DNA of 64,000 nucleotides from Verrucomicrobiota bacterium (GTDB lineage Bacteria; Verrucomicrobiota; Verrucomicrobiia; Opitutales; UBA953), in the NCBI GenBank assembly GCA_015061905.1, contig SUVQ01000009.1, positions 62,001 to 126,000 of the forward strand. Direction: 5' to 3'. This document shows, piece after piece, positions 1-64,000 of the stretch. The notes under the pieces are model-generated. The model worked only from the letters and a program-made list of their open reading frames with translations, made no database searches and was not told where the DNA came from. The position numbers and the translations under genes are program-made. How positions within the stretch are numbered: the stretch's first letter is position 1; each line of letters opens with the position of its first letter.

Positions 1-1
1 T

Positions 2-583
2 ATTGAGGGATTGAATACAAACGGATTGCAGGGCGACGCCGCTTTTGCCGTCGAGCTCGCCGTTCCGCCGCGCGACTTGCTCTCCGTCTCTCTCCAAGAA
101 CGGGGCGGAATTGCCTCTTGCCGCGTTTCCGCCGGGACTTCAACGCGCGGATTCGACATCGATTTCAACGCGATTTCCGATACGTTTCTGACGCTTGCCG
201 CCGTCGCTCCGCTACTCGACGCGGGAACGCCGCTCACGATTCGCGGCATCGCCCACACGCGCAAGCAGGAAACCGACCGCGTGGCGGCAATGGCGACGGA
301 GCTTGCGAAAATCGTCGGTGCGGAAAATGTTTCGCAAACGGAAGATTCTCTCACGATTTCTCCGGTTTCCCGCAGCGAATTGCGTTCCCGCGCGGATGCG
401 GCGCCCGGCGGAAAGATTCGAATCGCCACTTACCGCGATCACCGCGTGGCAATGAGCTTCGGGATTCTCGGCATATTCGATTTGCGGGGCGACGGCTCTC
501 CTTGGATTGAAATCGAAAATCCCGAATGTTGCGGAAAAACATTTCCGGATTTTTTTGAGGTGCTTGAAAAAATCCGGGCGTAA
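2..583 (+). CDS. aroA: 3-phosphoshikimate 1-carboxyvinyltransferase (EPSP synthase), C-terminal part
   Basis: EPSP synthase joins phosphoenolpyruvate to shikimate-3-phosphate, the sixth step of chorismate synthesis in the cytoplasm. The frame is open from base 2, so the gene begins outside the window; about 193 C-terminal residues of a usual ~430 are visible. They contain the family signatures GIAHTRKQETDR (substrate-binding Arg/Lys/Glu/Asp cluster), YRDHRVAMSFG and NPECCGKTFPDFF near the C-terminus. The gene ends 18 bp before recD2, so the two may be co-transcribed. The other shikimate gene of the window, aroQ, lies 20 kb away, so the pathway is not clustered here. Confidence 0.93.
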   Translation: MEGLNTNGLQGDAAFAVELAVPPRDLLSVSLQERGGIASCRVSAGTSTRGFDIDFNAISDTFLTLAAVAPLLDAGTPLTIRGIAHTRKQETDRVAAMATELAKIVGAENVSQTEDSLTISPVSRSELRSRADAAPGGKIRIATYRDHRVAMSFGILGIFDLRGDGSPWIEIENPECCGKTFPDFFEVLEKIRA

Positions 584-601
584 TTATTTTTTAACGACAA
601 A

Positions 602-2842
602 ATGGCGTTCCCGCAGAAAAAAATGAACATTCCGGAAGATACGCTCGTCGGCGTATTGGAACGTATCATTTTTTTTAACGACGAAAATTTTTATACCATC
701 GGCGAAGTTTGCGAGGAAGCAACGCGCGAAACCTTTACGGTCGCGGGAACGCTTCCGTCCGTTCAATGCGGGGAGACGCTCGAATTGCGCGGTGTTTGGA
801 CGAGCCATCCGACGCACGGGCGGCAGTTCAAAATCGCCTCGTTTTCGTCGAAGCTTCCGTCGAGCGTTCACGGTATTCGCAAATATCTCGGAAGCGGGCT
901 GGTGCGCGGTATCGGAAAAACCTACGCCGCACGCATTGTCGAGCACTTCGGCGCAGACACGCTTCGGATTATTTCGGAAGAATCCGCGCGTTTGCGCGAA
1001 ATTCCCGGCATCGGCGCGCAACGCGTTCGCGCCATCAAGGAATCCTGGGACGAGCAGTTCGCGTTGCGGGAAGTGATGATTTTTCTCCAAACCTACGGCG
1101 TAACCACGGCTCAATGTCTGCGCATAGTTAAAGCTTACGGCGCGAACGCTAAAAAAACTTTGCAGGAAAATCCCTACCGCCTTGCGCAGGATATCGACGG
1201 TATCGCGTTCCCGACGGCGGACAAAATCGCCTCTAATCTCGGGCTTCCCACCGAAGGGAAACAACGCATCGAAGCCGGCGTTTTCTACGCGATGCAACTC
1301 GCGGAGGCGGAAGGAAATACGGCGTTCCCGAAAGACGAATTGATTGCAAAAGCAACGGAGCTTTTGGGAACGGATCCGGGGTTGCCGGAAAAAACGGTCG
1401 CCGAAATGCTCGAAAACGGGCGCTTTGTCTATGCCGACGTGCCGCGCTATGTGCGCAATCCGGACGGCTCGCGTTCCCGCGAGATTATCCGGCTTTTGCA
1501 AAAACGCGATTACGCTCACGCCGAGCGCGATATCGGTGCCTGCGTTTCCGCGCTTTTGGAAACGCCGAACCGCTTGCCGCCGATTCACGTCGAGCGTGCT
1601 TTGGTTTGGGCGCAAAACCGTGCGGGCTTTGCTTTTGCGCCCGAGCAGGCGGATGCCGTTAAAACGGCGCTTCGCGAAAAAATCTCCGTCATTACGGGCG
1701 GTCCGGGAACGGGAAAAACAACGATTCTTCAGGCGATTTGCTCGATTCTTCGTGCCAAAAACGTGCGGGTTACGCTCGCCGCGCCGACGGGACGCGCCGC
1801 TCAGCGCATGAGCGAAACCGCCGGAATGCCGGCGGGAACGATACATCGGATTCTCAAGCCGGAACCCTTACTCGGCGGTTTTTCTTTTAACGAAAAAAAT
1901 CCTCTCGCGACGGATTTCGTCGTGGTGGACGAAGCGTCTATGCTGGATACCAAGCTCGCCGCCGCGCTTTTTCGTGCCGTTCCCGCGGCGGCGCATCTCG
2001 TGCTTGTCGGCGACGTAAACCAGCTTCCGAGCGTGGGCGCGGGCAATGTATTGAATGATTTGATACAAAGCAGGCGCGTGGCTGTTACGAAGCTCAACGC
2101 GGTTTTCCGTCAGGGCAAGCGCAGCGGGATTGTTACGACCGCGCATGCGATTTTGCAGGGCGATGCGCATACGCCGCAACCGGTTCAGGAAAGCGTTTTT
2201 GAGTTTGATCCGGAGGGCGACATTCATTTTATCCGGGCAAGCGGTGCGGAAGACTGCGTAAAAAAGACGCTCGCGCTGGCAACGCAGGCAATTCCGCGCC
2301 TTCTCGGCATTCGCTCTGCGGAGGAAATTCAGGTGCTTGTGCCCGTTCATCGCGGGAACGCGGGCGTGCAAAATTTTAACGCCGTTTTGCAGAATGCTTT
2401 TAAAAAAAGCGGTGCGGTCGGCGTTCCCGCCGCCGGAGGCACGCGCCTTGAGCTCGGCGACAAGGTTTTACAAAATCGCAACAATTACGACAAAAACGTT
2501 TTTAACGGCGATCTCGGACGCGTAGACGATGTTTCGCCGGAGGCGGGAACGCTTTCCGTAAAATTTGCCGATGTGCGTGCGGATTACGAGCGCGGCGAAC
2601 TCGGTGAACTTCAGCTTGCTTACGCCATTACGATTCACAAATCGCAGGGCTCCGAATTTCCGGTAGTGATAATTCCGCTTTTGAAAGCGCATTTTATGAT
2701 GCTTAAGCGAAATTTGATTTATACGGCGATTACGCGCGGGCGGAAAAAAGTATTTATTGTCGGCGAGCCGGCGGCGTATTCCATGGCGGTGCGCAACGCG
2801 GATTCCGCCAAGCGTTGGACGGGTCTTCCGGCACGATTGTAA
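602..2842 (+). CDS. recD2: RecD2-type ATP-dependent DNA helicase
   Basis: Superfamily 1B 5'-3' DNA helicase of the RecD2 type, which acts without RecBC in repair and recombination. Length is 746 aa, normal for the family. The N-terminal part has the OB-like region and helix-hairpin-helix repeats (GIGKTYAARIVEHFG, IPGIGAQRVRAI) that distinguish RecD2 from RecD. Walker A GGPGTGKTT lies near residue 366, Walker B VVVDEAS near 440, and the C-terminal motifs ITIHKSQGSEF and YTAITRGRKK near 676 and 706. Start: ATG at 602 is used here; ATG at 623 is equally possible because neither has a clear ribosome-binding site. The first codons after 602 coincide with a copy of the dispersed octamer. Confidence 0.93.
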   Translation: MAFPQKKMNIPEDTLVGVLERIIFFNDENFYTIGEVCEEATRETFTVAGTLPSVQCGETLELRGVWTSHPTHGRQFKIASFSSKLPSSVHGIRKYLGSGLVRGIGKTYAARIVEHFGADTLRIISEESARLREIPGIGAQRVRAIKESWDEQFALREVMIFLQTYGVTTAQCLRIVKAYGANAKKTLQENPYRLAQDIDGIAFPTADKIASNLGLPTEGKQRIEAGVFYAMQLAEAEGNTAFPKDELIAKATELLGTDPGLPEKTVAEMLENGRFVYADVPRYVRNPDGSRSREIIRLLQKRDYAHAERDIGACVSALLETPNRLPPIHVERALVWAQNRAGFAFAPEQADAVKTALREKISVITGGPGTGKTTILQAICSILRAKNVRVTLAAPTGRAAQRMSETAGMPAGTIHRILKPEPLLGGFSFNEKNPLATDFVVVDEASMLDTKLAAALFRAVPAAAHLVLVGDVNQLPSVGAGNVLNDLIQSRRVAVTKLNAVFRQGKRSGIVTTAHAILQGDAHTPQPVQESVFEFDPEGDIHFIRASGAEDCVKKTLALATQAIPRLLGIRSAEEIQVLVPVHRGNAGVQNFNAVLQNAFKKSGAVGVPAAGGTRLELGDKVLQNRNNYDKNVFNGDLGRVDDVSPEAGTLSVKFADVRADYERGELGELQLAYAITIHKSQGSEFPVVIIPLLKAHFMMLKRNLIYTAITRGRKKVFIVGEPAAYSMAVRNADSAKRWTGLPARL

Positions 2843-2849
2843 AAAAAAT

Positions 2850-2895
2850 AGGAATGAGGAATTAGATATAAATCTTCCTCATTCCTAATTTCTAA
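2850..2895 (+). terminator. Hairpin between convergent recD2 and rubrerythrin
   Basis: Perfect 11-bp inverted repeat (AGGAATGAGGA at 2850-2860, TCCTCATTCCT at 2876-2886) with a 15-base loop. A T-rich tail follows on the right and an A-tract precedes on the left, so it can terminate both converging genes. Its text resembles the hairpin after fabH at 14371-14437. Confidence 0.7.
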
Positions 2896-2904
2896 TTTTT
2901 CCGA

Positions 2905-3480
2905 TTACCAATTTTCGGCGAGGAGCTCGAAATGCGCTTGTGCGTGCGCGCAGGCAGGGCATTCGATCGGGGCTTTTTCCGCTTCGCAAATGTAACCGCA
3001 ATTGCGGCAACGCCACCAGACTTTGCCGTCTTTTTCAAAAACGGTGCCGTTTTCGATATTAGCGAGAAGCCCGCGATAGCGTTTTTCGTGCTGCTTTTCG
3101 GCGATGGCAACATTGCGGAAAACTTCGGCGATTTCCGGAAAGCCTTCCTTGTCGGCGGTTTCCGCGAACGCCGGATAATCGACGGACCATTCGCCGTGTT
3201 CGCCGTCGGCGGCGGCTTTCAGATTTTCCGCCGTGGAGCCGATAACGCCCGCCGGGAACGAAGCGGTGATTTCAACGCAACCGCCTTCGAGAAATTTGAA
3301 AAAGCGTTTGGCGTGTTCTTTTTCCTGATTCGCGGTTTCTTCGAAAATATCGGCAATCTGGACGAAGCCGTCTTTTTTCGCCTTGCTCGCGAAATAGTTG
3401 TAGCGCATGCGCGCCTGAGATTCTCCTGCAAACGAATGGAGCAGGTTCTTTTCGGTTTGGGTGCCTTTTAGGGATTTCAT
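2905..3480 (-). CDS. rbr: Rubrerythrin
   Basis: Non-haem di-iron protein that reduces hydrogen peroxide in the cytoplasm of anaerobes and microaerophiles. The 191-aa product has the ferritin-like four-helix domain ([42 protein letters not shown] supply the Glu/His iron ligands). A C-terminal rubredoxin-like knuckle follows, with CRNCGY and CPAC in the last ~35 residues, the normal domain order. It is a single gene, convergent with recD2 across a shared hairpin. It points to an organism that lives largely without oxygen. Confidence 0.95.
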
Positions 3481-3600
3481 GTTAATCAGATGGGTTAAAA
3501 ACGAAGCGCAATCGTAAGCTTTTTTTGCTTGAGAGGGAAGCCGGGAAATACGAAATTGCTCGCAAATTTTTGCGGAGAGCCGCAGCTTGGTGAGGGAAAT

Positions 3601-5112
3601 TCAGTTTCCGAGCGTGAGTTTTTGTTCCGCGTCGCGGAGATGTTCCGGCGTGTCTGCCTGAAGTTGCAAAATGTCTCCGGCTTGCAAGACGACGTTCCCG
3701 CGCGGCGTGAGAAAGTTTTCTCCGCGCTTCATCATGACGACGAGTGTTCCGTGCGGGAACGCGAGTTCTGCAAGTGTTTTCCCCGTTCCCGCGTCGTTTT
3801 TCGAGAGTGTGATTTCGGCGTTTACGGTGTTGATGTCTTCCGTAGAGCGGTCAAAGGCGGAGGGCGGCGGCGTGTTTTCGTCCACGGTCAGGTGAAGCCA
3901 TTTTGCCGTTTTAAAAAGTGTGGTTCCCTGCAAGACGAGCGAAGAAACGGAAATAAAGAAAACGATGTTGAAAATGAGCGTTGCCGTTTTTTCATCAAAA
4001 CCCGGCGTGGAAAGCGGAATGAGCGCGAAAACAATCGGAACGGCTCCGCGCAATCCGACCCACGAGACGAATGCGAGCGCACGCGTTCCCGCCCGAAACG
4101 GAGCAAGGCAAAGCGCGACCGCAAGAGGGCGGACCGCGAAAATAAGAATCAGCGAAATGATGATGCCGACAACTGCGACGGCTTTTATCGCCGCAAAATT
4201 TGCGAAAAGCCCCAGTGAGATAAAGAGCAAAAGTTGCATCAGCCACGCGAAGCCCTCGTGGAAGTTCAGCATGGCGCGTTTGTGAATGAAATTTGCGTTC
4301 CCGAGAATGAGCCCGGCGAGATAGACGGCAAGAAATCCGTTCCCGTTAAGCATTTTCGTAGCGGCGAAAGCAAATGCCGTCATCGCCAAAATCAAAACCG
4401 GGTAGAGCCCCTCCACGTAAAGTTGGGCTTTGTTAATGACAAAAACCATGAGCTTTCCGAATGCGAACCCGAGCGCGGCGCCGAGCCCCAAGCTCACCGT
4501 AAGCTGAAAAACCGCCGTGCGGATTTGCGGAATTTCCGTTCCCGTGTTTTGCGCAACAAGGTAAGTTACCAGCGAAACGGTTAAAACATACGCCATCGGG
4601 TCGTTTGAGCCGCTTTCCAGCTCAAGCATCGGGCGCAGGTTGTTTTTCAGCGTGGTGCGCTGTGAGCGAAAAATCGAGAACACGGATGCCGCGTCGGTCG
4701 AAGAAACGATTGCTCCCAGCAAAAGGGACTCGGGAAGCGTGAAATGGATGGCTACGAAGGGCAAATTTGATAATCCGAAAATCGCGAATCCGAGTAAGCC
4801 CGCTGTCAGCAACACGCCGAGCGTGGATAAAATAATGCCCTGCGGCAAAACCGGACGCACATCGCGGAATTTCGTATCCAAGCCGCCGGCGAACAAGATG
4901 AAAACGAGCGCGAGTTCGCCGATGAGGCTTGTTGTCAGCGTGTTTTCAAATACGATTTCCTGTCCGGCGAGAATGCCGATGCCGAGAAAAAGCAAAAGCA
5001 TCGGCACGCCGATTTTGTAGGATGCCTTGCTTGCCAAAATGCTGGCGAAGAGCAAAACGGAGAAGATGAGCAGGTAATTGTCCGGGGTGAAATTCATGCG
5101 TTTTTTAATCAT
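3601..5112 (-). CDS. Potassium/proton antiporter, CPA1 family with C-terminal TrkA-C domain
   Basis: Inner-membrane cation/proton antiporter of the NhaP2/CvrA kind, expected to exchange K+ (or Na+) for H+. From ATG at 5112 the product is 503 aa. About twelve hydrophobic segments cover residues ~10-400 (NYLLIFSVLLFASILA, GELALVFILFAGGLD, VSWVGLRGAVPIVFAL). A cytoplasmic tail with a TrkA-C-like regulatory domain follows (GKTLAELAFPHGTLVVMMKRG). ATG at 5097 would give a protein five residues shorter. The frame is open further upstream to 5616, but that part is basic, unlike a transporter N-terminus, and antisense to uppP. It is divergent from uppP, with a ~200-bp spacer holding two octamer copies. 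Confidence 0.9.
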   Translation of the reverse strand: MIKKRMNFTPDNYLLIFSVLLFASILASKASYKIGVPMLLLFLGIGILAGQEIVFENTLTTSLIGELALVFILFAGGLDTKFRDVRPVLPQGIILSTLGVLLTAGLLGFAIFGLSNLPFVAIHFTLPESLLLGAIVSSTDAASVFSIFRSQRTTLKNNLRPMLELESGSNDPMAYVLTVSLVTYLVAQNTGTEIPQIRTAVFQLTVSLGLGAALGFAFGKLMVFVINKAQLYVEGLYPVLILAMTAFAFAATKMLNGNGFLAVYLAGLILGNANFIHKRAMLNFHEGFAWLMQLLLFISLGLFANFAAIKAVAVVGIIISLILIFAVRPLAVALCLAPFRAGTRALAFVSWVGLRGAVPIVFALIPLSTPGFDEKTATLIFNIVFFISVSSLVLQGTTLFKTAKWLHLTVDENTPPPSAFDRSTEDINTVNAEITLSKNDAGTGKTLAELAFPHGTLVVMMKRGENFLTPRGNVVLQAGDILQLQADTPEHLRDAEQKLTLGN

Positions 5113-5311
5113 TACCAAAACCGTTCCCGTCTGTCGATAGCGCGTGAGTTTAAAAGGAAAATTCCTTTTTTTTCGCACGTTCCCGCCCGTTGAAGCGGGG
5201 CGGCGAACGCGTGCGCCCGCAAGATTGCGCGTCCGGTCGTCTTTTGTGCGAAAGTTTTTTGTGTCGGCAGGAATTGTGATTTTCGGCAGAATGCATTCCC
5301 GCTTTTTTTTT

Positions 5312-6310
5312 ATGAAAAAATCTATTTCCGCCATTTTGTTTTTTTTCGCTTGCCTGAGCGTTCCCGCGTTTGCGGCGGGACCCGTTCCCGCCGAGGAGGT
5401 TTTCGATGCGAAAAACGCGGCGATTCTCGGCGTAGTCGAAGGTTTGACGGAATATTTGCCCGTTTCTTCGACCGGGCATTTGATTTTGGCGAATGCCGCA
5501 CTGGAATTGGATTCGGATGAGGCGATTATTGCGCGCGGCGGAGACGGCGTCGTGCGCGAGAAAGACGGCTCGGATTTTACGGTAAAAGAGGCGGCGGACG
5601 CGTATTCGATTATCATTCAGTTCGGCGCGATTATTGCGGTGCTTTTTGCGTATTGGAAACGTTGCACGGGAACGCTTGTCGGCGTGTTTCGGCGCGATCC
5701 CGCGAGTTGGCGTCTCTCGCGCAATCTGATGGTTGCGTTTGTGCCGGCGGCGGGGCTCGGGTTTATTTTTTCGGATAAAATCGAGGAATATTTGTTCAAT
5801 CCGGTAACGGTGGCGGTGGCACTCGTCGTCGGGGGCGTTTTGATGCTTGTTGTCGATAAACGCCAGAAAAAACGCGCGGCGCTCGGCGAAGATGCGGGAA
5901 CGGAAAAGCTTGATTTGCAGGATTTGTCGGTGAAGCAATCGCTGACAATCGGGCTGATGCAGTGCATCGCGCTTTGGCCGGGAATGAGCCGCTCGATGGC
6001 GACGATTGTCGGCGGCTACGTTGCGGGGCTTTCGCCGCGGCGCGCGACGGAATTTTCATTTTTGCTGGGCTTGATTACGCTTTCTGCGGCATCGGTTTAT
6101 AAAACGCTGAAATGCGCGCCGCAGATGCTGGAATCTTTCGGCGCGGAAGTTTCGGCGGTCGGCTTGGCGGTGGCTTTTGTTTCGGCGTTTGCCTCGGTGA
6201 AATGGATGGTGAACTGGATTTCCAAGCACGGGCTTTCGGCGTTTGCGTGGTATCGCTTTGGTTTGGCGGCACTCGTCCTTGTTTGTTGCTTGGGTTTCGA
6301 TATATTGTAA
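5312..6310 (+). CDS. uppP: Undecaprenyl-diphosphatase UppP (BacA family)
   Basis: Integral membrane phosphatase that recycles undecaprenyl pyrophosphate to the lipid carrier used for peptidoglycan and O-antigen; excess gives bacitracin resistance. Both signatures are present: EGLTEYLPVSSTGHLIL near residue 44 (catalytic Glu pair and PVSSTGH) and WPGMSRSMATIVGG near 222. At 332 aa it is longer than E. coli UppP (~273). It begins with a signal-peptide-like segment (MKKSISAILFFFACLS) and carries an extra hydrophilic stretch (RGGDGVVREKDGS) after the first motif. ATG at 5312 was chosen because it opens that hydrophobic segment; ATG at 5291 is also in frame. Confidence 0.95.
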   Translation: MKKSISAILFFFACLSVPAFAAGPVPAEEVFDAKNAAILGVVEGLTEYLPVSSTGHLILANAALELDSDEAIIARGGDGVVREKDGSDFTVKEAADAYSIIIQFGAIIAVLFAYWKRCTGTLVGVFRRDPASWRLSRNLMVAFVPAAGLGFIFSDKIEEYLFNPVTVAVALVVGGVLMLVVDKRQKKRAALGEDAGTEKLDLQDLSVKQSLTIGLMQCIALWPGMSRSMATIVGGYVAGLSPRRATEFSFLLGLITLSAASVYKTLKCAPQMLESFGAEVSAVGLAVAFVSAFASVKWMVNWISKHGLSAFAWYRFGLAALVLVCCLGFDIL

Positions 6311-6364
6311 AACGGATTTTTTAGAAAATTTTACTTCGGGCGGGCTATTTTCTCGCTTGCATAA

Positions 6365-6491
6365 GTCGGGGGAATCGGGAATGCTTGGAGCGGTCGGGTC
6401 CCATACGATAAGTGCCGGCGAACCCCGTCAGATCCGGAAGGAAGCAGCGGCAGTCAGGTTCCTTGTGCGTTGTGGCAAACCCGGCTTTTTT
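6365..6491 (+). ncRNA. ffs: Signal recognition particle RNA (small bacterial type)
   Basis: The universally conserved apical part of SRP RNA is visible: GTCAGATCCGGAAGGAAGCA followed by GCGGCAG, with the GGAA tetraloop and asymmetric loop that bind the Ffh M domain. Ends pair: GTCGGG at 6365-6370 with CCCGGC at 6480-6485. A run of six T follows and should end transcription. Length ~120 nt fits the Alu-less form. It guides Ffh to nascent membrane proteins. It lies alone between uppP and the acyl-CoA synthetase. The exact 5' end is inferred from pairing. Confidence 0.93.
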
Positions 6492-6633
6492 GTGCTTTTT
6501 TCGCGGGAACGCGGGCTTTAACTTTGCGGCGGGCGGCTGAGGTTTTTTTTTCTCGACTAAAAAGAGCAAGGGGCATCTAATTTTCCCTCAGAGGTCGTTG
6601 TGAGAATTTCCTCGCGGGGCACTCTTAATTCTG

Positions 6634-8421
6634 ATGCTAGAAAAATTCCTCAAGCAAACATCGTTTGTCAGCCAAGAAGATTTCGTCGAGAACTTTAGAA
6701 TTAACGTTCCCGAAAATTTTAACTTTGCTTACGACGTAATCGACGAATGGGCGAGAACGCATCCGCAGAAGCGCGCGCTTTGCTGGGTGAACGATCACGG
6801 CAAGCATATTGATTTTACGTTTGCGGATTTGAAGCGGGAAAGCGACCGCACCGCCTCGTTTTTTAAAAGTTGCGGAATCGGTCACGGCGACAAGGTGATG
6901 CTCATCCTTAAGCGTCGCTATGAGTTTTGGTTCGCGATTCTTGCTCTTCACAAATTGGGCGCGGTTTGCATTCCGGCAACGCATTTGCTGACGAAAAAGG
7001 ACATCGTTTACCGTTGTAATGCGGCGTCGATTAAGGCGATTGTGTGCGTCGGAGATGCGCTGGTTACCGAGCGCGTGAGCGTGTCCAAGCCGGATTGCGA
7101 AACGCTTGAAACGCTCATTTCCACGGGACCGATGGTGCCGGAAGGATTTAAGGATTTTCACACGGGAACGGAACACGCGCCGGAGTTCGTGCGTCCGGAG
7201 TTCGTCAACCGAAACGACGATATTTCGCTTCTCTATTTTACGTCGGGCACCACCGGTAATCCGAAAATGGTGGCGCACGACTACGCGTATCCGCTCGGAC
7301 ACATCGTTACCGGCGCGTATTGGCACAATCTTAATGAGGAAAGCTTGCATCTGACGGTGGCGGACACCGGTTGGGGCAAGGCGGTTTGGGGGAAACTTTA
7401 CGGACAATGGTTCGCCGGAGCTACGGTTTTCGTTTACGACCATGAAAAATTTACGCCGGCAGACATGCTTCAGGTGATTCAGGATTACCGCATTACCTCG
7501 TTTTGCGCGCCGCCGACGGTTTTCCGTTTTATGCTTCATGAAGATATGTCGAAATACGACTTGTCTTCTCTGAAATGGTGCACGATTGCGGGCGAAGCAC
7601 TCAATCCGAGCGTTTACGAGGATTTTTACAAAATCACCGGAATCAAGTTGCGTGAAGGCTTCGGACAAACCGAAACAACCTGCTCGATTTTGACAACGCC
7701 GTGGATGGAGCCCAAACCCGGCTCCATGGGAAAACCCAATCCCGCCTACAATGTCGATTTGGTGGACGAAAACGGAAACTCCGTTCCCGCCGGACAACAG
7801 GGCGAAATCGTCATTCGCTGCGAACCCGAAAATCGTCCCGCCGGACTTTTTAAAGGATATTTCCGCGACCGGAATCTTACCGCAAAAGTTTATCACGACG
7901 GCTTGTATCACACCGGCGACGTGGCAACGCGCGACGAGGACGGTTATTTCTGGTTTATCGGGCGCAACGACGACGTGATTAAAAGTTCCGGCTACCGCAT
8001 CGGTCCGTTCGAAGTCGAAAGCGCCGTGATGTCTTACGACGGCGTGGTGGAATGCGCGATTACCGGCGTTCCCGACGCGATTCGCGGGCAGGTGGTGAAA
8101 GCAACCATCGTGCTTTCGAAAACCTTCAAGGAAGCCGTTAAGGATTTTGAAGATTTGAAAAAGAAAATTCAGGATCACGTTAAACGGGAAACCGCGCCTT
8201 ACAAATATCCGCGCGTGATCGAATTTGTCGAAGAACTCCCGAAAACCATCAGCGGGAAAATTCGTCGCGTCGAAATCCGCGACCAAATGAAGAAGCTTTC
8301 CGAAGCCGTCGCTCCCGTCGTGGATAAAACAAAGGACATGACGAAAAAACTTTCCGAAATGTTCCCGAAAAACAAAAAGAACGCTTCGGTCGACGACGAA
8401 AAGGCTCCGCAGGCAAGTTAA
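6634..8421 (+). CDS. AMP-forming acyl-CoA synthetase (medium-chain acyl/acetyl-CoA synthetase-like)
   Basis: ANL-superfamily enzyme that activates a carboxylic acid through an acyl-adenylate to an acyl-CoA. The 595-aa protein has the P-loop-like YFTSGTTGNPK near residues 200-210, the adenine-binding region EGFGQTETT near 345, YHTGDVATRDEDGYFWFIGR near 425-450, the hinge, and PKTISGKIRR with the catalytic Lys near residue 540. Overall it resembles the medium-chain/butyryl group rather than classical Acs. About 45 extra lysine-rich residues follow the catalytic lysine region. The substrate cannot be told from sequence. The gene stands alone, ended by the hairpin at 8443-8481. Other CoA thioester genes (mmd operon) are 20 kb away. 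Confidence 0.88.
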   Translation: MLEKFLKQTSFVSQEDFVENFRINVPENFNFAYDVIDEWARTHPQKRALCWVNDHGKHIDFTFADLKRESDRTASFFKSCGIGHGDKVMLILKRRYEFWFAILALHKLGAVCIPATHLLTKKDIVYRCNAASIKAIVCVGDALVTERVSVSKPDCETLETLISTGPMVPEGFKDFHTGTEHAPEFVRPEFVNRNDDISLLYFTSGTTGNPKMVAHDYAYPLGHIVTGAYWHNLNEESLHLTVADTGWGKAVWGKLYGQWFAGATVFVYDHEKFTPADMLQVIQDYRITSFCAPPTVFRFMLHEDMSKYDLSSLKWCTIAGEALNPSVYEDFYKITGIKLREGFGQTETTCSILTTPWMEPKPGSMGKPNPAYNVDLVDENGNSVPAGQQGEIVIRCEPENRPAGLFKGYFRDRNLTAKVYHDGLYHTGDVATRDEDGYFWFIGRNDDVIKSSGYRIGPFEVESAVMSYDGVVECAITGVPDAIRGQVVKATIVLSKTFKEAVKDFEDLKKKIQDHVKRETAPYKYPRVIEFVEELPKTISGKIRRVEIRDQMKKLSEAVAPVVDKTKDMTKKLSEMFPKNKKNASVDDEKAPQAS

Positions 8422-8442
8422 TCGAAGCCTGTTCGCTCGGAA

Positions 8443-8481
8443 AAAAAATCCCCGTCCGAAATTAACGGCGGGGATTTTTTT
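8443..8481 (+). terminator. Rho-independent terminator of the acyl-CoA synthetase gene
   Basis: Arms AAAAAATCCCCG (8443-8454) and CGGGGATTTTTT (8469-8480) are perfectly complementary, with a 14-base loop and a T-run, 22 bp after the stop codon. Confidence 0.88.
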
Positions 8482-8674
8482 GGGTTTCGCGTTCCCGCCG
8501 ATGAACGACCGGAGCGGATTCTTTTTTTTGAAATAAAGCCTACTTGTTTTGTGGCAATTTATATTGACATTTTCTTTTTTTTTTCGCGAAAATGGGAACG
8601 AAAAATTGGGCAATTTGTCAAAGATAGTCTTTGCACCCGGTTTTTCTTAACTCAAAACAAAAACAACAAAAACC

Positions 8675-9394
8675 ATGAAAAAAAAATTACTTACTGCCGC
8701 AATACTTTCGGCTTCCTGTCTCTTCGCGTCGGCGTATACATTGGAATCTGCTGCCGGATACTGGGGCGAGAATGGAAGTAGCAAAGACGTGACAAAACAG
8801 ACAAACGGAGACAATGGTTTCACTCTCACGGCAACGGGAACGAAGTTTACTTCGCCTACAAGTACGCGCGACGAAGTTTCGTTCTCGTTTACGATTGACT
8901 GCACCAAGCTCGATTTGAACACGGGGACAGACCTTCTTTTATTTCACTTTGACGGGAACGCGAGGTATGATTTCGGAATAGGCTATGATGCCGAAACGGA
9001 TCGTCTTTCTTTTACGTGGGGAAGTAATTATGAGTATGCGAAATTCGGTAACGCTCTGACGAGCGCAGATAAGATCAAAACTTTTACGGTTTCTTTCGGT
9101 GATAATGGGACGAGAGCATGGGATGAGTCCGGAAACTTTTGGTCATCGCATAATCTAAGGGGAAATATCGATAGCGGAGAGATTTCTTCGATTGTCGTTT
9201 CTTCTGCCGGAGCCAAAGCATTGAATAGCTTAGTCGTTTGGGACAAAGATATTGATTATGGATCGGACAATGGTGTTTCAACTGCGGCTATTGCAACACA
9301 GGTGGCACAGTCGATCGTTCCCGAGCCGTCGGCGTTCGGATTGCTTGCGGGGCTGGGTGCTTTGGTGTTTGTTTCGTTTCGCCGCCGCCGCTAA
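8675..9394 (+). CDS. Secreted PEP-CTERM sorting-domain protein
   Basis: Exported 239-aa protein of unknown function. A signal peptide (MKKKLLTAAILSASCLFASA) is followed by a Ser/Thr/Asn/Gly-rich, probably beta-sandwich body, as in many outer-surface proteins. The C-terminus has the PEP-CTERM signal: VPEPSAFGLLAGLGAL, a hydrophobic stretch, then RRRR. In such systems an exosortase recognises PEP and processes the tail; no exosortase is in this window. There is no Shine-Dalgarno sequence; the leader is A-rich. Only three octamer copies occur, one of them in the codons for VPEP. A hairpin-rich repeat starts two bases after the stop, as it does after the large PEP-CTERM gene ending at 58101. Confidence 0.87.
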   Translation: MKKKLLTAAILSASCLFASAYTLESAAGYWGENGSSKDVTKQTNGDNGFTLTATGTKFTSPTSTRDEVSFSFTIDCTKLDLNTGTDLLLFHFDGNARYDFGIGYDAETDRLSFTWGSNYEYAKFGNALTSADKIKTFTVSFGDNGTRAWDESGNFWSSHNLRGNIDSGEISSIVVSSAGAKALNSLVVWDKDIDYGSDNGVSTAAIATQVAQSIVPEPSAFGLLAGLGALVFVSFRRRR

Positions 9395-9396
9395 TA

Positions 9397-9535
9397 AACG
9401 CCCTCACCATGCTTGGCATGGTCCCCTCCCTCTTGGTAAGAGGGAGAGCTTTTTAAAAATCTAAAAAAAGGAAATCAAAAGCTCCTCCCCTTGATAAGGG
9501 GAGGGGGACCGCGCCGAAGGCGTGGTGGAGGAGTC
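9397..9535. repeat. PEP-CTERM-associated hairpin repeat, copy 1
   Basis: About 139 bp starting at AACGCCCTCACC and ending GGTGGAGGAGTC. Left and right halves are inverted with respect to each other (GGTCCCCTCCCTCTT against GGGGAGGGGGACC), and each half holds its own short hairpin. The centre is AT-rich (AGCTTTTTAAAAATCT). Copies 2 and 3 lie at 54416-54558 and 58104-58310. It begins two bases after a PEP-CTERM stop codon. Confidence 0.9.
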
Positions 9536-9580
9536 CGGACTTTCCCGTTAATCCCGGGATGATTTAGTAATATGCTTACA

Positions 9581-9622
9581 GCGTTCCCGTGAGAGTTTTT
9601 CTCGCGGGACGCTTTTTTTTTT
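9581..9622 (+). terminator. Terminator-like hairpin upstream of tex
   Basis: GCGTTCCCGTGAGAG (9581-9595) pairs with CTCGCGGGACGC (9601-9612), with a short bulge, followed by ten T. One arm is the dispersed octamer; the other is a degenerate copy. It probably ends transcription from the preceding PEP-CTERM gene and repeat. Confidence 0.7.
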
Positions 9623-9680
9623 CAAAAAAAAGCTGTCGCGCGGGAACGCAAAAATCTATGAAATAGCGCGCAATTTTTTT

Positions 9681-12047
9681 ATGGCTGAAACATCTACCGA
9701 AAACACCCTTGCAATTTCCGATTACGTTTTGCGCATCGCGCAGGAAAACAACTTTGCCGTGACGCGCGTCATGGCTGTCGCCAAGCTCCTCGCAGAGGGC
9801 GCGACCGTGCCGTTTATCGCGCGCTACCGCAAAGAAGCCACCGGAGAAATGGACGAAGTGCAAATCGCAACGATTCGCGACCGCCTCGAACAACTCCGCG
9901 AGCTCGACGCCCGCCGCGCCGCAATTCTCAAATCGCTCGAAGACAACAAACACCTCACGCCGGAACTCAAAGCCGCTGTCGAAAAAGCCAAAACCGCCAC
10001 CGAGCTCGAAGATATTTACGCGCCCTACAAACCGAAACGCCGCACGCGCGCTACGATCGCGCGGGAACGCGGACTCGAACCGCTCGCCGATTTTATTTTT
10101 GAAAATCAAAACGCCGATCCCGCCGCCGAAGCCGCAAAATTCGTCGCGCCCGACAAAGACGTTCCCGACGTCGCCGCCGCGCTTGCGGGCGCGCGCGACA
10201 TTCTCGCCGAGCGCATTTCCGACGACAAAACGGCGCGCGCTTCCTGCCGTGAAATTTACGAAAAAACCGCCGAACTTTCCTCCGAAGTCATCAAAGGCAA
10301 GGAAACCGAAGGCGCGAAATTCAAAGATTATTTTGAATGGAGCGAGCCGCTTGCGTCTGCCCCGTCGCACCGCGTTTTGGCGATTCGCCGGGGCGAAAAG
10401 GAAGGCTTTCTGTTTTTCCGCATCACGGTGAATGAAGATGAAGCGTTTTCGCGTTTGGACAAAATTTTTGTCGGCGGGAACGGTGCTTGCGGGAACGAAG
10501 TCCGCGCGGCTTCGCACGATTCGTGGAAGCGCCTGCTCGGTCCGTCGCTCGAAACCGAGGCGCGTCTGAAGTCGAAGGAACGCGCCGACGAAGAGGCGAT
10601 TCGCGTTTTCGCGTCCAACGTTTCCGAGCTTCTCATGGCGCCCGCGCTCGGGCAAAAAAGCGTGCTTGCGCTCGACCCGGGTTTCCGCACGGGCTGCAAA
10701 CTCGTCGTGCTCGACGCGCAGGGAAAACTGCTTCACCACGAAGTGATTTACCCGACTGCCGGCTCGTCCGCGCAATACGCCGATGCGGAAAATCGCATTC
10801 GCCTGCTTTGCCACCAATTTAAAATTCAGGCAATCGCGATCGGGAACGGCACGGCTTCCCGCGAAACGGAAACGTTTGTGCGCGGTTGCGGCGTTCCCGC
10901 GTCGATTCCGGTCGTCGTCGTCAACGAAAGCGGCGCGTCGATTTACTCGGCAAGCGAAGTGGCGCGCGAGGAATTTCCGAATGAAGACGTTACGGTGCGC
11001 GGCGCAGTTTCCATCGGGCGTCGCCTCATGGACCCGCTCGCGGAGCTTGTTAAAATTGACCCGAAAAGCATCGGCGTCGGGCAATATCAGCACGACGTGA
11101 ACCAAGTTGCGCTCAAGCGCTCGCTCGACGACGTGGTCATTTCCTGCGTGAACAAAGTCGGCGTTGAAGTGAACACTGCCTCGAAGCAGCTTCTGAGCTA
11201 CGTTTCCGGCTTAAACGCGAGCATCGCCGCCAATATTGTCGCCTACCGCAACGAACACGGCGCGTTCCGTTCCCGCAAAGATTTGAAAAAAGTGCCGCGC
11301 CTCGGCGAAAAAGCCTTTGAGCAATGCGCGGGCTTTTTGCGCATTCGCGACGGCGAACATCCGCTCGACGCCTCCGCCGTGCACCCGGAACGCTACGCGC
11401 TCGTCGAGCAGATGGCGGCGGATTTGGGTTGCGACGTTCCCGCGTTGCTCGCCGACGGGAAACTGCGTTCCCGCATTGATTTGAAAAAATATGTTTCCGA
11501 GGATGTCGGCTTGCCCACCTTGCAGGATATTTTGAAGGAACTTGAAAAGCCCGGACGCGACCCGCGCGAAAAGTTTGAAGTATTCTCGTTCAAGGAAGGT
11601 GTGCACGAAATTTCCGATTTGAAGGAAGGGATGCGCTTGCCGGGAATCGTTACAAACGTGACGGCGTTCGGCGCATTCGTCGATATCGGCGTGCATCAGG
11701 ACGGGCTCGTTCACGTATCGCAAATTTCGGATACGTTTGTGAAAGATCCGGCGGAAGCGGTAAAGGTCGGGCAAAAAGTTTCCGTAACGGTGATGGAAGT
11801 CGATATTCCGCGCCGCCGTATCGGGCTTTCGATGAAGACGAACCCGGAAAAAGCGGCACGCAGCGCGCGGGAAAGTTTTGCCGAGCGCGACGGGCGCGGG
11901 AACGCTCCGCGGCGCGGCGGCTTCGGCGGAAACGGGAACACCTTCGGGCGTCGCGACAATCGCGGGAACGACGGTTCTCCGCGTCGCTTCTCAACGGGCG
12001 GCTCTTCCGGCGGCAGCTTCGGCTCTCTCGGCGACTTTTTTAAATAG
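9681..12047 (+). CDS. tex: Tex-family RNA-binding transcription accessory protein
   Basis: Tex is a nucleic-acid-binding cytoplasmic protein implicated in transcription. The 788-aa product follows the family order. The N-terminal helical Tex domain contains ATVPFIARYRKEATGEMDE. A YqgF/RNase H-like domain follows (VLALDPGFRTGCKLVV near residue 331), then helix-hairpin-helix motifs (LSYVSGLNASIAANIV, FRSRKDLKKVPRLGEKAF) and an S1 domain near residues 640-720 (GIVTNVTAFGAFVDIGVHQD). The last ~50 residues are a Gly/Arg/Asn-rich low-complexity tail, partly made of octamer-encoded RGN and GNG, not conserved in the family. It shares a terminator with convergent coaC. Seven or more octamers lie inside the gene. 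Confidence 0.95.
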   Translation: MAETSTENTLAISDYVLRIAQENNFAVTRVMAVAKLLAEGATVPFIARYRKEATGEMDEVQIATIRDRLEQLRELDARRAAILKSLEDNKHLTPELKAAVEKAKTATELEDIYAPYKPKRRTRATIARERGLEPLADFIFENQNADPAAEAAKFVAPDKDVPDVAAALAGARDILAERISDDKTARASCREIYEKTAELSSEVIKGKETEGAKFKDYFEWSEPLASAPSHRVLAIRRGEKEGFLFFRITVNEDEAFSRLDKIFVGGNGACGNEVRAASHDSWKRLLGPSLETEARLKSKERADEEAIRVFASNVSELLMAPALGQKSVLALDPGFRTGCKLVVLDAQGKLLHHEVIYPTAGSSAQYADAENRIRLLCHQFKIQAIAIGNGTASRETETFVRGCGVPASIPVVVVNESGASIYSASEVAREEFPNEDVTVRGAVSIGRRLMDPLAELVKIDPKSIGVGQYQHDVNQVALKRSLDDVVISCVNKVGVEVNTASKQLLSYVSGLNASIAANIVAYRNEHGAFRSRKDLKKVPRLGEKAFEQCAGFLRIRDGEHPLDASAVHPERYALVEQMAADLGCDVPALLADGKLRSRIDLKKYVSEDVGLPTLQDILKELEKPGRDPREKFEVFSFKEGVHEISDLKEGMRLPGIVTNVTAFGAFVDIGVHQDGLVHVSQISDTFVKDPAEAVKVGQKVSVTVMEVDIPRRRIGLSMKTNPEKAARSARESFAERDGRGNAPRRGGFGGNGNTFGRRDNRGNDGSPRRFSTGGSSGGSFGSLGDFFK

Positions 12048-12070
12048 AAAATCGTCTCCGCATTTTCGCA

Positions 12071-12112
12071 AAAAAAGCGTTCCCGCAAAATTGCACGCGG
12101 GAACGCTTTTTT
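12071..12112. terminator. Bidirectional terminator built from an inverted octamer pair
   Basis: Perfect 16-bp arms AAAAAAGCGTTCCCGC (12071-12086) and GCGGGAACGCTTTTTT (12097-12112), loop of ten bases. It serves convergent tex and coaC. The G+C part of the stem is exactly the dispersed octamer facing its complement. Confidence 0.92.
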
Positions 12113-12120
12113 ACGGATTT

Positions 12121-12672
12121 TCAAAGCCTCAGAATATCGACGATGCGGTCGACGATTTCTGCGGGCGGAGCAAGTTTCCCTTTGCCGGAATCGCCGCACG
12201 CGAGCATGCCTTCCGCCGGCTCAATGATGATGTTTCCGCGTTCCCGCAGAGTTTGAATATTGGCTTGCGTGGCGGGATGCGTGAGCATGTTGACGTTCAT
12301 CGCGGGCGCGATGACGACGGGCGCACGCGTTGCCAGATAAACGCAGGAAAGCGTTTCCGGCGCAAGCCCGTGAGCGAAGCAGGCGAGAATGTGCGCGGTC
12401 GCGGGCGCGACGAGGAATAAATCCGCCCAAGAAGCAATGTCGATGTGTCCGGGCTTCCACGAAGGGGAATTTTCCCACAAGCCGGAAATGACCGGACGAC
12501 GGGAAAGCGTTTTCAGCGTAAGCGGCGTGATAAATTTTTCCGCTTCTTCGGTCATCAGCACCTGAACTTCCGCGCCTTCCTTAACGAGGAGCGAGACGAT
12601 GTCGGCGGCTTTGTAGGCGGCGATGGAGCCGGTAACTCCGAGCGCAATTTTTTTTCCTTCGAGAAACGGCAT
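12121..12672 (-). CDS. coaC: Phosphopantothenoylcysteine decarboxylase (flavoprotein, CoaC domain only)
   Basis: FMN-dependent decarboxylase of coenzyme A biosynthesis, making 4'-phosphopantetheine from phosphopantothenoylcysteine. The 183-aa protein starts KKIALGVTGSIAAYKAADIV (flavin binding), has the catalytic-His region PGHIDIASWAD, and the substrate motif APAMNVNM. It lacks the CoaB ligase half that makes up the second part of most bacterial CoaBC proteins, so CoaB must be encoded elsewhere. UbiX-type and lantibiotic decarboxylases share the fold, but PAMNVNM favours CoaC. Confidence 0.85.
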   Translation of the reverse strand: MPFLEGKKIALGVTGSIAAYKAADIVSLLVKEGAEVQVLMTEEAEKFITPLTLKTLSRRPVISGLWENSPSWKPGHIDIASWADLFLVAPATAHILACFAHGLAPETLSCVYLATRAPVVIAPAMNVNMLTHPATQANIQTLRERGNIIIEPAEGMLACGDSGKGKLAPPAEIVDRIVDILRL

Positions 12673-12860
12673 AATGGCGAGATTCTAAGCCCGTTTTTTA
12701 TCGTCTGTAAAACGGAAAAAATGTTGTCCGGAAATGCGTTCCCGCGGCTTTGAAGTCTTGATTTTCCCGGGCTTATGTGCTTCAATTCCGACTGTTTCGA
12801 GGGCGACTTCGAAAAACGATAAAATCTTATAAATTACACCCAAAACCCCATCGTAAAAAT

Positions 12861-13220
12861 ATGAACGGACAAGTTAATATTACCGGTATCAATCTCGAGC
12901 TTACGGAAGCGATTAAGAATTATGTAAGAGAAAAAGCTGCCAAGCTCTTCGAGCACAATGACCGCATTATCCGTGCGAATTTCGATTTGGAATATATTCC
13001 GACGAAAGCTCCCGAGCAGTCGTTTGTCGCGAAATCGACGATCGAAATCGCAGGTCCGAATATCGTGCTCAGCGTAACGTCCGCAGACCTTTACAAGTCC
13101 ATTGACGAGCTCATGGATAAACTGATTCGCCAAATCCGCCGTGCGCACCGCCTCGAAAAGGAAAAGCGCAATCACCCGCAGGATATTGACATCGGCGAAG
13201 ATATCCCGAAGACGAAGTAA
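12861..13220 (+). CDS. hpf: Ribosome hibernation-promoting factor / RaiA-type ribosome-associated protein
   Basis: Small cytoplasmic protein that occupies the tRNA channel of 30S subunits and silences ribosomes in stationary phase. The 119-aa product matches the short HPF form: VNITGINLELTEAIKNYVRE, an alternating acidic/basic core, and a conserved helix LYKSIDELMDKLIRQIRRA followed by a basic tail. The long-form dimerisation domain is missing. ATG at 12861 is used because the conserved first strand begins there; the frame is open 84 bp upstream without family similarity. The leader is A/T-rich with no Shine-Dalgarno. A hairpin terminator follows. No octamer lies inside the gene. Confidence 0.92.
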   Translation: MNGQVNITGINLELTEAIKNYVREKAAKLFEHNDRIIRANFDLEYIPTKAPEQSFVAKSTIEIAGPNIVLSVTSADLYKSIDELMDKLIRQIRRAHRLEKEKRNHPQDIDIGEDIPKTK

Positions 13221-13237
13221 AGCGGGAACGCGAAGCA

Positions 13238-13285
13238 AAGAGCCGGGAGCCTCGATATTTGCGGGGCTTCCGGCTCTTCGTTTTT
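13238..13285 (+). terminator. Rho-independent terminator of hpf
   Basis: AAGAGCCGG (13238-13246) pairs with CCGGCTCTT (13270-13278), followed by CGTTTTT. Two further stem pairs are possible next to the loop. Confidence 0.82.
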
Positions 13286-13361
13286 AGCTGCAAAAATGCG
13301 GCGGGAACGCGCTAATTTTTTATTCACTTCCCGCCAAAAAAACTGTTTTATTGTCATTCCA

Positions 13362-14363
13362 ATGAGAACTCCAACACCGTCAGTTTATATTCGAGGAATG
13401 GGCGTTTATATGCCGGAGCGCCGCTTGACAAATGCCGACTTGGAACGCCTTGTCGAAACCTCGGACGAGTGGATTCGCACGCGGACGGGAATGGTCGAGC
13501 GCCGTATCGCGGCTCCGGAAGATTCCACTTCCGATCTCGGCACGCGCGCGGCGGAAAAAGCAATCGTCGATGCCGGAATTTCCAAGGAAGATATTGATCT
13601 CGTGATTGTGGCGACGGTAACGGCGGACCAGACGTTCCCGTCCACCGCCTGCAAAATTCAGGCGAAACTCGGTTTGCGCACGGACATTCCCGCGTTCGAT
13701 ATGGTCGCCGCCTGCTCCGGCTTTGTTTACATGATGCAGGTCGCGAACCACATGCTTCGCGCGGGCGATTATAAAAACGTTCTGATTATCACGGCGGAAA
13801 AACTTTCCTCCATCGTCAATTGGGAAGACCGTAGCACTTGCGTGCTTTTCGGCGACGGCGCGGCGGCGTTTGTGCTGACGAAGTGCAACGAGCCCTACGT
13901 CGGGATTCTCGGAAACATTCTCGGCGCGGACGGTTCGCAGGGCGATTTGCTGACGCTCCCGGCGGGCGGAAGCATGAATCCGGCAAGCTACGAAACAGTG
14001 CGCAACAAGGAGCACTGCCTTACGATGGCGGGCAATCAGGTTTTTAAAATTGCGGTTCGCACAATGTCCGAATGTTGCATTCGCCTGCTTGAAAAATGCA
14101 ACGTTACGGCGGACCAGATTAAGTGGGTGATTCCGCATCAGGCGAATCTCCGTATCGTGGATGCGGTGGCGCGCCAAATCAAAGTGCCGCTTGAAAAATT
14201 CTGCATCAATATCGAAAAAACGGGCAACACCTCGGCGTGCTCGATTCCGATTTGCATGGAAGAAACGTATCGCGCCGGTAAAATTCAGCCCGGCGATTTG
14301 GTGTTGCTGACGGCGTTCGGCGGCGGGTTCACTTGGGGCGCAACGCTGATTCGTTGGAAATAA
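13362..14363 (+). CDS. fabH: 3-oxoacyl-[ACP] synthase III (KAS III)
   Basis: Starts fatty-acid synthesis by condensing acetyl-CoA (or a branched/propionyl starter) with malonyl-ACP. The 333-aa protein has the full thiolase-fold triad: Cys in VAACSGFVYMM near residue 116, His in WVIPHQANLRIV near 257, Asn in EKTGNTSACSIP near 287, and the N-terminal signature TSDEWIRTRTGM. ATG at 13362 directly precedes PTPSVYIRGMGVYMPERRL; no Shine-Dalgarno is visible. It stands alone between two hairpins, not with acpP, fabD or plsX as in many genomes. Confidence 0.95.
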   Translation: MRTPTPSVYIRGMGVYMPERRLTNADLERLVETSDEWIRTRTGMVERRIAAPEDSTSDLGTRAAEKAIVDAGISKEDIDLVIVATVTADQTFPSTACKIQAKLGLRTDIPAFDMVAACSGFVYMMQVANHMLRAGDYKNVLIITAEKLSSIVNWEDRSTCVLFGDGAAAFVLTKCNEPYVGILGNILGADGSQGDLLTLPAGGSMNPASYETVRNKEHCLTMAGNQVFKIAVRTMSECCIRLLEKCNVTADQIKWVIPHQANLRIVDAVARQIKVPLEKFCINIEKTGNTSACSIPICMEETYRAGKIQPGDLVLLTAFGGGFTWGATLIRWK

Positions 14364-14370
14364 TTTTTCG

Positions 14371-14437
14371 AAAAATGAGAAATGAGGAATTAGAAATGAA
14401 CAGGGATTCCGTTTCTAATTTCTCTTTTTTCATTTTT
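14371..14437. terminator. Long AT-rich hairpin after fabH
   Basis: Two 26-base arms (14371-14396 and 14412-14437) are complementary with few mismatches around TTAGAAA/TTTCTAA. The run TTTTTTCATTTTT ends the right arm. It resembles the hairpin at 2850-2895 (shared ATGAGGAATTAGA), so it may be a repeat family used as a terminator. Confidence 0.65.
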
Positions 14438-14448
14438 GTTTCTTAAAA

Positions 14449-15807
14449 ATGCGGAAAAAAATGCGGACGAAAAAACGCTCGGCTTGGCTCACGGTCGCAA
14501 TGGCGGCGGGAACGTTGGGCTTAATCGGGCTTTCCGGTTGCGCTTCAACGGGAACGTTGGAGCCGCTTTCCGTTGCGACGGGAACGTCCGAGCCCGTTGA
14601 AAAAGAACAGCTTCGCCGTGCCGTCGCGACGCTTATCAAGGCGGAAGCTGATAACTCGGGAATCGATGAAGCCGTTTTCGCGTCGGACAAAAATATCGCC
14701 GCCTATGCGGATTTCCTTATGGATTCCGCGCTGAAAAAAGGCGTTCCCGTCAGGGATTCGGGACTGCCGATTGCGATGTCGGTTGTCGCGTATGCGCAGG
14801 CGCAAGATGATGCTACGGATGCGGCGTTAAGTTCATTTTCAGAAATTATCGGGCTTTTTCCGGACAGCGACTTTGCGGCGGAAGCGCTTTATCAGCGCGG
14901 GCGAATTTATTCCGCCCGGCGGCAATTTGCGGATGCGTTCGATTGTTTTTCGGCCTTGGAAGATGCGTATCCGGCGTCACCGCGCGTGGACGATGCGATT
15001 ATCCAAGCGTATTTGGTGACGGAAATGGTGCGCAAAGGCGTGCGCCCGCTCAAAGGCGGTTGGCTTCCGTGGTTTAAGGATCGCACGAAAGCACTTGAAT
15101 ACTACGATCGCCTTTACGAAATGGCTCCGCATTTGCCGATTTCTCCGCGCCTGCTTTATCACAAGGGAAAATTTGCGTTTGAGCTTTCGCGGGAATGGTT
15201 TTCGTTTGATAAAACTTTGGACGCAATTGATGCGTTCGAACGCATGATCAGCATTTATCCCGATGCGAAATTCGTTCCCGAAGCCTACATGGAACTCGCG
15301 AGAACGTATGAAGCCGGGATTGTCGGAGCGGACTGGGATCAGCTTTCGACGCGCCGCGCAATCAATTATTACACGGATTTCTACTCGCTTTTTCCTGAGC
15401 ACCCCTTGGCGGAATTTGCCTACGAAAAAACGGTTACGCTGACAAATTTGCTTGCCGCAAATCGCCTCGTTTTCGGAGATTTTTACTATTCCCGGCACAA
15501 CAACTTGCGGGCGGCGATGACTTTTTATAACGAAGCCGTAACGCTCGCTCCGGATTCGCCCGCCGGCATCGCGGCGCAAGATCGCCTCGCTCGCATTCGC
15601 CGCGGGGAACGCTCGGAGCGCACTTTGGTCGACTGGCTTTTCGGGCGTTATCCGAATTACGACGCGACGGATTATCTGGACGCTCCCTCGCAAAAACCGC
15701 TCGACGAAATGGGCTTCCGCAGCACAAAAACGCCGGCGGAAACGGAAGACGCGGGAACGCCGGCAAACCCGGCGGGAGAAGGCTTCCAAGATCCGGGAGA
15801 AAACTGA
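14449..15807 (+). CDS. BamD-like TPR lipoprotein of the outer membrane
   Basis: The 452-aa protein has a basic start, a hydrophobic stretch and a lipobox (IGLSGCAST) with the acylated Cys near residue 27. Tetratricopeptide repeats follow (DAALSSFSEIIGLFPDSDFA, ADAFDCFSALEDAYPASPR, DAIDAFERMISIYPDAKFV, AMTFYNEAVTLAPDSPAGIA). This is the layout of BamD, which helps BamA insert outer-membrane proteins, but it is much longer than E. coli BamD (~245 aa) and the similarity is to the repeat type rather than specific residues. The LptE-like gene follows by 53 bp, so the pair looks like an envelope-assembly operon. Three octamers fall in the first 140 bases, encoding AGT, TGT and TGT. Confidence 0.75.
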   Translation: MRKKMRTKKRSAWLTVAMAAGTLGLIGLSGCASTGTLEPLSVATGTSEPVEKEQLRRAVATLIKAEADNSGIDEAVFASDKNIAAYADFLMDSALKKGVPVRDSGLPIAMSVVAYAQAQDDATDAALSSFSEIIGLFPDSDFAAEALYQRGRIYSARRQFADAFDCFSALEDAYPASPRVDDAIIQAYLVTEMVRKGVRPLKGGWLPWFKDRTKALEYYDRLYEMAPHLPISPRLLYHKGKFAFELSREWFSFDKTLDAIDAFERMISIYPDAKFVPEAYMELARTYEAGIVGADWDQLSTRRAINYYTDFYSLFPEHPLAEFAYEKTVTLTNLLAANRLVFGDFYYSRHNNLRAAMTFYNEAVTLAPDSPAGIAAQDRLARIRRGERSERTLVDWLFGRYPNYDATDYLDAPSQKPLDEMGFRSTKTPAETEDAGTPANPAGEGFQDPGEN

Positions 15808-15860
15808 TTTTCGTTACTTTCTTTTTTTTTTCACACAAAAAACGTTGGAGACTACGCAAA

Positions 15861-16373
15861 ATGCGAAAAATTTCTTGGCTTCTTTCTATGATAGTTTTGG
15901 CGGGAACGCTCTTTTTTTCCTCCGGGTGCAGCTATTCGCTCGGCTCAAGCGGGAAGCTTCCGTTTTCCACGATTGAAATCGCTCCGATTGTCAACAACGC
16001 GGATATTCCCCAAGCGCAAGCGATGTTGGCACGCGATATCGCGGGAACGCTGAACCGTGAGCCGAAGCTGAGCACGGTAATTGAAAACGGTGCCGCAGAA
16101 CTCAAAATCGAAATTACGGATTTCCGGCGCAACACGGTGGCAACTTCTTCCGAAGACTCGGTGCTCGCCAGCGTGAGCCAACTGACCTTGGTATTAAATT
16201 GTTCCCTGCTCAACACGCGCTCCGGAAAATACTATTTTCGCAACCGGAAAATCTCGGTTTCAACGGACGCCTACGCGGGCGAGTCTCCGGGCTTGAGCGA
16301 ATCGCAGTCGTTCCCGGTGCTTTCGCGCGAAGCGGCGCGCAAGGTGCGGGATTTGGTGGTCGGCGTGTGGTAA
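15861..16373 (+). CDS. LptE-like LPS-assembly lipoprotein
   Basis: 170-aa predicted outer-membrane lipoprotein: signal peptide MRKISWLLSMIVLAGTLFF, lipobox SSGCSYSLG with Cys near residue 23. Then comes the LptE-type pattern: a short YSLG/LPFSTIEIAPI strand, a central AELKIEITDFRR, repeated beta strands and a C-terminal helix. LptE plugs the LptD barrel that delivers LPS to the cell surface. It follows the BamD-like gene and precedes a permease by 33 bp. Small size and low conservation of LptE keep this a family-level call. Confidence 0.72.
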   Translation: MRKISWLLSMIVLAGTLFFSSGCSYSLGSSGKLPFSTIEIAPIVNNADIPQAQAMLARDIAGTLNREPKLSTVIENGAAELKIEITDFRRNTVATSSEDSVLASVSQLTLVLNCSLLNTRSGKYYFRNRKISVSTDAYAGESPGLSESQSFPVLSREAARKVRDLVVGVW

Positions 16374-16406
16374 GCGTTTCCGTTTAAAGCAGGGCCTGCG
16401 TTCCCG

Positions 16407-17528
16407 ATGTTCGGAAATTTTCAAAAGAGAATGATTTCCTCGGCGCTTACCTGTTTGGCGGCGCTTGTCGTGGTCGGTTTCATTGTCGGGATTTTCGTTC
16501 TTGGGGCGAAATTTCTTGCGGCTTTCAGCACGGTTATTTGGCCTCTGGCGATTGCGGTTATTCTTTCTCTGCTGTTGCAGCCGGTTTGTGATTTTTTCGA
16601 GAAAAAATTTCGTCTGTCGAGAGCTTTTTCCGTGTTGGCGCTTTTCGTTCTCGTGGTCGCGGCGGCGGCGGGCTTGGCGTTTTGGCTGATACCGTTGTGT
16701 GCGGCGGAAGCCTGCGAGTTTTTTCAGCATCTTCCCGTGCTTTGGGAGCGCATGGCGGAGCGTTTTCCGGAGCTTTTCGGGTGGATAGAGGAACATTTTA
16801 AAAAAGAAAATATCCGGGAAGCTCTCGCGCAGAGTGCGAGCGTTCCCGGGCAGGTAAAAGCATTGATTTCTGCGGCGTTCCCGCATGTGAAAGCTCTTTT
16901 CCAAAAGTCCGGCGTGCTTTTTTCCCAAATTGCGGCGGCGGCATCCGTCCCGATTTATTTGTATTACCTGATGGCGGAGCGGCGGGATTTAATCGGAATC
17001 GTGGAGCGGGAGTCGCGCGCGTTTTTTTCGGAAAGAGTCGCGCAGGATATTGCATTTTTGGTGCGACAGTTTCGGGATATTCTCATCGCTTTTTTTCGCG
17101 GGCAAGTTGTTATCGGGTTGCTTTACGGCGTGATTCTTGCCGCGGGATTCGGTGCGTTGAAAATTCCGGGCGGCATGCTTATCGGCATGGGAATAGGCTT
17201 GCTGAATATTGTTCCGTATTTGGGGACGTTGGTGGGGCTGTCGCTTATTTTGCCGCTCGCTTTTTTGTCGGGCGGAATTTGGTTGGCACTTGCCGCGCTT
17301 GTCGTTTTCTGCGTCGCACAGCTGATAGAGTCTTATTTCCTGACGCCGAAAATTATGGGAACGCGCACGGGTTTGCACCCGATGGTGATTATGGTGGCGA
17401 TTTTTTTCTGGGCAAATGCGCTCGACGGCTTGCTGGGAATGGTGCTCGCGGTGCCGCTGACGGCGTTTTTCGTCGTGTTTTGGCGTTTGTTTAAGGAGCG
17501 TTATTTGCCGACGATTGTGCGGCACTAA
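16407..17528 (+). CDS. AI-2E family (PerM-type) membrane permease
   Basis: 373-aa integral membrane protein of the UPF0118/AI-2E family. Hydrophobic pairs occur near residues 12-50 and 70-90, then a soluble middle stretch (~95-160). The C-terminal bundle holds the family signatures AAASVPIYLYYLM, GQVVIGLLYGVI, GMGIGLLNIVPYLGTLVG and LQ/PKIMGTRTGLHPMVIM. Members export small solutes such as AI-2 or act as Na+/H+ antiporters; the substrate here is unknown. It lies in the run BamD-like, LptE-like, permease, Xer recombinase, all with short spacers. Confidence 0.9.
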   Translation: MFGNFQKRMISSALTCLAALVVVGFIVGIFVLGAKFLAAFSTVIWPLAIAVILSLLLQPVCDFFEKKFRLSRAFSVLALFVLVVAAAAGLAFWLIPLCAAEACEFFQHLPVLWERMAERFPELFGWIEEHFKKENIREALAQSASVPGQVKALISAAFPHVKALFQKSGVLFSQIAAAASVPIYLYYLMAERRDLIGIVERESRAFFSERVAQDIAFLVRQFRDILIAFFRGQVVIGLLYGVILAAGFGALKIPGGMLIGMGIGLLNIVPYLGTLVGLSLILPLAFLSGGIWLALAALVVFCVAQLIESYFLTPKIMGTRTGLHPMVIMVAIFFWANALDGLLGMVLAVPLTAFFVVFWRLFKERYLPTIVRH

Positions 17529-17548
17529 ATTTTTTTCCGGCAAAGAAA

Positions 17549-18496
17549 ATGACGCGCCGCCGCGAAGAGCCGAATTACGTTCCCGTTCCCGCCGTTCGCG
17601 AGGGAATTGACGATTTTACCGCGTTTCTCGGACTTGAGCGCGGTTTGGCAGGACACACGGTGCGTTCTTACGAAAAGGATTTGTTGCAGTTCGGGGATTT
17701 TTTGCGGCGAAAAAAAATGGCGGGAACGTGGAGAGCCGTGAGCCCGGAGCATTTGTCCGCATGGCTCGCGGAGCTTAACGACGACGGCGTTTCCGCGCGT
17801 TCCGTGGCGAGAAAACTTTCTGCGGTGCGCGCAATCGCCAAGTTTTGCGTAGCGCAGGGAATACGCGGCGACGATTTTTCCGAAGTTATTTCCCGCCCGA
17901 AATTTCGTAATGATCTTCCGGATACACTTTCGGTGGAGGAAGTTTCGAAAATTCTCGAGACCCCGCATCCGGAAACGCCGCAGGGTTTGCGGGACCGCGC
18001 GATGCTCGAACTCATGTATGGAAGCGGTTTGCGCGCGAGCGAGCTTTGCGGGCTTGAAATCCAATCCGTGAACTTTGACGAAGGCGTGGTGCGCGTGCGC
18101 GGAAAGGGCGCAAAGGAGCGCGTCGTTCCCGTCGGTCGCCAAGCCGTTCGCGCGATTTTAAATTACCTTTCCGAGGGCGGGCGCCCGCGGCTTGCGAAGC
18201 CGAGAACCGGGAGCGCACTTTTTATCAGCACTTGGGGAAAAGCGATTTCGAGAAAAACGCTTTGGCATTTGTTGCAGGAACAGGTGTTGCGCGCGGGAAT
18301 TAATAAAAAAATTCACCCGCACCAATTGCGCCATGCGTTTGCGACGCATTTGCTCGCCAACGGAGCGGATTTGCGCGTGATTCAGGAAATGCTCGGGCAT
18401 GCCGACATCGGAACAACGCAGATTTACACCGCCGTCGAGCGTTCCCGTTTGACCGAAGAGCATCGCCGCACGCATCCGCGTTCCCGCAACCGTTAA
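17549..18496 (+). CDS. Tyrosine site-specific recombinase XerC/XerD
   Basis: Resolves chromosome dimers at dif by strand exchange near the division site. The 315-aa protein has the SAM-like N-terminal domain (FLGLERGLAGHTVRSYEKDL) and a full catalytic set: Arg in GSGLRASEL near 158, Lys in RGKGAKERVVP near 187, HPHQLRHAFATH near 254-265, LGHADIGTTQIYT with His near 283 and nucleophile Tyr near 292. XerC and XerD cannot be separated from this alone. The C-terminus RTHPRSRNR extends past the usual end and includes two octamer copies at 18440 and 18478. No integron or phage genes adjoin, so a housekeeping role is likely. Confidence 0.9.
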   Translation: MTRRREEPNYVPVPAVREGIDDFTAFLGLERGLAGHTVRSYEKDLLQFGDFLRRKKMAGTWRAVSPEHLSAWLAELNDDGVSARSVARKLSAVRAIAKFCVAQGIRGDDFSEVISRPKFRNDLPDTLSVEEVSKILETPHPETPQGLRDRAMLELMYGSGLRASELCGLEIQSVNFDEGVVRVRGKGAKERVVPVGRQAVRAILNYLSEGGRPRLAKPRTGSALFISTWGKAISRKTLWHLLQEQVLRAGINKKIHPHQLRHAFATHLLANGADLRVIQEMLGHADIGTTQIYTAVERSRLTEEHRRTHPRSRNR

Positions 18497-18571
18497 GGTT
18501 TCTTTCAAAAAATTGTTTTTTGAGGGCGTCTTAGCCTTGCCTTATTTGCGTTTCGGCGTTCACTTATTTCC

Positions 18572-19093
18572 ATGAAAGATTCTCCTCTGCAAAACAACCC
18601 CAAGCTATTTTACTCGCTCGACGCCGCCGTTGCCCGCCGCGCCGAATTAAAAGCTCAAGGCAAAAAACTCGTATTGACCAACGGCTGTTTTGACCTTCTG
18701 CATTGCGGGCACGTGTATTATTTGCGCGAGGCGGCAAAACTCGGCGACGAGCTTTGGATCGGCTTAAACGGAGCGGAAAGCGTGCGCGCTCTCAAAGGTC
18801 CGACGCGCCCCGTGCAGGGAGATTATGAGCGCGCGTTCACGCTCGGCGCGCTTGAATTTATTAAGGGTGTTTTTTTCTTCCACACGCCGCGCCTCGATGC
18901 GGAAATCCGTGCGCTCGCTCCGGATGTTTATGCGAAAGCGGGCGACTACACGCTCGAAACGCTCAATCCCGACGAGCGCGCGGCTTTGCTGGAGGCGGGA
19001 ACGGAAATCCGCTTCCTGCCGTTTTTGCCCGGATTTTCCACGACTTCGCTTATCGCGAAAATCAACGCGGCGGCACGGGCGGGAACGATGTAG
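18572..19093 (+). CDS. HldE C-terminal-type adenylyltransferase (RfaE domain II)
   Basis: Nucleotidyltransferase expected to make ADP-glycero-manno-heptose from heptose-1-phosphate for LPS inner core. The 173-aa protein has VLTNGCFDLLHCGHVYYLRE (the HxGH-type nucleotide motif of the cytidylyltransferase fold) and a C-terminal LPGFSTTSLIAKI region like the ISSTxII motif. It is only the adenylyltransferase half; the sugar-kinase half of E. coli HldE must be separate. Its presence suggests LPS with heptose. It is convergent with rluD across a shared terminator. Confidence 0.85.
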   Translation: MKDSPLQNNPKLFYSLDAAVARRAELKAQGKKLVLTNGCFDLLHCGHVYYLREAAKLGDELWIGLNGAESVRALKGPTRPVQGDYERAFTLGALEFIKGVFFFHTPRLDAEIRALAPDVYAKAGDYTLETLNPDERAALLEAGTEIRFLPFLPGFSTTSLIAKINAAARAGTM

Positions 19094-19100
19094 TTTCGAA

Positions 19101-19145
19101 AAAAAAAACTCTGCGGCAGGATTTTCCCGTCGCAGAGTTTTTTTT
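19101..19145. terminator. Bidirectional terminator between the HldE-type gene and rluD
   Basis: Perfect 15-bp arms AAAAAAAACTCTGCG (19101-19115) and CGCAGAGTTTTTTTT (19131-19145), loop of 15 bases, eight bases after the plus-strand stop. The right arm overlaps the last codon of rluD. Confidence 0.92.
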
Positions 19146-20106
19146 AATTGTCTCTTACGATTTTTCGCGAACCGTAGCGTTCCCGCAGGTATTCCGCGAG
19201 GTTGTAGAAATCCGGCGGGAGCGGTGCGCGCAAATCGATCATTTTTCCCGAAATCGGGTGTTCGAGGCGAAGGCGTTCGGCGTGAAGCATAACGCGCGGC
19301 ATGGGCCAGCCTTCGTGGCGGTGTTGGGTGCGCCCGTAGGTTTTGTCTCCCAAAATCGGGTGCCCGAGATGCGCGAGGTGAACGCGAATCTGGTGCGTGC
19401 GTCCGGTGTGCAGAACGCAACGCAGAAGCGCGGCGCGATCTCCGAAACGTTCTTCGACGAACCAATCCGTGCGCGCGGGCTTTCCGTTTTCGCGCACGCA
19501 CATTTTCGTGCGGTGCGTCGGGTGTCGGTCAATCGGCTCGCGGATTACTCCGGCGAGCAAATCCGGCGTGCCGTCCGTGAGAGCGACATATTGCTTGTCG
19601 AGTTCGCGTTCGGAAAATTTTTCAATTAAGGCGTAGTAAGCGGCATCGGTTTTTGCAAAAAGAATGACGCCGGAAGTTTCCTTGTCTAAGCGATGGACGA
19701 CGCCGGGACGGGCTTCTCCGCCGGCGAGCGCGAGTTTTCCGTTCGTGTGGTGGAGCAGGGCGTGAACAAGCGTGTCGTCTCCCGTTCCCGCGCCCGGATG
19801 CGTTACGATTCCGGCGGTTTTGTTGACGGCGACGAGGTGCTCGTCTTCAAAAAGAATGTCGAGCGGAATATCGGCGGGAACGAGGTCCGTGGCGGGTTCC
19901 GGCGGGAACGTGATTTGAAGTTCCGCGCCGGAGGGAAGTGTTGTTTTTTTTGCGACGGGTTTTTCGTTCCAAATGACATCGCCGGCGTCAATGATTTTTT
20001 GGATACGGGAACGGCTCATTTCCGGGAGCATTTCCGCGAGCGCTTTGTCGGCGCGCATGCCGTCGCATTCCTCGGGAACGATAAAAATTTTGGGCGTATC
20101 GGGCAT
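19144..20106 (-). CDS. rluD: RluD-type large ribosomal subunit pseudouridine synthase
   Basis: Converts specific uridines of 23S rRNA to pseudouridine. The 320-aa protein has an N-terminal S4 RNA-binding domain (MRADKALAEMLPEMSRSRIQ), the catalytic Asp in RPGVVHRLDKETSGVILFAK near residue 138, and the RluA-family signature CVLHTGRTHQIRVHLAHLGHP. It follows aroQ by 19 bp on the same strand, suggesting co-transcription. A second RluA-family gene lies at 38651. Four octamers fall in the N-terminal third. Confidence 0.92.
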   Translation of the reverse strand: MPDTPKIFIVPEECDGMRADKALAEMLPEMSRSRIQKIIDAGDVIWNEKPVAKKTTLPSGAELQITFPPEPATDLVPADIPLDILFEDEHLVAVNKTAGIVTHPGAGTGDDTLVHALLHHTNGKLALAGGEARPGVVHRLDKETSGVILFAKTDAAYYALIEKFSERELDKQYVALTDGTPDLLAGVIREPIDRHPTHRTKMCVRENGKPARTDWFVEERFGDRAALLRCVLHTGRTHQIRVHLAHLGHPILGDKTYGRTQHRHEGWPMPRVMLHAERLRLEHPISGKMIDLRAPLPPDFYNLAEYLRERYGSRKIVRDN

Positions 20107-20125
20107 TCGGATACGTTTTTTGCTG

Positions 20126-20581
20126 TTATTTCGTAACGAGAAGCGCGCCGTTTACATTCGCGTGCCAGAAGAGTGCGAGATCGTATCCGGCGAGCCCGAG
20201 TCCGGCGATTTGCCCGATGCAAACGGGAGCGATGAGCGAGGTGTGGCGAAATTCTTCCCGCGTGTAAACGTTTGAAATGTGCACTTCGACGGTCGGAATG
20301 TTGCAGCCTGCGATGCAGTCGCGAAGGGCGATGCTCGTGTGCGTGAACGCGCCGGGATTGAAGACGATTCCGGAAAATCCCTTGTCTGCCCATTCGCAAA
20401 TTTTATCGACAAGCGCGCCCTCGTGATTGCTTTGAAAACATTCGATTTCTACACCGAGCGTTTTGGCGGTTTCGAAAAGGTTGTTTTCGAGGTCTTCAAG
20501 CGTGGTTTTTCCGTAGATTTCAGGTTCCCGCAACCCGAGCCGATTTAAATTTACGCCGTTCAGAATTCCGATTTTCTTCAT
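20126..20581 (-). CDS. aroQ: Type II 3-dehydroquinate dehydratase
   Basis: Third step of the shikimate pathway: 3-dehydroquinate to 3-dehydroshikimate, by a dodecameric cytoplasmic enzyme. The 151-aa product shows all family signatures: KIGILNGVNLNRLGLREPEI with the catalytic Tyr next (YGKT), CFQSNHEGALVDKI, NPGAFTHTSIALRD with the catalytic His, and EVHISNVYTREEFR. ATG at 20581 gives the standard MKKIGILNG start; ATG at 20590 adds three residues. It is followed by rluD and preceded by the PEP-CTERM protease on the same strand. Confidence 0.95.
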   Translation of the reverse strand: MKKIGILNGVNLNRLGLREPEIYGKTTLEDLENNLFETAKTLGVEIECFQSNHEGALVDKICEWADKGFSGIVFNPGAFTHTSIALRDCIAGCNIPTVEVHISNVYTREEFRHTSLIAPVCIGQIAGLGLAGYDLALFWHANVNGALLVTK

Positions 20582-20640
20582 AACAAACATTAGTTTATAG
20601 CGGGAAGCGTTCCCGGGAAATGATTTTTTCTGTTTTTAAT

Positions 20641-21669
20641 TTAACGAAGCGGAAGCGGGCGGGAACGCCGACGACGGGAAGCGGCAAGCACCAAGGCGCA
20701 CGTTCCCGCAAGCAAACCGAATGCCGACGGCTCGGGAATAGCCATGATTGCGTTGATTTGCGGAGCGTATTGGGAAAGATCGGCGAAAAAGGTGGCGCAG
20801 ACAGAATTTTCTGTTTCTTTGTAGCCAACGGTTGTTGCCGTTTCCGAGTTCCCGCCGATACCGATTAGCGTTCCCACAAGTAACCATTCCCCGTTTTGGT
20901 AAACGAAAACGCCGCTTCCGGAATCTTGCACGGTTCCTTGAAAACTCGTTTCCGCGTTAGAGAAAAATTCCGTGTAGCACGCGGTTGTTCCGATGACGGT
21001 TCCGTTGCCCGTTGTCGAGTCTACAAGTTCGGATACCTTTTGATATGCGGTAAATTCTGCCCATTGTTTTTCGCGCGGATACGTTCCGGATTCATCCATG
21101 GGATTTCCTCCGATTTTTGTGGAGCGACCGGTTCCTACTGCGTAAAGTGTGCTCGGTTGTCTGCTCGGTTGTCCAAACCAATCTGTTTGGGTCGTGATTT
21201 CGGAGGCAATTTCAATGTTCCCGAGTGTTTCTAAAAACTTTTCTCCGGCAGAAGTATTCGCAGTGACTGCAATGATTTGCAGGTCTGCTTTCGAGCTGTC
21301 GCTAGTGTTTGTAAGTCTCCAGGACGTGCCTGCGGAAGTCAGCTTGTAGGTGTTATTATCGGCAGAGGTGATACTGAGACTGCTTGCGCCAACGTGGGCT
21401 GCAGTAAGGATTAAGTGTTGTCCGTTCGCATTTTGTCCGAGGTAGGTCGCCGTTCCGTTGCCGGTCCAAACCGTGCGGTTCCAGATTTCTGAAATGTTTG
21501 CGGTCGCGCCGGAATAATCGGTGTTGTGGGTCTCCGTGATTGTCGGTGTAGACCAAATATGTTCTTTCTCGTAAATCGACGCCACCATCGCATTTGCGGC
21601 GGGAACGCAAAAAAGCAACGAGAGCGCGCCTGCGGCGGCGCACCGGAAAGGGGCGTGTGTCAGTTTCAT
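20641..21669 (-). CDS. Secreted trypsin-like serine protease with PEP-CTERM tail
   Basis: 342-aa exported protein. Signal peptide (FRCAAAGALSLLFCVPAANA), then a chymotrypsin-like catalytic set in the right order: His in LILTAAHVGASS near residue 93, Asp in SSKADLQIIAV near 130, Ser in VQDSGSGVFVYQNGEWLLVG near 250. The C-terminus is IPEPSAFGLLAGTCALVL followed by ARSRRRR-like basic residues, a PEP-CTERM signal. It should be anchored or released at the surface after exosortase processing. The catalytic call rests on motif order and spacing only. It is divergent from nuoE. An octamer encodes part of the final arginine-rich stretch. Confidence 0.82.
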   Translation of the reverse strand: MKLTHAPFRCAAAGALSLLFCVPAANAMVASIYEKEHIWSTPTITETHNTDYSGATANISEIWNRTVWTGNGTATYLGQNANGQHLILTAAHVGASSLSITSADNNTYKLTSAGTSWRLTNTSDSSKADLQIIAVTANTSAGEKFLETLGNIEIASEITTQTDWFGQPSRQPSTLYAVGTGRSTKIGGNPMDESGTYPREKQWAEFTAYQKVSELVDSTTGNGTVIGTTACYTEFFSNAETSFQGTVQDSGSGVFVYQNGEWLLVGTLIGIGGNSETATTVGYKETENSVCATFFADLSQYAPQINAIMAIPEPSAFGLLAGTCALVLAASRRRRSRPLPLR

Positions 21670-21815
21670 AAGTAGTATGCCGACTATAAAAATCGGTTTC
21701 CGACAAAAATTCCATAAAATTTTGGCGTGCGAAGCTCAAAGCTTTCGTGATAGACTTCCGAAAAATCCGGAATTTTTCTAACAAAGCTTTTTCATTTCAT
21801 TCTTTTTTTTTTTCT

Positions 21816-22391
21816 ATGAAGACAGGCATTGATTGTGAAGCGCTTGCGGCGGCAACGGGATTGAAGCCCGAAACGCTTGCGAAGGCAGACAAAATTGTCG
21901 CGAAATATCCGCAGAAACGCAGTGCGACGCTCCCGCTCCTGCACATTGCACAGGAGGAGTTGGGCTACGTTACGGATGCGGCGATGAAATGGATTGCGGC
22001 GAAGCTCGAAATTGAGCCGATCAATGTTTACGAAGTCGTTACGTTTTACCCGATGTTCCGCCTGAATCCTATCGGGAAACGCCATGTTAAGGTTTGTCGC
22101 ACGCTTTCCTGCGCGCTGCGCGGGAGCTACAAAACGATGGAAGCGCTCGAAGCGGAATTCGGTTGCAAGCGCGGCGAAACGAGCGCGGACGGGAACGTTA
22201 CGCTCGAATTTGTCGAATGCCTCGCGTGCTGCGGCACGGGACCGATAGTCCAAGTCGATCACCTGCTTTACGAAAAAGTAACTCCGGAAAGCGTTCCCGC
22301 GCTCGCGGAAAAAATCCGCGCTTCGCTCAACGAGCCGGATTACGGCAAAAAGGCTCCGACCTTCGGCGACCGCACGGAATGGCTCGGATAA
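21816..22391 (+). CDS. nuoE: NADH-quinone oxidoreductase subunit E (NuoE-type 2Fe-2S protein)
   Basis: Thioredoxin-like 2Fe-2S subunit of the NADH dehydrogenase module. The 191-aa protein has KRSATLPLLHIAQEELGYV and VYEVVTFYPMFRLNP near the N-terminus. Four Cys ligands sit in VCRTLSCALRG and ECLACCGTGP. ATG at 21816 is chosen because MKTGIDCEAL begins the similar region; the open frame upstream (from 21747) is A/T-rich leader. nuoF follows by 43 bp. No nuoG or membrane subunits are nearby, unlike full complex I operons. Confidence 0.9.
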   Translation: MKTGIDCEALAAATGLKPETLAKADKIVAKYPQKRSATLPLLHIAQEELGYVTDAAMKWIAAKLEIEPINVYEVVTFYPMFRLNPIGKRHVKVCRTLSCALRGSYKTMEALEAEFGCKRGETSADGNVTLEFVECLACCGTGPIVQVDHLLYEKVTPESVPALAEKIRASLNEPDYGKKAPTFGDRTEWLG

Positions 22392-22434
22392 GCAGACGGA
22401 ACGAAAAAGTTTAACCGCAAAATTTTTTTAGAGC

Positions 22435-23811
22435 ATGAAAGAAAATCTTCCTCTTCACGAAAAGGAAACGCTCATCGTTTACAAGCGCGTAAAAAATCCG
22501 GATTTTAAACCGGATATCGATTCCTACATCGCCGCCGGCGGTTACGAAACGCTGAAAAAAGCGCTCAAGGCGGGCGATACCGCAGCACTTTGCTCCGAAG
22601 TCGAAAAAGCCGGTATCAAAGGGCGCGGCGGCGCAGGCTTTCCCGCAGGGATGAAGTGGAAATTTCTCGACCGCAAATCCGGCAAGCCGATTTATTTTGT
22701 CGTCAATGCGGACGAATCCGAACCGGGAACGCACAAAGACCGCTGGGTGATTTACTACGATCCGCATCAGCTCATCGAAGGAATCGTGCTTTGCTCTTAC
22801 GCAACGCAGGCGAAGCAGGCGTTTATTTTCATTCGCGGCGAATTTATCCACGGCGCGCAGATTTTGGAAAAAGCCATCGAGGAAGCGCGCGCGAAAAATT
22901 TGGTCGGCGACAATATTCTCGGGAGCGGTTTTTCGCTCGAAATCGTTGTTCATCGCGGCGCGGGAGCGTATGTTTGCGGTGAAGAAACCGGCTTGCTCGA
23001 AGCGCTCGAAGGCAAACGCGGTCAGCCGCGTATTAAGCCGCCTTACTTCCCGGCGGTGCTCGGTCTTTACAATTGCCCGACGGTTGTCAACAACGTCGAA
23101 ACCGTTTGCCAATGCTTGAACGCCATCGAAATGGGCGGCGAAAAATACGCGGCAATCGGCGCGAAAGGCGACGCGGGAACGCGTATCATGAACGTTTCCG
23201 GCTTGGTCGCAAAACCGGGAATTTTCGAAATCGCTTCCGGCTCCGTAACGGTCGGCGAACTCCTTAACGATATGTGCGGCGGTCCGCTCCCGGGGCGCAA
23301 GTTCAAGGCGATTATTCCGGGCGGCTCTTCGATGAAACCGCTTCGTTTCGACGAAAAATACAAAATCAAAGACGCCGACGGGAACGAAAAGGAAGTTTAC
23401 TTGGAAGACGTTCCGCTCGACGCGGCAAGCCTCATGGCGTGCGGTTCTTCCATCGGAACGGGCGGCATGATTGTTTTTGACGATTCCGTCGAAATGATTC
23501 AGGCGCTCGCGAATTTGAACGCATTTTACAAACACGAATCCTGCGGGCAGTGCACGCCTTGCCGCGAAGGCTCGATGTGGATGGCGCGCATCACGCAACG
23601 CATCTGCGACGGGAACGGCACGGAGGAAGATATCGATACGCTTAAAGACGTTGCCGATAATATTTGCGGGCGCACGATCTGCGCGCACGGCGAAGGCGAA
23701 GCTTGGCCGGTGCAGGGCGGGATCGCGAAATTCCGCGACGAATACCTTGAGTCCATTCGCCGCCGCAACAAAGGCGAGCCGTCGCCGTTTACCGGCTATC
23801 CGCTGATTTAA
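22435..23811 (+). CDS. nuoF: NADH-quinone oxidoreductase subunit F (NuoF, FMN/NADH-binding)
   Basis: Catalytic diaphorase subunit that oxidises NADH with FMN and passes electrons to a 4Fe-4S cluster. The 458-aa protein has the NADH/FMN glycine-rich motif KGRGGAGFPAGMKW near residue 61, NADESEPGTHKDR near 88, GAGAYVCGEETGLLEALEG near 178, and cluster ligands in ESCGQCTPCREG near 364 plus GRTICAHGEG near 412. Length fits complex I NuoF; it lacks the ferredoxin-like extensions of bifurcating hydrogenase HydB. It forms a two-gene unit with nuoE. Its electron-accepting partner is not in the window. Confidence 0.93.
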   Translation: MKENLPLHEKETLIVYKRVKNPDFKPDIDSYIAAGGYETLKKALKAGDTAALCSEVEKAGIKGRGGAGFPAGMKWKFLDRKSGKPIYFVVNADESEPGTHKDRWVIYYDPHQLIEGIVLCSYATQAKQAFIFIRGEFIHGAQILEKAIEEARAKNLVGDNILGSGFSLEIVVHRGAGAYVCGEETGLLEALEGKRGQPRIKPPYFPAVLGLYNCPTVVNNVETVCQCLNAIEMGGEKYAAIGAKGDAGTRIMNVSGLVAKPGIFEIASGSVTVGELLNDMCGGPLPGRKFKAIIPGGSSMKPLRFDEKYKIKDADGNEKEVYLEDVPLDAASLMACGSSIGTGGMIVFDDSVEMIQALANLNAFYKHESCGQCTPCREGSMWMARITQRICDGNGTEEDIDTLKDVADNICGRTICAHGEGEAWPVQGGIAKFRDEYLESIRRRNKGEPSPFTGYPLI

Positions 23812-23945
23812 TCGGAGTAAACCGACGATTTACAGTCGTTCATTCTCGGCTTGAAATACATCAAACGTAAAATTTGCGCGTTCCCGTAAAAGCGGAGAGC
23901 GCGCAAGTTTTTCTGAGTTTTTATTTTTTCTGACGCTTATCTATT

Positions 23946-24974
23946 ATGGAAAACAACCAATCCGAAATCGAATCCGTTCCCGCCGACAACGAAAAACCGA
24001 AGAAAAAGTGCCGCTGGCTTCGCCGTATTTTGTGGGCATTGCTCTTGGTCGTCGTTCTCGTTTTGACGATTGTCGCGTTCTTTTTGGGACCGATTGTTAA
24101 ATTCGGCGTGAACACGTTCGGCGCATCTTTTCTCGGCGTGGACAAATGCTCTATCGAATCGGCGAAAATTTATCCGTTCACGGGGCATGTGCGCTTCGAG
24201 AAAATTCTCGTCGGGAAGCCGATTTTATACGGTTCCGAATTTTCACATGATGTTTTTTCCGTCGATTTGATTGATGTGGACGCAGATATTTTTTCGCTTC
24301 TTTCACAGAAAAAAGTTTTTGATCGCGTAGAAATTTTAAATCCGAGTGCTACTTACGAACAGTTGCGTTCCGGTATCGCCAACGTTGACGTTATTTTGAA
24401 AAACGCATTAGGCGAGCCGAAGCCGGAAGCGGAAGCCGTCGCGGGAACGCCGAGCGAATCCGAAAAAACAGAAGAGCCGGGCGAAGAAATTTACATCGGA
24501 GCGCGTTATTTTGTCATCAAGGATGTTCGCCTCGCAGCGTATTTGCGCGGAATGCCGGTTGTGTTCCCGCCGATGTCCGCCGATTTCAGCCAAGGAATCG
24601 GCATGGATGAAAATCTTACGCCGCTTGCGTTCGGCACCAAAGTCGCCGGCAATTTTATGAGCGTTATCGATTTCTTCCGCAAATCCGCAATCGGAGATAT
24701 GACGGGAGCGGCGATGGGCGCGGTTTCCGATGCCGCCGTCATGGCGGGAGACGCGGCGAAATCCGCAACCGACGCTGCGGTTTCGGCAGTTTCCGGGGCG
24801 GCGGAACTCACGGGCGACGCGGCGAAGGCAACCACCGATGCCGCCGTTGATGTTGTCTCCGGCGCGGCGGAATTTACCGAAGACGCCGTGAACGCCACAA
24901 CGGATACGATTTCCGATTCCGTCGATGCCGTTTGGAACTTTTTCGGCTCAGGCGAAAAAGACGAAGAAAAATAA
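23946..24974 (+). CDS. AsmA-like membrane-anchored protein with LEA-like alanine-rich repeats
   Basis: 342-aa protein of unknown function. A basic N-terminus (KPKKKCRWLRR) is followed by one transmembrane helix (ILWALLLVVVLVLTIVAFFL). The next ~150 residues (VDKCSIESAKIYPFTGHVRF...) look like the N-terminal strand pattern of AsmA/DUF748 envelope proteins. The last ~110 residues are imperfect repeats such as GDAAKSATDAAVSAVSGAAE and GDAAKATTDAAVDVVSGAAE, low-complexity amphipathic helix like LEA proteins. The parts suggest an inner-membrane protein with a periplasmic body and a helical tail. AsmA affinity is a weak inference. Direct repeats begin two bases after its stop codon. Confidence 0.7.
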   Translation: MENNQSEIESVPADNEKPKKKCRWLRRILWALLLVVVLVLTIVAFFLGPIVKFGVNTFGASFLGVDKCSIESAKIYPFTGHVRFEKILVGKPILYGSEFSHDVFSVDLIDVDADIFSLLSQKKVFDRVEILNPSATYEQLRSGIANVDVILKNALGEPKPEAEAVAGTPSESEKTEEPGEEIYIGARYFVIKDVRLAAYLRGMPVVFPPMSADFSQGIGMDENLTPLAFGTKVAGNFMSVIDFFRKSAIGDMTGAAMGAVSDAAVMAGDAAKSATDAAVSAVSGAAELTGDAAKATTDAAVDVVSGAAEFTEDAVNATTDTISDSVDAVWNFFGSGEKDEEK

Positions 24975-24976
24975 AT

Positions 24977-25077
24977 AAACTCTGTGCCTCCGTGTCTTCG
25001 TGAGAAAAAAATAAAGCTTTCTCACGGAGCCGCAAAGACACGGAGTTTGATATTGTCGGCATTTCATGATTTTTTTG
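24977..25077. repeat. Left direct repeat flanking the GxxExxY gene
   Basis: About 100 bp, nearly identical to 25470-25570: starts AAACTCTGTGCCTCCGTGTC and ends with GTCGGCATTTCATGATTTTT. It contains an inverted pair (CTCTGTGCCTCCGTGTCTTC against GACACGGAG) able to form a hairpin. The CTCTGTG..TCCGTGAG text recurs three times at 54602-55152. Confidence 0.9.
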
Positions 25078-25090
25078 ACGTAAAAACATC

Positions 25091-25471
25091 ATGAAAGAAA
25101 ACGATATAGGAACAATTATTGTGGACACGGCATTCCAGATTCACCGGAACTTGGGCCCCGGCTTGCTTGAGAGCGTGTATGAATTGGTTTTGGCAAAAGA
25201 GCTTGAAGCGCAGGGGCTTTCTGTTGCCCGGCAAGTTGCGGTTCCCGTTATTTTTAAAGGTATCCGCTTTGAACAGGGATTTCGTGCGGATCTGCTTGTG
25301 GAGGATAAGGTGATTGTGGAGTTGAAATCCGTTGAAACTCTAAACAATTCTCACAAAAAACAATTACTTACCTATCTTCGATTAACCGGAAAGAAGTTGG
25401 GGTATCTAATAAACTTCGGCGAGGCTTATTTTAAAAACGCGATTGTCCGGACGATTAACGGAATTCTTTAA
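25091..25471 (+). CDS. GxxExxY family protein (PD-(D/E)XK nuclease-like fold)
   Basis: 126-aa protein with the family signature GPGLLESVYELVLAKELE, RADLLVEDKVIVELKSVETL (Asp...Glu-x-Lys, the PD-(D/E)XK-like core) and QLLTYLRLTGKKLGYLINFG. The family is widespread, has no proven function, and is thought to bind or cut nucleic acid. Here the gene lies precisely between two ~100-bp direct repeats; its stop codon overlaps the first bases of the right repeat. It contains no octamer copy. This looks like a small movable cassette. Confidence 0.93.
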   Translation: MKENDIGTIIVDTAFQIHRNLGPGLLESVYELVLAKELEAQGLSVARQVAVPVIFKGIRFEQGFRADLLVEDKVIVELKSVETLNNSHKKQLLTYLRLTGKKLGYLINFGEAYFKNAIVRTINGIL

Positions 25472-25570
25472 ACTCTGTGCCTCCGTGTCTTCGTGAGAAA
25501 TGAAAAATTTTCTCACAAAGCCGCAAAGACACGGAGTTTGATATCGTCGGCATTTCATGATTTTTTTTTG
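25470..25570. repeat. Right direct repeat flanking the GxxExxY gene
   Basis: Second copy of 24977-25077 with few differences, starting inside the GxxExxY stop codon (TTTAA-ACTCTGTGCC) and ending 14 bp before the next start codon. It carries the same internal inverted pair (CTCCGTGTCTTCGTGAG / CGCAAAGACACGGAG). Confidence 0.9.
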
Positions 25571-25583
25571 AGAAAAGTCATAA

Positions 25584-26630
25584 ATGTATCGGCAAAAACA
25601 GGAACAGGCGCACGATAAATGGCAGGAGCTTTCATCTGCCGTTTACCGTGCGTTTTCGTGGAAACGCCTGGCGGCGGCATCCGTGCTGACATTGGCGATT
25701 CATGGTGCGATATATGAAGCCGCGCCGGAAACGCTTTCGTTTTTGACGCATACGATTGTGCCTGCCGAACCCGTTAAAGTTTTGCCGAAGGAGCTTTTGG
25801 AGGAAATTCCGGAAGAACTTTTACCGCAGGAATTTCGCCGCAAGCCGCAATTCGTTCCCGTAAATCCGGAGGCACCGACGGCAACGCCGAAAGATGAATC
25901 TCATTTCTCCGCCGCGGATCAGCGCGCCGCACAGGAAAATCCCGACCCCGAGTCGCGGGAACGCATTCCGACAAATGACGGCGAGCTTGAAAATTCCCGC
26001 GCCGTCTCCGAGGTCGCCTTGCCGAGAGAGCTTTTGCCGCCGGAATTGCGTTCTCGGACTCCCGTTCCCGCCGCGCCCGATTCTGCGCTTCCTGCAAAAA
26101 CTCCGGACGGAGAATCTTCCGAAAAACAGGGCGCGGACGTTCCCGCGCTTGATACGGGAACGCTTTCTTCCGGAAAAACCCCCGCGAAGGAAGGCGCGCA
26201 GGGCAATGATGAAATTCCCGAGCCCAAGCCGCGCCCGCGTATTGTTCCGCCGGCGGGATTGCGCTCGGTTACAATGCGCAGTAACACCGCCGTCAACGAA
26301 ATCGGAGCGTGCTCTCTGGATGCGAAATACAGCGAGTTCGGGGATTATACTCAGCGGATGCTTGAAGCCATTCAAGCCGCTTGGTATATCGCGGTGCAAA
26401 GAACAAAGCTCGTGCAGCCGCCCGCCGTGGTCGTCGTTGAATTTACGTTAAACGCTGACGGCACGGTAACCGATGCTCGCATCGTCGCGTCCGACGCTTC
26501 CGCTCCCGCCGCCTATGCGTGCCTCGATGCCGTGGAATCGCGCGCGCCCTTTGATCGTTGGCGTGCCGACATGGTTGCGTTTATCGGAAAAAACAGCGAA
26601 ACTTCGCGCATCACTTTCTACTATCGCTGA
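25584..26630 (+). CDS. TonB-family-like periplasm-spanning protein
   Basis: 348-aa protein with a short cytoplasmic start, one transmembrane helix (RLAAASVLTLAIHGAIYEAA near residues 28-48), a long Pro/Glu/Arg-rich spacer (~55-225) and a compact C-terminal domain with AWYIAVQRTKLVQPPAVVVV-EFTLNADGTVTDARI. That layout and the VEFTLNADGTV strand match TonB/TolA C-terminal domains, which carry proton-motive energy to outer-membrane receptors. No ExbB/ExbD genes lie alongside. Five octamers in the spacer encode SRER, PVPAA, DVPA and TGT, showing the motif is tolerated in linker DNA. Confidence 0.7.
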   Translation: MYRQKQEQAHDKWQELSSAVYRAFSWKRLAAASVLTLAIHGAIYEAAPETLSFLTHTIVPAEPVKVLPKELLEEIPEELLPQEFRRKPQFVPVNPEAPTATPKDESHFSAADQRAAQENPDPESRERIPTNDGELENSRAVSEVALPRELLPPELRSRTPVPAAPDSALPAKTPDGESSEKQGADVPALDTGTLSSGKTPAKEGAQGNDEIPEPKPRPRIVPPAGLRSVTMRSNTAVNEIGACSLDAKYSEFGDYTQRMLEAIQAAWYIAVQRTKLVQPPAVVVVEFTLNADGTVTDARIVASDASAPAAYACLDAVESRAPFDRWRADMVAFIGKNSETSRITFYYR

Positions 26631-26762
26631 AGGGCGGGCTCAGAGCTCTAAGGACGAGTTTTAATCTCCCGACTCGCTTTGCGGGCGAAAATGGTCGCAC
26701 GGGGCGTGTTTTTTCAAATAAAACGGTTGCGCCGCAGTAGTCTCTCCGTAAAATCGCGGTTT

Positions 26763-27797
26763 ATGCCAACCTCCGCGACTGTTTCCGAGCTAAAAACGTT
26801 CCCGCCGAGCAACTGTTTTTCGGGTGTGTTTATTTTAAAAAAAATCGCAACGCGCACGGCGCGCACCGGAGCTCCGTTTTACATGTTGGATTTGGGAGAC
26901 AGAACGGGAACGTTTTCCTGCACGGTTTTTTCGGACAGTCCGGTTGCGGGAGCATTGAAAAATTTGAGCGACGGCGCCGTCGTTCGCGTCGAAGGCGTAA
27001 CGGGAACGTATCAGGGGCGCTTTTCGCCGAAACTTGAAGATGTTTACGCGATTGACGATGAAGAAATCGAGCGCGACGGGCTGGCGGATTTGCTCGTAGA
27101 GGTTTCGCCGGAAAACTTTGACGAACTTTGTGCGGAGCTTGAAGACCACATTAACGCGATTGAAGACGATGGCTTGCGGCGGACAACGCGCGCGGCGTTA
27201 GAAGAGTCCGGCGAGGTTTTTAAGAAATCTTCCGCCGCGATTTCCATGCATCATGCGTATCGGCACGGATTGCTGGAGCATTCCTGCCATCTTGCGCGTG
27301 CGGCGCGTGCGCTTTTGCCGCTTTATCCGCAGGTGAACCCGAGCCTTGCCATTGCGGGAACGCTTCTTCACGACATCGGGAAAACCGTTGAATACACGCA
27401 GGGCTTGGCGACGCGGAAAACGCGGGCGGGAATTTTGCAGGGACACGTTGTTTTGGGCTATCGTTGCGTGCGCAAACACGGTTTGAAAAACCATCTCGCG
27501 CCGGAAATTTTGGAACGTTTGGAACACATCGTTTTGAGCCACCAGGGAGAATTGGAGTGGGGCGCGGCGGCTCTTGCGGCGACGCCGGAAGCGGTTTTTG
27601 TTTCAATGATTGACAATTTGGATGCCAAAATGGGAATGGTGCAGGCGGCGTTGCGCAATACGCCGGCGACGGAGGAATTTTCGGAATTTTTCCCGGGATT
27701 GAAATCGGCAGTGTTGGTTACGCCGCCGTTCCCGCCGTCTAAAAAGGCGGATTCTTCCGAAAATGCGGAGCTCGGAGGGCTTTTTGAAAATGAGTAA
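26763..27797 (+). CDS. YhaM-type 3'-5' exoribonuclease / HD-domain phosphohydrolase
   Basis: 344-aa cytoplasmic protein: an N-terminal OB-fold (FSGVFILKKIATRTARTGAP ... FYMLDLGDRTGTFSCTVF) followed by an HD domain with HHAYRHGLLEHSCHLA and LLHDIGKT metal-binding motifs and HIVLSHQGELEWGAA. This is the order of the Firmicutes exonuclease YhaM, which trims RNA or DNA 3' ends. ATG at 26763 begins the conserved region; the open frame goes 84 bp further up without similarity. It overlaps the next gene by eight bases, so the two are translationally coupled. Confidence 0.85.
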   Translation: MPTSATVSELKTFPPSNCFSGVFILKKIATRTARTGAPFYMLDLGDRTGTFSCTVFSDSPVAGALKNLSDGAVVRVEGVTGTYQGRFSPKLEDVYAIDDEEIERDGLADLLVEVSPENFDELCAELEDHINAIEDDGLRRTTRAALEESGEVFKKSSAAISMHHAYRHGLLEHSCHLARAARALLPLYPQVNPSLAIAGTLLHDIGKTVEYTQGLATRKTRAGILQGHVVLGYRCVRKHGLKNHLAPEILERLEHIVLSHQGELEWGAAALAATPEAVFVSMIDNLDAKMGMVQAALRNTPATEEFSEFFPGLKSAVLVTPPFPPSKKADSSENAELGGLFENE

Positions 27798-28770
27798 GAA
27801 ATTAACGGTCTTGGTGGCGTGGGCGGTGCTCGGCGTTGCGGCGGGAGTTTTCGCCGCGCCTCGTCCGGCAAATCATACGGTTTTTAATGAAATTCCGCCG
27901 TTAACGGCATTGAGCGTTCCCGAGGAAAAATCTCCGCTTCGGCTCGAAGCTTACGCGAAAGCGGATGTTTCGCGGGTGCCGGAGGGCTCCGGCTTGGCAA
28001 AGAGCGCGCGTTATTCGGATGTGATGTGGACGGTTTCGGACAGCGGAAATGCGCCGGTTGTGTTTGCCTTGCGGGAATCCGGCGAGGCGGTCGTTCCCGC
28101 TTCGATGCGGAAAAATTATTCCGGGATTCGCGTGACGGGAACGCGCAATCTTGACTGGGAATGCGTTGCTCTCGACGAAAAGGGCACGCTGATTATCGGC
28201 GACGTTGGAAACAACATGAGCAATCGGCGAAATCTCTGTTTTTACCTTGTGCCGGAGCCGAATCCGTCGCGCGATGTCGTAACGCCGCAACGCAAGAAGG
28301 TTTCTTTTTATTATCCGAGCCAAAATGAGTTTCCGGCGTTTTCGCGCAACTACGATTGCGAGTCGTGTTTTGCACTGAACGGGCAAATTTATTTTTTTAC
28401 GAAACACTGGTCGGACACGGAAACGGTGCTTTGGCGTGTGGATCCGTCCGTCGAATCTTATCAGGCAGCCGTTCCCGTGAGCCGTTTTGACGCGAAGGGA
28501 ATGGTTACGGACGCGGCGCTTTCTCCGTCGAGGCGGCGGCTTGCCGTGCTGACTTATCACGGCGTTTGGGTTTTTGAACTTCCGTCTCCGAATGCGCTCG
28601 GTAAAACGGATGAAAGCCGCCTGTTTACTCACGCTGCGCCGAAATTCCGGAGAGTGGCTCCGCCGAAAGAGCAATGGCAACTTGAAGGTATTGCGTTTCT
28701 TGACGAAGATACGCTGGTGCTGGCGGCGGAGCAGGGCGGGCTTTTTCGCGTTCCCGTTCGCGATTTGTGA
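27790..28770 (+). CDS. Secreted beta-propeller-like protein of unknown function
   Basis: 326-aa exported protein: signal peptide KLTVLVAWAVLGVAAGVFAA, then repeated strand motifs GLAKSARYSDVMWTVSDSGN, NLDWECVALDEKGTLIIGDVG, NYDCESCFALNGQIYFFTKH, LEGIAFLDEDTLVLAAEQGG. This spacing of WTVSDSG / IGDVGNN / EGIAF is typical of propeller proteins related to SdiA-regulated and phytase-like esterase families. No catalytic residues can be assigned. The start overlaps the YhaM-type gene by eight bases, so co-expression is likely; a functional link is not evident. Confidence 0.65.
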   Translation: MSKKLTVLVAWAVLGVAAGVFAAPRPANHTVFNEIPPLTALSVPEEKSPLRLEAYAKADVSRVPEGSGLAKSARYSDVMWTVSDSGNAPVVFALRESGEAVVPASMRKNYSGIRVTGTRNLDWECVALDEKGTLIIGDVGNNMSNRRNLCFYLVPEPNPSRDVVTPQRKKVSFYYPSQNEFPAFSRNYDCESCFALNGQIYFFTKHWSDTETVLWRVDPSVESYQAAVPVSRFDAKGMVTDAALSPSRRRLAVLTYHGVWVFELPSPNALGKTDESRLFTHAAPKFRRVAPPKEQWQLEGIAFLDEDTLVLAAEQGGLFRVPVRDL

Positions 28771-28930
28771 GCCCCGGATTTTCGTGCGCCTGCGGTTTTC
28801 GGAAGGTTTTTCCCGATGAGGTGAAAACGGGAACGCTCTCCGGCTTGGCAAAAAGTTTTTGCTTTCAAAAAGAAGCCTGTGGCGATACGATAAATCCACG
28901 TTTTTTATTACAATCATTTAAGGCTGTTTT

Positions 28931-30547
28931 ATGAAAAAAGAACTGATCGAAAACTTGGAAGCACTCCGCCAAAAGGCTCTCGCCGGCGGCGGGGAAGATA
29001 AACTTGCAGCGCGCCGCAAAAAAGGTTTGATGACGGCGCGTGATCGCATTGCGGGATTGGTTCAGCCGGGCTCATTTACGGAGTTCGGAATGCACATTAA
29101 GCACCACTGCCAGGACTTCGGAATGAAGGGCAAGGATTTGCCTTGCGACGGCGTGGTTACAGGCGTCGGGAACGTCGACGGACGTTCGGTCGCCATCTAT
29201 TCTCAAGACTTTACGGTGCAGGGCGGCTCGCTCGGTCACGAACACGCGCAAAAAATCTGCAAAATGCAGGAATACGCGCTCAAGATGGGAATGCCGATTA
29301 TCGGGATTAACGACTCCGGCGGAGCGCGCATTCCCGAAGGCGAAATGGCGTTGAAAGGCTTCGGCGACATTTTCTATCGCAATGTTCAGGCGTCCGGCGT
29401 CGTTCCGCAAATTTCAATTATCGCGGGACCGTGCGCAGGCGGAGCGGCGTATTCGCCGGCGTTGACGGACTTTATCATCATGAAAAAGTCCAACGCCCAA
29501 ATGTTCATCACCGGACCGGAAGTTATCAAGGCGGTAACCGGAGAACAATGCACGATGGACGAAATCGGCGGTGCTGCGGCGCACGCTTCGATTAGCGGAA
29601 ATATTCACTTTGTCGCGGAAGACGACGCTCACGCGCTCGTCATCGCCCGTCGTTTGCTTTCTTACCTTCCGGCAAACAATATGATGGATCCTCCGCACCA
29701 GCCGACATCCATTGTCTCCATGCAGGAAGATCCGGGTATGGCGGATCTCGTTCCCGACGATCCGAAATTGCCGATCGATATTAAGAAAGTCATCGCCCGT
29801 CTCTTTGACGAAAATTCCTTCTTCGAAGTGATGGCGGATTTTGCGAAAAATGCCGTTATCGGCTTCGCCCGCCTGCAGGGTGTCGTTTGCGGGATCGTGT
29901 CGAATCAGCCGACGATGAAAGCGGGCGTTCTCGACATTGACGCGGCGGACAAATGCGCGCGCTTTATCCGCTTCTGCAACGCATTTAATATTCCGTTAGT
30001 TACGCTTGTGGACGTTCCCGGCTTCCTTCCCGGCAAGGCGCAGGAACGCGGCGGAATTATTCGCCACGGAGCGAAAATGCTTCACGCGTATTCCGCTTCG
30101 ACGGTGCCGAAAATTACGCTCGTGCTCCGCAAAGCCTACGGCGGCGCATATATCGCGATGTGCTCGAAATCGCTCGGGGCAGATGCCGTTTTCGCGTGGC
30201 CGACGGCGGAAATCGCCGTGATGGGACCTGCCGGCGCGGCGAATATCGTCTTCAAAAAAGACATTACTGCAGCCGGAGAAAAAGCCAAGGCGGATGCGCT
30301 CGCCGAAGGGAAAACCGAAGAAGAGGCCGAACGCCTCGGCAAGGAAGCTTCGCGTGCACGCGCCGCCGTTTATGCGGACGAATACAGCGCGCAATTCGCA
30401 ACGCCGTATCGAGCCGCCGCCAACGGAGTCGTTGACGATGTTATCACGCCGGCGCAATCCCGCGCGGTGCTTTCTCAGGCACTCCGCAATTCGCTTTCGA
30501 AGCGTGCTACGCGCCCGCCGAAAAAACACGGAAATATGCCGCTCTAA
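28931..30547 (+). CDS. mmdA: Methylmalonyl-CoA decarboxylase alpha subunit / acyl-CoA carboxylase carboxyltransferase
   Basis: Carboxyltransferase of the crotonase-like biotin-enzyme family. The 538-aa protein has both CT halves: DSGGARIPEGEMALKGFGDI and IAGPCAGGAAYSPALTDFII in the N-terminal half, DVPGFLPGKAQERGGIIRHG and KAYGGAYIAMCSKSLGADAV in the C-terminal half. Genes for delta, biotin-carrier and Na+-pump beta subunits follow, so the role inferred is methylmalonyl-CoA decarboxylation coupled to Na+ export, giving propionyl-CoA. Propionyl-CoA carboxylase is excluded by the absence of a biotin carboxylase and the presence of mmdB. A ~25-residue Lys/Ala/Glu-rich insert (GEKAKADALAEGKTEEEAE) sits near residue 460. 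Confidence 0.92.
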   Translation: MKKELIENLEALRQKALAGGGEDKLAARRKKGLMTARDRIAGLVQPGSFTEFGMHIKHHCQDFGMKGKDLPCDGVVTGVGNVDGRSVAIYSQDFTVQGGSLGHEHAQKICKMQEYALKMGMPIIGINDSGGARIPEGEMALKGFGDIFYRNVQASGVVPQISIIAGPCAGGAAYSPALTDFIIMKKSNAQMFITGPEVIKAVTGEQCTMDEIGGAAAHASISGNIHFVAEDDAHALVIARRLLSYLPANNMMDPPHQPTSIVSMQEDPGMADLVPDDPKLPIDIKKVIARLFDENSFFEVMADFAKNAVIGFARLQGVVCGIVSNQPTMKAGVLDIDAADKCARFIRFCNAFNIPLVTLVDVPGFLPGKAQERGGIIRHGAKMLHAYSASTVPKITLVLRKAYGGAYIAMCSKSLGADAVFAWPTAEIAVMGPAGAANIVFKKDITAAGEKAKADALAEGKTEEEAERLGKEASRARAAVYADEYSAQFATPYRAAANGVVDDVITPAQSRAVLSQALRNSLSKRATRPPKKHGNMPL

Positions 30548-30597
30548 TCGGGCGCGTTCCCGAAGAAAATTTCGAGAATTTGTAAAAAAGAAAAATT

Positions 30598-31032
30598 ATG
30601 GTTATTCAGCCTTTTTTAAGTGCAGTTAATTGGGGCGTAGTCGGCTGGGTTTTGGTCGGCGCGGTTGCCCTGATTGTGGTCGTCGCGGCGGTCGGTCGTG
30701 CGATTGCGGCGGCGTTCCCGCCGAATCCGGAACACGTTTCTTCGTTCCGCAAGCCGACGGCTCCGATGCCGGTTGCCGCGCCGGCTCCGGTTGCGCCTGC
30801 GCCCGTCGCTGTCGCTCCGGCTCCCGCGGCTCCGGTTGCGAATGCGATTCCGCCGGAAATCATGGCGGTTATCGCCGCTTCCGTGGCGGTGGCACTTCGC
30901 GGTCAGCGTTTCGCGATTACCGGCGTTCAGCCTGCCGTTCCGAAAAATCCTGCGGACATTGAGCGACTGATGTCGCTTTGGTCGCTTGAAGGACGCCGTC
31001 AGGTTTATTCTTCGCATACGCTCCCGCGTTAA
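30598..31032 (+). CDS. mmdD: Methylmalonyl-CoA decarboxylase delta subunit (OadG/MmdD-like)
   Basis: 144-aa membrane-anchored subunit: one transmembrane helix (VGWVLVGAVALIVVVAAVG), a Pro/Ala/Val-rich linker, and a C-terminal IPPEIMAVIAASVAVALRGQ ... WSLEGRRQVYSSH, typical of MmdD/OadG tails. In Veillonella and Propionigenium this subunit links the carboxyltransferase to the membrane pump. It lies 50 bp after mmdA and 63 bp before the biotin carrier. Confidence 0.85.
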   Translation: MVIQPFLSAVNWGVVGWVLVGAVALIVVVAAVGRAIAAAFPPNPEHVSSFRKPTAPMPVAAPAPVAPAPVAVAPAPAAPVANAIPPEIMAVIAASVAVALRGQRFAITGVQPAVPKNPADIERLMSLWSLEGRRQVYSSHTLPR

Positions 31033-31095
31033 TTTTTTCAAAGTGTTTTTTGATTCATTTAAAATATTAAGAAAGTAAAAGAAAGAAAATCTATC

Positions 31096-31506
31096 ATGAG
31101 AAAACTTAAAGTTACCGTTGACGGCAAAGTTTATGAAGTTTCCGTTGAAATTGAAGGTGAAGCTTCCGTTCCCGCCGCCGCTCCTGCGCCTGTCGCTCCC
31201 GCTCCGGTTGTTTCGGCTCCCGTGGCTCCCGCTCCGGTTCCGGTCGCTCCGGCTCCCGTAGCGGCTCCGGCACCTGCCGCCGTTCCCGCCGGGGCTTCCG
31301 GCGTGCCTTCCCCGCTCGCAGGGAAAGTTGTTTCCATCGACACGAAGGTCGGCGCGACGGTGAAAGACGGCGACCAGATTCTGACGATTGAAGCGATGAA
31401 GATGAATACTTACATCTACGCGAACAAGGCGGGAACGGTTTCCGCGATCAACGTCAATGTCGGCGACGGCGTTGAAGAAGGTCAGGTGCTCGCGGTCATC
31501 GCGTAA
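31096..31506 (+). CDS. mmdC: Biotin carboxyl carrier subunit (MmdC)
   Basis: 136-aa protein: a short N-terminal domain (KLKVTVDGKVYEVSVEIEGE), a Pro/Ala/Val swinging linker (~residues 25-75), then the biotinyl domain with the acceptor Lys102 in IEAMKMN. It shuttles carboxyl groups from the alpha subunit to the beta subunit. The linker DNA is highly repetitive (GCTCCCGCTCCGGTT-like), as in mmdD, giving a possible recombination spot. Two octamers fall in it. Confidence 0.93.
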   Translation: MRKLKVTVDGKVYEVSVEIEGEASVPAAAPAPVAPAPVVSAPVAPAPVPVAPAPVAAPAPAAVPAGASGVPSPLAGKVVSIDTKVGATVKDGDQILTIEAMKMNTYIYANKAGTVSAINVNVGDGVEEGQVLAVIA

Positions 31507-31525
31507 TTTTCGCTGAAACGTCGCT

Positions 31526-31702
31526 ATGTTTTCTTTGCTTGCAGATGCATCTGCGGCTGGCACTTCTTCGGAAGTGTCGCTTAGCGTGGCGTTGGAATGG
31601 CTTCCGTGGATTATCCTCATTGCGGCGTTGGTCGCCGTCGTGTTGGCAGTTCTCGTGAAAGGGATTTATCTGTTTTTGCATATTTTCAGTAAAAAGGGCT
31701 GA
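31526..31702 (+). CDS. Small membrane protein inside the mmd operon
   Basis: 58-aa ORF: ATG at 31526, stop TGA at 31700-31702. Product: a short acidic/Ser start (MFSLLADASAAGTSSEVSLS), one strong transmembrane helix (WIILIAALVAVVLAVLV) and a basic end (KGIYLFLHIFSKKG). It starts 19 bp after mmdC and ends 62 bp before mmdB. Veillonella has a 55-aa epsilon subunit (MmdE) in its decarboxylase operon, but I see no sequence match to MmdE beyond size, so the role as an accessory subunit is inferred from position. Confidence 0.75.
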   Translation: MFSLLADASAAGTSSEVSLSVALEWLPWIILIAALVAVVLAVLVKGIYLFLHIFSKKG

Positions 31703-31764
31703 TGAGGCGAGGCTGACCGGCGAACGCAGAGGCGTTCCCGTGTCGGACTCCCAAAGAAAACTCA

Positions 31765-33228
31765 ATGAACAATATTGACTTTATAGATATCGTCCGGCGC
31801 CTTTTCGAAGGCATCACGACACTTGCAGACTCGCCTTCCGTTCAGTGCTGGACGGGTGTGGGGCTGATTATCCTCGGCGCGCTTCTCGTTTTTCTCGGAA
31901 AACGCGGTGTGCTTGAGCCGTTGCTGATGATTCCGATGGGCTTGGGAATGATTGTTGCCAATGCCGGGAATCTTTACTTGGACCCGACGACGGCGATTGA
32001 ATCCGAACGCGTGACGGAAGCACGTTGGATTAACAGCGAGAACCGCTCGGACGTGCGTTACTTTACGGTAGAGGGTTCTGCCGATTTTTCGGAAGAAGCG
32101 GCCCAGACGGACAAGTTCATTCACGTCAAGAACGAAGAGGCAATTGCCGGCTTTCTCAAGGCGGGAACGCTTGAAATCATTGATGCCAAGACGCAAAAAC
32201 GCCTTGTCGGGAACGTGCTTCTTCAGGGCGACCTCAATGTTGAACCTTTGGTTCAGGGCGAAGAAAACATTGTTGCCCTGATGCAGAAGGATTGGATCCA
32301 GCCGATTTACAATTACGCGTTCAGCAACAATCTTATCGCGTGCTTCATTTTCATGGGAATCGGCGTGCTTTTGGATGTCGGCTTCCTCATGGCTCGCCCG
32401 TTCCAAAGCGTATTTGTTGCGTTTTGCGCGGAACTCGGGACGATTATTACGTTCCCGGTTGCGATTGCCTGCGGGCTTAATTACGGTGAAGCGGCTTCCA
32501 TTGCGATGGTGGGCGGCGCGGACGGTCCGATGGTGCTTTTCACTTCTTTGAAGTTGGCGAAAGATCTTTTCGTTCCCGTAACGGTGGTCGCGTATCTGTA
32601 TTTGGGAATTACTTACGGCGCGTATCCGTTCCTGATTCGCTTCCTCGTTCCGGAAACTTTGCGCAAGGTGCGTAATAAGCCGCCGAAAAAACCGATTAAG
32701 GTTACGGCGGATGAAAAAATCGCGTTCACGGTGGTTACGTGCACGGTGCTTTGTCTGCTTTTCCCGGTCGGGGCTCCGCTTTTCTGTTCGCTCTTTGTCG
32801 GAATCGCGGTTCGTGAGGCGGGGATCCAGTCGTTCATTCGTTTGATTGACCAGGTTTTCCTCTACGGCGGAACGTTCTTCCTCGGGCTGATTCTCGGATT
32901 GCTCTGCAGTGCGCGCACTTTGCTCGACGAAAAGGTATTAATCCTGCTCGTTCTCGGCATTTTTGCACTCACGGTTTCTGCGGTCGGCGGCATTATCGGC
33001 GGCTACATTATGTATATGATTACCGGTCGCCGCTTTAATCCGGTTTGCGGGATCGCGGGAATTTCCTGCGTGCCGACGTGTGCGAAAATCGCACAAAAGG
33101 AAATTTCCCGTGTCGCGCCGGACGTGATTGTGCTTCCGGACGCTTTGGGAATTAATATTTCCGGCGTGATAACTTCCGCGATTTTCACGGGTGTTTATAT
33201 TGCGCTGATTCCGATGATCAGCGGATAA
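31765..33228 (+). CDS. mmdB: Na+-translocating decarboxylase beta subunit (MmdB/OadB)
   Basis: Polytopic membrane subunit that decarboxylates carboxybiotin and exports Na+. The 487-aa protein has the conserved ion-site sequence AASIAMVGGADGPMVLFTS near residue 250 and CGIAGISCVPTCAKIAQKE and PDVIVLPDALGINISGVI near the C-terminus. The family is usually ~375-430 aa; here ~100 extra hydrophilic residues (~75-175, with KFIHVKNEEAIAGFL and KTQKRLVGNVLLQGD) separate the first two hydrophobic segments from the rest. It is the last gene of the mmd operon, ended by the hairpin at 33248-33291. Confidence 0.93.
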   Translation: MNNIDFIDIVRRLFEGITTLADSPSVQCWTGVGLIILGALLVFLGKRGVLEPLLMIPMGLGMIVANAGNLYLDPTTAIESERVTEARWINSENRSDVRYFTVEGSADFSEEAAQTDKFIHVKNEEAIAGFLKAGTLEIIDAKTQKRLVGNVLLQGDLNVEPLVQGEENIVALMQKDWIQPIYNYAFSNNLIACFIFMGIGVLLDVGFLMARPFQSVFVAFCAELGTIITFPVAIACGLNYGEAASIAMVGGADGPMVLFTSLKLAKDLFVPVTVVAYLYLGITYGAYPFLIRFLVPETLRKVRNKPPKKPIKVTADEKIAFTVVTCTVLCLLFPVGAPLFCSLFVGIAVREAGIQSFIRLIDQVFLYGGTFFLGLILGLLCSARTLLDEKVLILLVLGIFALTVSAVGGIIGGYIMYMITGRRFNPVCGIAGISCVPTCAKIAQKEISRVAPDVIVLPDALGINISGVITSAIFTGVYIALIPMISG

Positions 33229-33247
33229 TTTCCTTTGCAGGAACGAC

Positions 33248-33291
33248 AAAAAACGGGTGCTACGAATTTTACTGTAGCATCCGTTTTTTTG
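33248..33291 (+). terminator. Terminator of the mmd operon
   Basis: AAAAACGGGTGCTAC (from 33248) pairs with GTAGCATCCGTTTTT (one G-T pair) and runs into seven T, 20 bp after the mmdB stop. Confidence 0.88.
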
Positions 33292-33331
33292 TTTTGCGGG
33301 AACGCGTGCTTTTTCTTTTTGTTTTAAAAAT

Positions 33332-33532
33332 ATGAAAAAGATTCCTCGGTATTGGTTTACGGGAACGGCGGTCGCTCTAATCGGCGTGCTTACGGCGCGC
33401 GTGATTGCTCCGCATTTGCAGGATTCTCACAGCGTTTACATCGTGGTTAAAACCCTGGGACATTTGGTTGCATTCGGCGGGATTTTCCTGATAGCGCGAG
33501 GCATTTCCAAGAAAAACGAAAACAACGGGTAA
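33332..33532 (+). CDS. Small two-helix membrane protein, unknown
   Basis: 66-aa ORF with basic ends (MKKIPRYW, SKKNENNG) and two hydrophobic segments (FTGTAVALIGVLTARVIA and VVKTLGHLVAFGGIFLIA). It looks like the short membrane proteins often found near envelope genes, but I recognise no family. It lies after the mmd terminator and is convergent with the MscS gene. Octamers occur just before and just after the start codon. Confidence 0.55.
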   Translation: MKKIPRYWFTGTAVALIGVLTARVIAPHLQDSHSVYIVVKTLGHLVAFGGIFLIARGISKKNENNG

Positions 33533-33583
33533 GCCAATCGACGCGCGTTTTTTGACGCTTCGCCGGGCGGGAACGCGTCTTCG

Positions 33584-34843
33584 CTACTTTGCGATTTTTT
33601 CAAAATTGCGCCCGCTGGGTTCCTGATAAGGCGCGAGCCCGAATTCCGAAATGACGGCGAGAAGATGGTCGAAAATATCGGACTGAATATTCTCGTAATT
33701 AGCCCAGCGCGTGTCGTTGGTGAAAACGTAAATTTCGAGCGGGATTCCCGTCGGCTTCGGGTCTAATTGGCGCACGAGCAAAGTCATTCCCCGGTGAATG
33801 CCGGGATTGGCTTTCAGATACGCAACGCAATACGCGCGAAACGTGCCGAGGTTGGTCAGGTTTCGTCCGTTGGCGGGAGATTCGCTTCGCTCCGTCGGCG
33901 AGAGGCGGGAGTTGGCTTCGCTGATATCCTTGAGTTTTTGCTCAAGATAGGGTTTCAGAAGCGCGATTTTTTGCCAACGCCTGATTTCGTTTTCGGAAGC
34001 AAAATGAACCGTTTGCATATCGATGTTGATGGCGCGCTTGATGCGCCGCCCGCCGGAAGTTTCCATGCCCCGCCAGTTTTTGAATGCGGTGGAAATGAGC
34101 GTGTAGGCGGGAACGTTGGCAATCGTGTTGTCCCAATTGCGGACTTTGACCGTTGTCAGCGAAACATCGAAAACTTCTCCGTCCACGTTCGTTCCCGGAA
34201 TTTCAATCCAATCTTTGTTGCGGACGAGGTCGTTTGCCGAAATCAGAATCCCGGCGGTGAAACCGAGCAACGTGTCTTTGAATACAATGAGAATAATCGC
34301 CATCAGCGCGCCGAGTCCCGACAAAAAGTAGGCAGGCGATTTGTCGGACAAAATAGAAAGCACCCAAATGGCGACCGCCAGCGTGAGCAAAATTTTCAGA
34401 GCCTGAAAAAATCCTTTAATAGGGACATCTTTGAGCCGATCATTATTGGTGCCGATAATCATTGCCGCATTGACGGCGGAATAGGCGATTCCGGCGACGG
34501 CGACGGCAAAATAAATATTCGTTCCCGCGATGAAAATTTCCGAAAGTTGCGGATTGTGAGCGAAAACGATTCCGCAAAGATGCTGAGACAAAATCGCGAT
34601 GATCAAGTGTGCAAGCCGCCCCGGAAAACGCGCTTCGCAAAATGCGTCGTCCCAGGTATTGCGGGAACGTTTTGCCCAAAGATGCGTTCCCGTGCGGAGC
34701 AGAAGCCGAAGCAGCCGCTGCAAGCCGAAAAGCACGATGACGAAAATCAGAGCGAGAGCGCCGGAAATCGCCGCTTGCGTGTATTGCGGCGGCAAATTCA
34801 TTCCGCCTAAAAAATCCGTGAGTGCATTTAAAATTTCTTGCAT
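33584..34843 (-). CDS. MscS-family mechanosensitive channel (YbdG-like)
   Basis: 419-aa inner-membrane channel that opens on osmotic downshock. Five hydrophobic segments lie in the first half, then the MscS pore-lining and beta-domain hallmarks: FKDTLLGFTAGILISANDLV (Ala/Gly-rich pore helix), RNKDWIEIPGTNVDGEVFDV and SLTTVKVRNWDNTIANVPAY. Length and layout match E. coli YbdG (~415 aa) better than MscS (286 aa). ATG at 34843 is used; the open frame extends to 35116 but that part overlaps the recA leader on the other strand and looks unrelated. Confidence 0.9.
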   Translation of the reverse strand: MQEILNALTDFLGGMNLPPQYTQAAISGALALIFVIVLFGLQRLLRLLLRTGTHLWAKRSRNTWDDAFCEARFPGRLAHLIIAILSQHLCGIVFAHNPQLSEIFIAGTNIYFAVAVAGIAYSAVNAAMIIGTNNDRLKDVPIKGFFQALKILLTLAVAIWVLSILSDKSPAYFLSGLGALMAIILIVFKDTLLGFTAGILISANDLVRNKDWIEIPGTNVDGEVFDVSLTTVKVRNWDNTIANVPAYTLISTAFKNWRGMETSGGRRIKRAINIDMQTVHFASENEIRRWQKIALLKPYLEQKLKDISEANSRLSPTERSESPANGRNLTNLGTFRAYCVAYLKANPGIHRGMTLLVRQLDPKPTGIPLEIYVFTNDTRWANYENIQSDIFDHLLAVISEFGLAPYQEPSGRNFEKIAK

Positions 34844-35036
34844 GCACACAAAATGCGCCGCGCTTGTTTGAATGTAAATTGAAAATAAAAGGACCGCGCA
34901 TCTCGAAACGGTTTTTCCGCACGGCAAGGCTCCGGATTTTTTCTCTTTTCCGCTCCGTAATTTTTTGTTTTGCGGGAACGCAGGAAAACGGATTTTCTTC
35001 ACAATATCCCGAATTTTTAAGAAGAAAATTAAATTT

Positions 35037-36098
35037 ATGGCAAAAGAAACGGCTTCCAAACAAACGACGGCGGACACAAAAAAAGCGCTCGAACTCGCGC
35101 TCTCCGCAATTAACAAAACTTACGGCGAAGGCACGCTCATGCGCATGGGCGACGCGACGAAAATGGACGTAACGACGATTTCCACGGGCTCCGTGGCGAT
35201 TGACCTCGCACTCGGCGTCGGCGGGCTCCCGCGCGGACGTATCGTTGAAATCTACGGTCCGGAGTCGTCCGGAAAAACCACGCTTTGCCTCAGCGTAATC
35301 GCGCAGGCGCAACGCGAGGGCGGCACGGCGGCGATTATCGACGTTGAGCACGCGCTCGACCCGCGCTACGCGAAAGTCGTCGGCGTGGATTTGGAAAATC
35401 TCCTCGTTTCCCAGCCGGAAAGCGGCGAAGACGCGCTCAATATCGTAGAAACGCTCGTGCGCTCGGGCGCGGTCGATGTCGTCGTGCTCGACTCTGTCGC
35501 GGCGCTTGTTTCCAAGCAGGAATTGGACGGGCAGATGGGCGACACGACGGTCGGTTTGCAGGCGCGCATGATGTCGCAGGCAATGCGCCGGCTCACGGCG
35601 GCGATTGCGAAATCGAAGTGCCTCTGCATTTTCACGAACCAGATTCGCGAAAAAATCGGCGTGATGTTCGGTTCGCCGGAAACGACGCCGGGCGGGCGTG
35701 CGTTGAAGTTCTTTGCGTCGGTGCGCATGGATATTCGCCGCATCGGGCAAATCAAGGAGCCGTCGGGCAAAGTCATCGGCAACCGCACGAAAATCAAAGT
35801 CGTGAAAAACAAAGTGGCGTCGCCGTTCACGGAATGCGAGTTTGACATTATGTATAACGAAGGCATTTCGCGCACGGGCTCGGTGATTGACCTCGGCGTC
35901 GAGCACAAGATTTTGGAAAAGAAGGGCGCGTGGATTGCTTACAACGGCAATTTGATCGGGCAGGGACGCGAAGCGGCGAAGGAATTTTTGAAGAAAAATC
36001 CGGCGACGCTGACGGAAATTCAGGACAAAATCATGGAAAAAGTCCATCCCACGGTCGGCGAAACGCTCGGCGCGAACGCCGAAGAAAAAGCCGCGTAG
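35037..36098 (+). CDS. recA: RecA recombinase
   Basis: Strand-exchange ATPase for homologous recombination, SOS induction and integration of transforming DNA. The 353-aa protein has Walker [11 protein letters not shown] near residue 75, [15 protein letters not shown], the conserved [18 protein letters not shown], the L2-region [20 protein letters not shown] and an acidic C-terminus. ATG at 35037 begins [20 protein letters not shown]. No Shine-Dalgarno and no obvious SOS box were seen. Unlike nearly every other long gene in the window it holds no copy of the dispersed octamer. Confidence 0.97.
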
Positions 36099-36119
36099 TG
36101 TTACTTTCCTAAAAAATGA

Positions 36120-36167
36120 AAAAAGCGTTCCCGTGCAGAAAAATTTACGAAACGGGAACGCTTTTTT
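36120..36167 (+). terminator. recA terminator from an inverted octamer pair
   Basis: AAAAAGCGTTCCCGT (36120-36134) and ACGGGAACGCTTTTT (36152-36166) are perfectly complementary, with a 17-base AT-rich loop and a T-run, 22 bp after the recA stop. Confidence 0.92.
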
Positions 36168-36265
36168 TATGCGTTTCGGGTGTTTTCTTAATTTTTTTTT
36201 GAAAAAATAAAAAAATCAGACAAAAAACAAAGACGGGAACGCTAACACTACAAACAACTACAACA

Positions 36266-36766
36266 GTGCAAACTACCGGCGAGACTTTAGGGCAGGAACA
36301 ATGGCGCGAATGGCTTAAGCAAAACGGGCGTCGATTATTGCTTTGCGCTCGCCAGTGGACGAGTTCCTTGGCAGAGGCGGAAGATGTTTTACAGGACGCT
36401 TTTGTTCGTTACTGGAAAAATCAGCGGCATCTGCCCGGAAATCCGAACGCGCTTATCATCACCTCCGTCAGGCGGGCGGCGATTGATCACGGACGTTCCC
36501 GAACGCGCCGAATCAATCGCGAAACGCAAGCCTACGAGTTGGAAGACAAAGTGACGTTTTTTGAACCCGGCGAGGGCGAGATTCAGCAGGATCTCGAAAA
36601 TGCAGTCAGAGCGCTTCCCGACGAACAGCGGGAAGTGGTGGTTATGAAAATTTGGGGAATGTTGACGTTTGATGAAATCGCACGTCAGCTCGGAATCTCT
36701 CAAAACACAGCCGCGTCGCGGTATCGCTACGCGCTTGCGACTTTGAGAAAAACAGTCAAACGTTGA
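36266..36766 (+). CDS. ECF-type RNA polymerase sigma factor
   Basis: 166-aa sigma-70 family regulator with region 2 (CARQWTSSLAEAEDVLQDAF, VRYWKNQRHLPGNPNALIIT) and region 4 (LPDEQREVVVMKIWGMLTFD, EIARQLGISQNTAASRYRYA). Length is typical of extracytoplasmic-function sigma factors. Start is GTG at 36266, preceded by an unusual ACA/AAC-rich leader. A membrane protein with an anti-sigma layout follows by 43 bp, then a PDZ protein, so it probably responds to an envelope signal. Confidence 0.9.
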   Translation: MQTTGETLGQEQWREWLKQNGRRLLLCARQWTSSLAEAEDVLQDAFVRYWKNQRHLPGNPNALIITSVRRAAIDHGRSRTRRINRETQAYELEDKVTFFEPGEGEIQQDLENAVRALPDEQREVVVMKIWGMLTFDEIARQLGISQNTAASRYRYALATLRKTVKR

Positions 36767-36809
36767 GTCGGTCTTCGGGAGAACCGATTTCGTTAAAGCT
36801 TTTTTTGCT

Positions 36810-37412
36810 ATGCAGAATTTCGAAAAACAAGATGATGATTTCGCCGACATTGAGGAAGCATTGATGAAAATGCGTCCGGTGGATTTGTCGGATAGGTTTT
36901 ATGCGTCCGTTGAAGCGGCGATGAACGAGCAGCCGGATAATACGGTAAGGCTTCCGCATCGCGGCGGGCGGCTGAATTTGCTGTCGTTCCGTCGGCTTGC
37001 GGCGTCTGTCGCGATGATGGCGGGCGTCGTCGGGCTCGGGCTTTGGGGATATTCCGTTTTGCCCGGGAACGCCGTGCGTTCTTCGTCCGGCATTGCTACG
37101 ATTTCGGAGTCCTCGGCGGTTATGCTTTCCGCCGGAGGCGGTGCGTCTTTGCTCGGTGCAAACGCTCATCAGAGGGATCCGCTTTTGCGCAAGCGACGGG
37201 ATCGCGGAAACTATAATCTTGTAAACGTGGAGCGGCGTATGAACACGGTGGCTCCGATCGAAGTTATTGCATCTTCCGACGGTTCCGTTTCGCGCCGCAT
37301 GCGCTATGTTTACATGGACGAATACCGCTGGGAAAACAGTGAAACCGGGAGCGCGTTTGTCGAATTGCGCCCGCACGAAGAAGTCGTTTGCATGGAAATG
37401 CCCGTGTATTGA
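36810..37412 (+). CDS. Putative membrane anti-sigma factor
   Basis: 200-aa single-pass membrane protein: a ~75-residue acidic cytoplasmic part (DFADIEEALMKMRPVDLSDR), one transmembrane helix (RLAASVAMMAGVVGLGLWGY) and a ~105-residue periplasmic part. There is no zinc-binding HxxxCxxC motif, so it is not a ZAS-type factor. The anti-sigma role is inferred from topology and position right after the ECF sigma gene. Confidence 0.7.
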   Translation: MQNFEKQDDDFADIEEALMKMRPVDLSDRFYASVEAAMNEQPDNTVRLPHRGGRLNLLSFRRLAASVAMMAGVVGLGLWGYSVLPGNAVRSSSGIATISESSAVMLSAGGGASLLGANAHQRDPLLRKRRDRGNYNLVNVERRMNTVAPIEVIASSDGSVSRRMRYVYMDEYRWENSETGSAFVELRPHEEVVCMEMPVY

Positions 37413-37457
37413 TTTTATAATTACGGAACTTCTTAATCCGCGAAAATTAAAATTCTT

Positions 37458-38468
37458 ATGAGCTTAAAAAATCGAAAATTATTTTTGAAAAAACTTATTC
37501 TCGCGAGTGTTCTGCCGCTGTGCGCGGGAACGTTCGCCTGCTCAGAGCAGGTTTCCGCGGCTCCGGCGGAAACGCAGGAAAAAACCGAAGCGGCTCCGGC
37601 GAAAACAAAATCGTTTTCCGAAAACGAGCAGGTGATTTCCCGGTATTCCTACCTCGGTGTCGCGCTGGATACTTTGCCCGCCGCCACTTATTGCGACAGC
37701 TCCGTTCCCGGTGTTCAGGCAGTTTACGTGCGCGCCGGTTCTCCGGCGGCAGAGGCGGGAATCCTGCCCGGCGATATTTTGATTTCTCTGGACGGACAAA
37801 AACTTTTTTTCCCAAACCAATTTTCGGCTCTCGTGCGCTCTTATAAACCGGGAACAGACGTAGAAATCGTGCTGTTGCGCGGAGGAGAAAAAATGATCAA
37901 AAAAGCGACAATCGGAGAACGGTGCATTACGGCGCCCAAGCGTATTCGCCACGGAGAAACATATGCCAAAGACGACGTGCGCCTTTACATTAACGGAAAA
38001 GAAATTTTGCTCGGAGACGGAACGGATCTCGGCGGCTGGATCAGCCTCACGCCCAACGGCGTGCTGATTCGTGACGAGCTGGACATTCCGGCGGAATTTC
38101 GCCGCTTGGTCAACCGCGCGCACGCCAAATTGCCAGATTCCAAAAAGATGCTTTCCTTCCTGCGCCGTCAATACGACGATGCCCGCAAAGCCGCTCTCGG
38201 AAAAGCGCGCCAGACTTTTTCCCAGGTCTTTTTCGGACAGGGAAATTCCGTAATCGTTGTCGGCGACGAAAACGGGCGTCAGGTTACGGTTTCCCGTGCC
38301 GGCGATGACGATATTCTTTTCCGCGGTCCCTGCACCACGCAGGAAGACATCGATTCCATTCCGGAAGACGCAAAAAAAATCATCGATGCGTTCACGGAGC
38401 TGAAACCGATGCCGATTGAAAAAGTTGAAGAAATTACCGACGCGGTCGAAACGCCGCCTTCGGAATAA
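37458..38468 (+). CDS. Exported PDZ-domain protein
   Basis: 336-aa exported protein: basic start, hydrophobic segment (LKKLILASVLPLCAGTFACS), then a PDZ domain near residues 55-155 (RYSYLGVALDTLP, GVQAVYVRAGSPAAEAGILP, GDILISLDGQKL, SYKPGTDVEIVLLRGGE). The rest (~180 residues) has no trypsin-like triad, so it is not DegS/DegP. A Cys near residue 28 could be lipidated, though the lipobox is poor. As third gene of a sigma/anti-sigma/PDZ unit it may sense unfolded outer-membrane proteins and act on the anti-sigma factor. This is inference. Confidence 0.78.
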   Translation: MSLKNRKLFLKKLILASVLPLCAGTFACSEQVSAAPAETQEKTEAAPAKTKSFSENEQVISRYSYLGVALDTLPAATYCDSSVPGVQAVYVRAGSPAAEAGILPGDILISLDGQKLFFPNQFSALVRSYKPGTDVEIVLLRGGEKMIKKATIGERCITAPKRIRHGETYAKDDVRLYINGKEILLGDGTDLGGWISLTPNGVLIRDELDIPAEFRRLVNRAHAKLPDSKKMLSFLRRQYDDARKAALGKARQTFSQVFFGQGNSVIVVGDENGRQVTVSRAGDDDILFRGPCTTQEDIDSIPEDAKKIIDAFTELKPMPIEKVEEITDAVETPPSE

Positions 38469-38488
38469 AGAAATCATATTTTTTTTCG

Positions 38489-38530
38489 GAACGTTCCCGC
38501 CCGGCGAAAATCGCTTCGGCGGGAACGTTC
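38489..38530. terminator. Hairpin from an inverted octamer pair after the PDZ gene
   Basis: GAACGTTCCCGCC (38489-38501) and GGCGGGAACGTTC (38518-38530) are perfectly complementary, 21 bp after the stop codon. The plus-side tail TTCTTTCT is only moderately T-rich; a strong T-run precedes the left arm. Confidence 0.75.
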
Positions 38531-38650
38531 TTCTTTCTGAAGACGAGTGCTCGGTGCGTGTTCTCGTGTTTTTCGAAACTGAAAAAAAACTTTTTTCTTC
38601 GCGTTCCCGGGGCATTTTCTCTTAGAACGTTGCCACGATAAATTTGGTGA

Positions 38651-39463
38651 ATGGATTCCGAGGACGAGATTTTTAGAAAAAACTTAGAGGAAACGCTTCC
38701 TCTCGGGCGGGGCGTGCGCGTCCTTGCGGCAAATGTCGTCGGGATTTTTGCATTGGAAAAGCCGGCGGGAACGCAAACTCACCCGAATGCGCCGGGAATC
38801 GCCGCCGCGAAAAATGCCCTGCTGGTCGCGGATTACAGTTTGAAAGCCGAGTGCTATTTTTGTCGCGTATCCGGCGGGAAAATACAGAAAGTCTTTATTT
38901 TAAATCGCCTCGATGCGCCGACGAGCGGCGTGGTGCTTGCCGCGACGGACGAGAAAATTGCGGCGGCGGCGCGGCGAGCCTTCCTCGGCGGGAACGTATA
39001 TAAAGTTTACGTCGCCGCCGTTTGCGGGAATGTAATTCCGGAAAAGGGAATTTGGCGGGATTTTCTGCGGCGCGTGCGCACGCGCGACGGCTCTTTGCGT
39101 GTGGAAATTGCGCGGGGAAATTCCCGCGACGCGCTTTTCTCGGAAACGCATTATTCCGTGATGAAATCGGGAACGCTTGGCGGCGGCGAGCGTCCCGTTC
39201 CCGTCGCACTTTTGCGCTTGGAGCCGAAAACGGGGCGAACGCATCAGTTGCGCGTGCAATGCGCAACTCGGAAATTTCCTATTTTGGGCGATAAAACTTA
39301 CGGAGATTTTCACCGCAATGCAAAGCTCGGCGAGGCGGGAGCCCGGCTTTTTCTTCACGCGGAGGAAACGGCAATTACGTTCCCGTGGCGCGGAAAAAAA
39401 GTGGAGTTTTCGGCAAAATCTCCGCTCCCGCCGGCGTTCCCGTCGCTTCTTGTTTCGCCGTGA
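38651..39463 (+). CDS. RluA-family pseudouridine synthase (second copy)
   Basis: 270-aa RNA-modifying enzyme. Catalytic Asp in FILNRLDAPTSGVVLAATDE near residue 88 and family signature RLEPKTGRTHQLRVQCATRK, FPILGDKTYGDF. Unlike rluD at 19144 it lacks an S4 domain, as in RluA/TruC-type enzymes that modify tRNA or a different rRNA site; the target is unknown. Six octamers lie within 800 bp, a dense group. It precedes nadB by 76 bp. Confidence 0.88.
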   Translation: MDSEDEIFRKNLEETLPLGRGVRVLAANVVGIFALEKPAGTQTHPNAPGIAAAKNALLVADYSLKAECYFCRVSGGKIQKVFILNRLDAPTSGVVLAATDEKIAAAARRAFLGGNVYKVYVAAVCGNVIPEKGIWRDFLRRVRTRDGSLRVEIARGNSRDALFSETHYSVMKSGTLGGGERPVPVALLRLEPKTGRTHQLRVQCATRKFPILGDKTYGDFHRNAKLGEAGARLFLHAEETAITFPWRGKKVEFSAKSPLPPAFPSLLVSP

Positions 39464-39539
39464 ATTTTGTCCGTTTCTCTGCGTTGAAAATTTTTACGGA
39501 AAGTGATTAAATCGAACGCATAACAGCGTCATCACTCCA

Positions 39540-41174
39540 ATGAACTTCGACCTTATCGTTATCGGTAGCGGAATCGCGGGATTGAGCTTTGCCATCAAAA
39601 CCGCCGCCAAGGGTTTGCGTGTGGCAATCGTTACTAAAAAAGCCTCGGCGGAATCGAATACAAACCACGCGCAGGGCGGAATCGCCTGCGTTTTCGATCA
39701 GGCGGACGATTTTGAAAATCACGTTCGCGACACGCTGGTCGCGGGCGACGGGCTTTGCGACGAAGCCGTTACGCGTGCCATCGTCGAAGCCGCTCCCGCT
39801 CGCATTCGCGAATTGATTGATATCGGCGTGAATTTTTCAAAGGGCGAAGACGGTGCTTATGATTTGACGCGCGAAGGCGGACACTCGCATCGCCGCATTT
39901 TGCATGCGCACGATCTGACCGGAAAAGCAATTGAAGACGCTTTGCTCGCCGTCGCCGCAAAAAGCGAAAAAATATCGTTTTTCGAATATCACATGGCGAT
40001 AGACCTGATTACGACGGCGCGCCTGAAAGATTCAAAAATTTCCGCCGATTCTCCCGAAAATCGCGTTCTCGGAGCCTACGTGCTCAATGTCGCTTCGGGA
40101 AAAGTGCTCACGTTCCGCGCTCCCGCCGTCGTGCTCGCCTCCGGCGGAATCGGGCAGGTTTACCAGTATACGACGAATCCCGATATCGCGACGGGCGACG
40201 GGATCGCAATGGCGTATCGCGCCGGCGCGATTGTGCGCAACATGGAGTTTGTGCAATTTCACCCGACGGCAATGTATGCGCCGGACGGTTCCCGCGAGCT
40301 TATTTCCGAAAGCGTGCGCGGAGAAGGCGCGATTCTGCGCGACATACGCGGTCGCCCGTTTATGAAAGACTATGATGCGCGCGGCGATCTCGCTCCGCGC
40401 GATATTGTGGCGCGCGCCATTGATTCCGAGATGAAAAAATCCGGAGCGCCGCACGTTTGGCTCGATATTTCCCACAAACCCGCCGAGTATTTGCGGGAAC
40501 GCTTCCCGCATATTTACAACACTTGCAAGGCGCACGGAATTGATATGGCGGCAGAGAAAATCCCCGTCGTTCCCGCCGCGCATTATCTTTGCGGCGGCGT
40601 GAAAACCGATATGAACGCGGCGACATCCGTGCGCGGGCTTTACGCTTGCGGCGAAACGGCGTGCACGGGGCTTCACGGTGCCAACCGCTTGGCCTCAAAC
40701 TCTCTGCTCGAAGCTGTCGTGCTTGCCCACAACGGGGCGGAGGCTGTTGTCGAATTTTTGAAAAACAATCCGGCTCCGGAAACGGACGTTCCCGATTGGC
40801 AGGACGGGAACGTGCATGAATCCGACGAGCGCGTTGTGCTCTCGCATAATCGGGACGAGCTTCGCCGCGCGATGTGGGATTACGTCGGCATTGTGCGCAC
40901 GACGAAGCGCCTGCATAGGGCGTTCACGCGCGTGCAAATGCTCAAAAAAGAAATCAACGAATACTACTGGAATTTCAAGGTCGAGGCGCAGTTGCTTGAA
41001 TTGCGCAATCTTGTCCAAATCGGAGAAATCGTTATTTTGTGCGCGCTTCAGCGGCATGAATCCCGCGGATTGCACTGTACTTTGGATTTCGCGGAAAAAG
41101 CGGACGAAATTTATGATTCTGTGGCGATTCGACCGGATTTGACTCCCGCCGACCGCGCCGCCAACAAGCTTTAA
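39540..41174 (+). CDS. nadB: L-aspartate oxidase
   Basis: FAD enzyme that oxidises L-aspartate to iminoaspartate, first step of NAD synthesis; fumarate can replace oxygen as acceptor. The 544-aa protein has the FAD Rossmann motif DLIVIGSGIAGLSFAI at the start, TNHAQGGIACVF, REGGHSHRRILHAHDLTGKA, FVQFHPTAMYAPDG, and AAHYLCGGVKTDMNAATSVR plus GLHGANRLASNSLLE, all typical of NadB rather than SdhA. Full length. It ends at a terminator shared with the convergent coiled-coil gene. nadA and nadC are not nearby. Confidence 0.95.
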   Translation: MNFDLIVIGSGIAGLSFAIKTAAKGLRVAIVTKKASAESNTNHAQGGIACVFDQADDFENHVRDTLVAGDGLCDEAVTRAIVEAAPARIRELIDIGVNFSKGEDGAYDLTREGGHSHRRILHAHDLTGKAIEDALLAVAAKSEKISFFEYHMAIDLITTARLKDSKISADSPENRVLGAYVLNVASGKVLTFRAPAVVLASGGIGQVYQYTTNPDIATGDGIAMAYRAGAIVRNMEFVQFHPTAMYAPDGSRELISESVRGEGAILRDIRGRPFMKDYDARGDLAPRDIVARAIDSEMKKSGAPHVWLDISHKPAEYLRERFPHIYNTCKAHGIDMAAEKIPVVPAAHYLCGGVKTDMNAATSVRGLYACGETACTGLHGANRLASNSLLEAVVLAHNGAEAVVEFLKNNPAPETDVPDWQDGNVHESDERVVLSHNRDELRRAMWDYVGIVRTTKRLHRAFTRVQMLKKEINEYYWNFKVEAQLLELRNLVQIGEIVILCALQRHESRGLHCTLDFAEKADEIYDSVAIRPDLTPADRAANKL

Positions 41175-41212
41175 CAAAGCGTTCCCGTCCGTAGAATCGA
41201 AAAATTTTTACA

Positions 41213-41263
41213 AAAAAAACGTTCCCGCCTAAAACGGCTTTTGCCGCGCGGGAACGTTTTTTT
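41213..41263. terminator. Bidirectional terminator from an inverted octamer pair after nadB
   Basis: AAAAAAACGTTCCCGC (41213-41228) and GCGGGAACGTTTTTTT (41248-41263) are perfect arms; inside the loop CGGC/GCCG can extend the stem. It serves nadB and the convergent gene at 41306. Another octamer lies just upstream at 41179. Confidence 0.9.
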
Positions 41264-41305
41264 ATTTAGAAATCGGAAAGAATCGTTTCCGTTTCTTCTC
41301 TGATA

Positions 41306-42049
41306 TTAGCGATTGGAGAGGCGGCGGCGCAAATTGCGGTTTTGGTTTTCCAAAGTTTCAATGCGCTTTTTCGCTTCTTCGAGCTCGGCGTTAATTTCGT
41401 CGGCGCGAGAATCTGCGGCGGCGGAGCGATCGTTTGCCGTTGCGACTTGCGCTTGGAGGCGTTGTTGCAAATCGGCGATTTCGAGTTTGCGGGCGGCGAG
41501 TTCTTCGTCGAGCGCGTCGCGTTCCTTGGAAAGTTCCAACAATTGTTGGTCTTTTTCTGCGATTTGAGCTTCGAGTGCTTGGCGGTCTTCGTTGCTGCGG
41601 AGGCGGACGACTTCGCCGTTGAGCTCTTCGGTGCGTTTGCGTTCTGCGATAAGCGCATTTTCCAACTCGGCAATCGCCGCTTTGTCCTTGTCGGCGGATT
41701 CCTGAGCGATTTTTGCGGCAGATTCTTTTTCCGCGATTTGTTGCTGTTGCGCGATGTCTTTTTGAGCGGCTTCTTCAAGCGCTTTTTGGCGGGCTAACGA
41801 CTGTTCTTCGGACGCGGCGAGTTGTTTTTCGAGTTCGCGATTTTTTTCGCGAGCCTGCGCAAGATCCGTTTCCGCGATTTTGTTTTTGGCGCGGAGGTCA
41901 AACGTTTCGTCGTTGGCTTTGCGTTGCGCGTCAATTTCCGCCAAGTTCTCGTTTTCCTTCTGCAGGTCGCTGTTTTGGAGGAAAAGATAGGCAGACGTTC
42001 CCGCGAAAACAGCGGCGATGATGAATAATACGATGGATACTTTCTTCAT
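41306..42049 (-). CDS. Membrane-anchored coiled-coil protein
   Basis: 247-aa protein: one N-terminal transmembrane helix (VSIVLFIIAAVFAGTSAYLF) followed by about 220 residues of almost unbroken Glu/Gln/Ala/Lys/Arg-rich coiled coil (AEIDAQRKANDETFDLRAKN, LENALIAERKRTEELNGEVV), ending RNLRRRLSNR. It has no enzyme motif. Such proteins act as periplasmic scaffolds or spacers; function here unknown. It lies downstream of speA on the same strand, separated by a hairpin-rich gap. It has no octamer after codon ~20, unusual for its length. Confidence 0.75.
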   Translation of the reverse strand: MKKVSIVLFIIAAVFAGTSAYLFLQNSDLQKENENLAEIDAQRKANDETFDLRAKNKIAETDLAQAREKNRELEKQLAASEEQSLARQKALEEAAQKDIAQQQQIAEKESAAKIAQESADKDKAAIAELENALIAERKRTEELNGEVVRLRSNEDRQALEAQIAEKDQQLLELSKERDALDEELAARKLEIADLQQRLQAQVATANDRSAAADSRADEINAELEEAKKRIETLENQNRNLRRRLSNR

Positions 42050-42120
42050 GGATTGAAAAAATAGAAGCGCATAATCATGAACAATTCCGGGAGCGGGTCA
42101 AATTGAATTTTGTGCGGGGA

Positions 42121-42197
42121 ATCGGTAATTGGTAACCGGAACCGGGGATTGGCTCCCGGTTAGCGGTTTCGCGTTCCCGGGTGCCGATCACCGATTT
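42121..42197. repeat. Imperfect hairpin region between speA and the coiled-coil gene
   Basis: TCGGTAATTGGTAACCGGAA and, further on, AACCGG-like and CCGATCACCGA segments form overlapping imperfect inverted repeats. They resemble the common intergenic CGGTAATCGGTAA type. It may end speA transcription (minus strand). One octamer lies inside. Confidence 0.5.
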
Positions 42198-44151
42198 ATT
42201 TTTTTCGGCTCGATTTTCGTTTCGCGCTCGCGGGAACGAGGTAGGATTTCGCCTTAATCAGTTTTTCGTAAAGAGCGAGCATGGCAACACCTTCGCGCGG
42301 GCGCACTTTGTCCGCCTTGGTTTCACGGTCGATGCGGCGTTTCATCAAGCGGCAGAGATCCTCGGCATCGTATTGGACCATGGCGAGGATTTTGTCCACG
42401 GAATAGCCCGAAACGGCTTCTTCAATGTAAAAACCGTCTTCTTCGTCTTCTTCGAGGAAAACGTGAACTTCGTCCACGCGTCCGAAAAGGTTGTGCAGGT
42501 CGCCCATGACGTCCTGATACGCGCCGACGAGGAATGCGCCGATGTAATACGGTTCTTTTTCGCGAAGCGGGTGGAGCGAGAGCGTGCTGCGGATGTCTTC
42601 AAAGTCAATAAAATCGGAAACTTTTCCGTCGCTGTCGCAAGTGATGTCGACGAGTGTGGTTTCGACCGTGGGTTTTTCGTTGAGGCGGTGAATCGGCGCG
42701 ACGGGGAAAAGCTGGTCAATCGCCCAGTGATCGAGAAGTGATTGAAACACGGAGAAATTGCACACGTATTGCTCCGAGAGCATCGCGTCCAGATCGGCGA
42801 GTTCTTCGGGAACGTTGCCTTCGAGTTTCGGAAGTTCCTTGTGAATTTCGCGGCAAATTTCCCAGAAAAGGCGGTCGGCTTCCGCGCGATTTTCGAGATT
42901 GAGATAGCCGTGCTGGAAAAGCGAGAGCGCTTCGTCGCGTTTTTGCCCGGCATCGTGGTAGCGTTCGAGCAAGCCGTAGCGTTTGCCGTCTTTTAAAATG
43001 CCTTCGAGTTCGCGCACAATCGGAGCTTTTTTCGTGCGCACGAGCGGACCGGAGTCCGAGGATTCCGGCGTGATTTTGCCGACGGCTTCGAAGATGAGAA
43101 TCGAATGCGGAGCAACGATGGCGCGCCCGCTTTCCGAGGTGATGTTCGGGTGCGGCACGTCGGCGTCGTCGCAAACGGTTTTGATGTTGGAAACGATGTC
43201 GCGCGCGTAAACTTCCATGGAGTAGTTCATGGAACTTTCGTAGTTGGAGCGCGAGCCGTCGTAATCGATTCCGAGCCCGCCGCCGACATCGATATTTCCC
43301 ATCGGGAAGCCCATTTTGTAGAGCTCGCAGTAAAAGCGTGCGGCTTCGGTAACGGCTTTTTTGATGGTTAAAATATTCGGAACCTGTGAGCCGATGTGGA
43401 AATGCAGAAGTTGCAACGTGTCCTGCATTCTGGCGCGTTTCAGTTTTTTCGTCGCGATGATGATTTCGCTCGGAGAAAGCCCGAATTTTGCGTTCTCGCC
43501 GGTGGATTTCGCCCATTTGCCTTCGCCGCTTGTCATGAGTTTTACGCGAAAACCGATCGCGGGAACGACGTCCATTTCTTTCGAGATGCGGATAATTTGA
43601 TCCACCTCATCGAGTTGCTCCACGACAATAACGGTGCGTTTTCCCAAGCGGCGTCCCATCAGCGCAAGGCGAATGTATTCTTCGTCCTTGTAGCCGTTGC
43701 AGACCAAAAGTGCTTTTTTGCTTTCGAGCAACGCGAGCGCGATTAAAAGTTCCGGCTTTGAGCCGGCTTCCAAGCCGTAGTCGTAATCTTCCCCCGCGTC
43801 GAGAATTTCTTCCACCACTTCGCGCAGTTGGTTGACTTTTATCGGGAAAACGCCCCGATAAATTCCGTCGTAAGATTCGTCCTTAATCGCCGCGCGAAAA
43901 GCCTCATTCAACTGCATGACGCGGGAACGCAACAAGTCCTGAACACGAATCGTCAGCGGCGGGCGCAAACCCATGGATTCCGCTTCTTTGACGATGTCCA
44001 TAATGCGGATGCGGCGTTGGTCGCCCATCGGATGGACATTAAGAAAACCGTCGTCTCCGACGGAAAAATGCGACGCGCCCCAGCGCTTGAAGCCGTAATA
44101 ATCCTCCGCTTCATGCGGAGCCCAGGGAATGACGGAATTTTTTTTGCTCAC
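42196..44151 (-). CDS. speA: Biosynthetic arginine decarboxylase
   Basis: PLP- and Mg-dependent enzyme that converts arginine to agmatine, entry to putrescine and spermidine synthesis. The 651-aa protein is full length. It has VFPIKVNQLREVVEEILDAG (PLP-binding Lys) near residue 105, LLHFHIGSQVPNI near 250, NIDVGGGLGIDYDG near 288, and the late VCNFSVFQSLLDHWAIDQLF typical of SpeA rather than LysA or NspC. The start is GTG at 44149-44151. speB or agmatine deiminase genes are not in the window. Confidence 0.95.
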   Translation of the reverse strand: MSKKNSVIPWAPHEAEDYYGFKRWGASHFSVGDDGFLNVHPMGDQRRIRIMDIVKEAESMGLRPPLTIRVQDLLRSRVMQLNEAFRAAIKDESYDGIYRGVFPIKVNQLREVVEEILDAGEDYDYGLEAGSKPELLIALALLESKKALLVCNGYKDEEYIRLALMGRRLGKRTVIVVEQLDEVDQIIRISKEMDVVPAIGFRVKLMTSGEGKWAKSTGENAKFGLSPSEIIIATKKLKRARMQDTLQLLHFHIGSQVPNILTIKKAVTEAARFYCELYKMGFPMGNIDVGGGLGIDYDGSRSNYESSMNYSMEVYARDIVSNIKTVCDDADVPHPNITSESGRAIVAPHSILIFEAVGKITPESSDSGPLVRTKKAPIVRELEGILKDGKRYGLLERYHDAGQKRDEALSLFQHGYLNLENRAEADRLFWEICREIHKELPKLEGNVPEELADLDAMLSEQYVCNFSVFQSLLDHWAIDQLFPVAPIHRLNEKPTVETTLVDITCDSDGKVSDFIDFEDIRSTLSLHPLREKEPYYIGAFLVGAYQDVMGDLHNLFGRVDEVHVFLEEDEEDGFYIEEAVSGYSVDKILAMVQYDAEDLCRLMKRRIDRETKADKVRPREGVAMLALYEKLIKAKSYLVPASAKRKSSRKK

Positions 44152-44368
44152 GGTCGGTTAAAGGTTACGTGGGAAAAAAGGTTTTGGAAAAGAACCTCAT
44201 TAAAACGCTTGCGGCGTTTCCGTGCAACGCGTAATTCCGCCGCATGCCTTGCCCGCGTTGCCTCATCATAAAGTGCACCGAATGTTTTTTGTAAAATTAG
44301 TGCGTTCCCGTTTTTTTTTTTTCGCGCGAAGCGGCAGTGTTCCTTTGCGTTCCCGCTCCGAAGAAATC

Positions 44369-44397
44369 TTGACCGAAAGCCGTTCCGAAAGTAAAAT
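44369..44397 (+). promoter_or_regulatory. Sigma-70-like promoter of nagB
   Basis: TTGACC (44369-44374), a 17-base spacer, then TAAAAT (44392-44397). The resulting leader would be about 50 nt before the ATG at 44454. The ~300-bp spacer between divergent speA and nagB (44152-44453) holds nothing else I can identify apart from two octamers. Confidence 0.65.
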
Positions 44398-44453
44398 TAA
44401 AGGCTCAATTATCCCTCAAACTTTATTGTTTTTTACCACAAAAATTAACCGAC

Positions 44454-45218
44454 ATGAGCAAATCGAATATTGTCACGAAGGTTTCCGACACGAAGGAAGA
44501 AGCCGTTAAAGAAGTCGCTGCTGAAATCGCAGCCCTCATTCGCGCACGCGCCGCAGAAGGCAAGGAAGCCGTTCTCGGTCTTGCCACGGGTTCGACGCCG
44601 GTTGTTCTCTACAAGGAACTCATCCGTCTCCACAAGGAAGAAGGATTGAGCTTCAAGAACGTGACCAGCTTCAATCTCGACGAATACTACGGACTTCCGG
44701 GAACGCACGACCAGAGCTACCGTTACTTCATGAACACGGAGCTTTTTGACCACGTCGACATCGACAAGGCAAAAACTCACGTTCCCGACGGAACCGTTCC
44801 CGCCGACAAAGTCGCCGAAATGTGCGAAAAATACGACGCGGACATTAAGGCAGCCGGCGGCATCGATATTCAGATTCTCGGCATCGGTCGCACCGGGCAT
44901 ATCGGCTTTAACGAACCGCCCTGCGGCCCGGACACGCGCACGCACCAAGTGACGCTCGACGAAATCACCATCAAGGATAACGCGCGTCTTTTCTTCCACG
45001 ACAAAATCGAAGAAGTCCCGACTTCCGCCGTTACGATGGGCGTCGGCACGATTCTCGAATCCAAGAAAGTCATTCTTCTTGCTTGGGGCGACAACAAGGC
45101 GGACATCATTTACCGTTCCGTTTGCGAAGCTCCGACCGAAAACTGCCCGGCAAGCTGGCTCCAGAACCACCCGAACTGCGTGTTCGTGCTCGACAAAGCT
45201 GCCGCCGCAAAACTCTAA
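44454..45218 (+). CDS. nagB: Glucosamine-6-phosphate deaminase
   Basis: Converts glucosamine-6-phosphate to fructose-6-phosphate and ammonia, joining amino-sugar breakdown (mucin, chitin or peptidoglycan sugars) to glycolysis. The 254-aa protein has [20 protein letters not shown], the catalytic [19 protein letters not shown] and [20 protein letters not shown], all intact. A ROK-family sugar-kinase-like gene follows 115 bp downstream beyond a hairpin, consistent with amino-sugar metabolism. A good promoter lies 57 bp upstream. ATG at 44454 has no Shine-Dalgarno. Confidence 0.95.
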
Positions 45219-45230
45219 AACAAGGCAAAA

Positions 45231-45285
45231 GTGATAGTTGATAACGGATAGGGGAAATGCACCTTGTCGGTTGTCAACTATCAGT
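45231..45285. terminator. Hairpin between nagB and the ROK gene
   Basis: TGATAGTTGATAAC near 45231 pairs with GTTGTCAACTATCA ending near 45282, followed by GTTTTTAG. A second related half (CTATCAACTGTCAGTTTT) lies just before the next gene, so this may be a degenerate repeat used as a terminator. Confidence 0.6.
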
Positions 45286-45333
45286 TTTTAGCTTACAAAA
45301 ACCTATCAACTGTCAGTTTTACCTTTTCCCGTT

Positions 45334-46728
45334 ATGATTAAAGTTTCTCCCAAATTCGTTCCCGAAATCGATCCCGCGTTCGTTCCCGCCGTGTTGTGGA
45401 ACCGCGAATACCGCAAACTCGCGGCGGCAACCGCCGATTCCGCTCCGCTCGCCATCGGACTGGAACGCCCGGACGGAACCGCTTCCGTTTTCCGCACCGT
45501 TTGCTTGCCGTGCACGCCGGATTTTGCTCCGTTGAACAAAATTTACGTCGAACGCCTCGTAAAATTCCTTCTTTGGGCACGCGGCGGAACGAAAGTTTAT
45601 GTTTCCGGAAAATATGCTCCGTGTATCGCCGAAATGCTCAAAAAATGCTACTGCAAGGGCGGTGAACGCGAATTTGACGTCGGTTTCGTAAAACAACTTT
45701 TCGGCGAAGATCTCGAAATTCTCGCCGTTGACGAAGCCGGACTCCCGAAAGAAGCCGCTTCCCACCTGCCGCTCGGCCGCAATCTCGACGGTTGCCGCAT
45801 CGGCTTCGACCTTGGCGGTTCCGACCGTAAGTGCGCCGCCGTTATCGACGGCAAGGTCGTTTTCTCCGAAGAAGTTAAATGGGATCCGTATTTCCAAGCC
45901 GACCCGGAATATCACTACGAAGGCATCATGCACTCGCTCAAGCTCGCGGCGGCGCACCTTCCGCGCGTCGATGCGATCGGCGGCTCTTCCGCAGGCGACT
46001 ACATCAACAACCGCGTCGGCGTCGCTTCTCTTTTCCGTGGCGTCAAAGATCCGGAACTCTTTGAAAAACGCGTTAAAAATATGTTCATCGAAATCGCCAA
46101 AGAATGGGGCGTGCCGTTTGAAGTTATCAACGACGGCGACGTTACCGCGCTTGCCGGCTCGATGAGCATGAACAAAAACGCCGTTCTCGGTATCGCGATG
46201 GGAACGTCCGTCGCCGCCGGTTACGTCGATCCGGAAGGACACATGACGAACTGGATTTCCGAACTCGCGTTCGTTCCCGTCGATTACCGCGAAAACGGTC
46301 CCGCCGACGAATGGTCGGGCGACCTCGGTTGCGGCGTGCAATATTTCTCGCAACAGGGCACGGGGCGCCTTATTCCGATGGCGGGCATTGAACTGCCGGC
46401 GGAAATGCGCCTCCCGGAAAAGCTCGAAGAGCTCCAAAAGCTCATGAAGGACAACGATCCGCGTGCGCGCAAGGTTTACGAAGCCATCGGGATTTGCTTC
46501 GGCTACACGCTCGCGCACTTTGCGGAATTTTACGCTTACGAAAACCTTCTCATCATGGGACGCGTAACGTCCGGCGAAGGCGGCTCGATTATCATCGACA
46601 AGGCGAACGAAGTCCTCAAGACCGAGTTCCCGGAACTCAAAATCAACCTCGTCGTTCCGGATGAAAAGGACAAGCGCCACGGTCAGGCAATCGCCGCCGC
46701 TTCGCTTCCCGCCATCCCGAAAGCGTAG
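45334..46728 (+). CDS. ROK-family protein (probable sugar kinase)
   Basis: 464-aa protein of the actin-like ATPase fold. An unusual N-terminal ~150 residues precede the ROK core: CRIGFDLGGSDRKCAAVIDG near 153-172 (phosphate-1 loop), SSAGDYINNRVGVASLF, VPFEVINDGDVTALAGSMSM (catalytic Asp in NDGD), and AVLGIAMGTSVAAGYVDPEG. The zinc CxCGxxGC motif of many ROK kinases is not seen. Being next to nagB suggests phosphorylation of an amino sugar, but the N-terminal extension sets it apart from NagK and a non-kinase role is possible. Confidence 0.78.
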   Translation: MIKVSPKFVPEIDPAFVPAVLWNREYRKLAAATADSAPLAIGLERPDGTASVFRTVCLPCTPDFAPLNKIYVERLVKFLLWARGGTKVYVSGKYAPCIAEMLKKCYCKGGEREFDVGFVKQLFGEDLEILAVDEAGLPKEAASHLPLGRNLDGCRIGFDLGGSDRKCAAVIDGKVVFSEEVKWDPYFQADPEYHYEGIMHSLKLAAAHLPRVDAIGGSSAGDYINNRVGVASLFRGVKDPELFEKRVKNMFIEIAKEWGVPFEVINDGDVTALAGSMSMNKNAVLGIAMGTSVAAGYVDPEGHMTNWISELAFVPVDYRENGPADEWSGDLGCGVQYFSQQGTGRLIPMAGIELPAEMRLPEKLEELQKLMKDNDPRARKVYEAIGICFGYTLAHFAEFYAYENLLIMGRVTSGEGGSIIIDKANEVLKTEFPELKINLVVPDEKDKRHGQAIAAASLPAIPKA

Positions 46729-46765
46729 GAAAAGCTTAGAGATTAAAGCTTAAGGCTTAAAGAAG

Positions 46766-46812
46766 AGCGTTCCCGCGAAAAACGGTTTTTGCCGCGCGGG
46801 AACGCTTTTTTG
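46766..46812. terminator. Terminator from an inverted octamer pair after the ROK gene
   Basis: AGCGTTCCCGCG (46766-46777) and CGCGGGAACGCT (46795-46806) pair perfectly, with CGGTTTTTGCCG able to extend inside the loop, then six T. It lies 37 bp after the stop codon. Confidence 0.9.
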
Positions 46813-46863
46813 TTTTCTCCAGAAGAAGAAATGATACATCATAAAAACTCGTTTCTGAACTCC

Positions 46864-47703
46864 ATGGACAAAACTCAAAACAAAGTCATCTTTTTTCGGG
46901 AAAAATCCATTCGCCGTCTTTGGTATGAAAACGAATGGTATTTTTCGGTAATTGACGTTGTCGGTGCGTTGACCGATAGCGTGAACCCGCGCGATTATTG
47001 GTTTAAAATGAAAAAGCGGGTTCATGCAGAGGACGGATTTGAGTTGTCGACAATTTGTCGACAACTCAAATTACCGGCACCGGACGGAAAGTCATATGTA
47101 ACCGACTGCGCTTCCGTGAAAGGAATTTTCCGTATCATTCAAGCAATTCCGTCGCCCAAAGCCGAACCGTTTAAACAATGGTTGGCACAAGTCGGCTATG
47201 AACGTGTTTGCGAAATTGAAAATCCGGAGTTGGCGCAACAACGCATGAAAGAACTCTACGAGCAAAAGGGGTATCCTAAAGATTGGATTGATAAGCGCTT
47301 GCGCGGGATCGCCGTTCGGCAAAATCTGACGGACGAATGGAAAGAGCGCGGAATTTTCGCTGAGAAAGATTTTGCGATTCTTACTGCAGAAATTTCCAAG
47401 GCAACATTCGGGATGACTCCCTCTGAATATAAAAAACACAAAGGGCTGGCCAATCCCGCTCACAATCTCCGCGACCACATGACGGATTTAGAGCTGATTT
47501 TTACAATGCTCGGAGAAAAAGTTACAACGGAACTTTCTCGGCAGGAAAAGCCGACCGAAATGCCGGAACACAAAGCGGTTGCGCGGCGCGGCGGACGTGT
47601 TGCGGGAACAGCGCGGAAGGAAACGGAAAAGGAGCTCGGACGAAGCATTATTTCTTCTTCAAACTATTTGGATACTGACGAATTCCCGAAAAAACTTTCG
47701 TAG
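46864..47703 (+). CDS. BRO/DinD-like DNA-damage-inducible family protein
   Basis: 279-aa protein. The N-terminal BRO-type domain (IRRLWYENEWYFSVIDVVGA, LTDSVNPRDYWFKMKKRV) is followed by the DinD-type region (AFKQWL/AQVGYERVCEIENPEL, GYPKDWIDKRLRGIAVRQNL, TAEISKATFGMTPSEYKKHK). Family members are often phage-linked antirepressors or SOS genes. ATG at 46864 starts the conserved part; ATG at 46831 preceded by AGAAGAAGAA is an alternative. There is no octamer within the gene and its codon use looks more A/T-rich than its neighbours, which suggests fairly recent acquisition. Confidence 0.85.
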   Translation: MDKTQNKVIFFREKSIRRLWYENEWYFSVIDVVGALTDSVNPRDYWFKMKKRVHAEDGFELSTICRQLKLPAPDGKSYVTDCASVKGIFRIIQAIPSPKAEPFKQWLAQVGYERVCEIENPELAQQRMKELYEQKGYPKDWIDKRLRGIAVRQNLTDEWKERGIFAEKDFAILTAEISKATFGMTPSEYKKHKGLANPAHNLRDHMTDLELIFTMLGEKVTTELSRQEKPTEMPEHKAVARRGGRVAGTARKETEKELGRSIISSSNYLDTDEFPKKLS

Positions 47704-47873
47704 AATTTCTCTCAGGTTTCAACGCGGATTTACGCTGAAGCGTCGACAGTTTGTTAACGCTTCAAATTGTCGGAAACGGGTATGCTCGGGAACGCTTTTT
47801 TTGCGCCATTTTCTCTGCCCGAACTCGAAAAACACTTTGCTACGGGAAGGTTTTTTTAGGAAAATAAAACCTG

Positions 47874-48860
47874 ATGACCAAGCCCCCGTTTACAGTCTCC
47901 GCAAAAGCCGTCAATCTCGTCGCCGAAATCTCCGGGCTGATTGAGCGCTACGCCATTCGCTTGGAGCAGGCTGACGCGCTGCTTCTGCGCAAAGTTAATC
48001 GTGTGAAGACGATTTACGGTTCTTTGGCAATTGAGGGGAATACGCTTACCGAAAGTCAAGTCAGCGATATTTTGGACGGGAAACGCGTTGTCGCACCGAT
48101 TCGTCAGATTCGGGAAGTTAAAAATGCAATAAAAACCTATGAACTTTATCCGCAGCTGAATCCTTTTTCCGTTCCCGATTTGCTGAAGGCTCACGGCGTG
48201 ATGATGGAAGCTTTGGCGGACGATGCGGGAAGTTTTCGTCGCGGGAACGTCGGCGTTTTCGCCGGAAAAGAAATTGTGCATATCGCTCCGCCTGCAGATC
48301 GCGTTCCCGGGCTTATCGAGGATTTGATGCTCTGGACAAAATCGGCAGAAGATCATTGGCTGATCCGCAGTTGCGTTTTTCATTACGAATTTGAATTTAT
48401 CCACCCGTTCAGCGACGGGAACGGTCGCATGGGGCGTTTGTGGCAATCGCTGATTCTCGGTCAACTGCATCCGCTGTTCGAACATTTGCCGATTGAAAAC
48501 ATGGTTTACGCCAACCAGCAGGCTTATTACGACGCAATTAACACAAGCACGGATCAGGGCGAGTGCGGCACTTTCATCGATTTCATGCTTCAGGAAATCT
48601 TTGATGCGTTGAGCCTTCGTTCGCAGACATTCCGCCCCGATGTCGGAGCAAATGTCGGAGTAAATGTCGGTGTAAACGAGCAAAAAATTTTAACTCGCCT
48701 CAACGAGGACAGACACATCACGGCAAAGCAACTTGCTGTATTTTTGTCTATAACGCCGCGCCAAGTGGAACGCATTTTGAAAAAGCTAAAAGAAAAAGAG
48801 CTGATTCGGCGTGTCGGTTCCGACAAATCCGGGTATTGGGAAATTGTGAAGCGACCGTAG
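47874..48860 (+). CDS. Fic-domain protein with C-terminal winged helix
   Basis: 328-aa Fic AMP-transferase. The inhibitory helix motif SLAIEGN lies near residue 51, before the Fic core, as in class II Fic proteins that keep themselves inactive. The active-site loop HPFSDGNGRMGR (near 177-188) is intact, so it should transfer AMP to a target protein. Near residues 255-268 is the repeat VGANVGVNVGVN, then a winged-helix domain (RHITAKQLAVFLSITPRQVE). The target is unknown. Four octamers lie in the gene, unlike the neighbouring DinD-like gene. Confidence 0.92.
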   Translation: MTKPPFTVSAKAVNLVAEISGLIERYAIRLEQADALLLRKVNRVKTIYGSLAIEGNTLTESQVSDILDGKRVVAPIRQIREVKNAIKTYELYPQLNPFSVPDLLKAHGVMMEALADDAGSFRRGNVGVFAGKEIVHIAPPADRVPGLIEDLMLWTKSAEDHWLIRSCVFHYEFEFIHPFSDGNGRMGRLWQSLILGQLHPLFEHLPIENMVYANQQAYYDAINTSTDQGECGTFIDFMLQEIFDALSLRSQTFRPDVGANVGVNVGVNEQKILTRLNEDRHITAKQLAVFLSITPRQVERILKKLKEKELIRRVGSDKSGYWEIVKRP

Positions 48861-48878
48861 CGTTCCCGCGCGGGAACG
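48861..48878. repeat. Perfect 18-bp palindrome of two fused octamers
   Basis: CGTTCCCGCGCGGGAACG directly after the Fic stop codon (TAG at 48858-48860). It has no loop and no T-run, so it is not an ordinary terminator. Confidence 0.9.
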
Positions 48879-49295
48879 CGGGTGTTCTTCGAGAGGATTT
48901 TTTGAAAATTATGTTTTGAAAACGGAAATAACCCGCAAGGTTAAGGAAAGTTAAAAAAGAACTCTCACGGAGACACAGAGCATCACGGGAACGACTCACT
49001 GTTTGCTTCCAATCTACAATTCCGCGAGCTCGGTTTGAAACGGAGGCAAATTTTGTGCTTTTACTCTCTGCGGCTCTGCGTCTCCGCGAGAGAACAAAAG
49101 CCTAACGAATAAGAAAACCGCTTGGCGGCGGGAAGCCGTTTTTGAAATGAGTTGGCGGGAAAACACAGCTTTCGGACGAAATTTTCAGCGCGTTCCCGCC
49201 GGCGGGAGATGATTTTTTCCTGCGGGAAGAAGCACCGGAAAATATTCCGTTTTAGCCAAGCTCCCGCCGGAATTTGCGTGTGGCGGATTCGGGAA
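48879..49295. other. Intergenic stretch with degenerate repeat pieces
   Basis: About 417 bp without a convincing gene. It holds ACTCTCACGGAGACACAGAG near 48960 and, inverted, CTCTGCGGCTCTGCGTCTCC near 49068. These are decayed pieces of the CTCTGTG..CTCCGTGAG repeat seen at 24977 and 54602. Two octamers occur (48987, 49192). Confidence 0.7.
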
Positions 49296-51038
49296 TCAGT
49301 AGGCGAAAATCAGAAGAAAAACGCAGAGCGTAAGCGGCGGGAACGTGAAGCGCAACCACGGGTTTTCCCGAAATTTCGGGATCGTTTCGCCGAAGAAAAA
49401 TGTCGCAAAAACAATCAGGCTACCGGCGATGCCGAAGCTTTTATGCGGAAAGGAGAGCTCTGCGATTCCGGGCAACGCGGAAAGCCAAGCCGTGCCGAAA
49501 TCCAGCAAAAGAAGCGGAATCAGGCTCAGCAGAAAGAAAAATTTTCCGAGCGCGATTCCCGCAAGCGGCAGGCAGGCGGTTAAAAGCGCGAAGGCACCTG
49601 TCCACGCCGCGAGCGAAACCGCCGGAATCAAAATCACGTTTGCCGCGAGAGAAATGAAGGAACACACGCCGAATTCCGCAATGACAATCGGCGTTCCCGC
49701 GAGAAATGCCGCGCCTGAAATACAAAATCCGGAAACGGCAGCGTGCTGTATTTTGAACAATATTTTTTGATGAAACCGAAGCGCTCCGAGCGGAATTTTG
49801 CGACGGGAATCCAGGGCGTTTTCAAAAAAATCCGCTAACGGAATTCCGTAGAGCAAAATGGCGGCGACGACCAAATACGAAAGGCGAAAGCCGGTATTTC
49901 CCAGAACCGTCGGCTCAAGCATCAACGCAAAAAACGCCGAAAAAAGCAGCCCGTGAAAAGCCATGCGCCCGCGCCCGAAAAGCGTTCCCGCGAACAAAAA
50001 CACGAGCATCGTCCACGCGCGCACGGCGGAGGGCGGAGCACCGACGATTTGCACATAAAACCAAAGCGAGCCGAGCATCAACGTCCACGCCAAGCCGCGC
50101 GGCATCTTCAGCGCGTGAAGCAGCGCAAGCATTCCTGCGGCGAGAACGGAAACATGAAGCCCGCTTACGGCGAAAATGTGCATCGTTCCCGTGAGCAGGA
50201 AATTTTCTTTCTGTTCGGGTAAGAGCAAATTGCGTTCGCCGAGCAGCATCGCGCCGAGAATGCGTCCGGCGCGCTCCCGCCGGGGACTTTCGTCCGAAAT
50301 TTGCTCCAGAGCGGTTTTCAGTTTTTTGTTTATTCGGGCGCAGAAGCGCAGGAAAAAATTGCCGTCGCGAGCACGGATTTCCGCGTTTTCCACGCGCGTG
50401 AGCATTGCGCTGACGCGTTCCCGTTTTAAGTAGGAGAAAAAACCTTCGCTACCCGAGAACGCTTCCGGAGAAAGTCCGCTCAACACGCCGCTTGCGCAGA
50501 TTTTTTCTCCCGGAGCCGGAGCATTTTCCGGGAAAAGTTTTTTAGGAACGGAAAACCAAATACGCGTTCCCGCGAGCGCGCCGAGCCCGTCTCCGGAAAT
50601 TTTTTCGATACGCGCCAATCCGTTAAAATTTTTTTCGGAGGCGGAAAACATACGCTCCGTGTAAAATTCAACTTCGGCTTCGCGCGGGGATTTTTTTGAC
50701 CAATCTTCAAGCGGCGGCGCATGAAAATTCCACCACGCGCAAAACAGAAAAAAAGCGGCGATCGGGAAACAGATTTTCCAAACAAGGCGGAATTTGGAAT
50801 TTACCTCTTCCGACTTCGGGGAAAGCAATTCAAGCCCGCTTGCAAGGCTCGCGACAAAAAGAAAAACCAGTCCGGCGATAAACCGGCGAAATTCCGGAAT
50901 TTCGGAAAACCAAGGCGCGTTTTCACAAAATGCAAAGGCGCAAATTTGCGGAAGCAACAGCCAAAGTAGCGGGAACGATGAAGGAAATCGCGCCGGAGCT
51001 TGCGGCGGTTTCGGGTCGTCGTTCCCGTAGTGCTCCAT
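49296..51038 (-). CDS. comEC: ComEC/Rec2-family DNA internalisation channel
   Basis: Inner-membrane channel that carries single-stranded transforming DNA into the cytoplasm. From ATG at 51038 the product is 580 aa with many hydrophobic segments. An N-terminal DUF4131-like part is followed by an OB-like region and the Competence domain, whose hallmark GTMHIFAVSGLHVSVLAAGM lies near residue 305; SAVRAWTMLVFLFAG and LGNTGFRLSYLVVAAILLYG follow. It ends without the metallo-beta-lactamase domain many ComEC proteins carry, as in shorter family members. It starts two bases after the cycloligase stop, so translation is coupled. This is the only competence gene seen here. Confidence 0.9.
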   Translation of the reverse strand: MEHYGNDDPKPPQAPARFPSSFPLLWLLLPQICAFAFCENAPWFSEIPEFRRFIAGLVFLFVASLASGLELLSPKSEEVNSKFRLVWKICFPIAAFFLFCAWWNFHAPPLEDWSKKSPREAEVEFYTERMFSASEKNFNGLARIEKISGDGLGALAGTRIWFSVPKKLFPENAPAPGEKICASGVLSGLSPEAFSGSEGFFSYLKRERVSAMLTRVENAEIRARDGNFFLRFCARINKKLKTALEQISDESPRRERAGRILGAMLLGERNLLLPEQKENFLLTGTMHIFAVSGLHVSVLAAGMLALLHALKMPRGLAWTLMLGSLWFYVQIVGAPPSAVRAWTMLVFLFAGTLFGRGRMAFHGLLFSAFFALMLEPTVLGNTGFRLSYLVVAAILLYGIPLADFFENALDSRRKIPLGALRFHQKILFKIQHAAVSGFCISGAAFLAGTPIVIAEFGVCSFISLAANVILIPAVSLAAWTGAFALLTACLPLAGIALGKFFFLLSLIPLLLLDFGTAWLSALPGIAELSFPHKSFGIAGSLIVFATFFFGETIPKFRENPWLRFTFPPLTLCVFLLIFAY

Positions 51039-51040
51039 CG

Positions 51041-51685
51041 TCAGGAACCGTTGTTTACGCGGAAAACGCCGCGCTTGGGAGTAACGATAAATTGCACGGG
51101 AACGTCTTCCTGCGAGGCGCAGGAAATTTCCGGAAGCACCTGGCAATCGTAGGCGAGCCCGAGTGTCGGGATGGATTCGGGAAGCCCGCTGAGAAAGCGG
51201 TCGTAGTAGCCTTTTCCGTAGCCGACACGGTTCCCGCGCTCATCAAAAACGACGCCGGGAATCAGGCACGCGCCTGCGGCGGCGGGATCGACTTCTTCGC
51301 AGCTGTCCACCGGTTCGAGCACGCCGAAGGTGCCGCGGTTCAAATCGTCCGTCAGGCTTTTGATTTTGAAAAAACGAATTACGTTCCCGAAAACTTTCGG
51401 AACGATGACGGTTTTTCCGCTTTCCATCGCGCGCAGAATAATTCCCGGAGTCGGCATTTCGCTACGCACGGAAACGTAGCAACAAACACAATCCGCGTCG
51501 CGAAACGGCGTCCACGAGCGCACGTGTTCCCGCACCGCGAGCGCGGATGAGAGCACTTCGGAGTAGGGAATCGCGTCGCGCAGGGGAAGAATCCGGTTGC
51601 GCAACTGCTTTTTTGTTTGCGGCGAAGCGTCTCCGCCGACGGCTTCCGGATGAATGATTTCGCGATGAATCGGGCAAAAATTCAT
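51041..51685 (-). CDS. 5-formyltetrahydrofolate cyclo-ligase
   Basis: Converts 5-formyl-THF to 5,10-methenyl-THF with ATP. The 214-aa protein has KKQLRNRILPLRDAIPYSE at the start, CCYVSVRSEMPTPGIILRAM, and the ATP-binding signature VFDERGNRVGYGKGYYDRFL near the C-terminus. The first ~25 residues (NFCPIHREIIHPEAV) are extra relative to the family. It lies directly upstream of comEC with two bases between them, and downstream of the thioesterase. Confidence 0.93.
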   Translation of the reverse strand: MNFCPIHREIIHPEAVGGDASPQTKKQLRNRILPLRDAIPYSEVLSSALAVREHVRSWTPFRDADCVCCYVSVRSEMPTPGIILRAMESGKTVIVPKVFGNVIRFFKIKSLTDDLNRGTFGVLEPVDSCEEVDPAAAGACLIPGVVFDERGNRVGYGKGYYDRFLSGLPESIPTLGLAYDCQVLPEISCASQEDVPVQFIVTPKRGVFRVNNGS

Positions 51686-51727
51686 AATACAAAAAAGCGA
51701 ATTTCGCGTTCTTTTTTTTCTGAAAAA

Positions 51728-52132
51728 TTATTCGCCGAACGCCTTCGCCAATTTTTCCAAGAAAAAGTTCGGCGGGCGAATCGCGATCCCGTCACGGTTC
51801 ATAAACGCGTGAACGGTGTAGCCGGTCGTGAGAATTTCGTCTCCGCGCAGCACTTCGTAATCAATGCGAATGCGCGCGCGCGGGAACGTCTTCATCATTG
51901 CGTGAATTTTTAATTCGTCGTCGTATTTGGCGGAATTTTTGTAATTACAATGCGCTTCGAGAACGGGCAACATGAAGCCGGCGTCCTGCAATTCGCGATA
52001 CGGCAATCCGATTTCCGTCATGAGCTGCGTTCGCGAAACCTCGAACCACGGCAGGTAGTTGGCGTGGTAGACAACGCCCATGGCGTCGGTTTCCGAAAAG
52101 CGGACTCGAATGTTGGCGGTGGACTCAATCAT
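51728..52132 (-). CDS. Acyl-CoA thioesterase, YbgC/4HBT hot-dog family
   Basis: 134-aa hot-dog-fold thioesterase. The signature VRFSETDAMGVVYHANYLPW carries the conserved catalytic Asp and His/Asn; RIRIDYEVLRGDEILTTGYT follows. It probably hydrolyses short or aromatic acyl-CoA or acyl-ACP. YbgC is Tol-Pal-linked in Proteobacteria, but no tol genes are nearby. ATG at 52132 begins the conserved strand; the open frame extends upstream to 52333 over an A/T-rich spacer. Confidence 0.9.
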   Translation of the reverse strand: MIESTANIRVRFSETDAMGVVYHANYLPWFEVSRTQLMTEIGLPYRELQDAGFMLPVLEAHCNYKNSAKYDDELKIHAMMKTFPRARIRIDYEVLRGDEILTTGYTVHAFMNRDGIAIRPPNFFLEKLAKAFGE

Positions 52133-52202
52133 TTTTTTTACAAATAACGATGACGAAAAATAATTGCGAAAAAAATTATGTATTTCGGAAATCGCCTGCA
52201 AC

Positions 52203-52694
52203 TTATTTTGTGAGATGCGAGTGCTTCTTTTTTGCGAGTTTGCGGAGGAGGGCGGGGCGCAACGGGCGGGCAACGATGTAGCCGACGCAGTTGCGCGCGC
52301 CGCAACGGCAGGGATGCTCGAAAAATCCCGCAAGCCCGAAGCCGTAGTCGAAGGAAATTTCTTCTCCGGGGGCGATATTTCTTAGCGCACGGATTTCCAT
52401 TCGGCGTTCCCGCGTGTTCCAAACGGCTTCACAATTTTCGTCGCAGGAATGATTGATGAATCTTGCCGGATTTTCCGTTCCCGTATCCGTAGCGTCGATA
52501 CATAAATTTTCGTCGATTTCAAAAATATAAATCGGCGCAAGCGGAGTTTCGCGGGAACGTGCTTCGCTTCTTTTTTCGGCTTCTTCCGAGGAAATGAGTT
52601 CGCCGATGTAAATGCAGACAAGCGTTCCCGCCGGAATTTTTTCCGTGGCAAAAACACCGCTTCCGTGAATCGGAGATTGGCGAACGGAAATCAT
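52203..52694 (-). CDS. SET-domain protein (putative protein-lysine methyltransferase)
   Basis: 163-aa SET-domain protein: SPIHGSGVFATEKIPAGTLV (SAM-binding start), ARFINHSCDENCEAVWNTRE (RFINHS/NHSC core), PGEEISFDYGFG (catalytic Tyr) and a post-SET-like Cys cluster HPCRCGARNCVGY. All key residues are present, so it is likely an active lysine methyltransferase; the substrate is unknown. Bacterial SET proteins are scarce outside chlamydiae and other PVC relatives. ATG at 52694 starts the domain. Eight bases upstream begins an 8-bp tandem repeat tract of eleven units. Confidence 0.88.
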   Translation of the reverse strand: MISVRQSPIHGSGVFATEKIPAGTLVCIYIGELISSEEAEKRSEARSRETPLAPIYIFEIDENLCIDATDTGTENPARFINHSCDENCEAVWNTRERRMEIRALRNIAPGEEISFDYGFGLAGFFEHPCRCGARNCVGYIVARPLRPALLRKLAKKKHSHLTK

Positions 52695-52702
52695 CTCTTT
52701 AA

Positions 52703-52790
52703 CTTTTCCACTCCTCCACTCCTCCACTCCTCCACTCCTCCACTCCTCCACTTTTCCACTTTTCCACTCTTCCACTCTTCCACTATTCCA
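52703..52790. repeat. Eleven-unit 8-bp tandem repeat upstream of the SET gene
   Basis: Units CTTTTCCA, CTCCTCCA x5, CTTTTCCA x2, CTCTTCCA x2, CTATTCCA, 88 bp in all. It lies between the malQ stop codon, which it overlaps, and the SET start codon (52694). Period 8 is not a multiple of three. Slipped-strand change in unit number would alter spacing before the SET gene. Confidence 0.95.
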
Positions 52791-54306
52791 CTCTGCCGGA
52801 GAGTTCCGCAAGCTCCCGTAGCGTTCCCGTGTGTGAGGCGAACGCTTCGTCGAGCTGCGCATCGGTAAGCCGCCATTGCCAGTTGCGTTGTGCGGTGCCG
52901 GGTTCGTTGAAGCGCGCGGCTTCTCCGAGCCCGAGAATGTCCTGCATGGCGACGACGGCGATTTTGGCGTGGGCTTTGAAGGCGGCGTTGATAAGTGTCC
53001 AATGCGGCGTTTTCCCGTCTGTCCAAAAGTAGCGGCGGAAGTGGTCGCGGGTGTGTTCGCTTGTCGAGTTATACCAGCCGACGCAGGTGTTGTTGTCGTG
53101 CGTTCCCGGGTAGGCGATAGTGTTGGAGCCGATGTTATGAGGAAGATAGAGGTTGGAAGCGTCCCCGCCGAACGCGAATTGCAAAACCGCCATGCCGGGG
53201 AGCCCGGAGTCGGCGAGGAGTTTGCGCACGCCGTCGTTCATGTCGCCGAGGTCTTCGGCGATGAGGCGAACGTCGCCGAGGTTTTTTTGAATACTTTTGA
53301 AAAACGCCAATCCGGGACCGAGAGCCCAGCGACCTGTTTTCGCCGTGGGAGAATCGGCGGGAATGCTCCAGTAATCGTAAAAGCCGCGGAAGTGGTCGAG
53401 GCGCACGATGTCGTAAAGCTCGAAATTGGCACGGAGGCGGCGCATCCACCAGTTGTAATCGGTTTTGGCGAGCGCGTCCCAATTGTAAAGCGGGTTGCCC
53501 CAAAGTTGTCCGTCGGCGGAGAAATAATCGGGCGGGACACCGGCGACGGCGGTCGGCGCGCCGGTTTTATCGAGCTGGAAGATTTCCGGATTTTGCCAAA
53601 CGTCCGCGCTGTCGAGAGCGACGAAAATCGGAGTGTCTCCGATGATTTTTACGCCGTGTTCGAAGGCGTATTTTCGGAGAGCTTTCCACTGCGAGAAGAA
53701 AAAGAACTGGGCGATTTCGAACATTTCGACATCGGCGCGAACGCTCGGCGGGAACGCGAGTTTTTTTGCGGAGCCGAAATTTCTCGCCTCGGCGGGCCAT
53801 TCATACCAGGGCTTGCCCTTGTAGAAATTTTTTAGCGCGGAATAAAGCGCGTAGCCTTCGAGCCATTCGCGGTTTTTTTGTCGGAACGCTTCAAAATCTC
53901 CGAATTTTTTCAACGCGCCCGGGTTCTTCCCGACCTTGGCATGAAGCTTTTTTAATACGGGGAAAAAAGCGTTCCAAAGCGCACCGTAATCGACGCGTTC
54001 CCGCGGGAGCGCGGCAAGCGGCGCGAGGTCTTCCGCTTCAAGAAGCCCGGCTTCGGCGATCAACTCAAAATCAATTAAATACGGATTGCCGGCAAACGAG
54101 GAAAAACACTGGTAGGGCGAATCCCCGAAACCCGTGGGACCGAGCGGGCAAACCTGCCAAAGCCCGAGGCGACATGCCGACAGAAAATCAATAAAGCGAA
54201 ATGCACTTTTCCCGAGAGTGCCGATGCCCTGATTCGAGGGAAGGGAAGTGGGGTGAAGCAGGACGCCGCCTGCGCGTTTTTTAAGCCAATTAAAAAGAGG
54301 TGCCAT
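52783..54306 (-). CDS. malQ: 4-alpha-glucanotransferase (amylomaltase)
   Basis: GH77 enzyme that transfers alpha-1,4-glucan segments in maltose/glycogen metabolism. The 507-aa protein has RAGGVLLHPTSLPSNQGIGT at the start, PLGPTGFGDSPYQCFSSFAG, VRLDHFRGFYDYWSIP (catalytic Asp), RLIAEDLG (acid/base Glu) and YPGTHDNNTCVGWY; all catalytic residues are present. The last residues (GRVE) are encoded by the edge of the 8-bp tandem repeat. ATG at 54306 fits the family start; the upstream frame to 54426 runs into a repeat element. Confidence 0.95.
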   Translation of the reverse strand: MAPLFNWLKKRAGGVLLHPTSLPSNQGIGTLGKSAFRFIDFLSACRLGLWQVCPLGPTGFGDSPYQCFSSFAGNPYLIDFELIAEAGLLEAEDLAPLAALPRERVDYGALWNAFFPVLKKLHAKVGKNPGALKKFGDFEAFRQKNREWLEGYALYSALKNFYKGKPWYEWPAEARNFGSAKKLAFPPSVRADVEMFEIAQFFFFSQWKALRKYAFEHGVKIIGDTPIFVALDSADVWQNPEIFQLDKTGAPTAVAGVPPDYFSADGQLWGNPLYNWDALAKTDYNWWMRRLRANFELYDIVRLDHFRGFYDYWSIPADSPTAKTGRWALGPGLAFFKSIQKNLGDVRLIAEDLGDMNDGVRKLLADSGLPGMAVLQFAFGGDASNLYLPHNIGSNTIAYPGTHDNNTCVGWYNSTSEHTRDHFRRYFWTDGKTPHWTLINAAFKAHAKIAVVAMQDILGLGEAARFNEPGTAQRNWQWRLTDAQLDEAFASHTGTLRELAELSGRVE

Positions 54307-54415
54307 CGGCAAAATTTCACCAAGTCCGCCGTTCCCGCGCAACGGAAAAAGTTCGGCGCAAGTTTGTTGAAAAAACCTTTGCGCTAAGAAATCCGCGTTC
54401 CCGTCGCGGATAGAG

Positions 54416-54558
54416 AACGCCCTCACCGCTGTGCTTCGCTTGCGGTCCCCTCCCTCTTAGCAAGAGGGAGAGCTTTTTAAAAATCTAAAAAAAAAATCAG
54501 AAGCTCCTCCCCTTGGTAAGGGGAGGGGGACCGCGCCGCAAGGCGTGGTGGAGGAGTC
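54416..54558. repeat. PEP-CTERM-associated hairpin repeat, copy 2
   Basis: AACGCCCTCACCGCTGTGCT at the left, GGAGGGGGACCGCGCCGCAA and GGTGGAGGAGTC at the right. It is laid out as copy 1 at 9397-9535. This copy lies in the malQ upstream region, 700 bp before the large PEP-CTERM gene, not directly after a PEP-CTERM stop. Confidence 0.88.
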
Positions 54559-54601
54559 AAAAAACTTTGCGACTTTGCGTGAAATGTTTTTTTGAAATCT
54601 C

Positions 54602-55152
54602 GCGCCAAGTCGCCAAGCCGCCAAGTATTTAAAAGATTTTTAATAAAAACTCTGTGGCTCTGTGTCTCCGTGAGAACTTCTTAAAAAAACTTCGCGACTT
54701 TGCGTCTTTGCGCGAACCTCTCCCCAAAAAAACACGTTCCCGCCGCAAAAAAGAACCACGGAATCCACTGACCCACACAGAAGCTTGTTTCGCGGGAGAA
54801 TCAGTTATCGCGCCAAGCCGCTAAGCGTTTGAAAGATTTTTAATAAAAACTCTGTGGCTCTGTGTCTCCGTGAGAACTTCTTAAAAAAAACTTCGCGACT
54901 TTGCGTCTTTGCGCGAACTTTTCCTTCAAAAAACACGTTCCCGCCGCAAAAAAGAACCACGGAATCCACTGACCCACACGGAAGCTTGTTTCGCGGGAGA
55001 ATCAGTTATCGCGCCAAGTCGCCAAGTATTTAAAAGATTTTTAATAAAAACTCTGTGTCTCTGTGTCTCCGTGAGAACTTCTTAAAAAAAAACTTCGCGA
55101 CTTTGCGTCTTCGCGCGAACTTCTCCCCAAAAAAAACACGTTCCCGCCGCAA
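54602..55152. repeat. Tandem array of ~200-bp units upstream of the large PEP-CTERM gene
   Basis: Units start at 54602, 54810 and 55011 with GCGCCAAGTCGC or GCGCCAAGCCGC; the third is cut at ~55152. Each holds, in order: CGCCAAG steps, TTTTTAATAAAAACTCTGTG, CTCTGTGTCTCCGTGAGAAC, ACTTCGCGACTTTGCGTC, and one octamer in ACACGTTCCCGCCGC. The first two complete units add GGAATCCACTGACCCACAC. There are no spacers of constant length, so this is not a CRISPR. No gene lies between 54307 and 55266. Confidence 0.93.
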
Positions 55153-55159
55153 AATTCCC

Positions 55160-55187
55160 TTGCGTCCGTTTTTTTTTTTCGTAAAAT
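55160..55187 (+). promoter_or_regulatory. Possible promoter of the autotransporter-repeat gene
   Basis: TTGCGT (55160-55165), a 16-base T-rich spacer, TAAAAT (55182-55187). It would give an ~80-nt A/C-rich leader without Shine-Dalgarno before ATG at 55267. Confidence 0.35.
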
Positions 55188-55266
55188 CCGAAAAATAAAA
55201 GAGACAAATATACCATGTCCCTTTTCCCAATTTAATACTACACAACTACACTAATCATTACAAGCT

Positions 55267-58101
55267 ATGAAGACCTCAAAATTCTTCCTCTCTACCCTCA
55301 TTGCAGCCTCCGCAATGACCGCTACTGCGTATGCGGATGACGCACTTCTTACGATTGGTAGCGGAGAAACAAAATCGATTTCCGAAAATCTTTCTTACGA
55401 AAAGGTTTTTTTTAATATTCAGAGCGATGGAGCGGCTACGACGACATTAAATATTTCGAAAAATGCGTCGTTAACGATTACGGGAGATACGGCAACGAAT
55501 AGTGAATCTAGCGATTCGGCTGTTTCATTGGGACGAGCGGGGTTTGCTACTATAAATGTTGATGGAACATTCAATGTTTTGAATGCTAGCGGATTTGGCT
55601 CCAAGTGGTCCGGTGTAAATATGAACATTGGAAACGGAGGGGTGGTCAATTTAAAGAAGCTGTCTCTCGTATCTGAGTGGACAAATACGACAGTGAGCAC
55701 GTTGACGCTTTCGGAGGGTGCTACGTTGAATTTAGGAAGCGGAGGGTATGTACCTACATACGGTTACAATGGATACAATTCTTCCCAAGGTTTGCTGAAT
55801 TTAAATCTCACAGGGGGAACCCTCGGCGCACTTGATAGTTGGTCTACAACTGGGATGCTCTCTACAGCGGGAACAGTAACGTTGAATACAACAAAGTATG
55901 ATGCAAATTCTGCAACATACCTTTCAGAGGGAGCAACCATCGTTGCAAACGGTGGGCTATCCGGCGAAGGAAAATTTATTATTTCGGGGATAGGCACAGT
56001 AGAGACAACCAATATTTCTGTTAAAGATTTGGAAATCCGTGATGGTGCTACGTTGGCACTTACGAATCAGGTAGCACATTCGTACATAGCAGACGACGAA
56101 GCAAATTCAGGGATTCAGAGCAGTATTGCCGTTTATGAAATAATGTCAGGAGAGGGCACGCTTTCCGGTTTAACAAAGGATAATCTTAAGGTTAATAACT
56201 CTGCCGTAACAGAGGTCGACTTATCCGCAAAGACAGCGACAGCGAAAGCAACCATCTACCACATTGCTTTTAACGATAGCAAATTAATTACAGATGTGCA
56301 AAGCGCAGGAGATTACTCCGTGATTAATGTCGCAGGAACGTTGGATTTGGGGAGCGGGACCGGAGCGATTGGGATTGCGAATGCTCCTCTCGCGGTCGCG
56401 GGGACAGGTACGATTAAATACACATTCTCTCCCGACAATGCTGGTGGCAGTGGCTTTCACCTCTCTCAAGGCTTCCAAGGAACGCTTGATTGGACCGGAG
56501 GGTTTAATTGGCCCGGAAGCTATAGCACCGGCGTTTCCGTGAACAGGGATGTGTTACTTCGTTTTTCTTCTCGAGCCGGGAAAACAGATGAGATGTGGGG
56601 AAACACTTCATGGGCTCTTGAAAATGATGTTGAATTTGGATCGGACTATGGGATAAACCTTAATGGTAATTCTTTGACCTTTTTAGGTTCTGTTCGTTCC
56701 GAGGAGAATACTACTCTTTCTGTGAAAGGGACGAACACCCTGACGTTTGCCGGAGGCGCGACTTTAGGAGGGCTTTCAATTTCTGGTGGCACATTGTCGG
56801 TTTCCGGCGGGAACGCGTCTATTGCAACCCTTAATGCAACAGGCGGAACGTTGTCGGTCTCCGGAGGGAGCTTGGCTGTTGGAACATATAATGTCTTGAG
56901 TGGCACGTTTACGTTCGGGAGATTTTCCTCTGATTCTTTTGGGGAGGATTCTACAATCAATGTAAAATCTGGTGCGACGGTTTCCTTTAATCTTTCGGAC
57001 ACCGGTAGTAAGACATTTTCCGGTAATGTCGTTCTTGAAAATGGCGCGATTCTTAAGAAATTTGACGGAGGACTGGTTCTTAACGATATTCAACTTGGCT
57101 CAAGTGAATCCGATACGGTAACTATTCTTGGAAATTGGTTTAAGAATGGGACGGAAATTAAAGGCGTTCTTTCCGGAGCAGGAACGGCGTATTTCTCAAG
57201 TGCAGGAAATGCTAACACAAATTCTAATTTGGGGGCTACAGATGCAGAAAGATTTACAATTTCCGGTTCGAGCAATACTTATTCCGGAACATTGGTGGTT
57301 GGGAAATCTAGTGCAGACACAATATCAGGACAAAAAACAATCCTCGTCGTTGGCGCCGATACCGCACTCCAATACGCGAAGGTAAACCTTGCCGGCGGAG
57401 ACAATGCGGAAATGAAATTGGTAGCAAAAAATGTAACGATTGCCGGACTTGATGGTAATGACGGATCGAAAATTACGGGAGAGGCGGGGTCTACGCTTAC
57501 TATTAACGGCGGGGGGACGTTCGCAGGAGCAGTCGCTCCCGGAGGCGTTTCAATGCATTTGATGAAAACCGGAGACGAAATTTTGACACTTTCCGGAACA
57601 AATAATTACTCCGGCGGGACGACGATTTCTGCGGGAACGCTGGTCGCGGGTAACAATTCTGCGCTTGGCACGAATTTCGTTAAAATCTCCGGCGGGAAGT
57701 TGGAAATTAATTCCGGTGTAACGGTTTCGAACAATATCACCGTGGTCTTGGGGGATACGCTTGATGTAGCAGTAATCACCGGTGACGGTTCTTTTGATGG
57801 AAAAATCACTTTGGATTACGCCGCTTCCGCAGAAAATGTGGCGTTGGCACTCGCTACGGAAGAAACGACGAAAACTTATACGCTTTTGAGCGGGAACGTC
57901 GGAAGCACGTTGACGACGAACTCTTTTGAACTCGGCACGGGCTGGGCAGACGGCTGGAAGATTTCCGGCTATGTTTACGATTCGGAAACAAGAGTCGGGA
58001 CTTTGACACTCGGTATTCCTGAGCCGTCGGCGTTCGGATTGTTGGCGGGAGTAGGTGCGTTGGCGCTAGTGGCGTCGCGTCGTCGGCGTTCCCGTCGCTA
58101 A
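55267..58101 (+). CDS. Autotransporter-repeat surface protein with PEP-CTERM tail
   Basis: 944-aa secreted protein. Signal peptide (FFLSTLIAASAMTATAYA), then a long Gly/Ser/Thr/Asn-rich series of beta-strand repeats. These include autotransporter-associated beta-strand repeats (LTLSGTNNYSGGTTISAGTL near residue 775, NTYSGTLVVGKSS near 675, GGLSISGGTLSVSGG near 500), which predict a right-handed beta-helix. The C-terminus IPEPSAFGLLAGVGALALVA and RRRRSRR is a PEP-CTERM signal, so anchoring depends on an exosortase rather than an outer-membrane barrel. Base composition is more A/T-rich than its neighbours and octamers occur only in the last half. Directly repeated DNA upstream and a hairpin repeat two bases after the stop mark a variable locus. 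Confidence 0.88.
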   Translation: MKTSKFFLSTLIAASAMTATAYADDALLTIGSGETKSISENLSYEKVFFNIQSDGAATTTLNISKNASLTITGDTATNSESSDSAVSLGRAGFATINVDGTFNVLNASGFGSKWSGVNMNIGNGGVVNLKKLSLVSEWTNTTVSTLTLSEGATLNLGSGGYVPTYGYNGYNSSQGLLNLNLTGGTLGALDSWSTTGMLSTAGTVTLNTTKYDANSATYLSEGATIVANGGLSGEGKFIISGIGTVETTNISVKDLEIRDGATLALTNQVAHSYIADDEANSGIQSSIAVYEIMSGEGTLSGLTKDNLKVNNSAVTEVDLSAKTATAKATIYHIAFNDSKLITDVQSAGDYSVINVAGTLDLGSGTGAIGIANAPLAVAGTGTIKYTFSPDNAGGSGFHLSQGFQGTLDWTGGFNWPGSYSTGVSVNRDVLLRFSSRAGKTDEMWGNTSWALENDVEFGSDYGINLNGNSLTFLGSVRSEENTTLSVKGTNTLTFAGGATLGGLSISGGTLSVSGGNASIATLNATGGTLSVSGGSLAVGTYNVLSGTFTFGRFSSDSFGEDSTINVKSGATVSFNLSDTGSKTFSGNVVLENGAILKKFDGGLVLNDIQLGSSESDTVTILGNWFKNGTEIKGVLSGAGTAYFSSAGNANTNSNLGATDAERFTISGSSNTYSGTLVVGKSSADTISGQKTILVVGADTALQYAKVNLAGGDNAEMKLVAKNVTIAGLDGNDGSKITGEAGSTLTINGGGTFAGAVAPGGVSMHLMKTGDEILTLSGTNNYSGGTTISAGTLVAGNNSALGTNFVKISGGKLEINSGVTVSNNITVVLGDTLDVAVITGDGSFDGKITLDYAASAENVALALATEETTKTYTLLSGNVGSTLTTNSFELGTGWADGWKISGYVYDSETRVGTLTLGIPEPSAFGLLAGVGALALVASRRRRSRR

Positions 58102-58103
58102 AG

Positions 58104-58310
58104 AACGCCCTCACCGCTGCGCTACGCTTGCGGTCCCCTCCCTCTTAGTAAGAGGGAGAGCTTCTGATAATCCTCAAAAATAAAACAAAAAAATTAAAGC
58201 TTCTCCCTTGGTAGGAGGGAGAGCTTTTTAAAAATCTAAAAAAAGGAAATCAGAAGCTCCTCCCCTTGGTAAGGGGAGGGGGACCGCGCCGAAGGCGTGG
58301 TGGAGGAGTC
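58104..58310. repeat. PEP-CTERM-associated hairpin repeat, copy 3 (extended)
   Basis: Starts two bases after the PEP-CTERM stop codon with AACGCCCTCACCGCTGCGCT and ends GGTGGAGGAGTC. It is longer than copy 1 because the middle segment (AGAGGGAGAGCTT...) is duplicated: GGAGGGAGAGCTTTTTAAAA recurs after CTTCTCCCTTGGTA. Left and right ends are inverted repeats. Confidence 0.88.
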
Positions 58311-58375
58311 AAAAAGACTTTTCGGAGCGGGGCTTAGCTTTGCTCCGGATATATAGATTAAATGAAGTTAGTTGG

Positions 58376-58410
58376 GCGTTCCCGTCGGTTTCGGCGGGAA
58401 CGCTTTTTCG
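58376..58410 (+). terminator. Hairpin from an inverted octamer pair upstream of glnS
   Basis: GCGTTCCCGTC (58376-58386) and GGCGGGAACGC (58393-58403) pair with one G-T, short loop, then five T. It lies 67 bp before the glnS start codon and 65 bp after repeat copy 3, so it probably ends the upstream transcript. Confidence 0.75.
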
Positions 58411-58477
58411 AAGCAATTTTTCTATATTTCTGTTTATTTATCGCGGGAACGTGATTATTCTTTTCCCTTTTCATGCT

Positions 58478-60160
58478 ATGAGCGAAGAAACCATTTCTCC
58501 TGAAACGCCGGCGGTCAATCGCCACTTCATTCGTCAAATCATCGACAACGACCTCGCCGCGGGAACGGTCAAAAGCATCGTTACGCGTTTCCCGCCCGAG
58601 CCGAACGGCTACCTGCACATCGGGCACGCGAAGGCGATTTGCCTCGATTTCGGCATGGCAAAAGAATACGGCGGAAAATGCCATTTGCGCATGGACGATA
58701 CGAACCCGACGCGCGAAGACGTCGAATACGTCGAATCCATTCAGGAAGACGTGCGCTGGCTCGGTTTCGATTGGGGCGAAAATTATTTTCACGCGTCGGA
58801 TTATTTCGACAAAATTTACGATTACGCGATTCAGCTGATTAAGCTCGGCAAAGCCTACGTTTGCCATCTTTCCGCCGAAGAATGGAAAGATTATCGCGGC
58901 GTTCCCGACAAGCCGGGAAAAGCCTCGCCGTGGCGGGAACGCTCCGTCGAGGAAAACCTCGAAGAATTTGCCAAAATGACGCGCGGCGAATACGACGAAG
59001 GCGCGGCGACGCTTCGCGCGAAAGTCGATATGTTTTCGCCGAACATGCACATGCGCGATCCCGTCATTTACCGCGTGCGCAAAGTCGCTCACCACAACAC
59101 GGGCGACAAATGGTGCGTTTACCCGATGTATGACTTTGCGCACCCGCTCGAAGATGCGATTGAGGGCGTAACGCACTCGATTTGCACGCTCGAATTTGAG
59201 GTGCATCGCCCGTTTTACGATTGGGTAATCAACACGCTGAACACGCCTGCGAAACCGCATCAATACGAATTTGCACGCCTGAACCTGACTTACACGATGA
59301 TGAGCAAGCGCCGCCTGCTCGAACTCGTGCAGGAAAACCTTGTCAACGGTTGGGACGACCCGCGCATGCCCACGGTTTGCGGGCTGCGCCGCCGCGGCTA
59401 CACGCCGGAATCCATTCGCAATTTCTGCGAAATTATCGGTGTGACGAAATACAATTCGCTCACGGATGTCGCCTTGCTCGAACACACCGTGCGCGCTGAT
59501 TTGAACAAAACCTCGCCGCGCGCGATGGCGGTGATGAACCCGGTCAAAGTCGTTATCGACAATTATCCGGAAAACCAAGTCGAAGAACTCGTCGCCGTCA
59601 ACAATCCCGAAGACGAAGCGGCGGGAACGCGCATCGTGCCGTTTTCCCGTGAAATTTTCATCGAACGCGAAGACTTCATGGAAGACGCGCCGAAGAAATT
59701 TTTCCGCCTCACGCCGGGACGCGAAGTGCGTCTGCGCTGGGCTTACGTCGTCAAATGCGTTTCCTGCGAAAAGGACGCGGACGGGAACGTCTCCGTCATT
59801 CACTGCACTTACGATCCGGAAACGCGCGGCGGGAACACGCCCGACGGACGCAAAATCAAGGCGACGATTCACTGGGTTTCCGCAGCGCACGCCAAGCCCG
59901 TCGAAGTGCGCCTCTACGACCGCCTTTTCACGAAAGAAGAGCCGGCGGACGTTCCCGAAGGCGGCGACTGGCGCGACAATCTGAACCCGAACTCGCTCAC
60001 CGTGGCGACCGCGCTTGTCGAACCGTCGCTCTTGGACGTTCCCGCCGGCGCGCGTTTCCAGTTTGAGCGCATCGGCTATTTCTGCGCCGACCCGGATTCC
60101 AAGCCCGGCGCGCCCGTCTTTAATCGCACGGTAACGCTCAAAGACTCCAAAAAGTTTTAA
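58478..60160 (+). CDS. glnS: Glutaminyl-tRNA synthetase
   Basis: Class I aminoacyl-tRNA synthetase that charges tRNA-Gln directly. The 560-aa protein has [20 protein letters not shown] with the HIGH motif near residue 47, [40 protein letters not shown], and the KMSKS equivalent [12 protein letters not shown] near 275. The C-terminal beta-barrel anticodon domains are complete. A direct GlnRS means Gln-tRNA need not depend on GatCAB, and is often laterally acquired outside Proteobacteria. The frame is open upstream to 58340 but ATG at 58478 begins [20 protein letters not shown] as in the family. Confidence 0.96.
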
Positions 60161-60177
60161 TTCGCAAAAAACGTTTT

Positions 60178-61276
60178 ATGAACGAAGTCGTCGCAAATAA
60201 GACAAATTGTCCCCCCCCCCCCCGATGCGCGCTCTGAATTTTTACAGCAAATTCGCGGCTTGTGCATTGTCGCGGTTGTATTAATTCATACGGTCGGAAT
60301 GCCGATAAATGATGAAACCTCGTATCTTCTCGTTTTGATGCGAGGTTTCATCAATTTTCCGGTAGCCGTATTTTTCTTTCTTGCCGGATTTTTTAATAAA
60401 TCTGCCGGCTCTTATGCGGGAACGGAAAGGAAAAAACTGTTTTCCCGAATTATACGATTGCTTGTCCCGTATATTTTTTGGACGGCATTTTATCTTTGCG
60501 CGTATTATTCGCTTAGTGTTGTTGCCGGAAAGCCGTTTGACCTGTTACGTGTGCCGAAAGCATTTTTATTCGGGAGTGCAACCGCTCCGCTTTATTTCTT
60601 ACACGTTTTACTCCAACTTACGTTAATTACACCGATTCTTGTTGCGATAATCAGGGGAGAATCGCTCTTTTCAAAAGTTTTGAAATGGGGACTTTTCGGA
60701 ACGACTCCGTTGTATATTTTAGTTCGATATGGGTATGATTTTTGCGCGGGAACGGACTTGCCGCATTATGAGTTGCCTTGTTTCGCGTGGTTTACTTATT
60801 ACTACCTCGGATTGTTTTGTGCTCAGAATCGCGGCTTGAAAACGAAGACCTTAGGGCTGTTCCCGTCTGTTCTTATTGCATTTTTAGCGCTGTTCATTGC
60901 AATTTGGGAAGGATTTGCAATCTACAACCAAGCCGGATCGGAAATGTTTTCTCTCGCAGCCTCGCAAACTCGTTTGGGGTCAATGCTGTTCTCTCTCGCA
61001 ATCATTAATCTGATTTTAAGAATAAAAGATACAAATCCGAAACCTAACGGAGTTTTGTCTGCTCTCGGAGATTATTCTTTCGGTATATATTCGTTTCATA
61101 TGTTCTGGATGATTCCTCTGGCGTTTGTCTTTTCCCGAATGATTTTTACTCCGGAAATCCTTCCGATTCTTAAGGTAATTCAAGCTTTTATTTGTTTAGG
61201 AGCTACGTTTTTTGCGTGCAAGTTTACGGAGAAAAAAATCGGTAGCAAAACGGCAAAGATTTTGGGACTGAAGTAG
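60178..61276 (+). CDS. Phase-variable acyltransferase-3 family membrane protein (out of frame in this sequence)
   Basis: Integral membrane O-acyltransferase of the OafA/NodX type, which acetylates surface sugars. ATG at 60178 opens MNEVVANKTNC, then 13 C (60211-60223) shift the frame and translation stops at MNEVVANKTNCPPPPRCAL. With 12 or 15 C the frame continues into DARSEFLQQIRGLCIVAVVL, the normal start of the family (FLQQIRGL...VLIH), giving 365 aa with about ten hydrophobic segments (FPVAVFFFLAGFF, IIRLLVPYIFWTAFY, GDYSFGIYSFHMFW). So the sequenced form is OFF. GTG at 60260 would give a shorter protein lacking the conserved start. It lies 17 bp after glnS. Confidence 0.85.
60211..60223 (+). 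repeat. Homopolymer tract of 13 C (contingency tract)
   Basis: Thirteen consecutive C directly after codon 11 of the acyltransferase. It is the only long G or C homopolymer I noticed in the window. The length sets the reading frame of the gene (12 or 15 in frame, 13 out of frame). Confidence 0.95.
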
Positions 61277-61384
61277 ATTCACAGAACTTTTTTTTCGCAT
61301 AGCGCGTTTTAAGAGGCTTGGCGGCTTGCGTTTATGCCGATTTGAGGTTTTGATATCCGCTACTTCTAAAACTTGCAAACAGAT

Positions 61385-62458
61385 ATGAATACGAAAAAAC
61401 TGCTCTTCCTCACCTCGGCGGCTCTGATTTCCGTTGCGGCATTTGCGGACGAAGTTGAATGCGCGGACGGTTCCGTTTACGTCGGGAAAATTGAAAGTAT
61501 CTCCGGCGGCGTCATTTCCGTTGCGACCAATACGGCGGGAACGGTGAAGGTTTCCCAAAGCGAAGTCGTCTCGATTACGACGGATGATCCGATTTTTGTG
61601 CGCACGCCCGACAAAAATACCGTGCGCGGGAAAATCGTTTCGGAGTCGGACGGACGCGTGAAAATTGACGGCGGAAGCCTTACCGCCGACCTCGAAATTT
61701 CCCAAATTCAAACGTCGTGGCAGGACGGGGAACTTTCTCCGGAGGAAAAACTTCTCGCCAGCAAATGGGCTTATTCGCTCGGTGCGTCGATGCTCGGAAA
61801 AACCGGCAACACGGAAAGCCTTACCGCCGGCGTTTCCGCCGAAGCCGTTCGCACGACTTCCGACGACACGCTGAAGTTTTACGCCAACTACAATTACGGC
61901 AAAACCAAGGAAACCTCGGGAACGAAAGATTGGTCGAAATCCGCCGACGACCTGCATTGCGGCGTGGATTACGAACACAATATTTCTGCGATGACGTTCT
62001 GGTATGCGCGTGAAGATCTCGGTTTCGATCGCGTGAAAAACATTCGCTTCCTTTCGACTTCCGCCGCAGGTTTGGGCTACAAAGTAATTGACGAGGACAA
62101 CTGGCATTTCTCGCTTCGCGGCGGTCTTTCCTACCGCTACGAAACCTACAAAGACTACATGCACGACGGGAACTGGGACAATCCCGACGATACGTCCGCG
62201 CTCGGTCTGGACTTCGGCTTGCATCACGACTATTCGTGGGACTGGGGAAAAATCGTTACCGACATTTCCTATACGCCGGCGTTTGAAGATTTCTTCGGCG
62301 ATTACGTCGCCACGCACGAATCCTATGTGGATTTTGACGTGGAAAGCATCGACAATATGAGCGTGCGCATCGGCATGAAAAACGAATATCGCGCGGAAAC
62401 TACCGCCGCCGATCATTTGGACACGACCTACTACGCAAAAGTTATTTTTGTTTGGTAA
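61385..62458 (+). CDS. DUF481/YdiY-type outer-membrane beta-barrel protein
   Basis: 357-aa exported protein: signal peptide (KKLLFLTSAALISVAAFADE), a ~100-residue N-terminal part with repeated strand motifs (DGSVYVGKIESISGGVISVA), then the DUF481 barrel (GASMLGKTGNTESLTAGVSA, LKFYANYNYGKTKETSGTKD, DYEHNISAMTFWYAREDLGF, FVSYTPAFEDF-like, ending YYAKVIFVW with terminal aromatic). It probably forms a small outer-membrane pore or anchor of unknown function. An octamer-pair terminator follows. Confidence 0.85.
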   Translation: MNTKKLLFLTSAALISVAAFADEVECADGSVYVGKIESISGGVISVATNTAGTVKVSQSEVVSITTDDPIFVRTPDKNTVRGKIVSESDGRVKIDGGSLTADLEISQIQTSWQDGELSPEEKLLASKWAYSLGASMLGKTGNTESLTAGVSAEAVRTTSDDTLKFYANYNYGKTKETSGTKDWSKSADDLHCGVDYEHNISAMTFWYAREDLGFDRVKNIRFLSTSAAGLGYKVIDEDNWHFSLRGGLSYRYETYKDYMHDGNWDNPDDTSALGLDFGLHHDYSWDWGKIVTDISYTPAFEDFFGDYVATHESYVDFDVESIDNMSVRIGMKNEYRAETTAADHLDTTYYAKVIFVW

Positions 62459-62527
62459 AAAAACGGAGAATAGCCGTTTCGGCGTGTTTTCTGTCGGAAA
62501 AACTGCCGAAACCCGCTTTCTTCGCCC

Positions 62528-62574
62528 AAAGCGTTCCCGCGAATCGACATCGGTTTCGCGGGAACGCTTTTTTT
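62528..62574 (+). terminator. Terminator from an inverted octamer pair after the DUF481 gene
   Basis: AAAGCGTTCCCGCGA (62528-62542) and TCGCGGGAACGCTTT (62556-62570) are perfectly complementary, followed by TTTT, 69 bp after the stop codon. Confidence 0.92.
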
Positions 62575-62689
62575 ATTTCGGTTTACAAAAACCGGGAGAG
62601 ACTTTTTTTTGTAGCGCATGTCTCTTCGGTTCCGCTTTTCGTTTTACGCCTTTGCGGTTTCGCTTTACTTTCTAAGCACCGTAAATTCA

Positions 62690-64000
62690 ATGAGCACTCC
62701 CATTTCGCCGGCTCAACGCATTGAGCAACTCCGCAAAGAAATCGCCGAACACGATGAGCGTTATTACCGCAATGCCGCTCCGGTGATTTCCGATTTTGAA
62801 TACGATTTACTGAAATCCGAGCTGAAAGCCCTTGAGTCCGCTCATCCGGAATTTTCCGCGGAAAATTCGCCGACGCAAATTGTAGGCGACGACCGTTCCC
62901 GCGGTTTCGAAAAATTCCCGCATCGCGTTCCGATGCAGAGCTTGGACAATACTTATTCCGAGGGCGAATTTCTTGAATTTTGCGCGCGGGTCGGGAAAGA
63001 CGTTCCCGCCGGGGAAATGAATTTTCTCGTCGAACCGAAAATCGACGGCGTTTCGGTGTCTTATACTTACGAAAACGGAAAATTCGTGCGCGCGCTCACG
63101 CGGGGAAACGGAGTGGTTGGCGACGATATTTCCCGGCACGTGGCAAATATTGCGGGCGTTCCCGCCGCGCTTGCTCCGATATCCGGAAAGCCTTTTCCGA
63201 AAATTGTGGAAATCCGCGGCGAAATTTACATGCGCAACGATGAGTTCTTGCGCATTAACGCGCAGCGCGAAGCCGAAGGGCTGGAGCCGTTTGCAAATCC
63301 GCGCAACCTCACGGCGGGAACGATAAAATCGCAAAATCCGGAGGAATCCGCCCGGCGCAGGCTCGATACTTTTGTTTACGGATTGGGCGCGTGCGAGCCG
63401 ACGGGAACGTTTGCGTCCCTTTCTGAATTGCGCAAAACGCTTTGCGCGTGGGGTTTCCCCGTTACGGAATTTTGCGGGAACGTGCTTGGCGGAGACGCCG
63501 CCGCAGAAAAAATTCGCGAGCTCGGAGAACTGCGCAAAAATTATCCGTTCCCGACGGACGGCGCGGTCGTCAAACTCAACAGCTTGGCTCTCCAGCGCAA
63601 ACTCGGGGAAAAATCCAACGCGCCTCGCTGGGCAATCGCGTTTAAATACGCGCCGGAGCAGGCTGAAACCACGCTTCGCGCCATTACGCTACAAATCGGG
63701 CGCACGGGGAAAATCACGCCCGTTGCCGAGCTCGATCCGGTCGAAGTCGCGGGAACGACGGTTTCCCGCGCCACGCTTCACAACGAAGACGAAATTGCCC
63801 GCAAGGATTTGCGCGTGGGCGATCGCGTCATTATCGAAAAAGCGGGAGAAATTATCCCGCAGGTCGTTCGCTTTGTTCCGGAAAAACGCAGAGCCGATGC
63901 CGAGGTCTTTTCTTTTGAAAACGAACTGAAAAAACTCGGAATCGATGCGGAGCGCCCCTTGCGACCGGTTGACCCGAAGCGACCGGAAAAAGGCTACGAG
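62690..64000 (+). CDS. ligA: NAD-dependent DNA ligase, N-terminal part (cut by the window end)
   Basis: Seals nicks in replication and repair using NAD. The visible 437 residues of a usual ~670-700 contain the Ia domain (AEHDERYYRNAAPVISDFEY), the adenylation domain with Lys117 in FLVEPKIDGVSVSYTY, RGEIYMRN, FANPRNLTAGTIKSQNPEES, FPTDGAVVKLN, RWAIAFKYAPEQAETTL, and the start of the OB domain (ITLQIGRTGKITPVAELDPV). The zinc-finger, helix-hairpin-helix and BRCT domains lie beyond the window. ATG at 62690 is the family start. An in-frame ATG at 62618 would add 24 mostly aromatic/hydrophobic residues foreign to ligases. Confidence 0.95.
   Translation, partial: MSTPISPAQRIEQLRKEIAEHDERYYRNAAPVISDFEYDLLKSELKALESAHPEFSAENSPTQIVGDDRSRGFEKFPHRVPMQSLDNTYSEGEFLEFCARVGKDVPAGEMNFLVEPKIDGVSVSYTYENGKFVRALTRGNGVVGDDISRHVANIAGVPAALAPISGKPFPKIVEIRGEIYMRNDEFLRINAQREAEGLEPFANPRNLTAGTIKSQNPEESARRRLDTFVYGLGACEPTGTFASLSELRKTLCAWGFPVTEFCGNVLGGDAAAEKIRELGELRKNYPFPTDGAVVKLNSLALQRKLGEKSNAPRWAIAFKYAPEQAETTLRAITLQIGRTGKITPVAELDPVEVAGTTVSRATLHNEDEIARKDLRVGDRVIIEKAGEIIPQVVRFVPEKRRADAEVFSFENELKKLGIDAERPLRPVDPKRPEKGYE

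Follow-up and report, generated by a model that had tools for sequence, protein, structure and literature searches.

Inverted pairs of an abundant octamer, a possible DNA uptake word, as probable transcription terminators in an uncultured Opitutales genus

Octamer hairpins and their neighbors in the window

The window is a 64 kb stretch (contig C15, 62001-126000) of the draft genome of an uncultured member of the Opitutales (G000). The genome comprises 17 contigs and 2.08 Mb, and its RecA has named relatives in Opitutales/Opitutia (Verrucomicrobiota). The window holds 233 copies of the octamer CGGGAACG, and at several places two copies stand inverted to each other close to a gene (Table 1). 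Seven such hairpins had been listed in the initial annotation, and all seven have exact CGTTCCCG...CGGGAACG arms around loops of 10-21 nt. The T-run said to follow each stem is present at six of the seven, as five to seven T's on the + strand, and the tract after the PDZ hairpin is broken (TTCTTC). The variant reported at 9581-9622 is real; its right arm lacks one A (GGGACG). We also found a pair that was not in the earlier list, CGTTCCCGCGCGGGAACG. The predicted RNA folds of all eight window hairpins have energies between -23.4 and -32.7 kcal/mol (z -4.4 to -7.3), and no shuffled sequence was equally stable.

Table 1. Octamer elements of the window and the competence-domain gene. Coordinates count from the first letter of the window.
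Feature	Position	Arms and gap	Strand	Context and values
Variant hairpin	9581..9622		+	after PEP-CTERM gene (stop 9394), before tex; -23.4 kcal/mol, z -7.1
tex/coaC hairpin	12071..12112	arms 12078-12105, 12-nt gap	.	-25.8 kcal/mol, z -5.6
recA hairpin	36120..36167	arms 36126-36160, 19-nt gap	+	after recA, before ECF sigma factor; z -7.3
PDZ hairpin	38489..38530	arms 38492-38527, 20-nt gap	+	after PDZ-domain gene; -32.7 kcal/mol
Single octamer	41180..41187		-	just past nadB-like stop; absent from aligned G007 sequence
nadB hairpin	41213..41263	arms 41220-41256, 21-nt gap	.	after nadB-like gene (stop 41174)
'ROK' hairpin	46766..46812	arms 46768-46804, 21-nt gap	+	after 464-aa ORF 45334-46728, before Bro-N gene
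Additional pair	48861..48878	2-nt gap	.	directly after Fic gene; no T run
ComEC/Competence-domain gene	49296..51146		-	PF03772, E 6e-41
glnS hairpin	58376..58410	arms 58377-58402, 10-nt gap	+	75 nt before glnS
DUF481 hairpin	62528..62574	arms 62532-62566, 19-nt gap	+	after DUF481 gene, before ligA; z -7.0

The tex/coaC hairpin lies between the convergent tex gene (stop 12047) and a coaC-like flavoprotein gene (stop 12121), and since an A run and a T run flank it on its two sides, it is likely a bidirectional terminator. The nadB-like gene is likewise convergent, with a gene at 41306-42049 (-); the hairpin between them has a loop of the kind we call class B, with a nested CGGCAAAAGCCG hairpin, and its arms are kept in the related genome G007. 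The single octamer beside it has no G007 counterpart, so single copies turn over where a neighboring pair is kept. The arms of the PDZ hairpin are also kept in G007, and different octamer hairpins stand at this site in G004 and G005. A 944-aa PATR-repeat gene ends about 275 nt ahead of the glnS hairpin, which may therefore be a leader element of glnS or else terminate the PATR-repeat gene from a distance. The gene upstream of the 46766 hairpin had been called a ROK gene, a name that the ORF does not bear out, having no Pfam match; the hairpin itself has a class-B-like loop and a purine-rich AGCTTAAAG-type leader repeat. Behind it, at 46864-48860, a Bro-N gene and then a Fic gene stand between this ORF and ComEC, a region that could be a mobile or toxin-antitoxin-like insertion. 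A search of the window against Rfam found only the bacterial small SRP RNA (RF00169) at 6392-6489 (+).

Oriented pairs as probable terminators

The genome was analyzed contig by contig with genes defined by a simple home-made codon-usage caller (1,501 genes, 83% of bases), so the gene-related figures are approximate. The octamer is a short non-palindromic word (CGGGAACG, reverse complement CGTTCCCG) that is very frequent on both strands, with 6,550 copies in 2.08 Mb (3.15/kb; 3,233 forward, 3,317 reverse), or about 77-fold more than the 85 copies of the reversed-pattern control. Its density is 3.07/kb in genes and 3.2-4.4/kb in intergenic regions, and ∼81% of the copies fall inside predicted genes. 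The copies are spaced almost at random, with a long tail (mean 317 bp, CV 1.18). Chi-type recombination sites would show a strong strand bias along replication; for the octamer, the overall strand counts are equal, and the strand correlates moderately with GC skew (r 0.43), possibly via gene orientation. Across the copies in the genome, the flanks carry weak information at two positions, G at -1 (60%) and C at +1 (53%), and no extended flank beyond them. A literature search with the octamer string gave no paper on such a genomic word among the matches listed, as judged by title.

A pair was counted where CGTTCCCG-loop-CGGGAACG occurs in intergenic DNA with a gap of 0-30 nt, which gives 164 pairs in the whole genome. 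Two permutation nulls, in which octamer positions and orientations were shuffled, yield 28.0 ± 5.1 and 32.8 ± 5.5 pairs, with a maximum of 49 in 300 runs. Intergenic pairs of the opposite orientation number 30 and same-strand pairs 34, and inside genes the two inverted orders are equal (71 vs 79). As the in-gene orders are equal and the other intergenic orders sit at chance, the excess is limited to one intergenic orientation, and the claim that inverted pairs exceed the single-copy expectation holds (164 vs 33 ± 5.5).

The oriented pairs have the placement and the asymmetry of terminators. Within 60 bp of a gene 3′ end lie 79% of the 164, compared with 17% of random intergenic positions, and a T or A run of at least five (T-rich downstream, A-rich upstream) accompanies 81% of the oriented intergenic pairs but only 18% of genic pairs, 32% of pairs in the opposite order, and 14% of single octamers. 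Pair density is 1.12/kb in tail-to-tail spacers, 0.37-0.52 in co-directional ones, and 0.21 in head-to-head ones. In co-directional spacers, the T count is 7.60 on the sense-downstream side vs 5.35 on the other (p 1.4e-8), whereas in convergent spacers it is balanced (7.25/7.52). The stem extends outward past the arms by 3.9 bp in intergenic pairs vs 0.7 bp in genic pairs. A home-made terminator scan with a high-score cut predicts 299 strong terminators, 148 of which are octamer pairs and 41 more of which contain one octamer (189/299 with at least one); the 49% share is approximate because the scan, with no score cut applied, also scored 215 of 1,262 intragenic control stretches (17%).

We conclude that the inverted octamer pairs are very probably intrinsic (Rho-independent) terminators, made of a word whose abundance has another cause; that they terminate transcription in vivo we infer from their placement, their arrangement, and the direction of their T runs. 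The RNA copy would fold with the two octamers as the stem, usually with A-U pairs outside and a few pairs inside, and with U's downstream, and between convergent genes one such element could stop transcription from both sides. Selection would draw on existing octamer copies wherever a terminator is required.

Two other accounts of the pairs were weighed against termination. If they were a mere by-product of high octamer density, the 3.5 octamers/kb of intergenic DNA would give some 28-33 such pairs by chance, and the genic and forward-reverse pairs do sit at chance level, but the oriented intergenic pairs are about fivefold over both nulls while the opposite orientation stays at 30, and the oriented:opposite ratio climbs to 75:7 in the octamer-poor genome G001. 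Chance pairing is rejected by the permutation and orientation controls, and we give it next to no weight. The stems are also long and stable enough that they might protect mRNA 3′ ends, and processed 3′ ends can resemble terminators; alternatively, they might serve as DNA-level sites such as cruciforms or paired receptor sites. A DNA-level site, however, needs neither a T run nor a direction, and the runs found in 81% of pairs are biased to the sense-downstream side, while 3′ protection is compatible with termination rather than opposed to it. We consider an account of this kind, in place of termination, quite improbable.

Copied cassettes and turnover across the genus

The initial annotation held that the loops differ and that the hairpins are not copies of one repeat. 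This is right for most pairs, since ∼125 of the 170 non-genic pairs are singletons in a flank comparison, and wrong for the 43 of 170 that have homologous flanks; part of the pair excess comes from copied cassettes. One copied family is a PEP-CTERM 3′-end cassette, which runs from an RRRRK stop through TATATTAATTCATA and the hairpin to CGCGCGAAGCCGC. The proteins encoded ahead of it end in ...VPEPSAFGMLAGLGALALVASRRRRK, and among 48 genes with a basic run at the end, 19 have an octamer hairpin behind them. Both in the window (8675-9394) and genome-wide, PEP-CTERM genes whose C-termini are nearly identical carry this repeated 3′ cassette with its octamer hairpin. The second copied family consists of AGCTTAAAG-type leader repeats, the 46768 hairpin included. 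We note that a GC-rich AAGCCGCnAAG-repeat tail (134 matches), intergenic, stands after many copied-cassette hairpins (e.g., C14:53460 and C10:59809).

A common loop is a further sign of kinship. About 13 of the 16 intergenic CGGC(A/G)AAAG(C/T)CG sites lie inside octamer hairpins, as a nested loop with the octamer on both sides; the nadB hairpin is a member, the 'ROK' loop a close relative, and the PDZ loop possibly one. These class-B loops occur in the own genome and once in G007, and they were not seen in the examined stretches of other species, though octamer pairs occur there. Given the shared flanks and the shared loop class, some terminators have probably spread by copying.

Six of the eight genus members hold 5,192-6,550 octamer copies, G001 holds 1,362, and G006 holds 546; density across the species ranges from 0.3 to 3.9 copies/kb. 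In 49 genomes of other genera the octamer is at or near background, with none strongly enriched. A look at 68 kb of G008 and at the RecA loci of named relatives revealed no comparable word. The octamer is confined to one genus. At the recA 3′ site, octamer hairpins with different loops are found in G000, G007, G001, G002, and G003, and no octamer hairpin is found in G004, G005, and G006; the outgroups G008, G009, and G011 have hairpins with unrelated stems. At the tex 3′ site, G000 and G007 have an octamer hairpin, and G001 and G009 have an unrelated one.

In aligned DNA, genic octamers are kept more often than control 8-mers in G007 (0.83/0.56), G004 (0.65/0.35), and G005 (0.66/0.27), and not above control in G001 (0.12 vs 0.19). 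Within genes, the word is maintained through point substitutions, most of them synonymous. In Tex and RecA trees, G001 falls among the octamer-rich species, its exact position being modestly supported, and several tex gene sites that carry the octamer in G002 and its sister species are near-misses in G001, often synonymous. The oriented:opposite pair ratio is 1.9-3.0 in octamer-rich species, with the 75:7 of G001 and 15:1 in G006 far from that range. The octamer seems lost in the nested species G001, while its pairs survive far better than expected, a persistence that is read from whole-genome counts; the two intergenic arms scored in alignments were both kept. On the simplest reading, the process that maintains the word stopped in G001, and the pairs serving as terminators persist. 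A search of ∼149 kb of G001 for a new dialect gave only weak alternatives (TTCCCGCA, 78 vs 19 expected), so there is no clear replacement word. In octamer-poor G006, we observed clustered G-rich repeats, GGGTTGGTGGTG, many near contig ends.

A candidate uptake word and its known counterparts

Codon usage does not create the word. Where Val-Pro codons stand in the C_G context that completes the octamer, GTTCCC is used in 94% of cases vs 16% elsewhere, and Gly-Asn codons in that context are GGGAAC in 80% vs 14% elsewhere. This test rules out codon bias as the cause, in agreement with the initial annotation, which had set the octamer apart from generic codon-bias motifs. The genome encodes components of DNA uptake, namely ComEC, DprA, PilB/PilT-type ATPases, a cluster with a pilus-type secretin, and seven proteins resembling pilins. 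Relatives that do not carry the octamer have ComEC, DprA, and pilus genes as well. Among the genes in the longest stretches devoid of octamers are type I restriction-modification, SbcCD-like, Cas12a, and glycosyltransferase-like genes. One of ∼16 kb (C14:118678-135105) is almost octamer-free, carries SbcCD-like and type I restriction-modification genes, and is probably acquired DNA; another, largely octamer-free, contains the Cas12a gene (C9:25716-29606, PADLOC E 0). Octamer density also falls in low-GC genes, which is partly expected because the octamer is GC-rich.

As a candidate receptor we considered a genus-restricted 137-aa pilin (C16:65858-66271 (+)), which has no convincing ortholog outside the genus and whose identity within it ranges from 99% to 48%. 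In G001 this pilin is as divergent as in the most distant members, though Tex is 96% identical. A ComP-like role in which the pilin tracks the octamer was rejected: the divergent type occurs in octamer-poor G001 and G006 and also in octamer-rich G003, and so pilin type is not linked to octamer density. Species rich in the octamer have one secretin less. Octamer-poor G001 carries a type II secretion cluster with a GspD-type secretin (C36:54000-68000), and G006 probably has one too, judged by secretin and pilin matches. The secretin missing from the octamer-rich species is that of the type II secretion cluster and the pilus-type secretin is kept, so its absence cannot be equated with loss of the uptake pore.

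We propose that the octamer is kept genome-wide, mostly in genes, by a process that would target the word as DNA, most probably a bias in the uptake of self-DNA through the type IV pilus/ComEC system, with the octamer as a DUS/USS-like word. That uptake maintains the word is a proposal toward which we lean slightly. The reading we favor is that a third lineage has a word resembling an uptake sequence and has co-opted it for termination. In the fuller account, DNA uptake sequences would have arisen a third time, independently, in Verrucomicrobiota: an Opitutales genus would mark its genome with CGGGAACG at 3-4/kb, import self-DNA by means of it, and use inverted pairs as about half of its strong terminators, while nested G001 would have lost the drive, so that the mark erodes in genes and the terminators persist; as a whole, we regard this account as evenly poised between right and wrong.

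Two rival origins bear on the word and on its pairs. The octamer might be a HIP1-like word, linked to methylation or repair rather than uptake and likewise recruited into terminators. Its density matches that of a very dense HIP1 genome, with 7,402 sites in S. elongatus (PMC3219970), and exceeds that of DUS and USS, and HIP words also vary strongly between relatives (PMC4390886). Because the octamer is non-palindromic, unlike HIPs, because the habit of inverted-pair terminators is reported for uptake words, and because competence genes are present, we hold this origin to be possible but unlikely. Alternatively, the hairpins might be copies of a dispersed repeat element that contains the octamer, instead of independent recruitments. 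The 43 of 170 pairs with shared flanks (the PEP-CTERM 3′-end cassette and the AGCTTAAAG leader) would fit this, as would the ∼13 intergenic hairpins with a common nested loop, nadB among them and 'ROK' close. The ∼125 singletons among the 170 pairs speak against it, as do the recA-site loops that differ between species, the class-B loops that are found in the own genome and once in G007 yet are absent from other species' examined stretches, and the single octamers in genes that arise by point substitution without insertion. As a general explanation of the hairpins, a dispersed repeat is improbable.

Until now, descriptions of terminators built from word pairs have been limited to the DNA-uptake words found in relatives of Neisseria and Haemophilus. 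The occurrence of this arrangement around a denser and unrelated word in a distant phylum suggests that terminators tend to arise from any word under strong drive, an idea that the species of this genus, spanning 0.3-3.9 copies/kb, offer the means to test. It also provides a concrete hint that natural transformation, with a preference for self-DNA, may take place in these uncultured bacteria.

In Neisseriaceae and Pasteurellaceae, terminators made from inverted uptake sequences are an established finding (PMC1852404, PMC3630211, PMC2397512, PMC13020248), and a 2026 terminator survey over thousands of genomes names uptake-word terminators for these two proteobacterial families only (PMC13020248). 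The initial annotation took the habit shared with Neisseria DUS and Haemophilus USS as diagnostic. The habit itself is documented (PMC1852404, PMC3630211, PMC13020248), but "diagnostic" is too strong because stems could be made out of any octamer that is abundant and tolerated; the arrangement resembles DUS/USS but does not prove DNA uptake. Since the oriented inverted pairs are used in the same way, the octamer arrangement would work like DUS/USS terminators. Ordinary intrinsic terminators share with the pairs a GC-rich stem, a short loop (some of UUCG or GNRA type), a U tract, and a position soon after stop codons; the difference is that here roughly half of the strong terminators are built on the same 8-bp core.

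The Neisseria DUS (GCCGTCTGAA) is likewise an abundant non-palindromic word with close inverted pairs after genes, mainly convergent ones, in one preferred orientation. It occurs in ∼55% of strong terminators (PMC1852404), and the octamer occurs in 189/299. The DUS is kept in core sequence and rare in acquired DNA (PMC2397512); the octamer is kept above control in three relatives, and its deserts hold restriction-modification and Cas12a genes that may have been acquired. Sequence and phylum are unrelated, and the octamer is denser, at 3.15/kb vs about one DUS per 1,150 nt in meningococci (PMC2397512). Other differences are that ∼81% of octamer copies lie in predicted genes and that the counterpart of ComP here is a candidate pilin only.

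The Pasteurellaceae USS (AAGTGCGGT) also has many copies within genes. It is an abundant word used in 17-29% of terminators (PMC1852404); the octamer is denser, is used more strongly in terminators, and has only the weak G(-1) and C(+1) in place of the AT-rich extended flank of the USS. Cyanobacterial HIP1 (GCGATCGC) is, like the word described here, an octamer of comparable extreme density that varies strongly between related genomes (PMC4390886, PMC3219970), but it is a palindrome tied to methyltransferases, whereas the Opitutales octamer is non-palindromic and has an oriented terminator arrangement. In density, the octamer is several times above typical uptake words and closer to HIP1; in its oriented inverted pairs, it resembles the DUS and USS.

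Follow-up and report, generated by a model that had tools for sequence, protein, structure and literature searches.

A poly-C tract between start codon and coding body probably makes a stand-alone acyltransferase gene phase variable in an uncultured Opitutales lineage

Does an acyltransferase gene whose only usable start codon is thrown out of frame with its coding body by a long run of cytosines represent a reversible switch, or is it a gene in decay? The locus that raises this question lies in a 2.08-Mb draft genome of 17 contigs (G000), within a window of 64,000 nucleotides (G000:C15:62001-126000), by which we mean the whole stretch of DNA that was analyzed. The gene is bordered by glnS upstream (stop at 60160) and by a ydiY-like gene downstream (ATG 61385), and the features that matter to the argument are collected in Table 1. 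Before glnS, at positions 55267 to 58101 of the window, there is also a gene for a 944-amino-acid repeat-rich secreted protein with a PEP-CTERM-like tail, PEPSAFGLLAGVGALALVASRRRRSRR.

Translation from the ATG, which sits 17 bp past the glnS stop, gives the 19-residue product MNEVVANKTNCPPPPRCAL followed by a stop when the tract holds 13 C, as a first-pass annotation made from the letters of the DNA had stated. The same annotation was correct in the spacing of the ATG, in placing the 13-C tract after codon 11, and in claiming that 12 or 15 C would bring the downstream frame into register; any tract length divisible by 3 joins the ATG to the core. Immediately 3' of the tract, the frame is open for 350 codons and begins DARSEFLQQIRGLCIVAVV. 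At 13 C, the frame that enters this core is closed by a TGA that overlaps the ATG, 9 codons before the tract, and between that TGA and the tract it contains no ATG, GTG, or TTG, so that the OFF state is strict for ordinary starts.

Table 1. Features of the acyltransferase locus, in window coordinates
Feature	Position	Strand	Remarks
Leader, ATG plus 10 codons (MNEVVANKTNC)	60178..60210	+	33 nt; only usable start
Poly-C tract, 13 nt	60211..60223	+	Presumed slippage site
OFF-state reading frame, 19 aa	60178..60237	+	TGA at 60235-60237
AT3 core, 350 codons plus stop (PF01757)	60224..61276	+	Without start codon at its beginning
Arg11 codon of core, first residue of R/K-X10-H	60254..60256	+	Motif and essential Arg per PMC7448272
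His22 codon of core, closing R11-X10-H22	60287-60289		
TTG, first possible internal start (core codon 13)	60260..60262	+	Product without Arg11
Segment missing between glnS and ydiY in four readable sister species	60161..61384	+	Gene and switch as insertion, 42-45% GC

Judging from these frames and from the comparisons described below, we consider it very likely that this is a horizontally moving, stand-alone gene for a membrane enzyme of the acyltransferase-3 (AT3) family, under translational phase variation by slipped-strand mispairing. Translation starting at the ATG would have to cross the poly-C tract, and slipped-strand mispairing during replication would lengthen or shorten it by one C or a few. 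One third of the possible lengths, those divisible by 3, would place the leader in frame with the core (ON) and yield a product of about 365 to 366 amino acids, its N-terminal region holding four or five prolines. All other lengths would end translation only a few codons past the tract and give a peptide of about 20 residues (OFF), the state seen in the consensus sequence. A population would then mix cells with modified and unmodified surface glycan, and such mixing may be where the advantage of the arrangement lies.

The tract itself is an extreme outlier among the G/C runs of the window and is beyond chance. Runs of 4, 5, and 6 number 132, 13, and 1, respectively, after which comes only the single run of 13, and under a first-order model about 0.0007 C or G runs of at least 13 would be expected per 64 kb. 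In its own genome, there are about 15 C/G runs of at least 9 versus roughly 1 to 7 expected, the expectation being extrapolated with a first-order model from the window alone.

Membership of the core in the acyltransferase-3 family, which the first-pass annotation had proposed, is borne out by a profile match and by two sequence motifs. Residues 6 to 329 align with positions 3 to 318 of the 326 positions of PF01757 (Acyl_transf_3; E = 1.4e-29), with a score of 103.6 bits against a curated cutoff of 31, covering nearly the whole domain. The R/K-X10-H motif of the first AT3 helix is present as R11-X10-H22, and the RxxR motif of the third helix is present as R75-I-I-R78, which is kept in the orthologue of a sister species. 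A crude hydropathy scan of the core gave 5 to 7 strong peaks, the family having about ten transmembrane helices. Searches by sequence in the PDB found no relative of the core, and no NCBIfam model matched it. In Salmonella OafA, both residues of the R/K-X10-H motif are essential, with R14A and H25A retaining 0.07% and 0.33% of wild-type signal, respectively (PMC7448272). The first possible internal start, which had been reported as GTG and is actually TTG, comes after Arg11, so a product initiated there would lose the catalytic Arg, and expression from this codon was rejected for that reason. Three homologues have the same pattern, with their first internal start located after the catalytic Arg.

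AT3 enzymes act on many substrates. From its family, the product of this gene probably transfers an acyl group, acetyl or another, to a glycan on the cell surface. The more precise target that had been suggested, O-antigen, found no specific support and is a family-level guess, because this is a stand-alone gene flanked by glnS and ydiY and not part of a polysaccharide cluster.

We compared AT3 genes across eight genomes of the genus, including G000 and G002 to G007. The MAG Opitutales bacterium RGIG9148 (G005), from water-deer rectum, is the closest named relative to share the gene; its orthologue is 67% identical and lies at a different chromosomal site. This orthologue consists of an ATG plus 10 codons, an A, C13, and a startless core; it requires a tract length of 2 modulo 3 and is OFF at C13. 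A third species (G006) carries two neighboring AT3 genes that are 70% identical to each other and 25 to 28% identical to the genes of G000 and G005. Both are built from an ATG plus 11 codons, an A, C9, and a startless core, and both require 1 modulo 3 and are OFF at C9. Leaders ahead of the tract measure 33, 34, 37, and 37 nt in the G000 gene, the G005 gene, and the two G006 genes, respectively, even though their peptides differ (MNEVVANKTNC, MNNTKNEIRHN, MENSDDVKANLT, and MEKRDDNKSAEL, followed by C13, C13, C9, and C9); the tract has been kept while its flanks have diverged. All four genes with this 5' tract are OFF in the deposited consensus, and no ON example with the same layout was found among the genomes compared.

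Other AT3 genes of the genus fall outside this layout. A fifth gene (L118, G003:C16) is split about 63 codons after an ATG by a G13 run and is a further candidate for a switch, in this case with G instead of C on the coding strand; a sixth (G002:C13) contains an in-frame G10. In the eight genomes, G/C runs of at least 8 are absent from the start and the interior of all remaining AT3 genes except a stop-containing copy (G006:C187), which has a C8 near the end of its match. Tracts are thus confined to some of the accessory AT3 genes, in lineages that diverged long ago.

The gene also appears to be mobile. In G002, G004, G005, and G007, ydiY follows glnS within about 75 to 210 bp, with no AT3 gene between them, and the G000 segment is 42 to 45% GC versus 52 to 59% in the flanking glnS and ydiY coding DNA. 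The gene occurs in 2 of the 373 genomes searched in the order and at 1 locus in the GTDB contigs searched. None was found in phages, plasmids gave only matches of 25 to 29%, and among these order genomes, GTDB contigs, phages, and plasmids no donor was found. Together, the insertion between glnS and ydiY, the shift in GC content, and the rarity of the gene indicate that it was acquired or moved with its switch, or that it gained the switch later.

An accessory gene of this kind, OFF in the consensus of G000 and of three homologues, might instead be degrading, with a mutation-prone run at its start, the OFF state fixed, and the gene on its way out. The first-pass annotation had taken the match between the required frame and the start of the protein family as strong evidence for a switch rather than a degraded gene. 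That match is a weak argument by itself, and it is the sister-species comparison that favors the switch. The 350-codon core is intact, without a second lesion, in 4 of the 4 genes with a 5' tract. Comparison of the G000 and G005 cores gives a dN of 0.28 and a dS of 2.05; the latter is saturated, so that the resulting dN/dS of about 0.14 is rough; over 347 codons, the differences at codon positions 1, 2, and 3 number 98, 65, and 194, respectively. These values point to strong purifying selection on the core, with the proviso that in a comparison of only two sequences one lineage could have relaxed. The recurrence of leader length, tract, and startless core in lineages 25 to 28% identical likewise speaks against decay. 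A gene that has already decayed was rejected, with the core intact and dN/dS low, and we regard one in the course of decay as improbable. A reversible switch would be expected to show just this combination of an OFF state in both consensus sequences and purifying selection.

It is more improbable still that the tract is an artefact of sequencing or assembly, whether the true tract is in frame or the poly-C stems from two-color chemistry or assembly. Assembly trouble at C runs does occur in the genus. Very long C runs stand at many contig ends of G006, where they inflate the tract count and are probably sequencing or assembly artefacts. In G000 itself, a C14-G8-N10 stretch with an extra 143 nt relative to G004 and a second C15 behind it (L045, 8238-8395; G000:C14:25237-25394) is likely a scaffold gap or a misassembly at a homopolymer. 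Both cases were excluded as evidence. The C13 tract of the acyltransferase gene, however, lies within its contig with normal flanks, the equivalent site in an independent assembly (G005) is also C13, and a core without any other start requires some tract length anyway. A miscount would alter the ON or OFF state in G000 but not the existence of the switch. MAG assemblies may misjudge homopolymer length, and with such uncertain counts the OFF call for the consensus is less secure than the existence of a switch.

C runs of at least 11 are present in all 8 genomes of the genus, and their lengths can be compared where sister species are nearly identical. Over 6.2 kb of a polysaccharide cluster, G000 and G004 are 98.4% identical, and all three C tracts that they share in this stretch differ (C10/C11, C12/C14, and C14 in G004 against a broken assembly in G000); beyond these tracts, one further 1-nt difference was found. 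Tract-length polymorphism is thus known here at tracts other than that of the acyltransferase gene, and between species. Such DNA length differences point to replication slippage. The least credible of the alternatives is that the run gives a constant low enzyme level through transcriptional slippage or ribosomal frameshifting on poly-C, as long homopolymers in general can provoke slippage of RNA polymerase or ribosomes, but DNA length varies between near-identical homologous tracts of sister species, and tract lengths differ in frame among the genes, with no fixed frameshift class. MutS and MutL are encoded in all eight genomes, as expected with ordinary slippage, and loss of mismatch repair as the origin of the tracts was rejected on the same finding. 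The proposal from which this analysis started, a phase-variable AT3 gene that is OFF in the consensus, is therefore strengthened by the architecture conserved in the orthologue and the distant homologues, by purifying selection, by the loss of the catalytic Arg from an internal-start product, and by the unstable tracts across the genus; the OFF call is its weaker part.

Further tract genes of the genus, among them a group-1 glycosyltransferase and a Fic protein, are of kinds typical of phase variation. In G005, a C15 (L084, G005:C14, 6880-6894, minus strand) lies in frame in a 981-amino-acid MmeI-like restriction-modification enzyme, between the spacer and methyltransferase domains, which makes this gene a phasevarion candidate. 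In a type I HsdS of the same genome, a C11 (L086, G005:C19, 6943-6953, minus strand) separates the two target-recognition halves, and at this length the protein is truncated past the first half. G004 has an arrangement of ATG ATT A, C14, and a frame of 436 codons that lacks a start and encodes T5orf172 and EcoRI-type methylase domains (L080, G004:C6, tract at 6901), OFF in the consensus and with the leader-tract-core layout of the acyltransferases. C tracts are also found at the 3' ends of PglD-like, GNAT, and ATP-grasp genes of a polysaccharide cluster (L045, G000:C14, at 7668, 8238, and 10351; L078, G004:C4), with lengths that vary between species and possible C-terminal switching, and at the 3' ends of a Wzy polymerase gene (L038) and an opine-dehydrogenase-like gene (L039).

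Known systems offer several parallels. Haemophilus influenzae oafA encodes an AT3 O-acetyltransferase of lipooligosaccharide (LOS) heptose that is phase variable via a GCAA repeat (PMC9558356, PMC6479036). It resembles the gene described here in belonging to the AT3 family of surface-sugar acetyltransferases and in carrying a simple sequence repeat inside the reading frame, whereas the repeat is a tetranucleotide rather than poly-C, the substrate is known, and the phylum is another. Salmonella oafB/gtr likewise provides phase-variable O-antigen acetylation by an AT3 protein, but under epigenetic control by DNA methylation and with no repeat tract (PMC9558356). Closer in phylogeny, Akkermansia muciniphila belongs to the same phylum and has homopolymers in surface-polysaccharide genes. 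In culture, the length of the G9 in Amuc_1413 changed, reads were mixed, and mucin binding was lost (PMC13055324); a C10 tract is present in Amuc_2098, which encodes an acyltransferase (PMC3048395). Unlike the gene studied here, Amuc_1413 is an EPS gene with its poly-G at codon 55, and Amuc_2098 belongs to the capsule locus cps1, its repeat having been placed by a later paper at the end of the gene (PMC13343947) and not between start and core. Helicobacter canadensis, from another phylum, has multi-gene poly-G/C switches at the 5' or 3' ends of polysaccharide genes, including C-terminal homopolymer switching in sugar genes (PMC2823697). The picture across the present genus is similar, although mixing of lengths within a population was shown in H. 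canadensis and only consensus sequences are compared here. The kind of switch is therefore a familiar one from H. influenzae oafA and the Akkermansia homopolymers, and it is very probably found here in a group from which there are hardly any descriptions of it; our literature search, which was incomplete in coverage, found no paper linking Opitutales with phase variation.

We would put at even chances a broader reading, in which the genus possesses a multi-gene homopolymer phasome. A unit of ATG leader and poly-C would have been attached, independently or as a traveling cassette, to unrelated site-hopping acyltransferases, alongside phase-variable DNA methyltransferases and C-terminal polysaccharide switches. 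If true, this would mean combinatorial surface and epigenetic variation in a nonpathogenic lineage. A recent review asks whether the focus of repeat-driven phase variation on pathogens reflects database bias (PMC11868660). In uncultured gut Verrucomicrobiota, a conserved acyltransferase switch, together with a set of tracts like it, is an argument that commensals also phase-vary by repeats.
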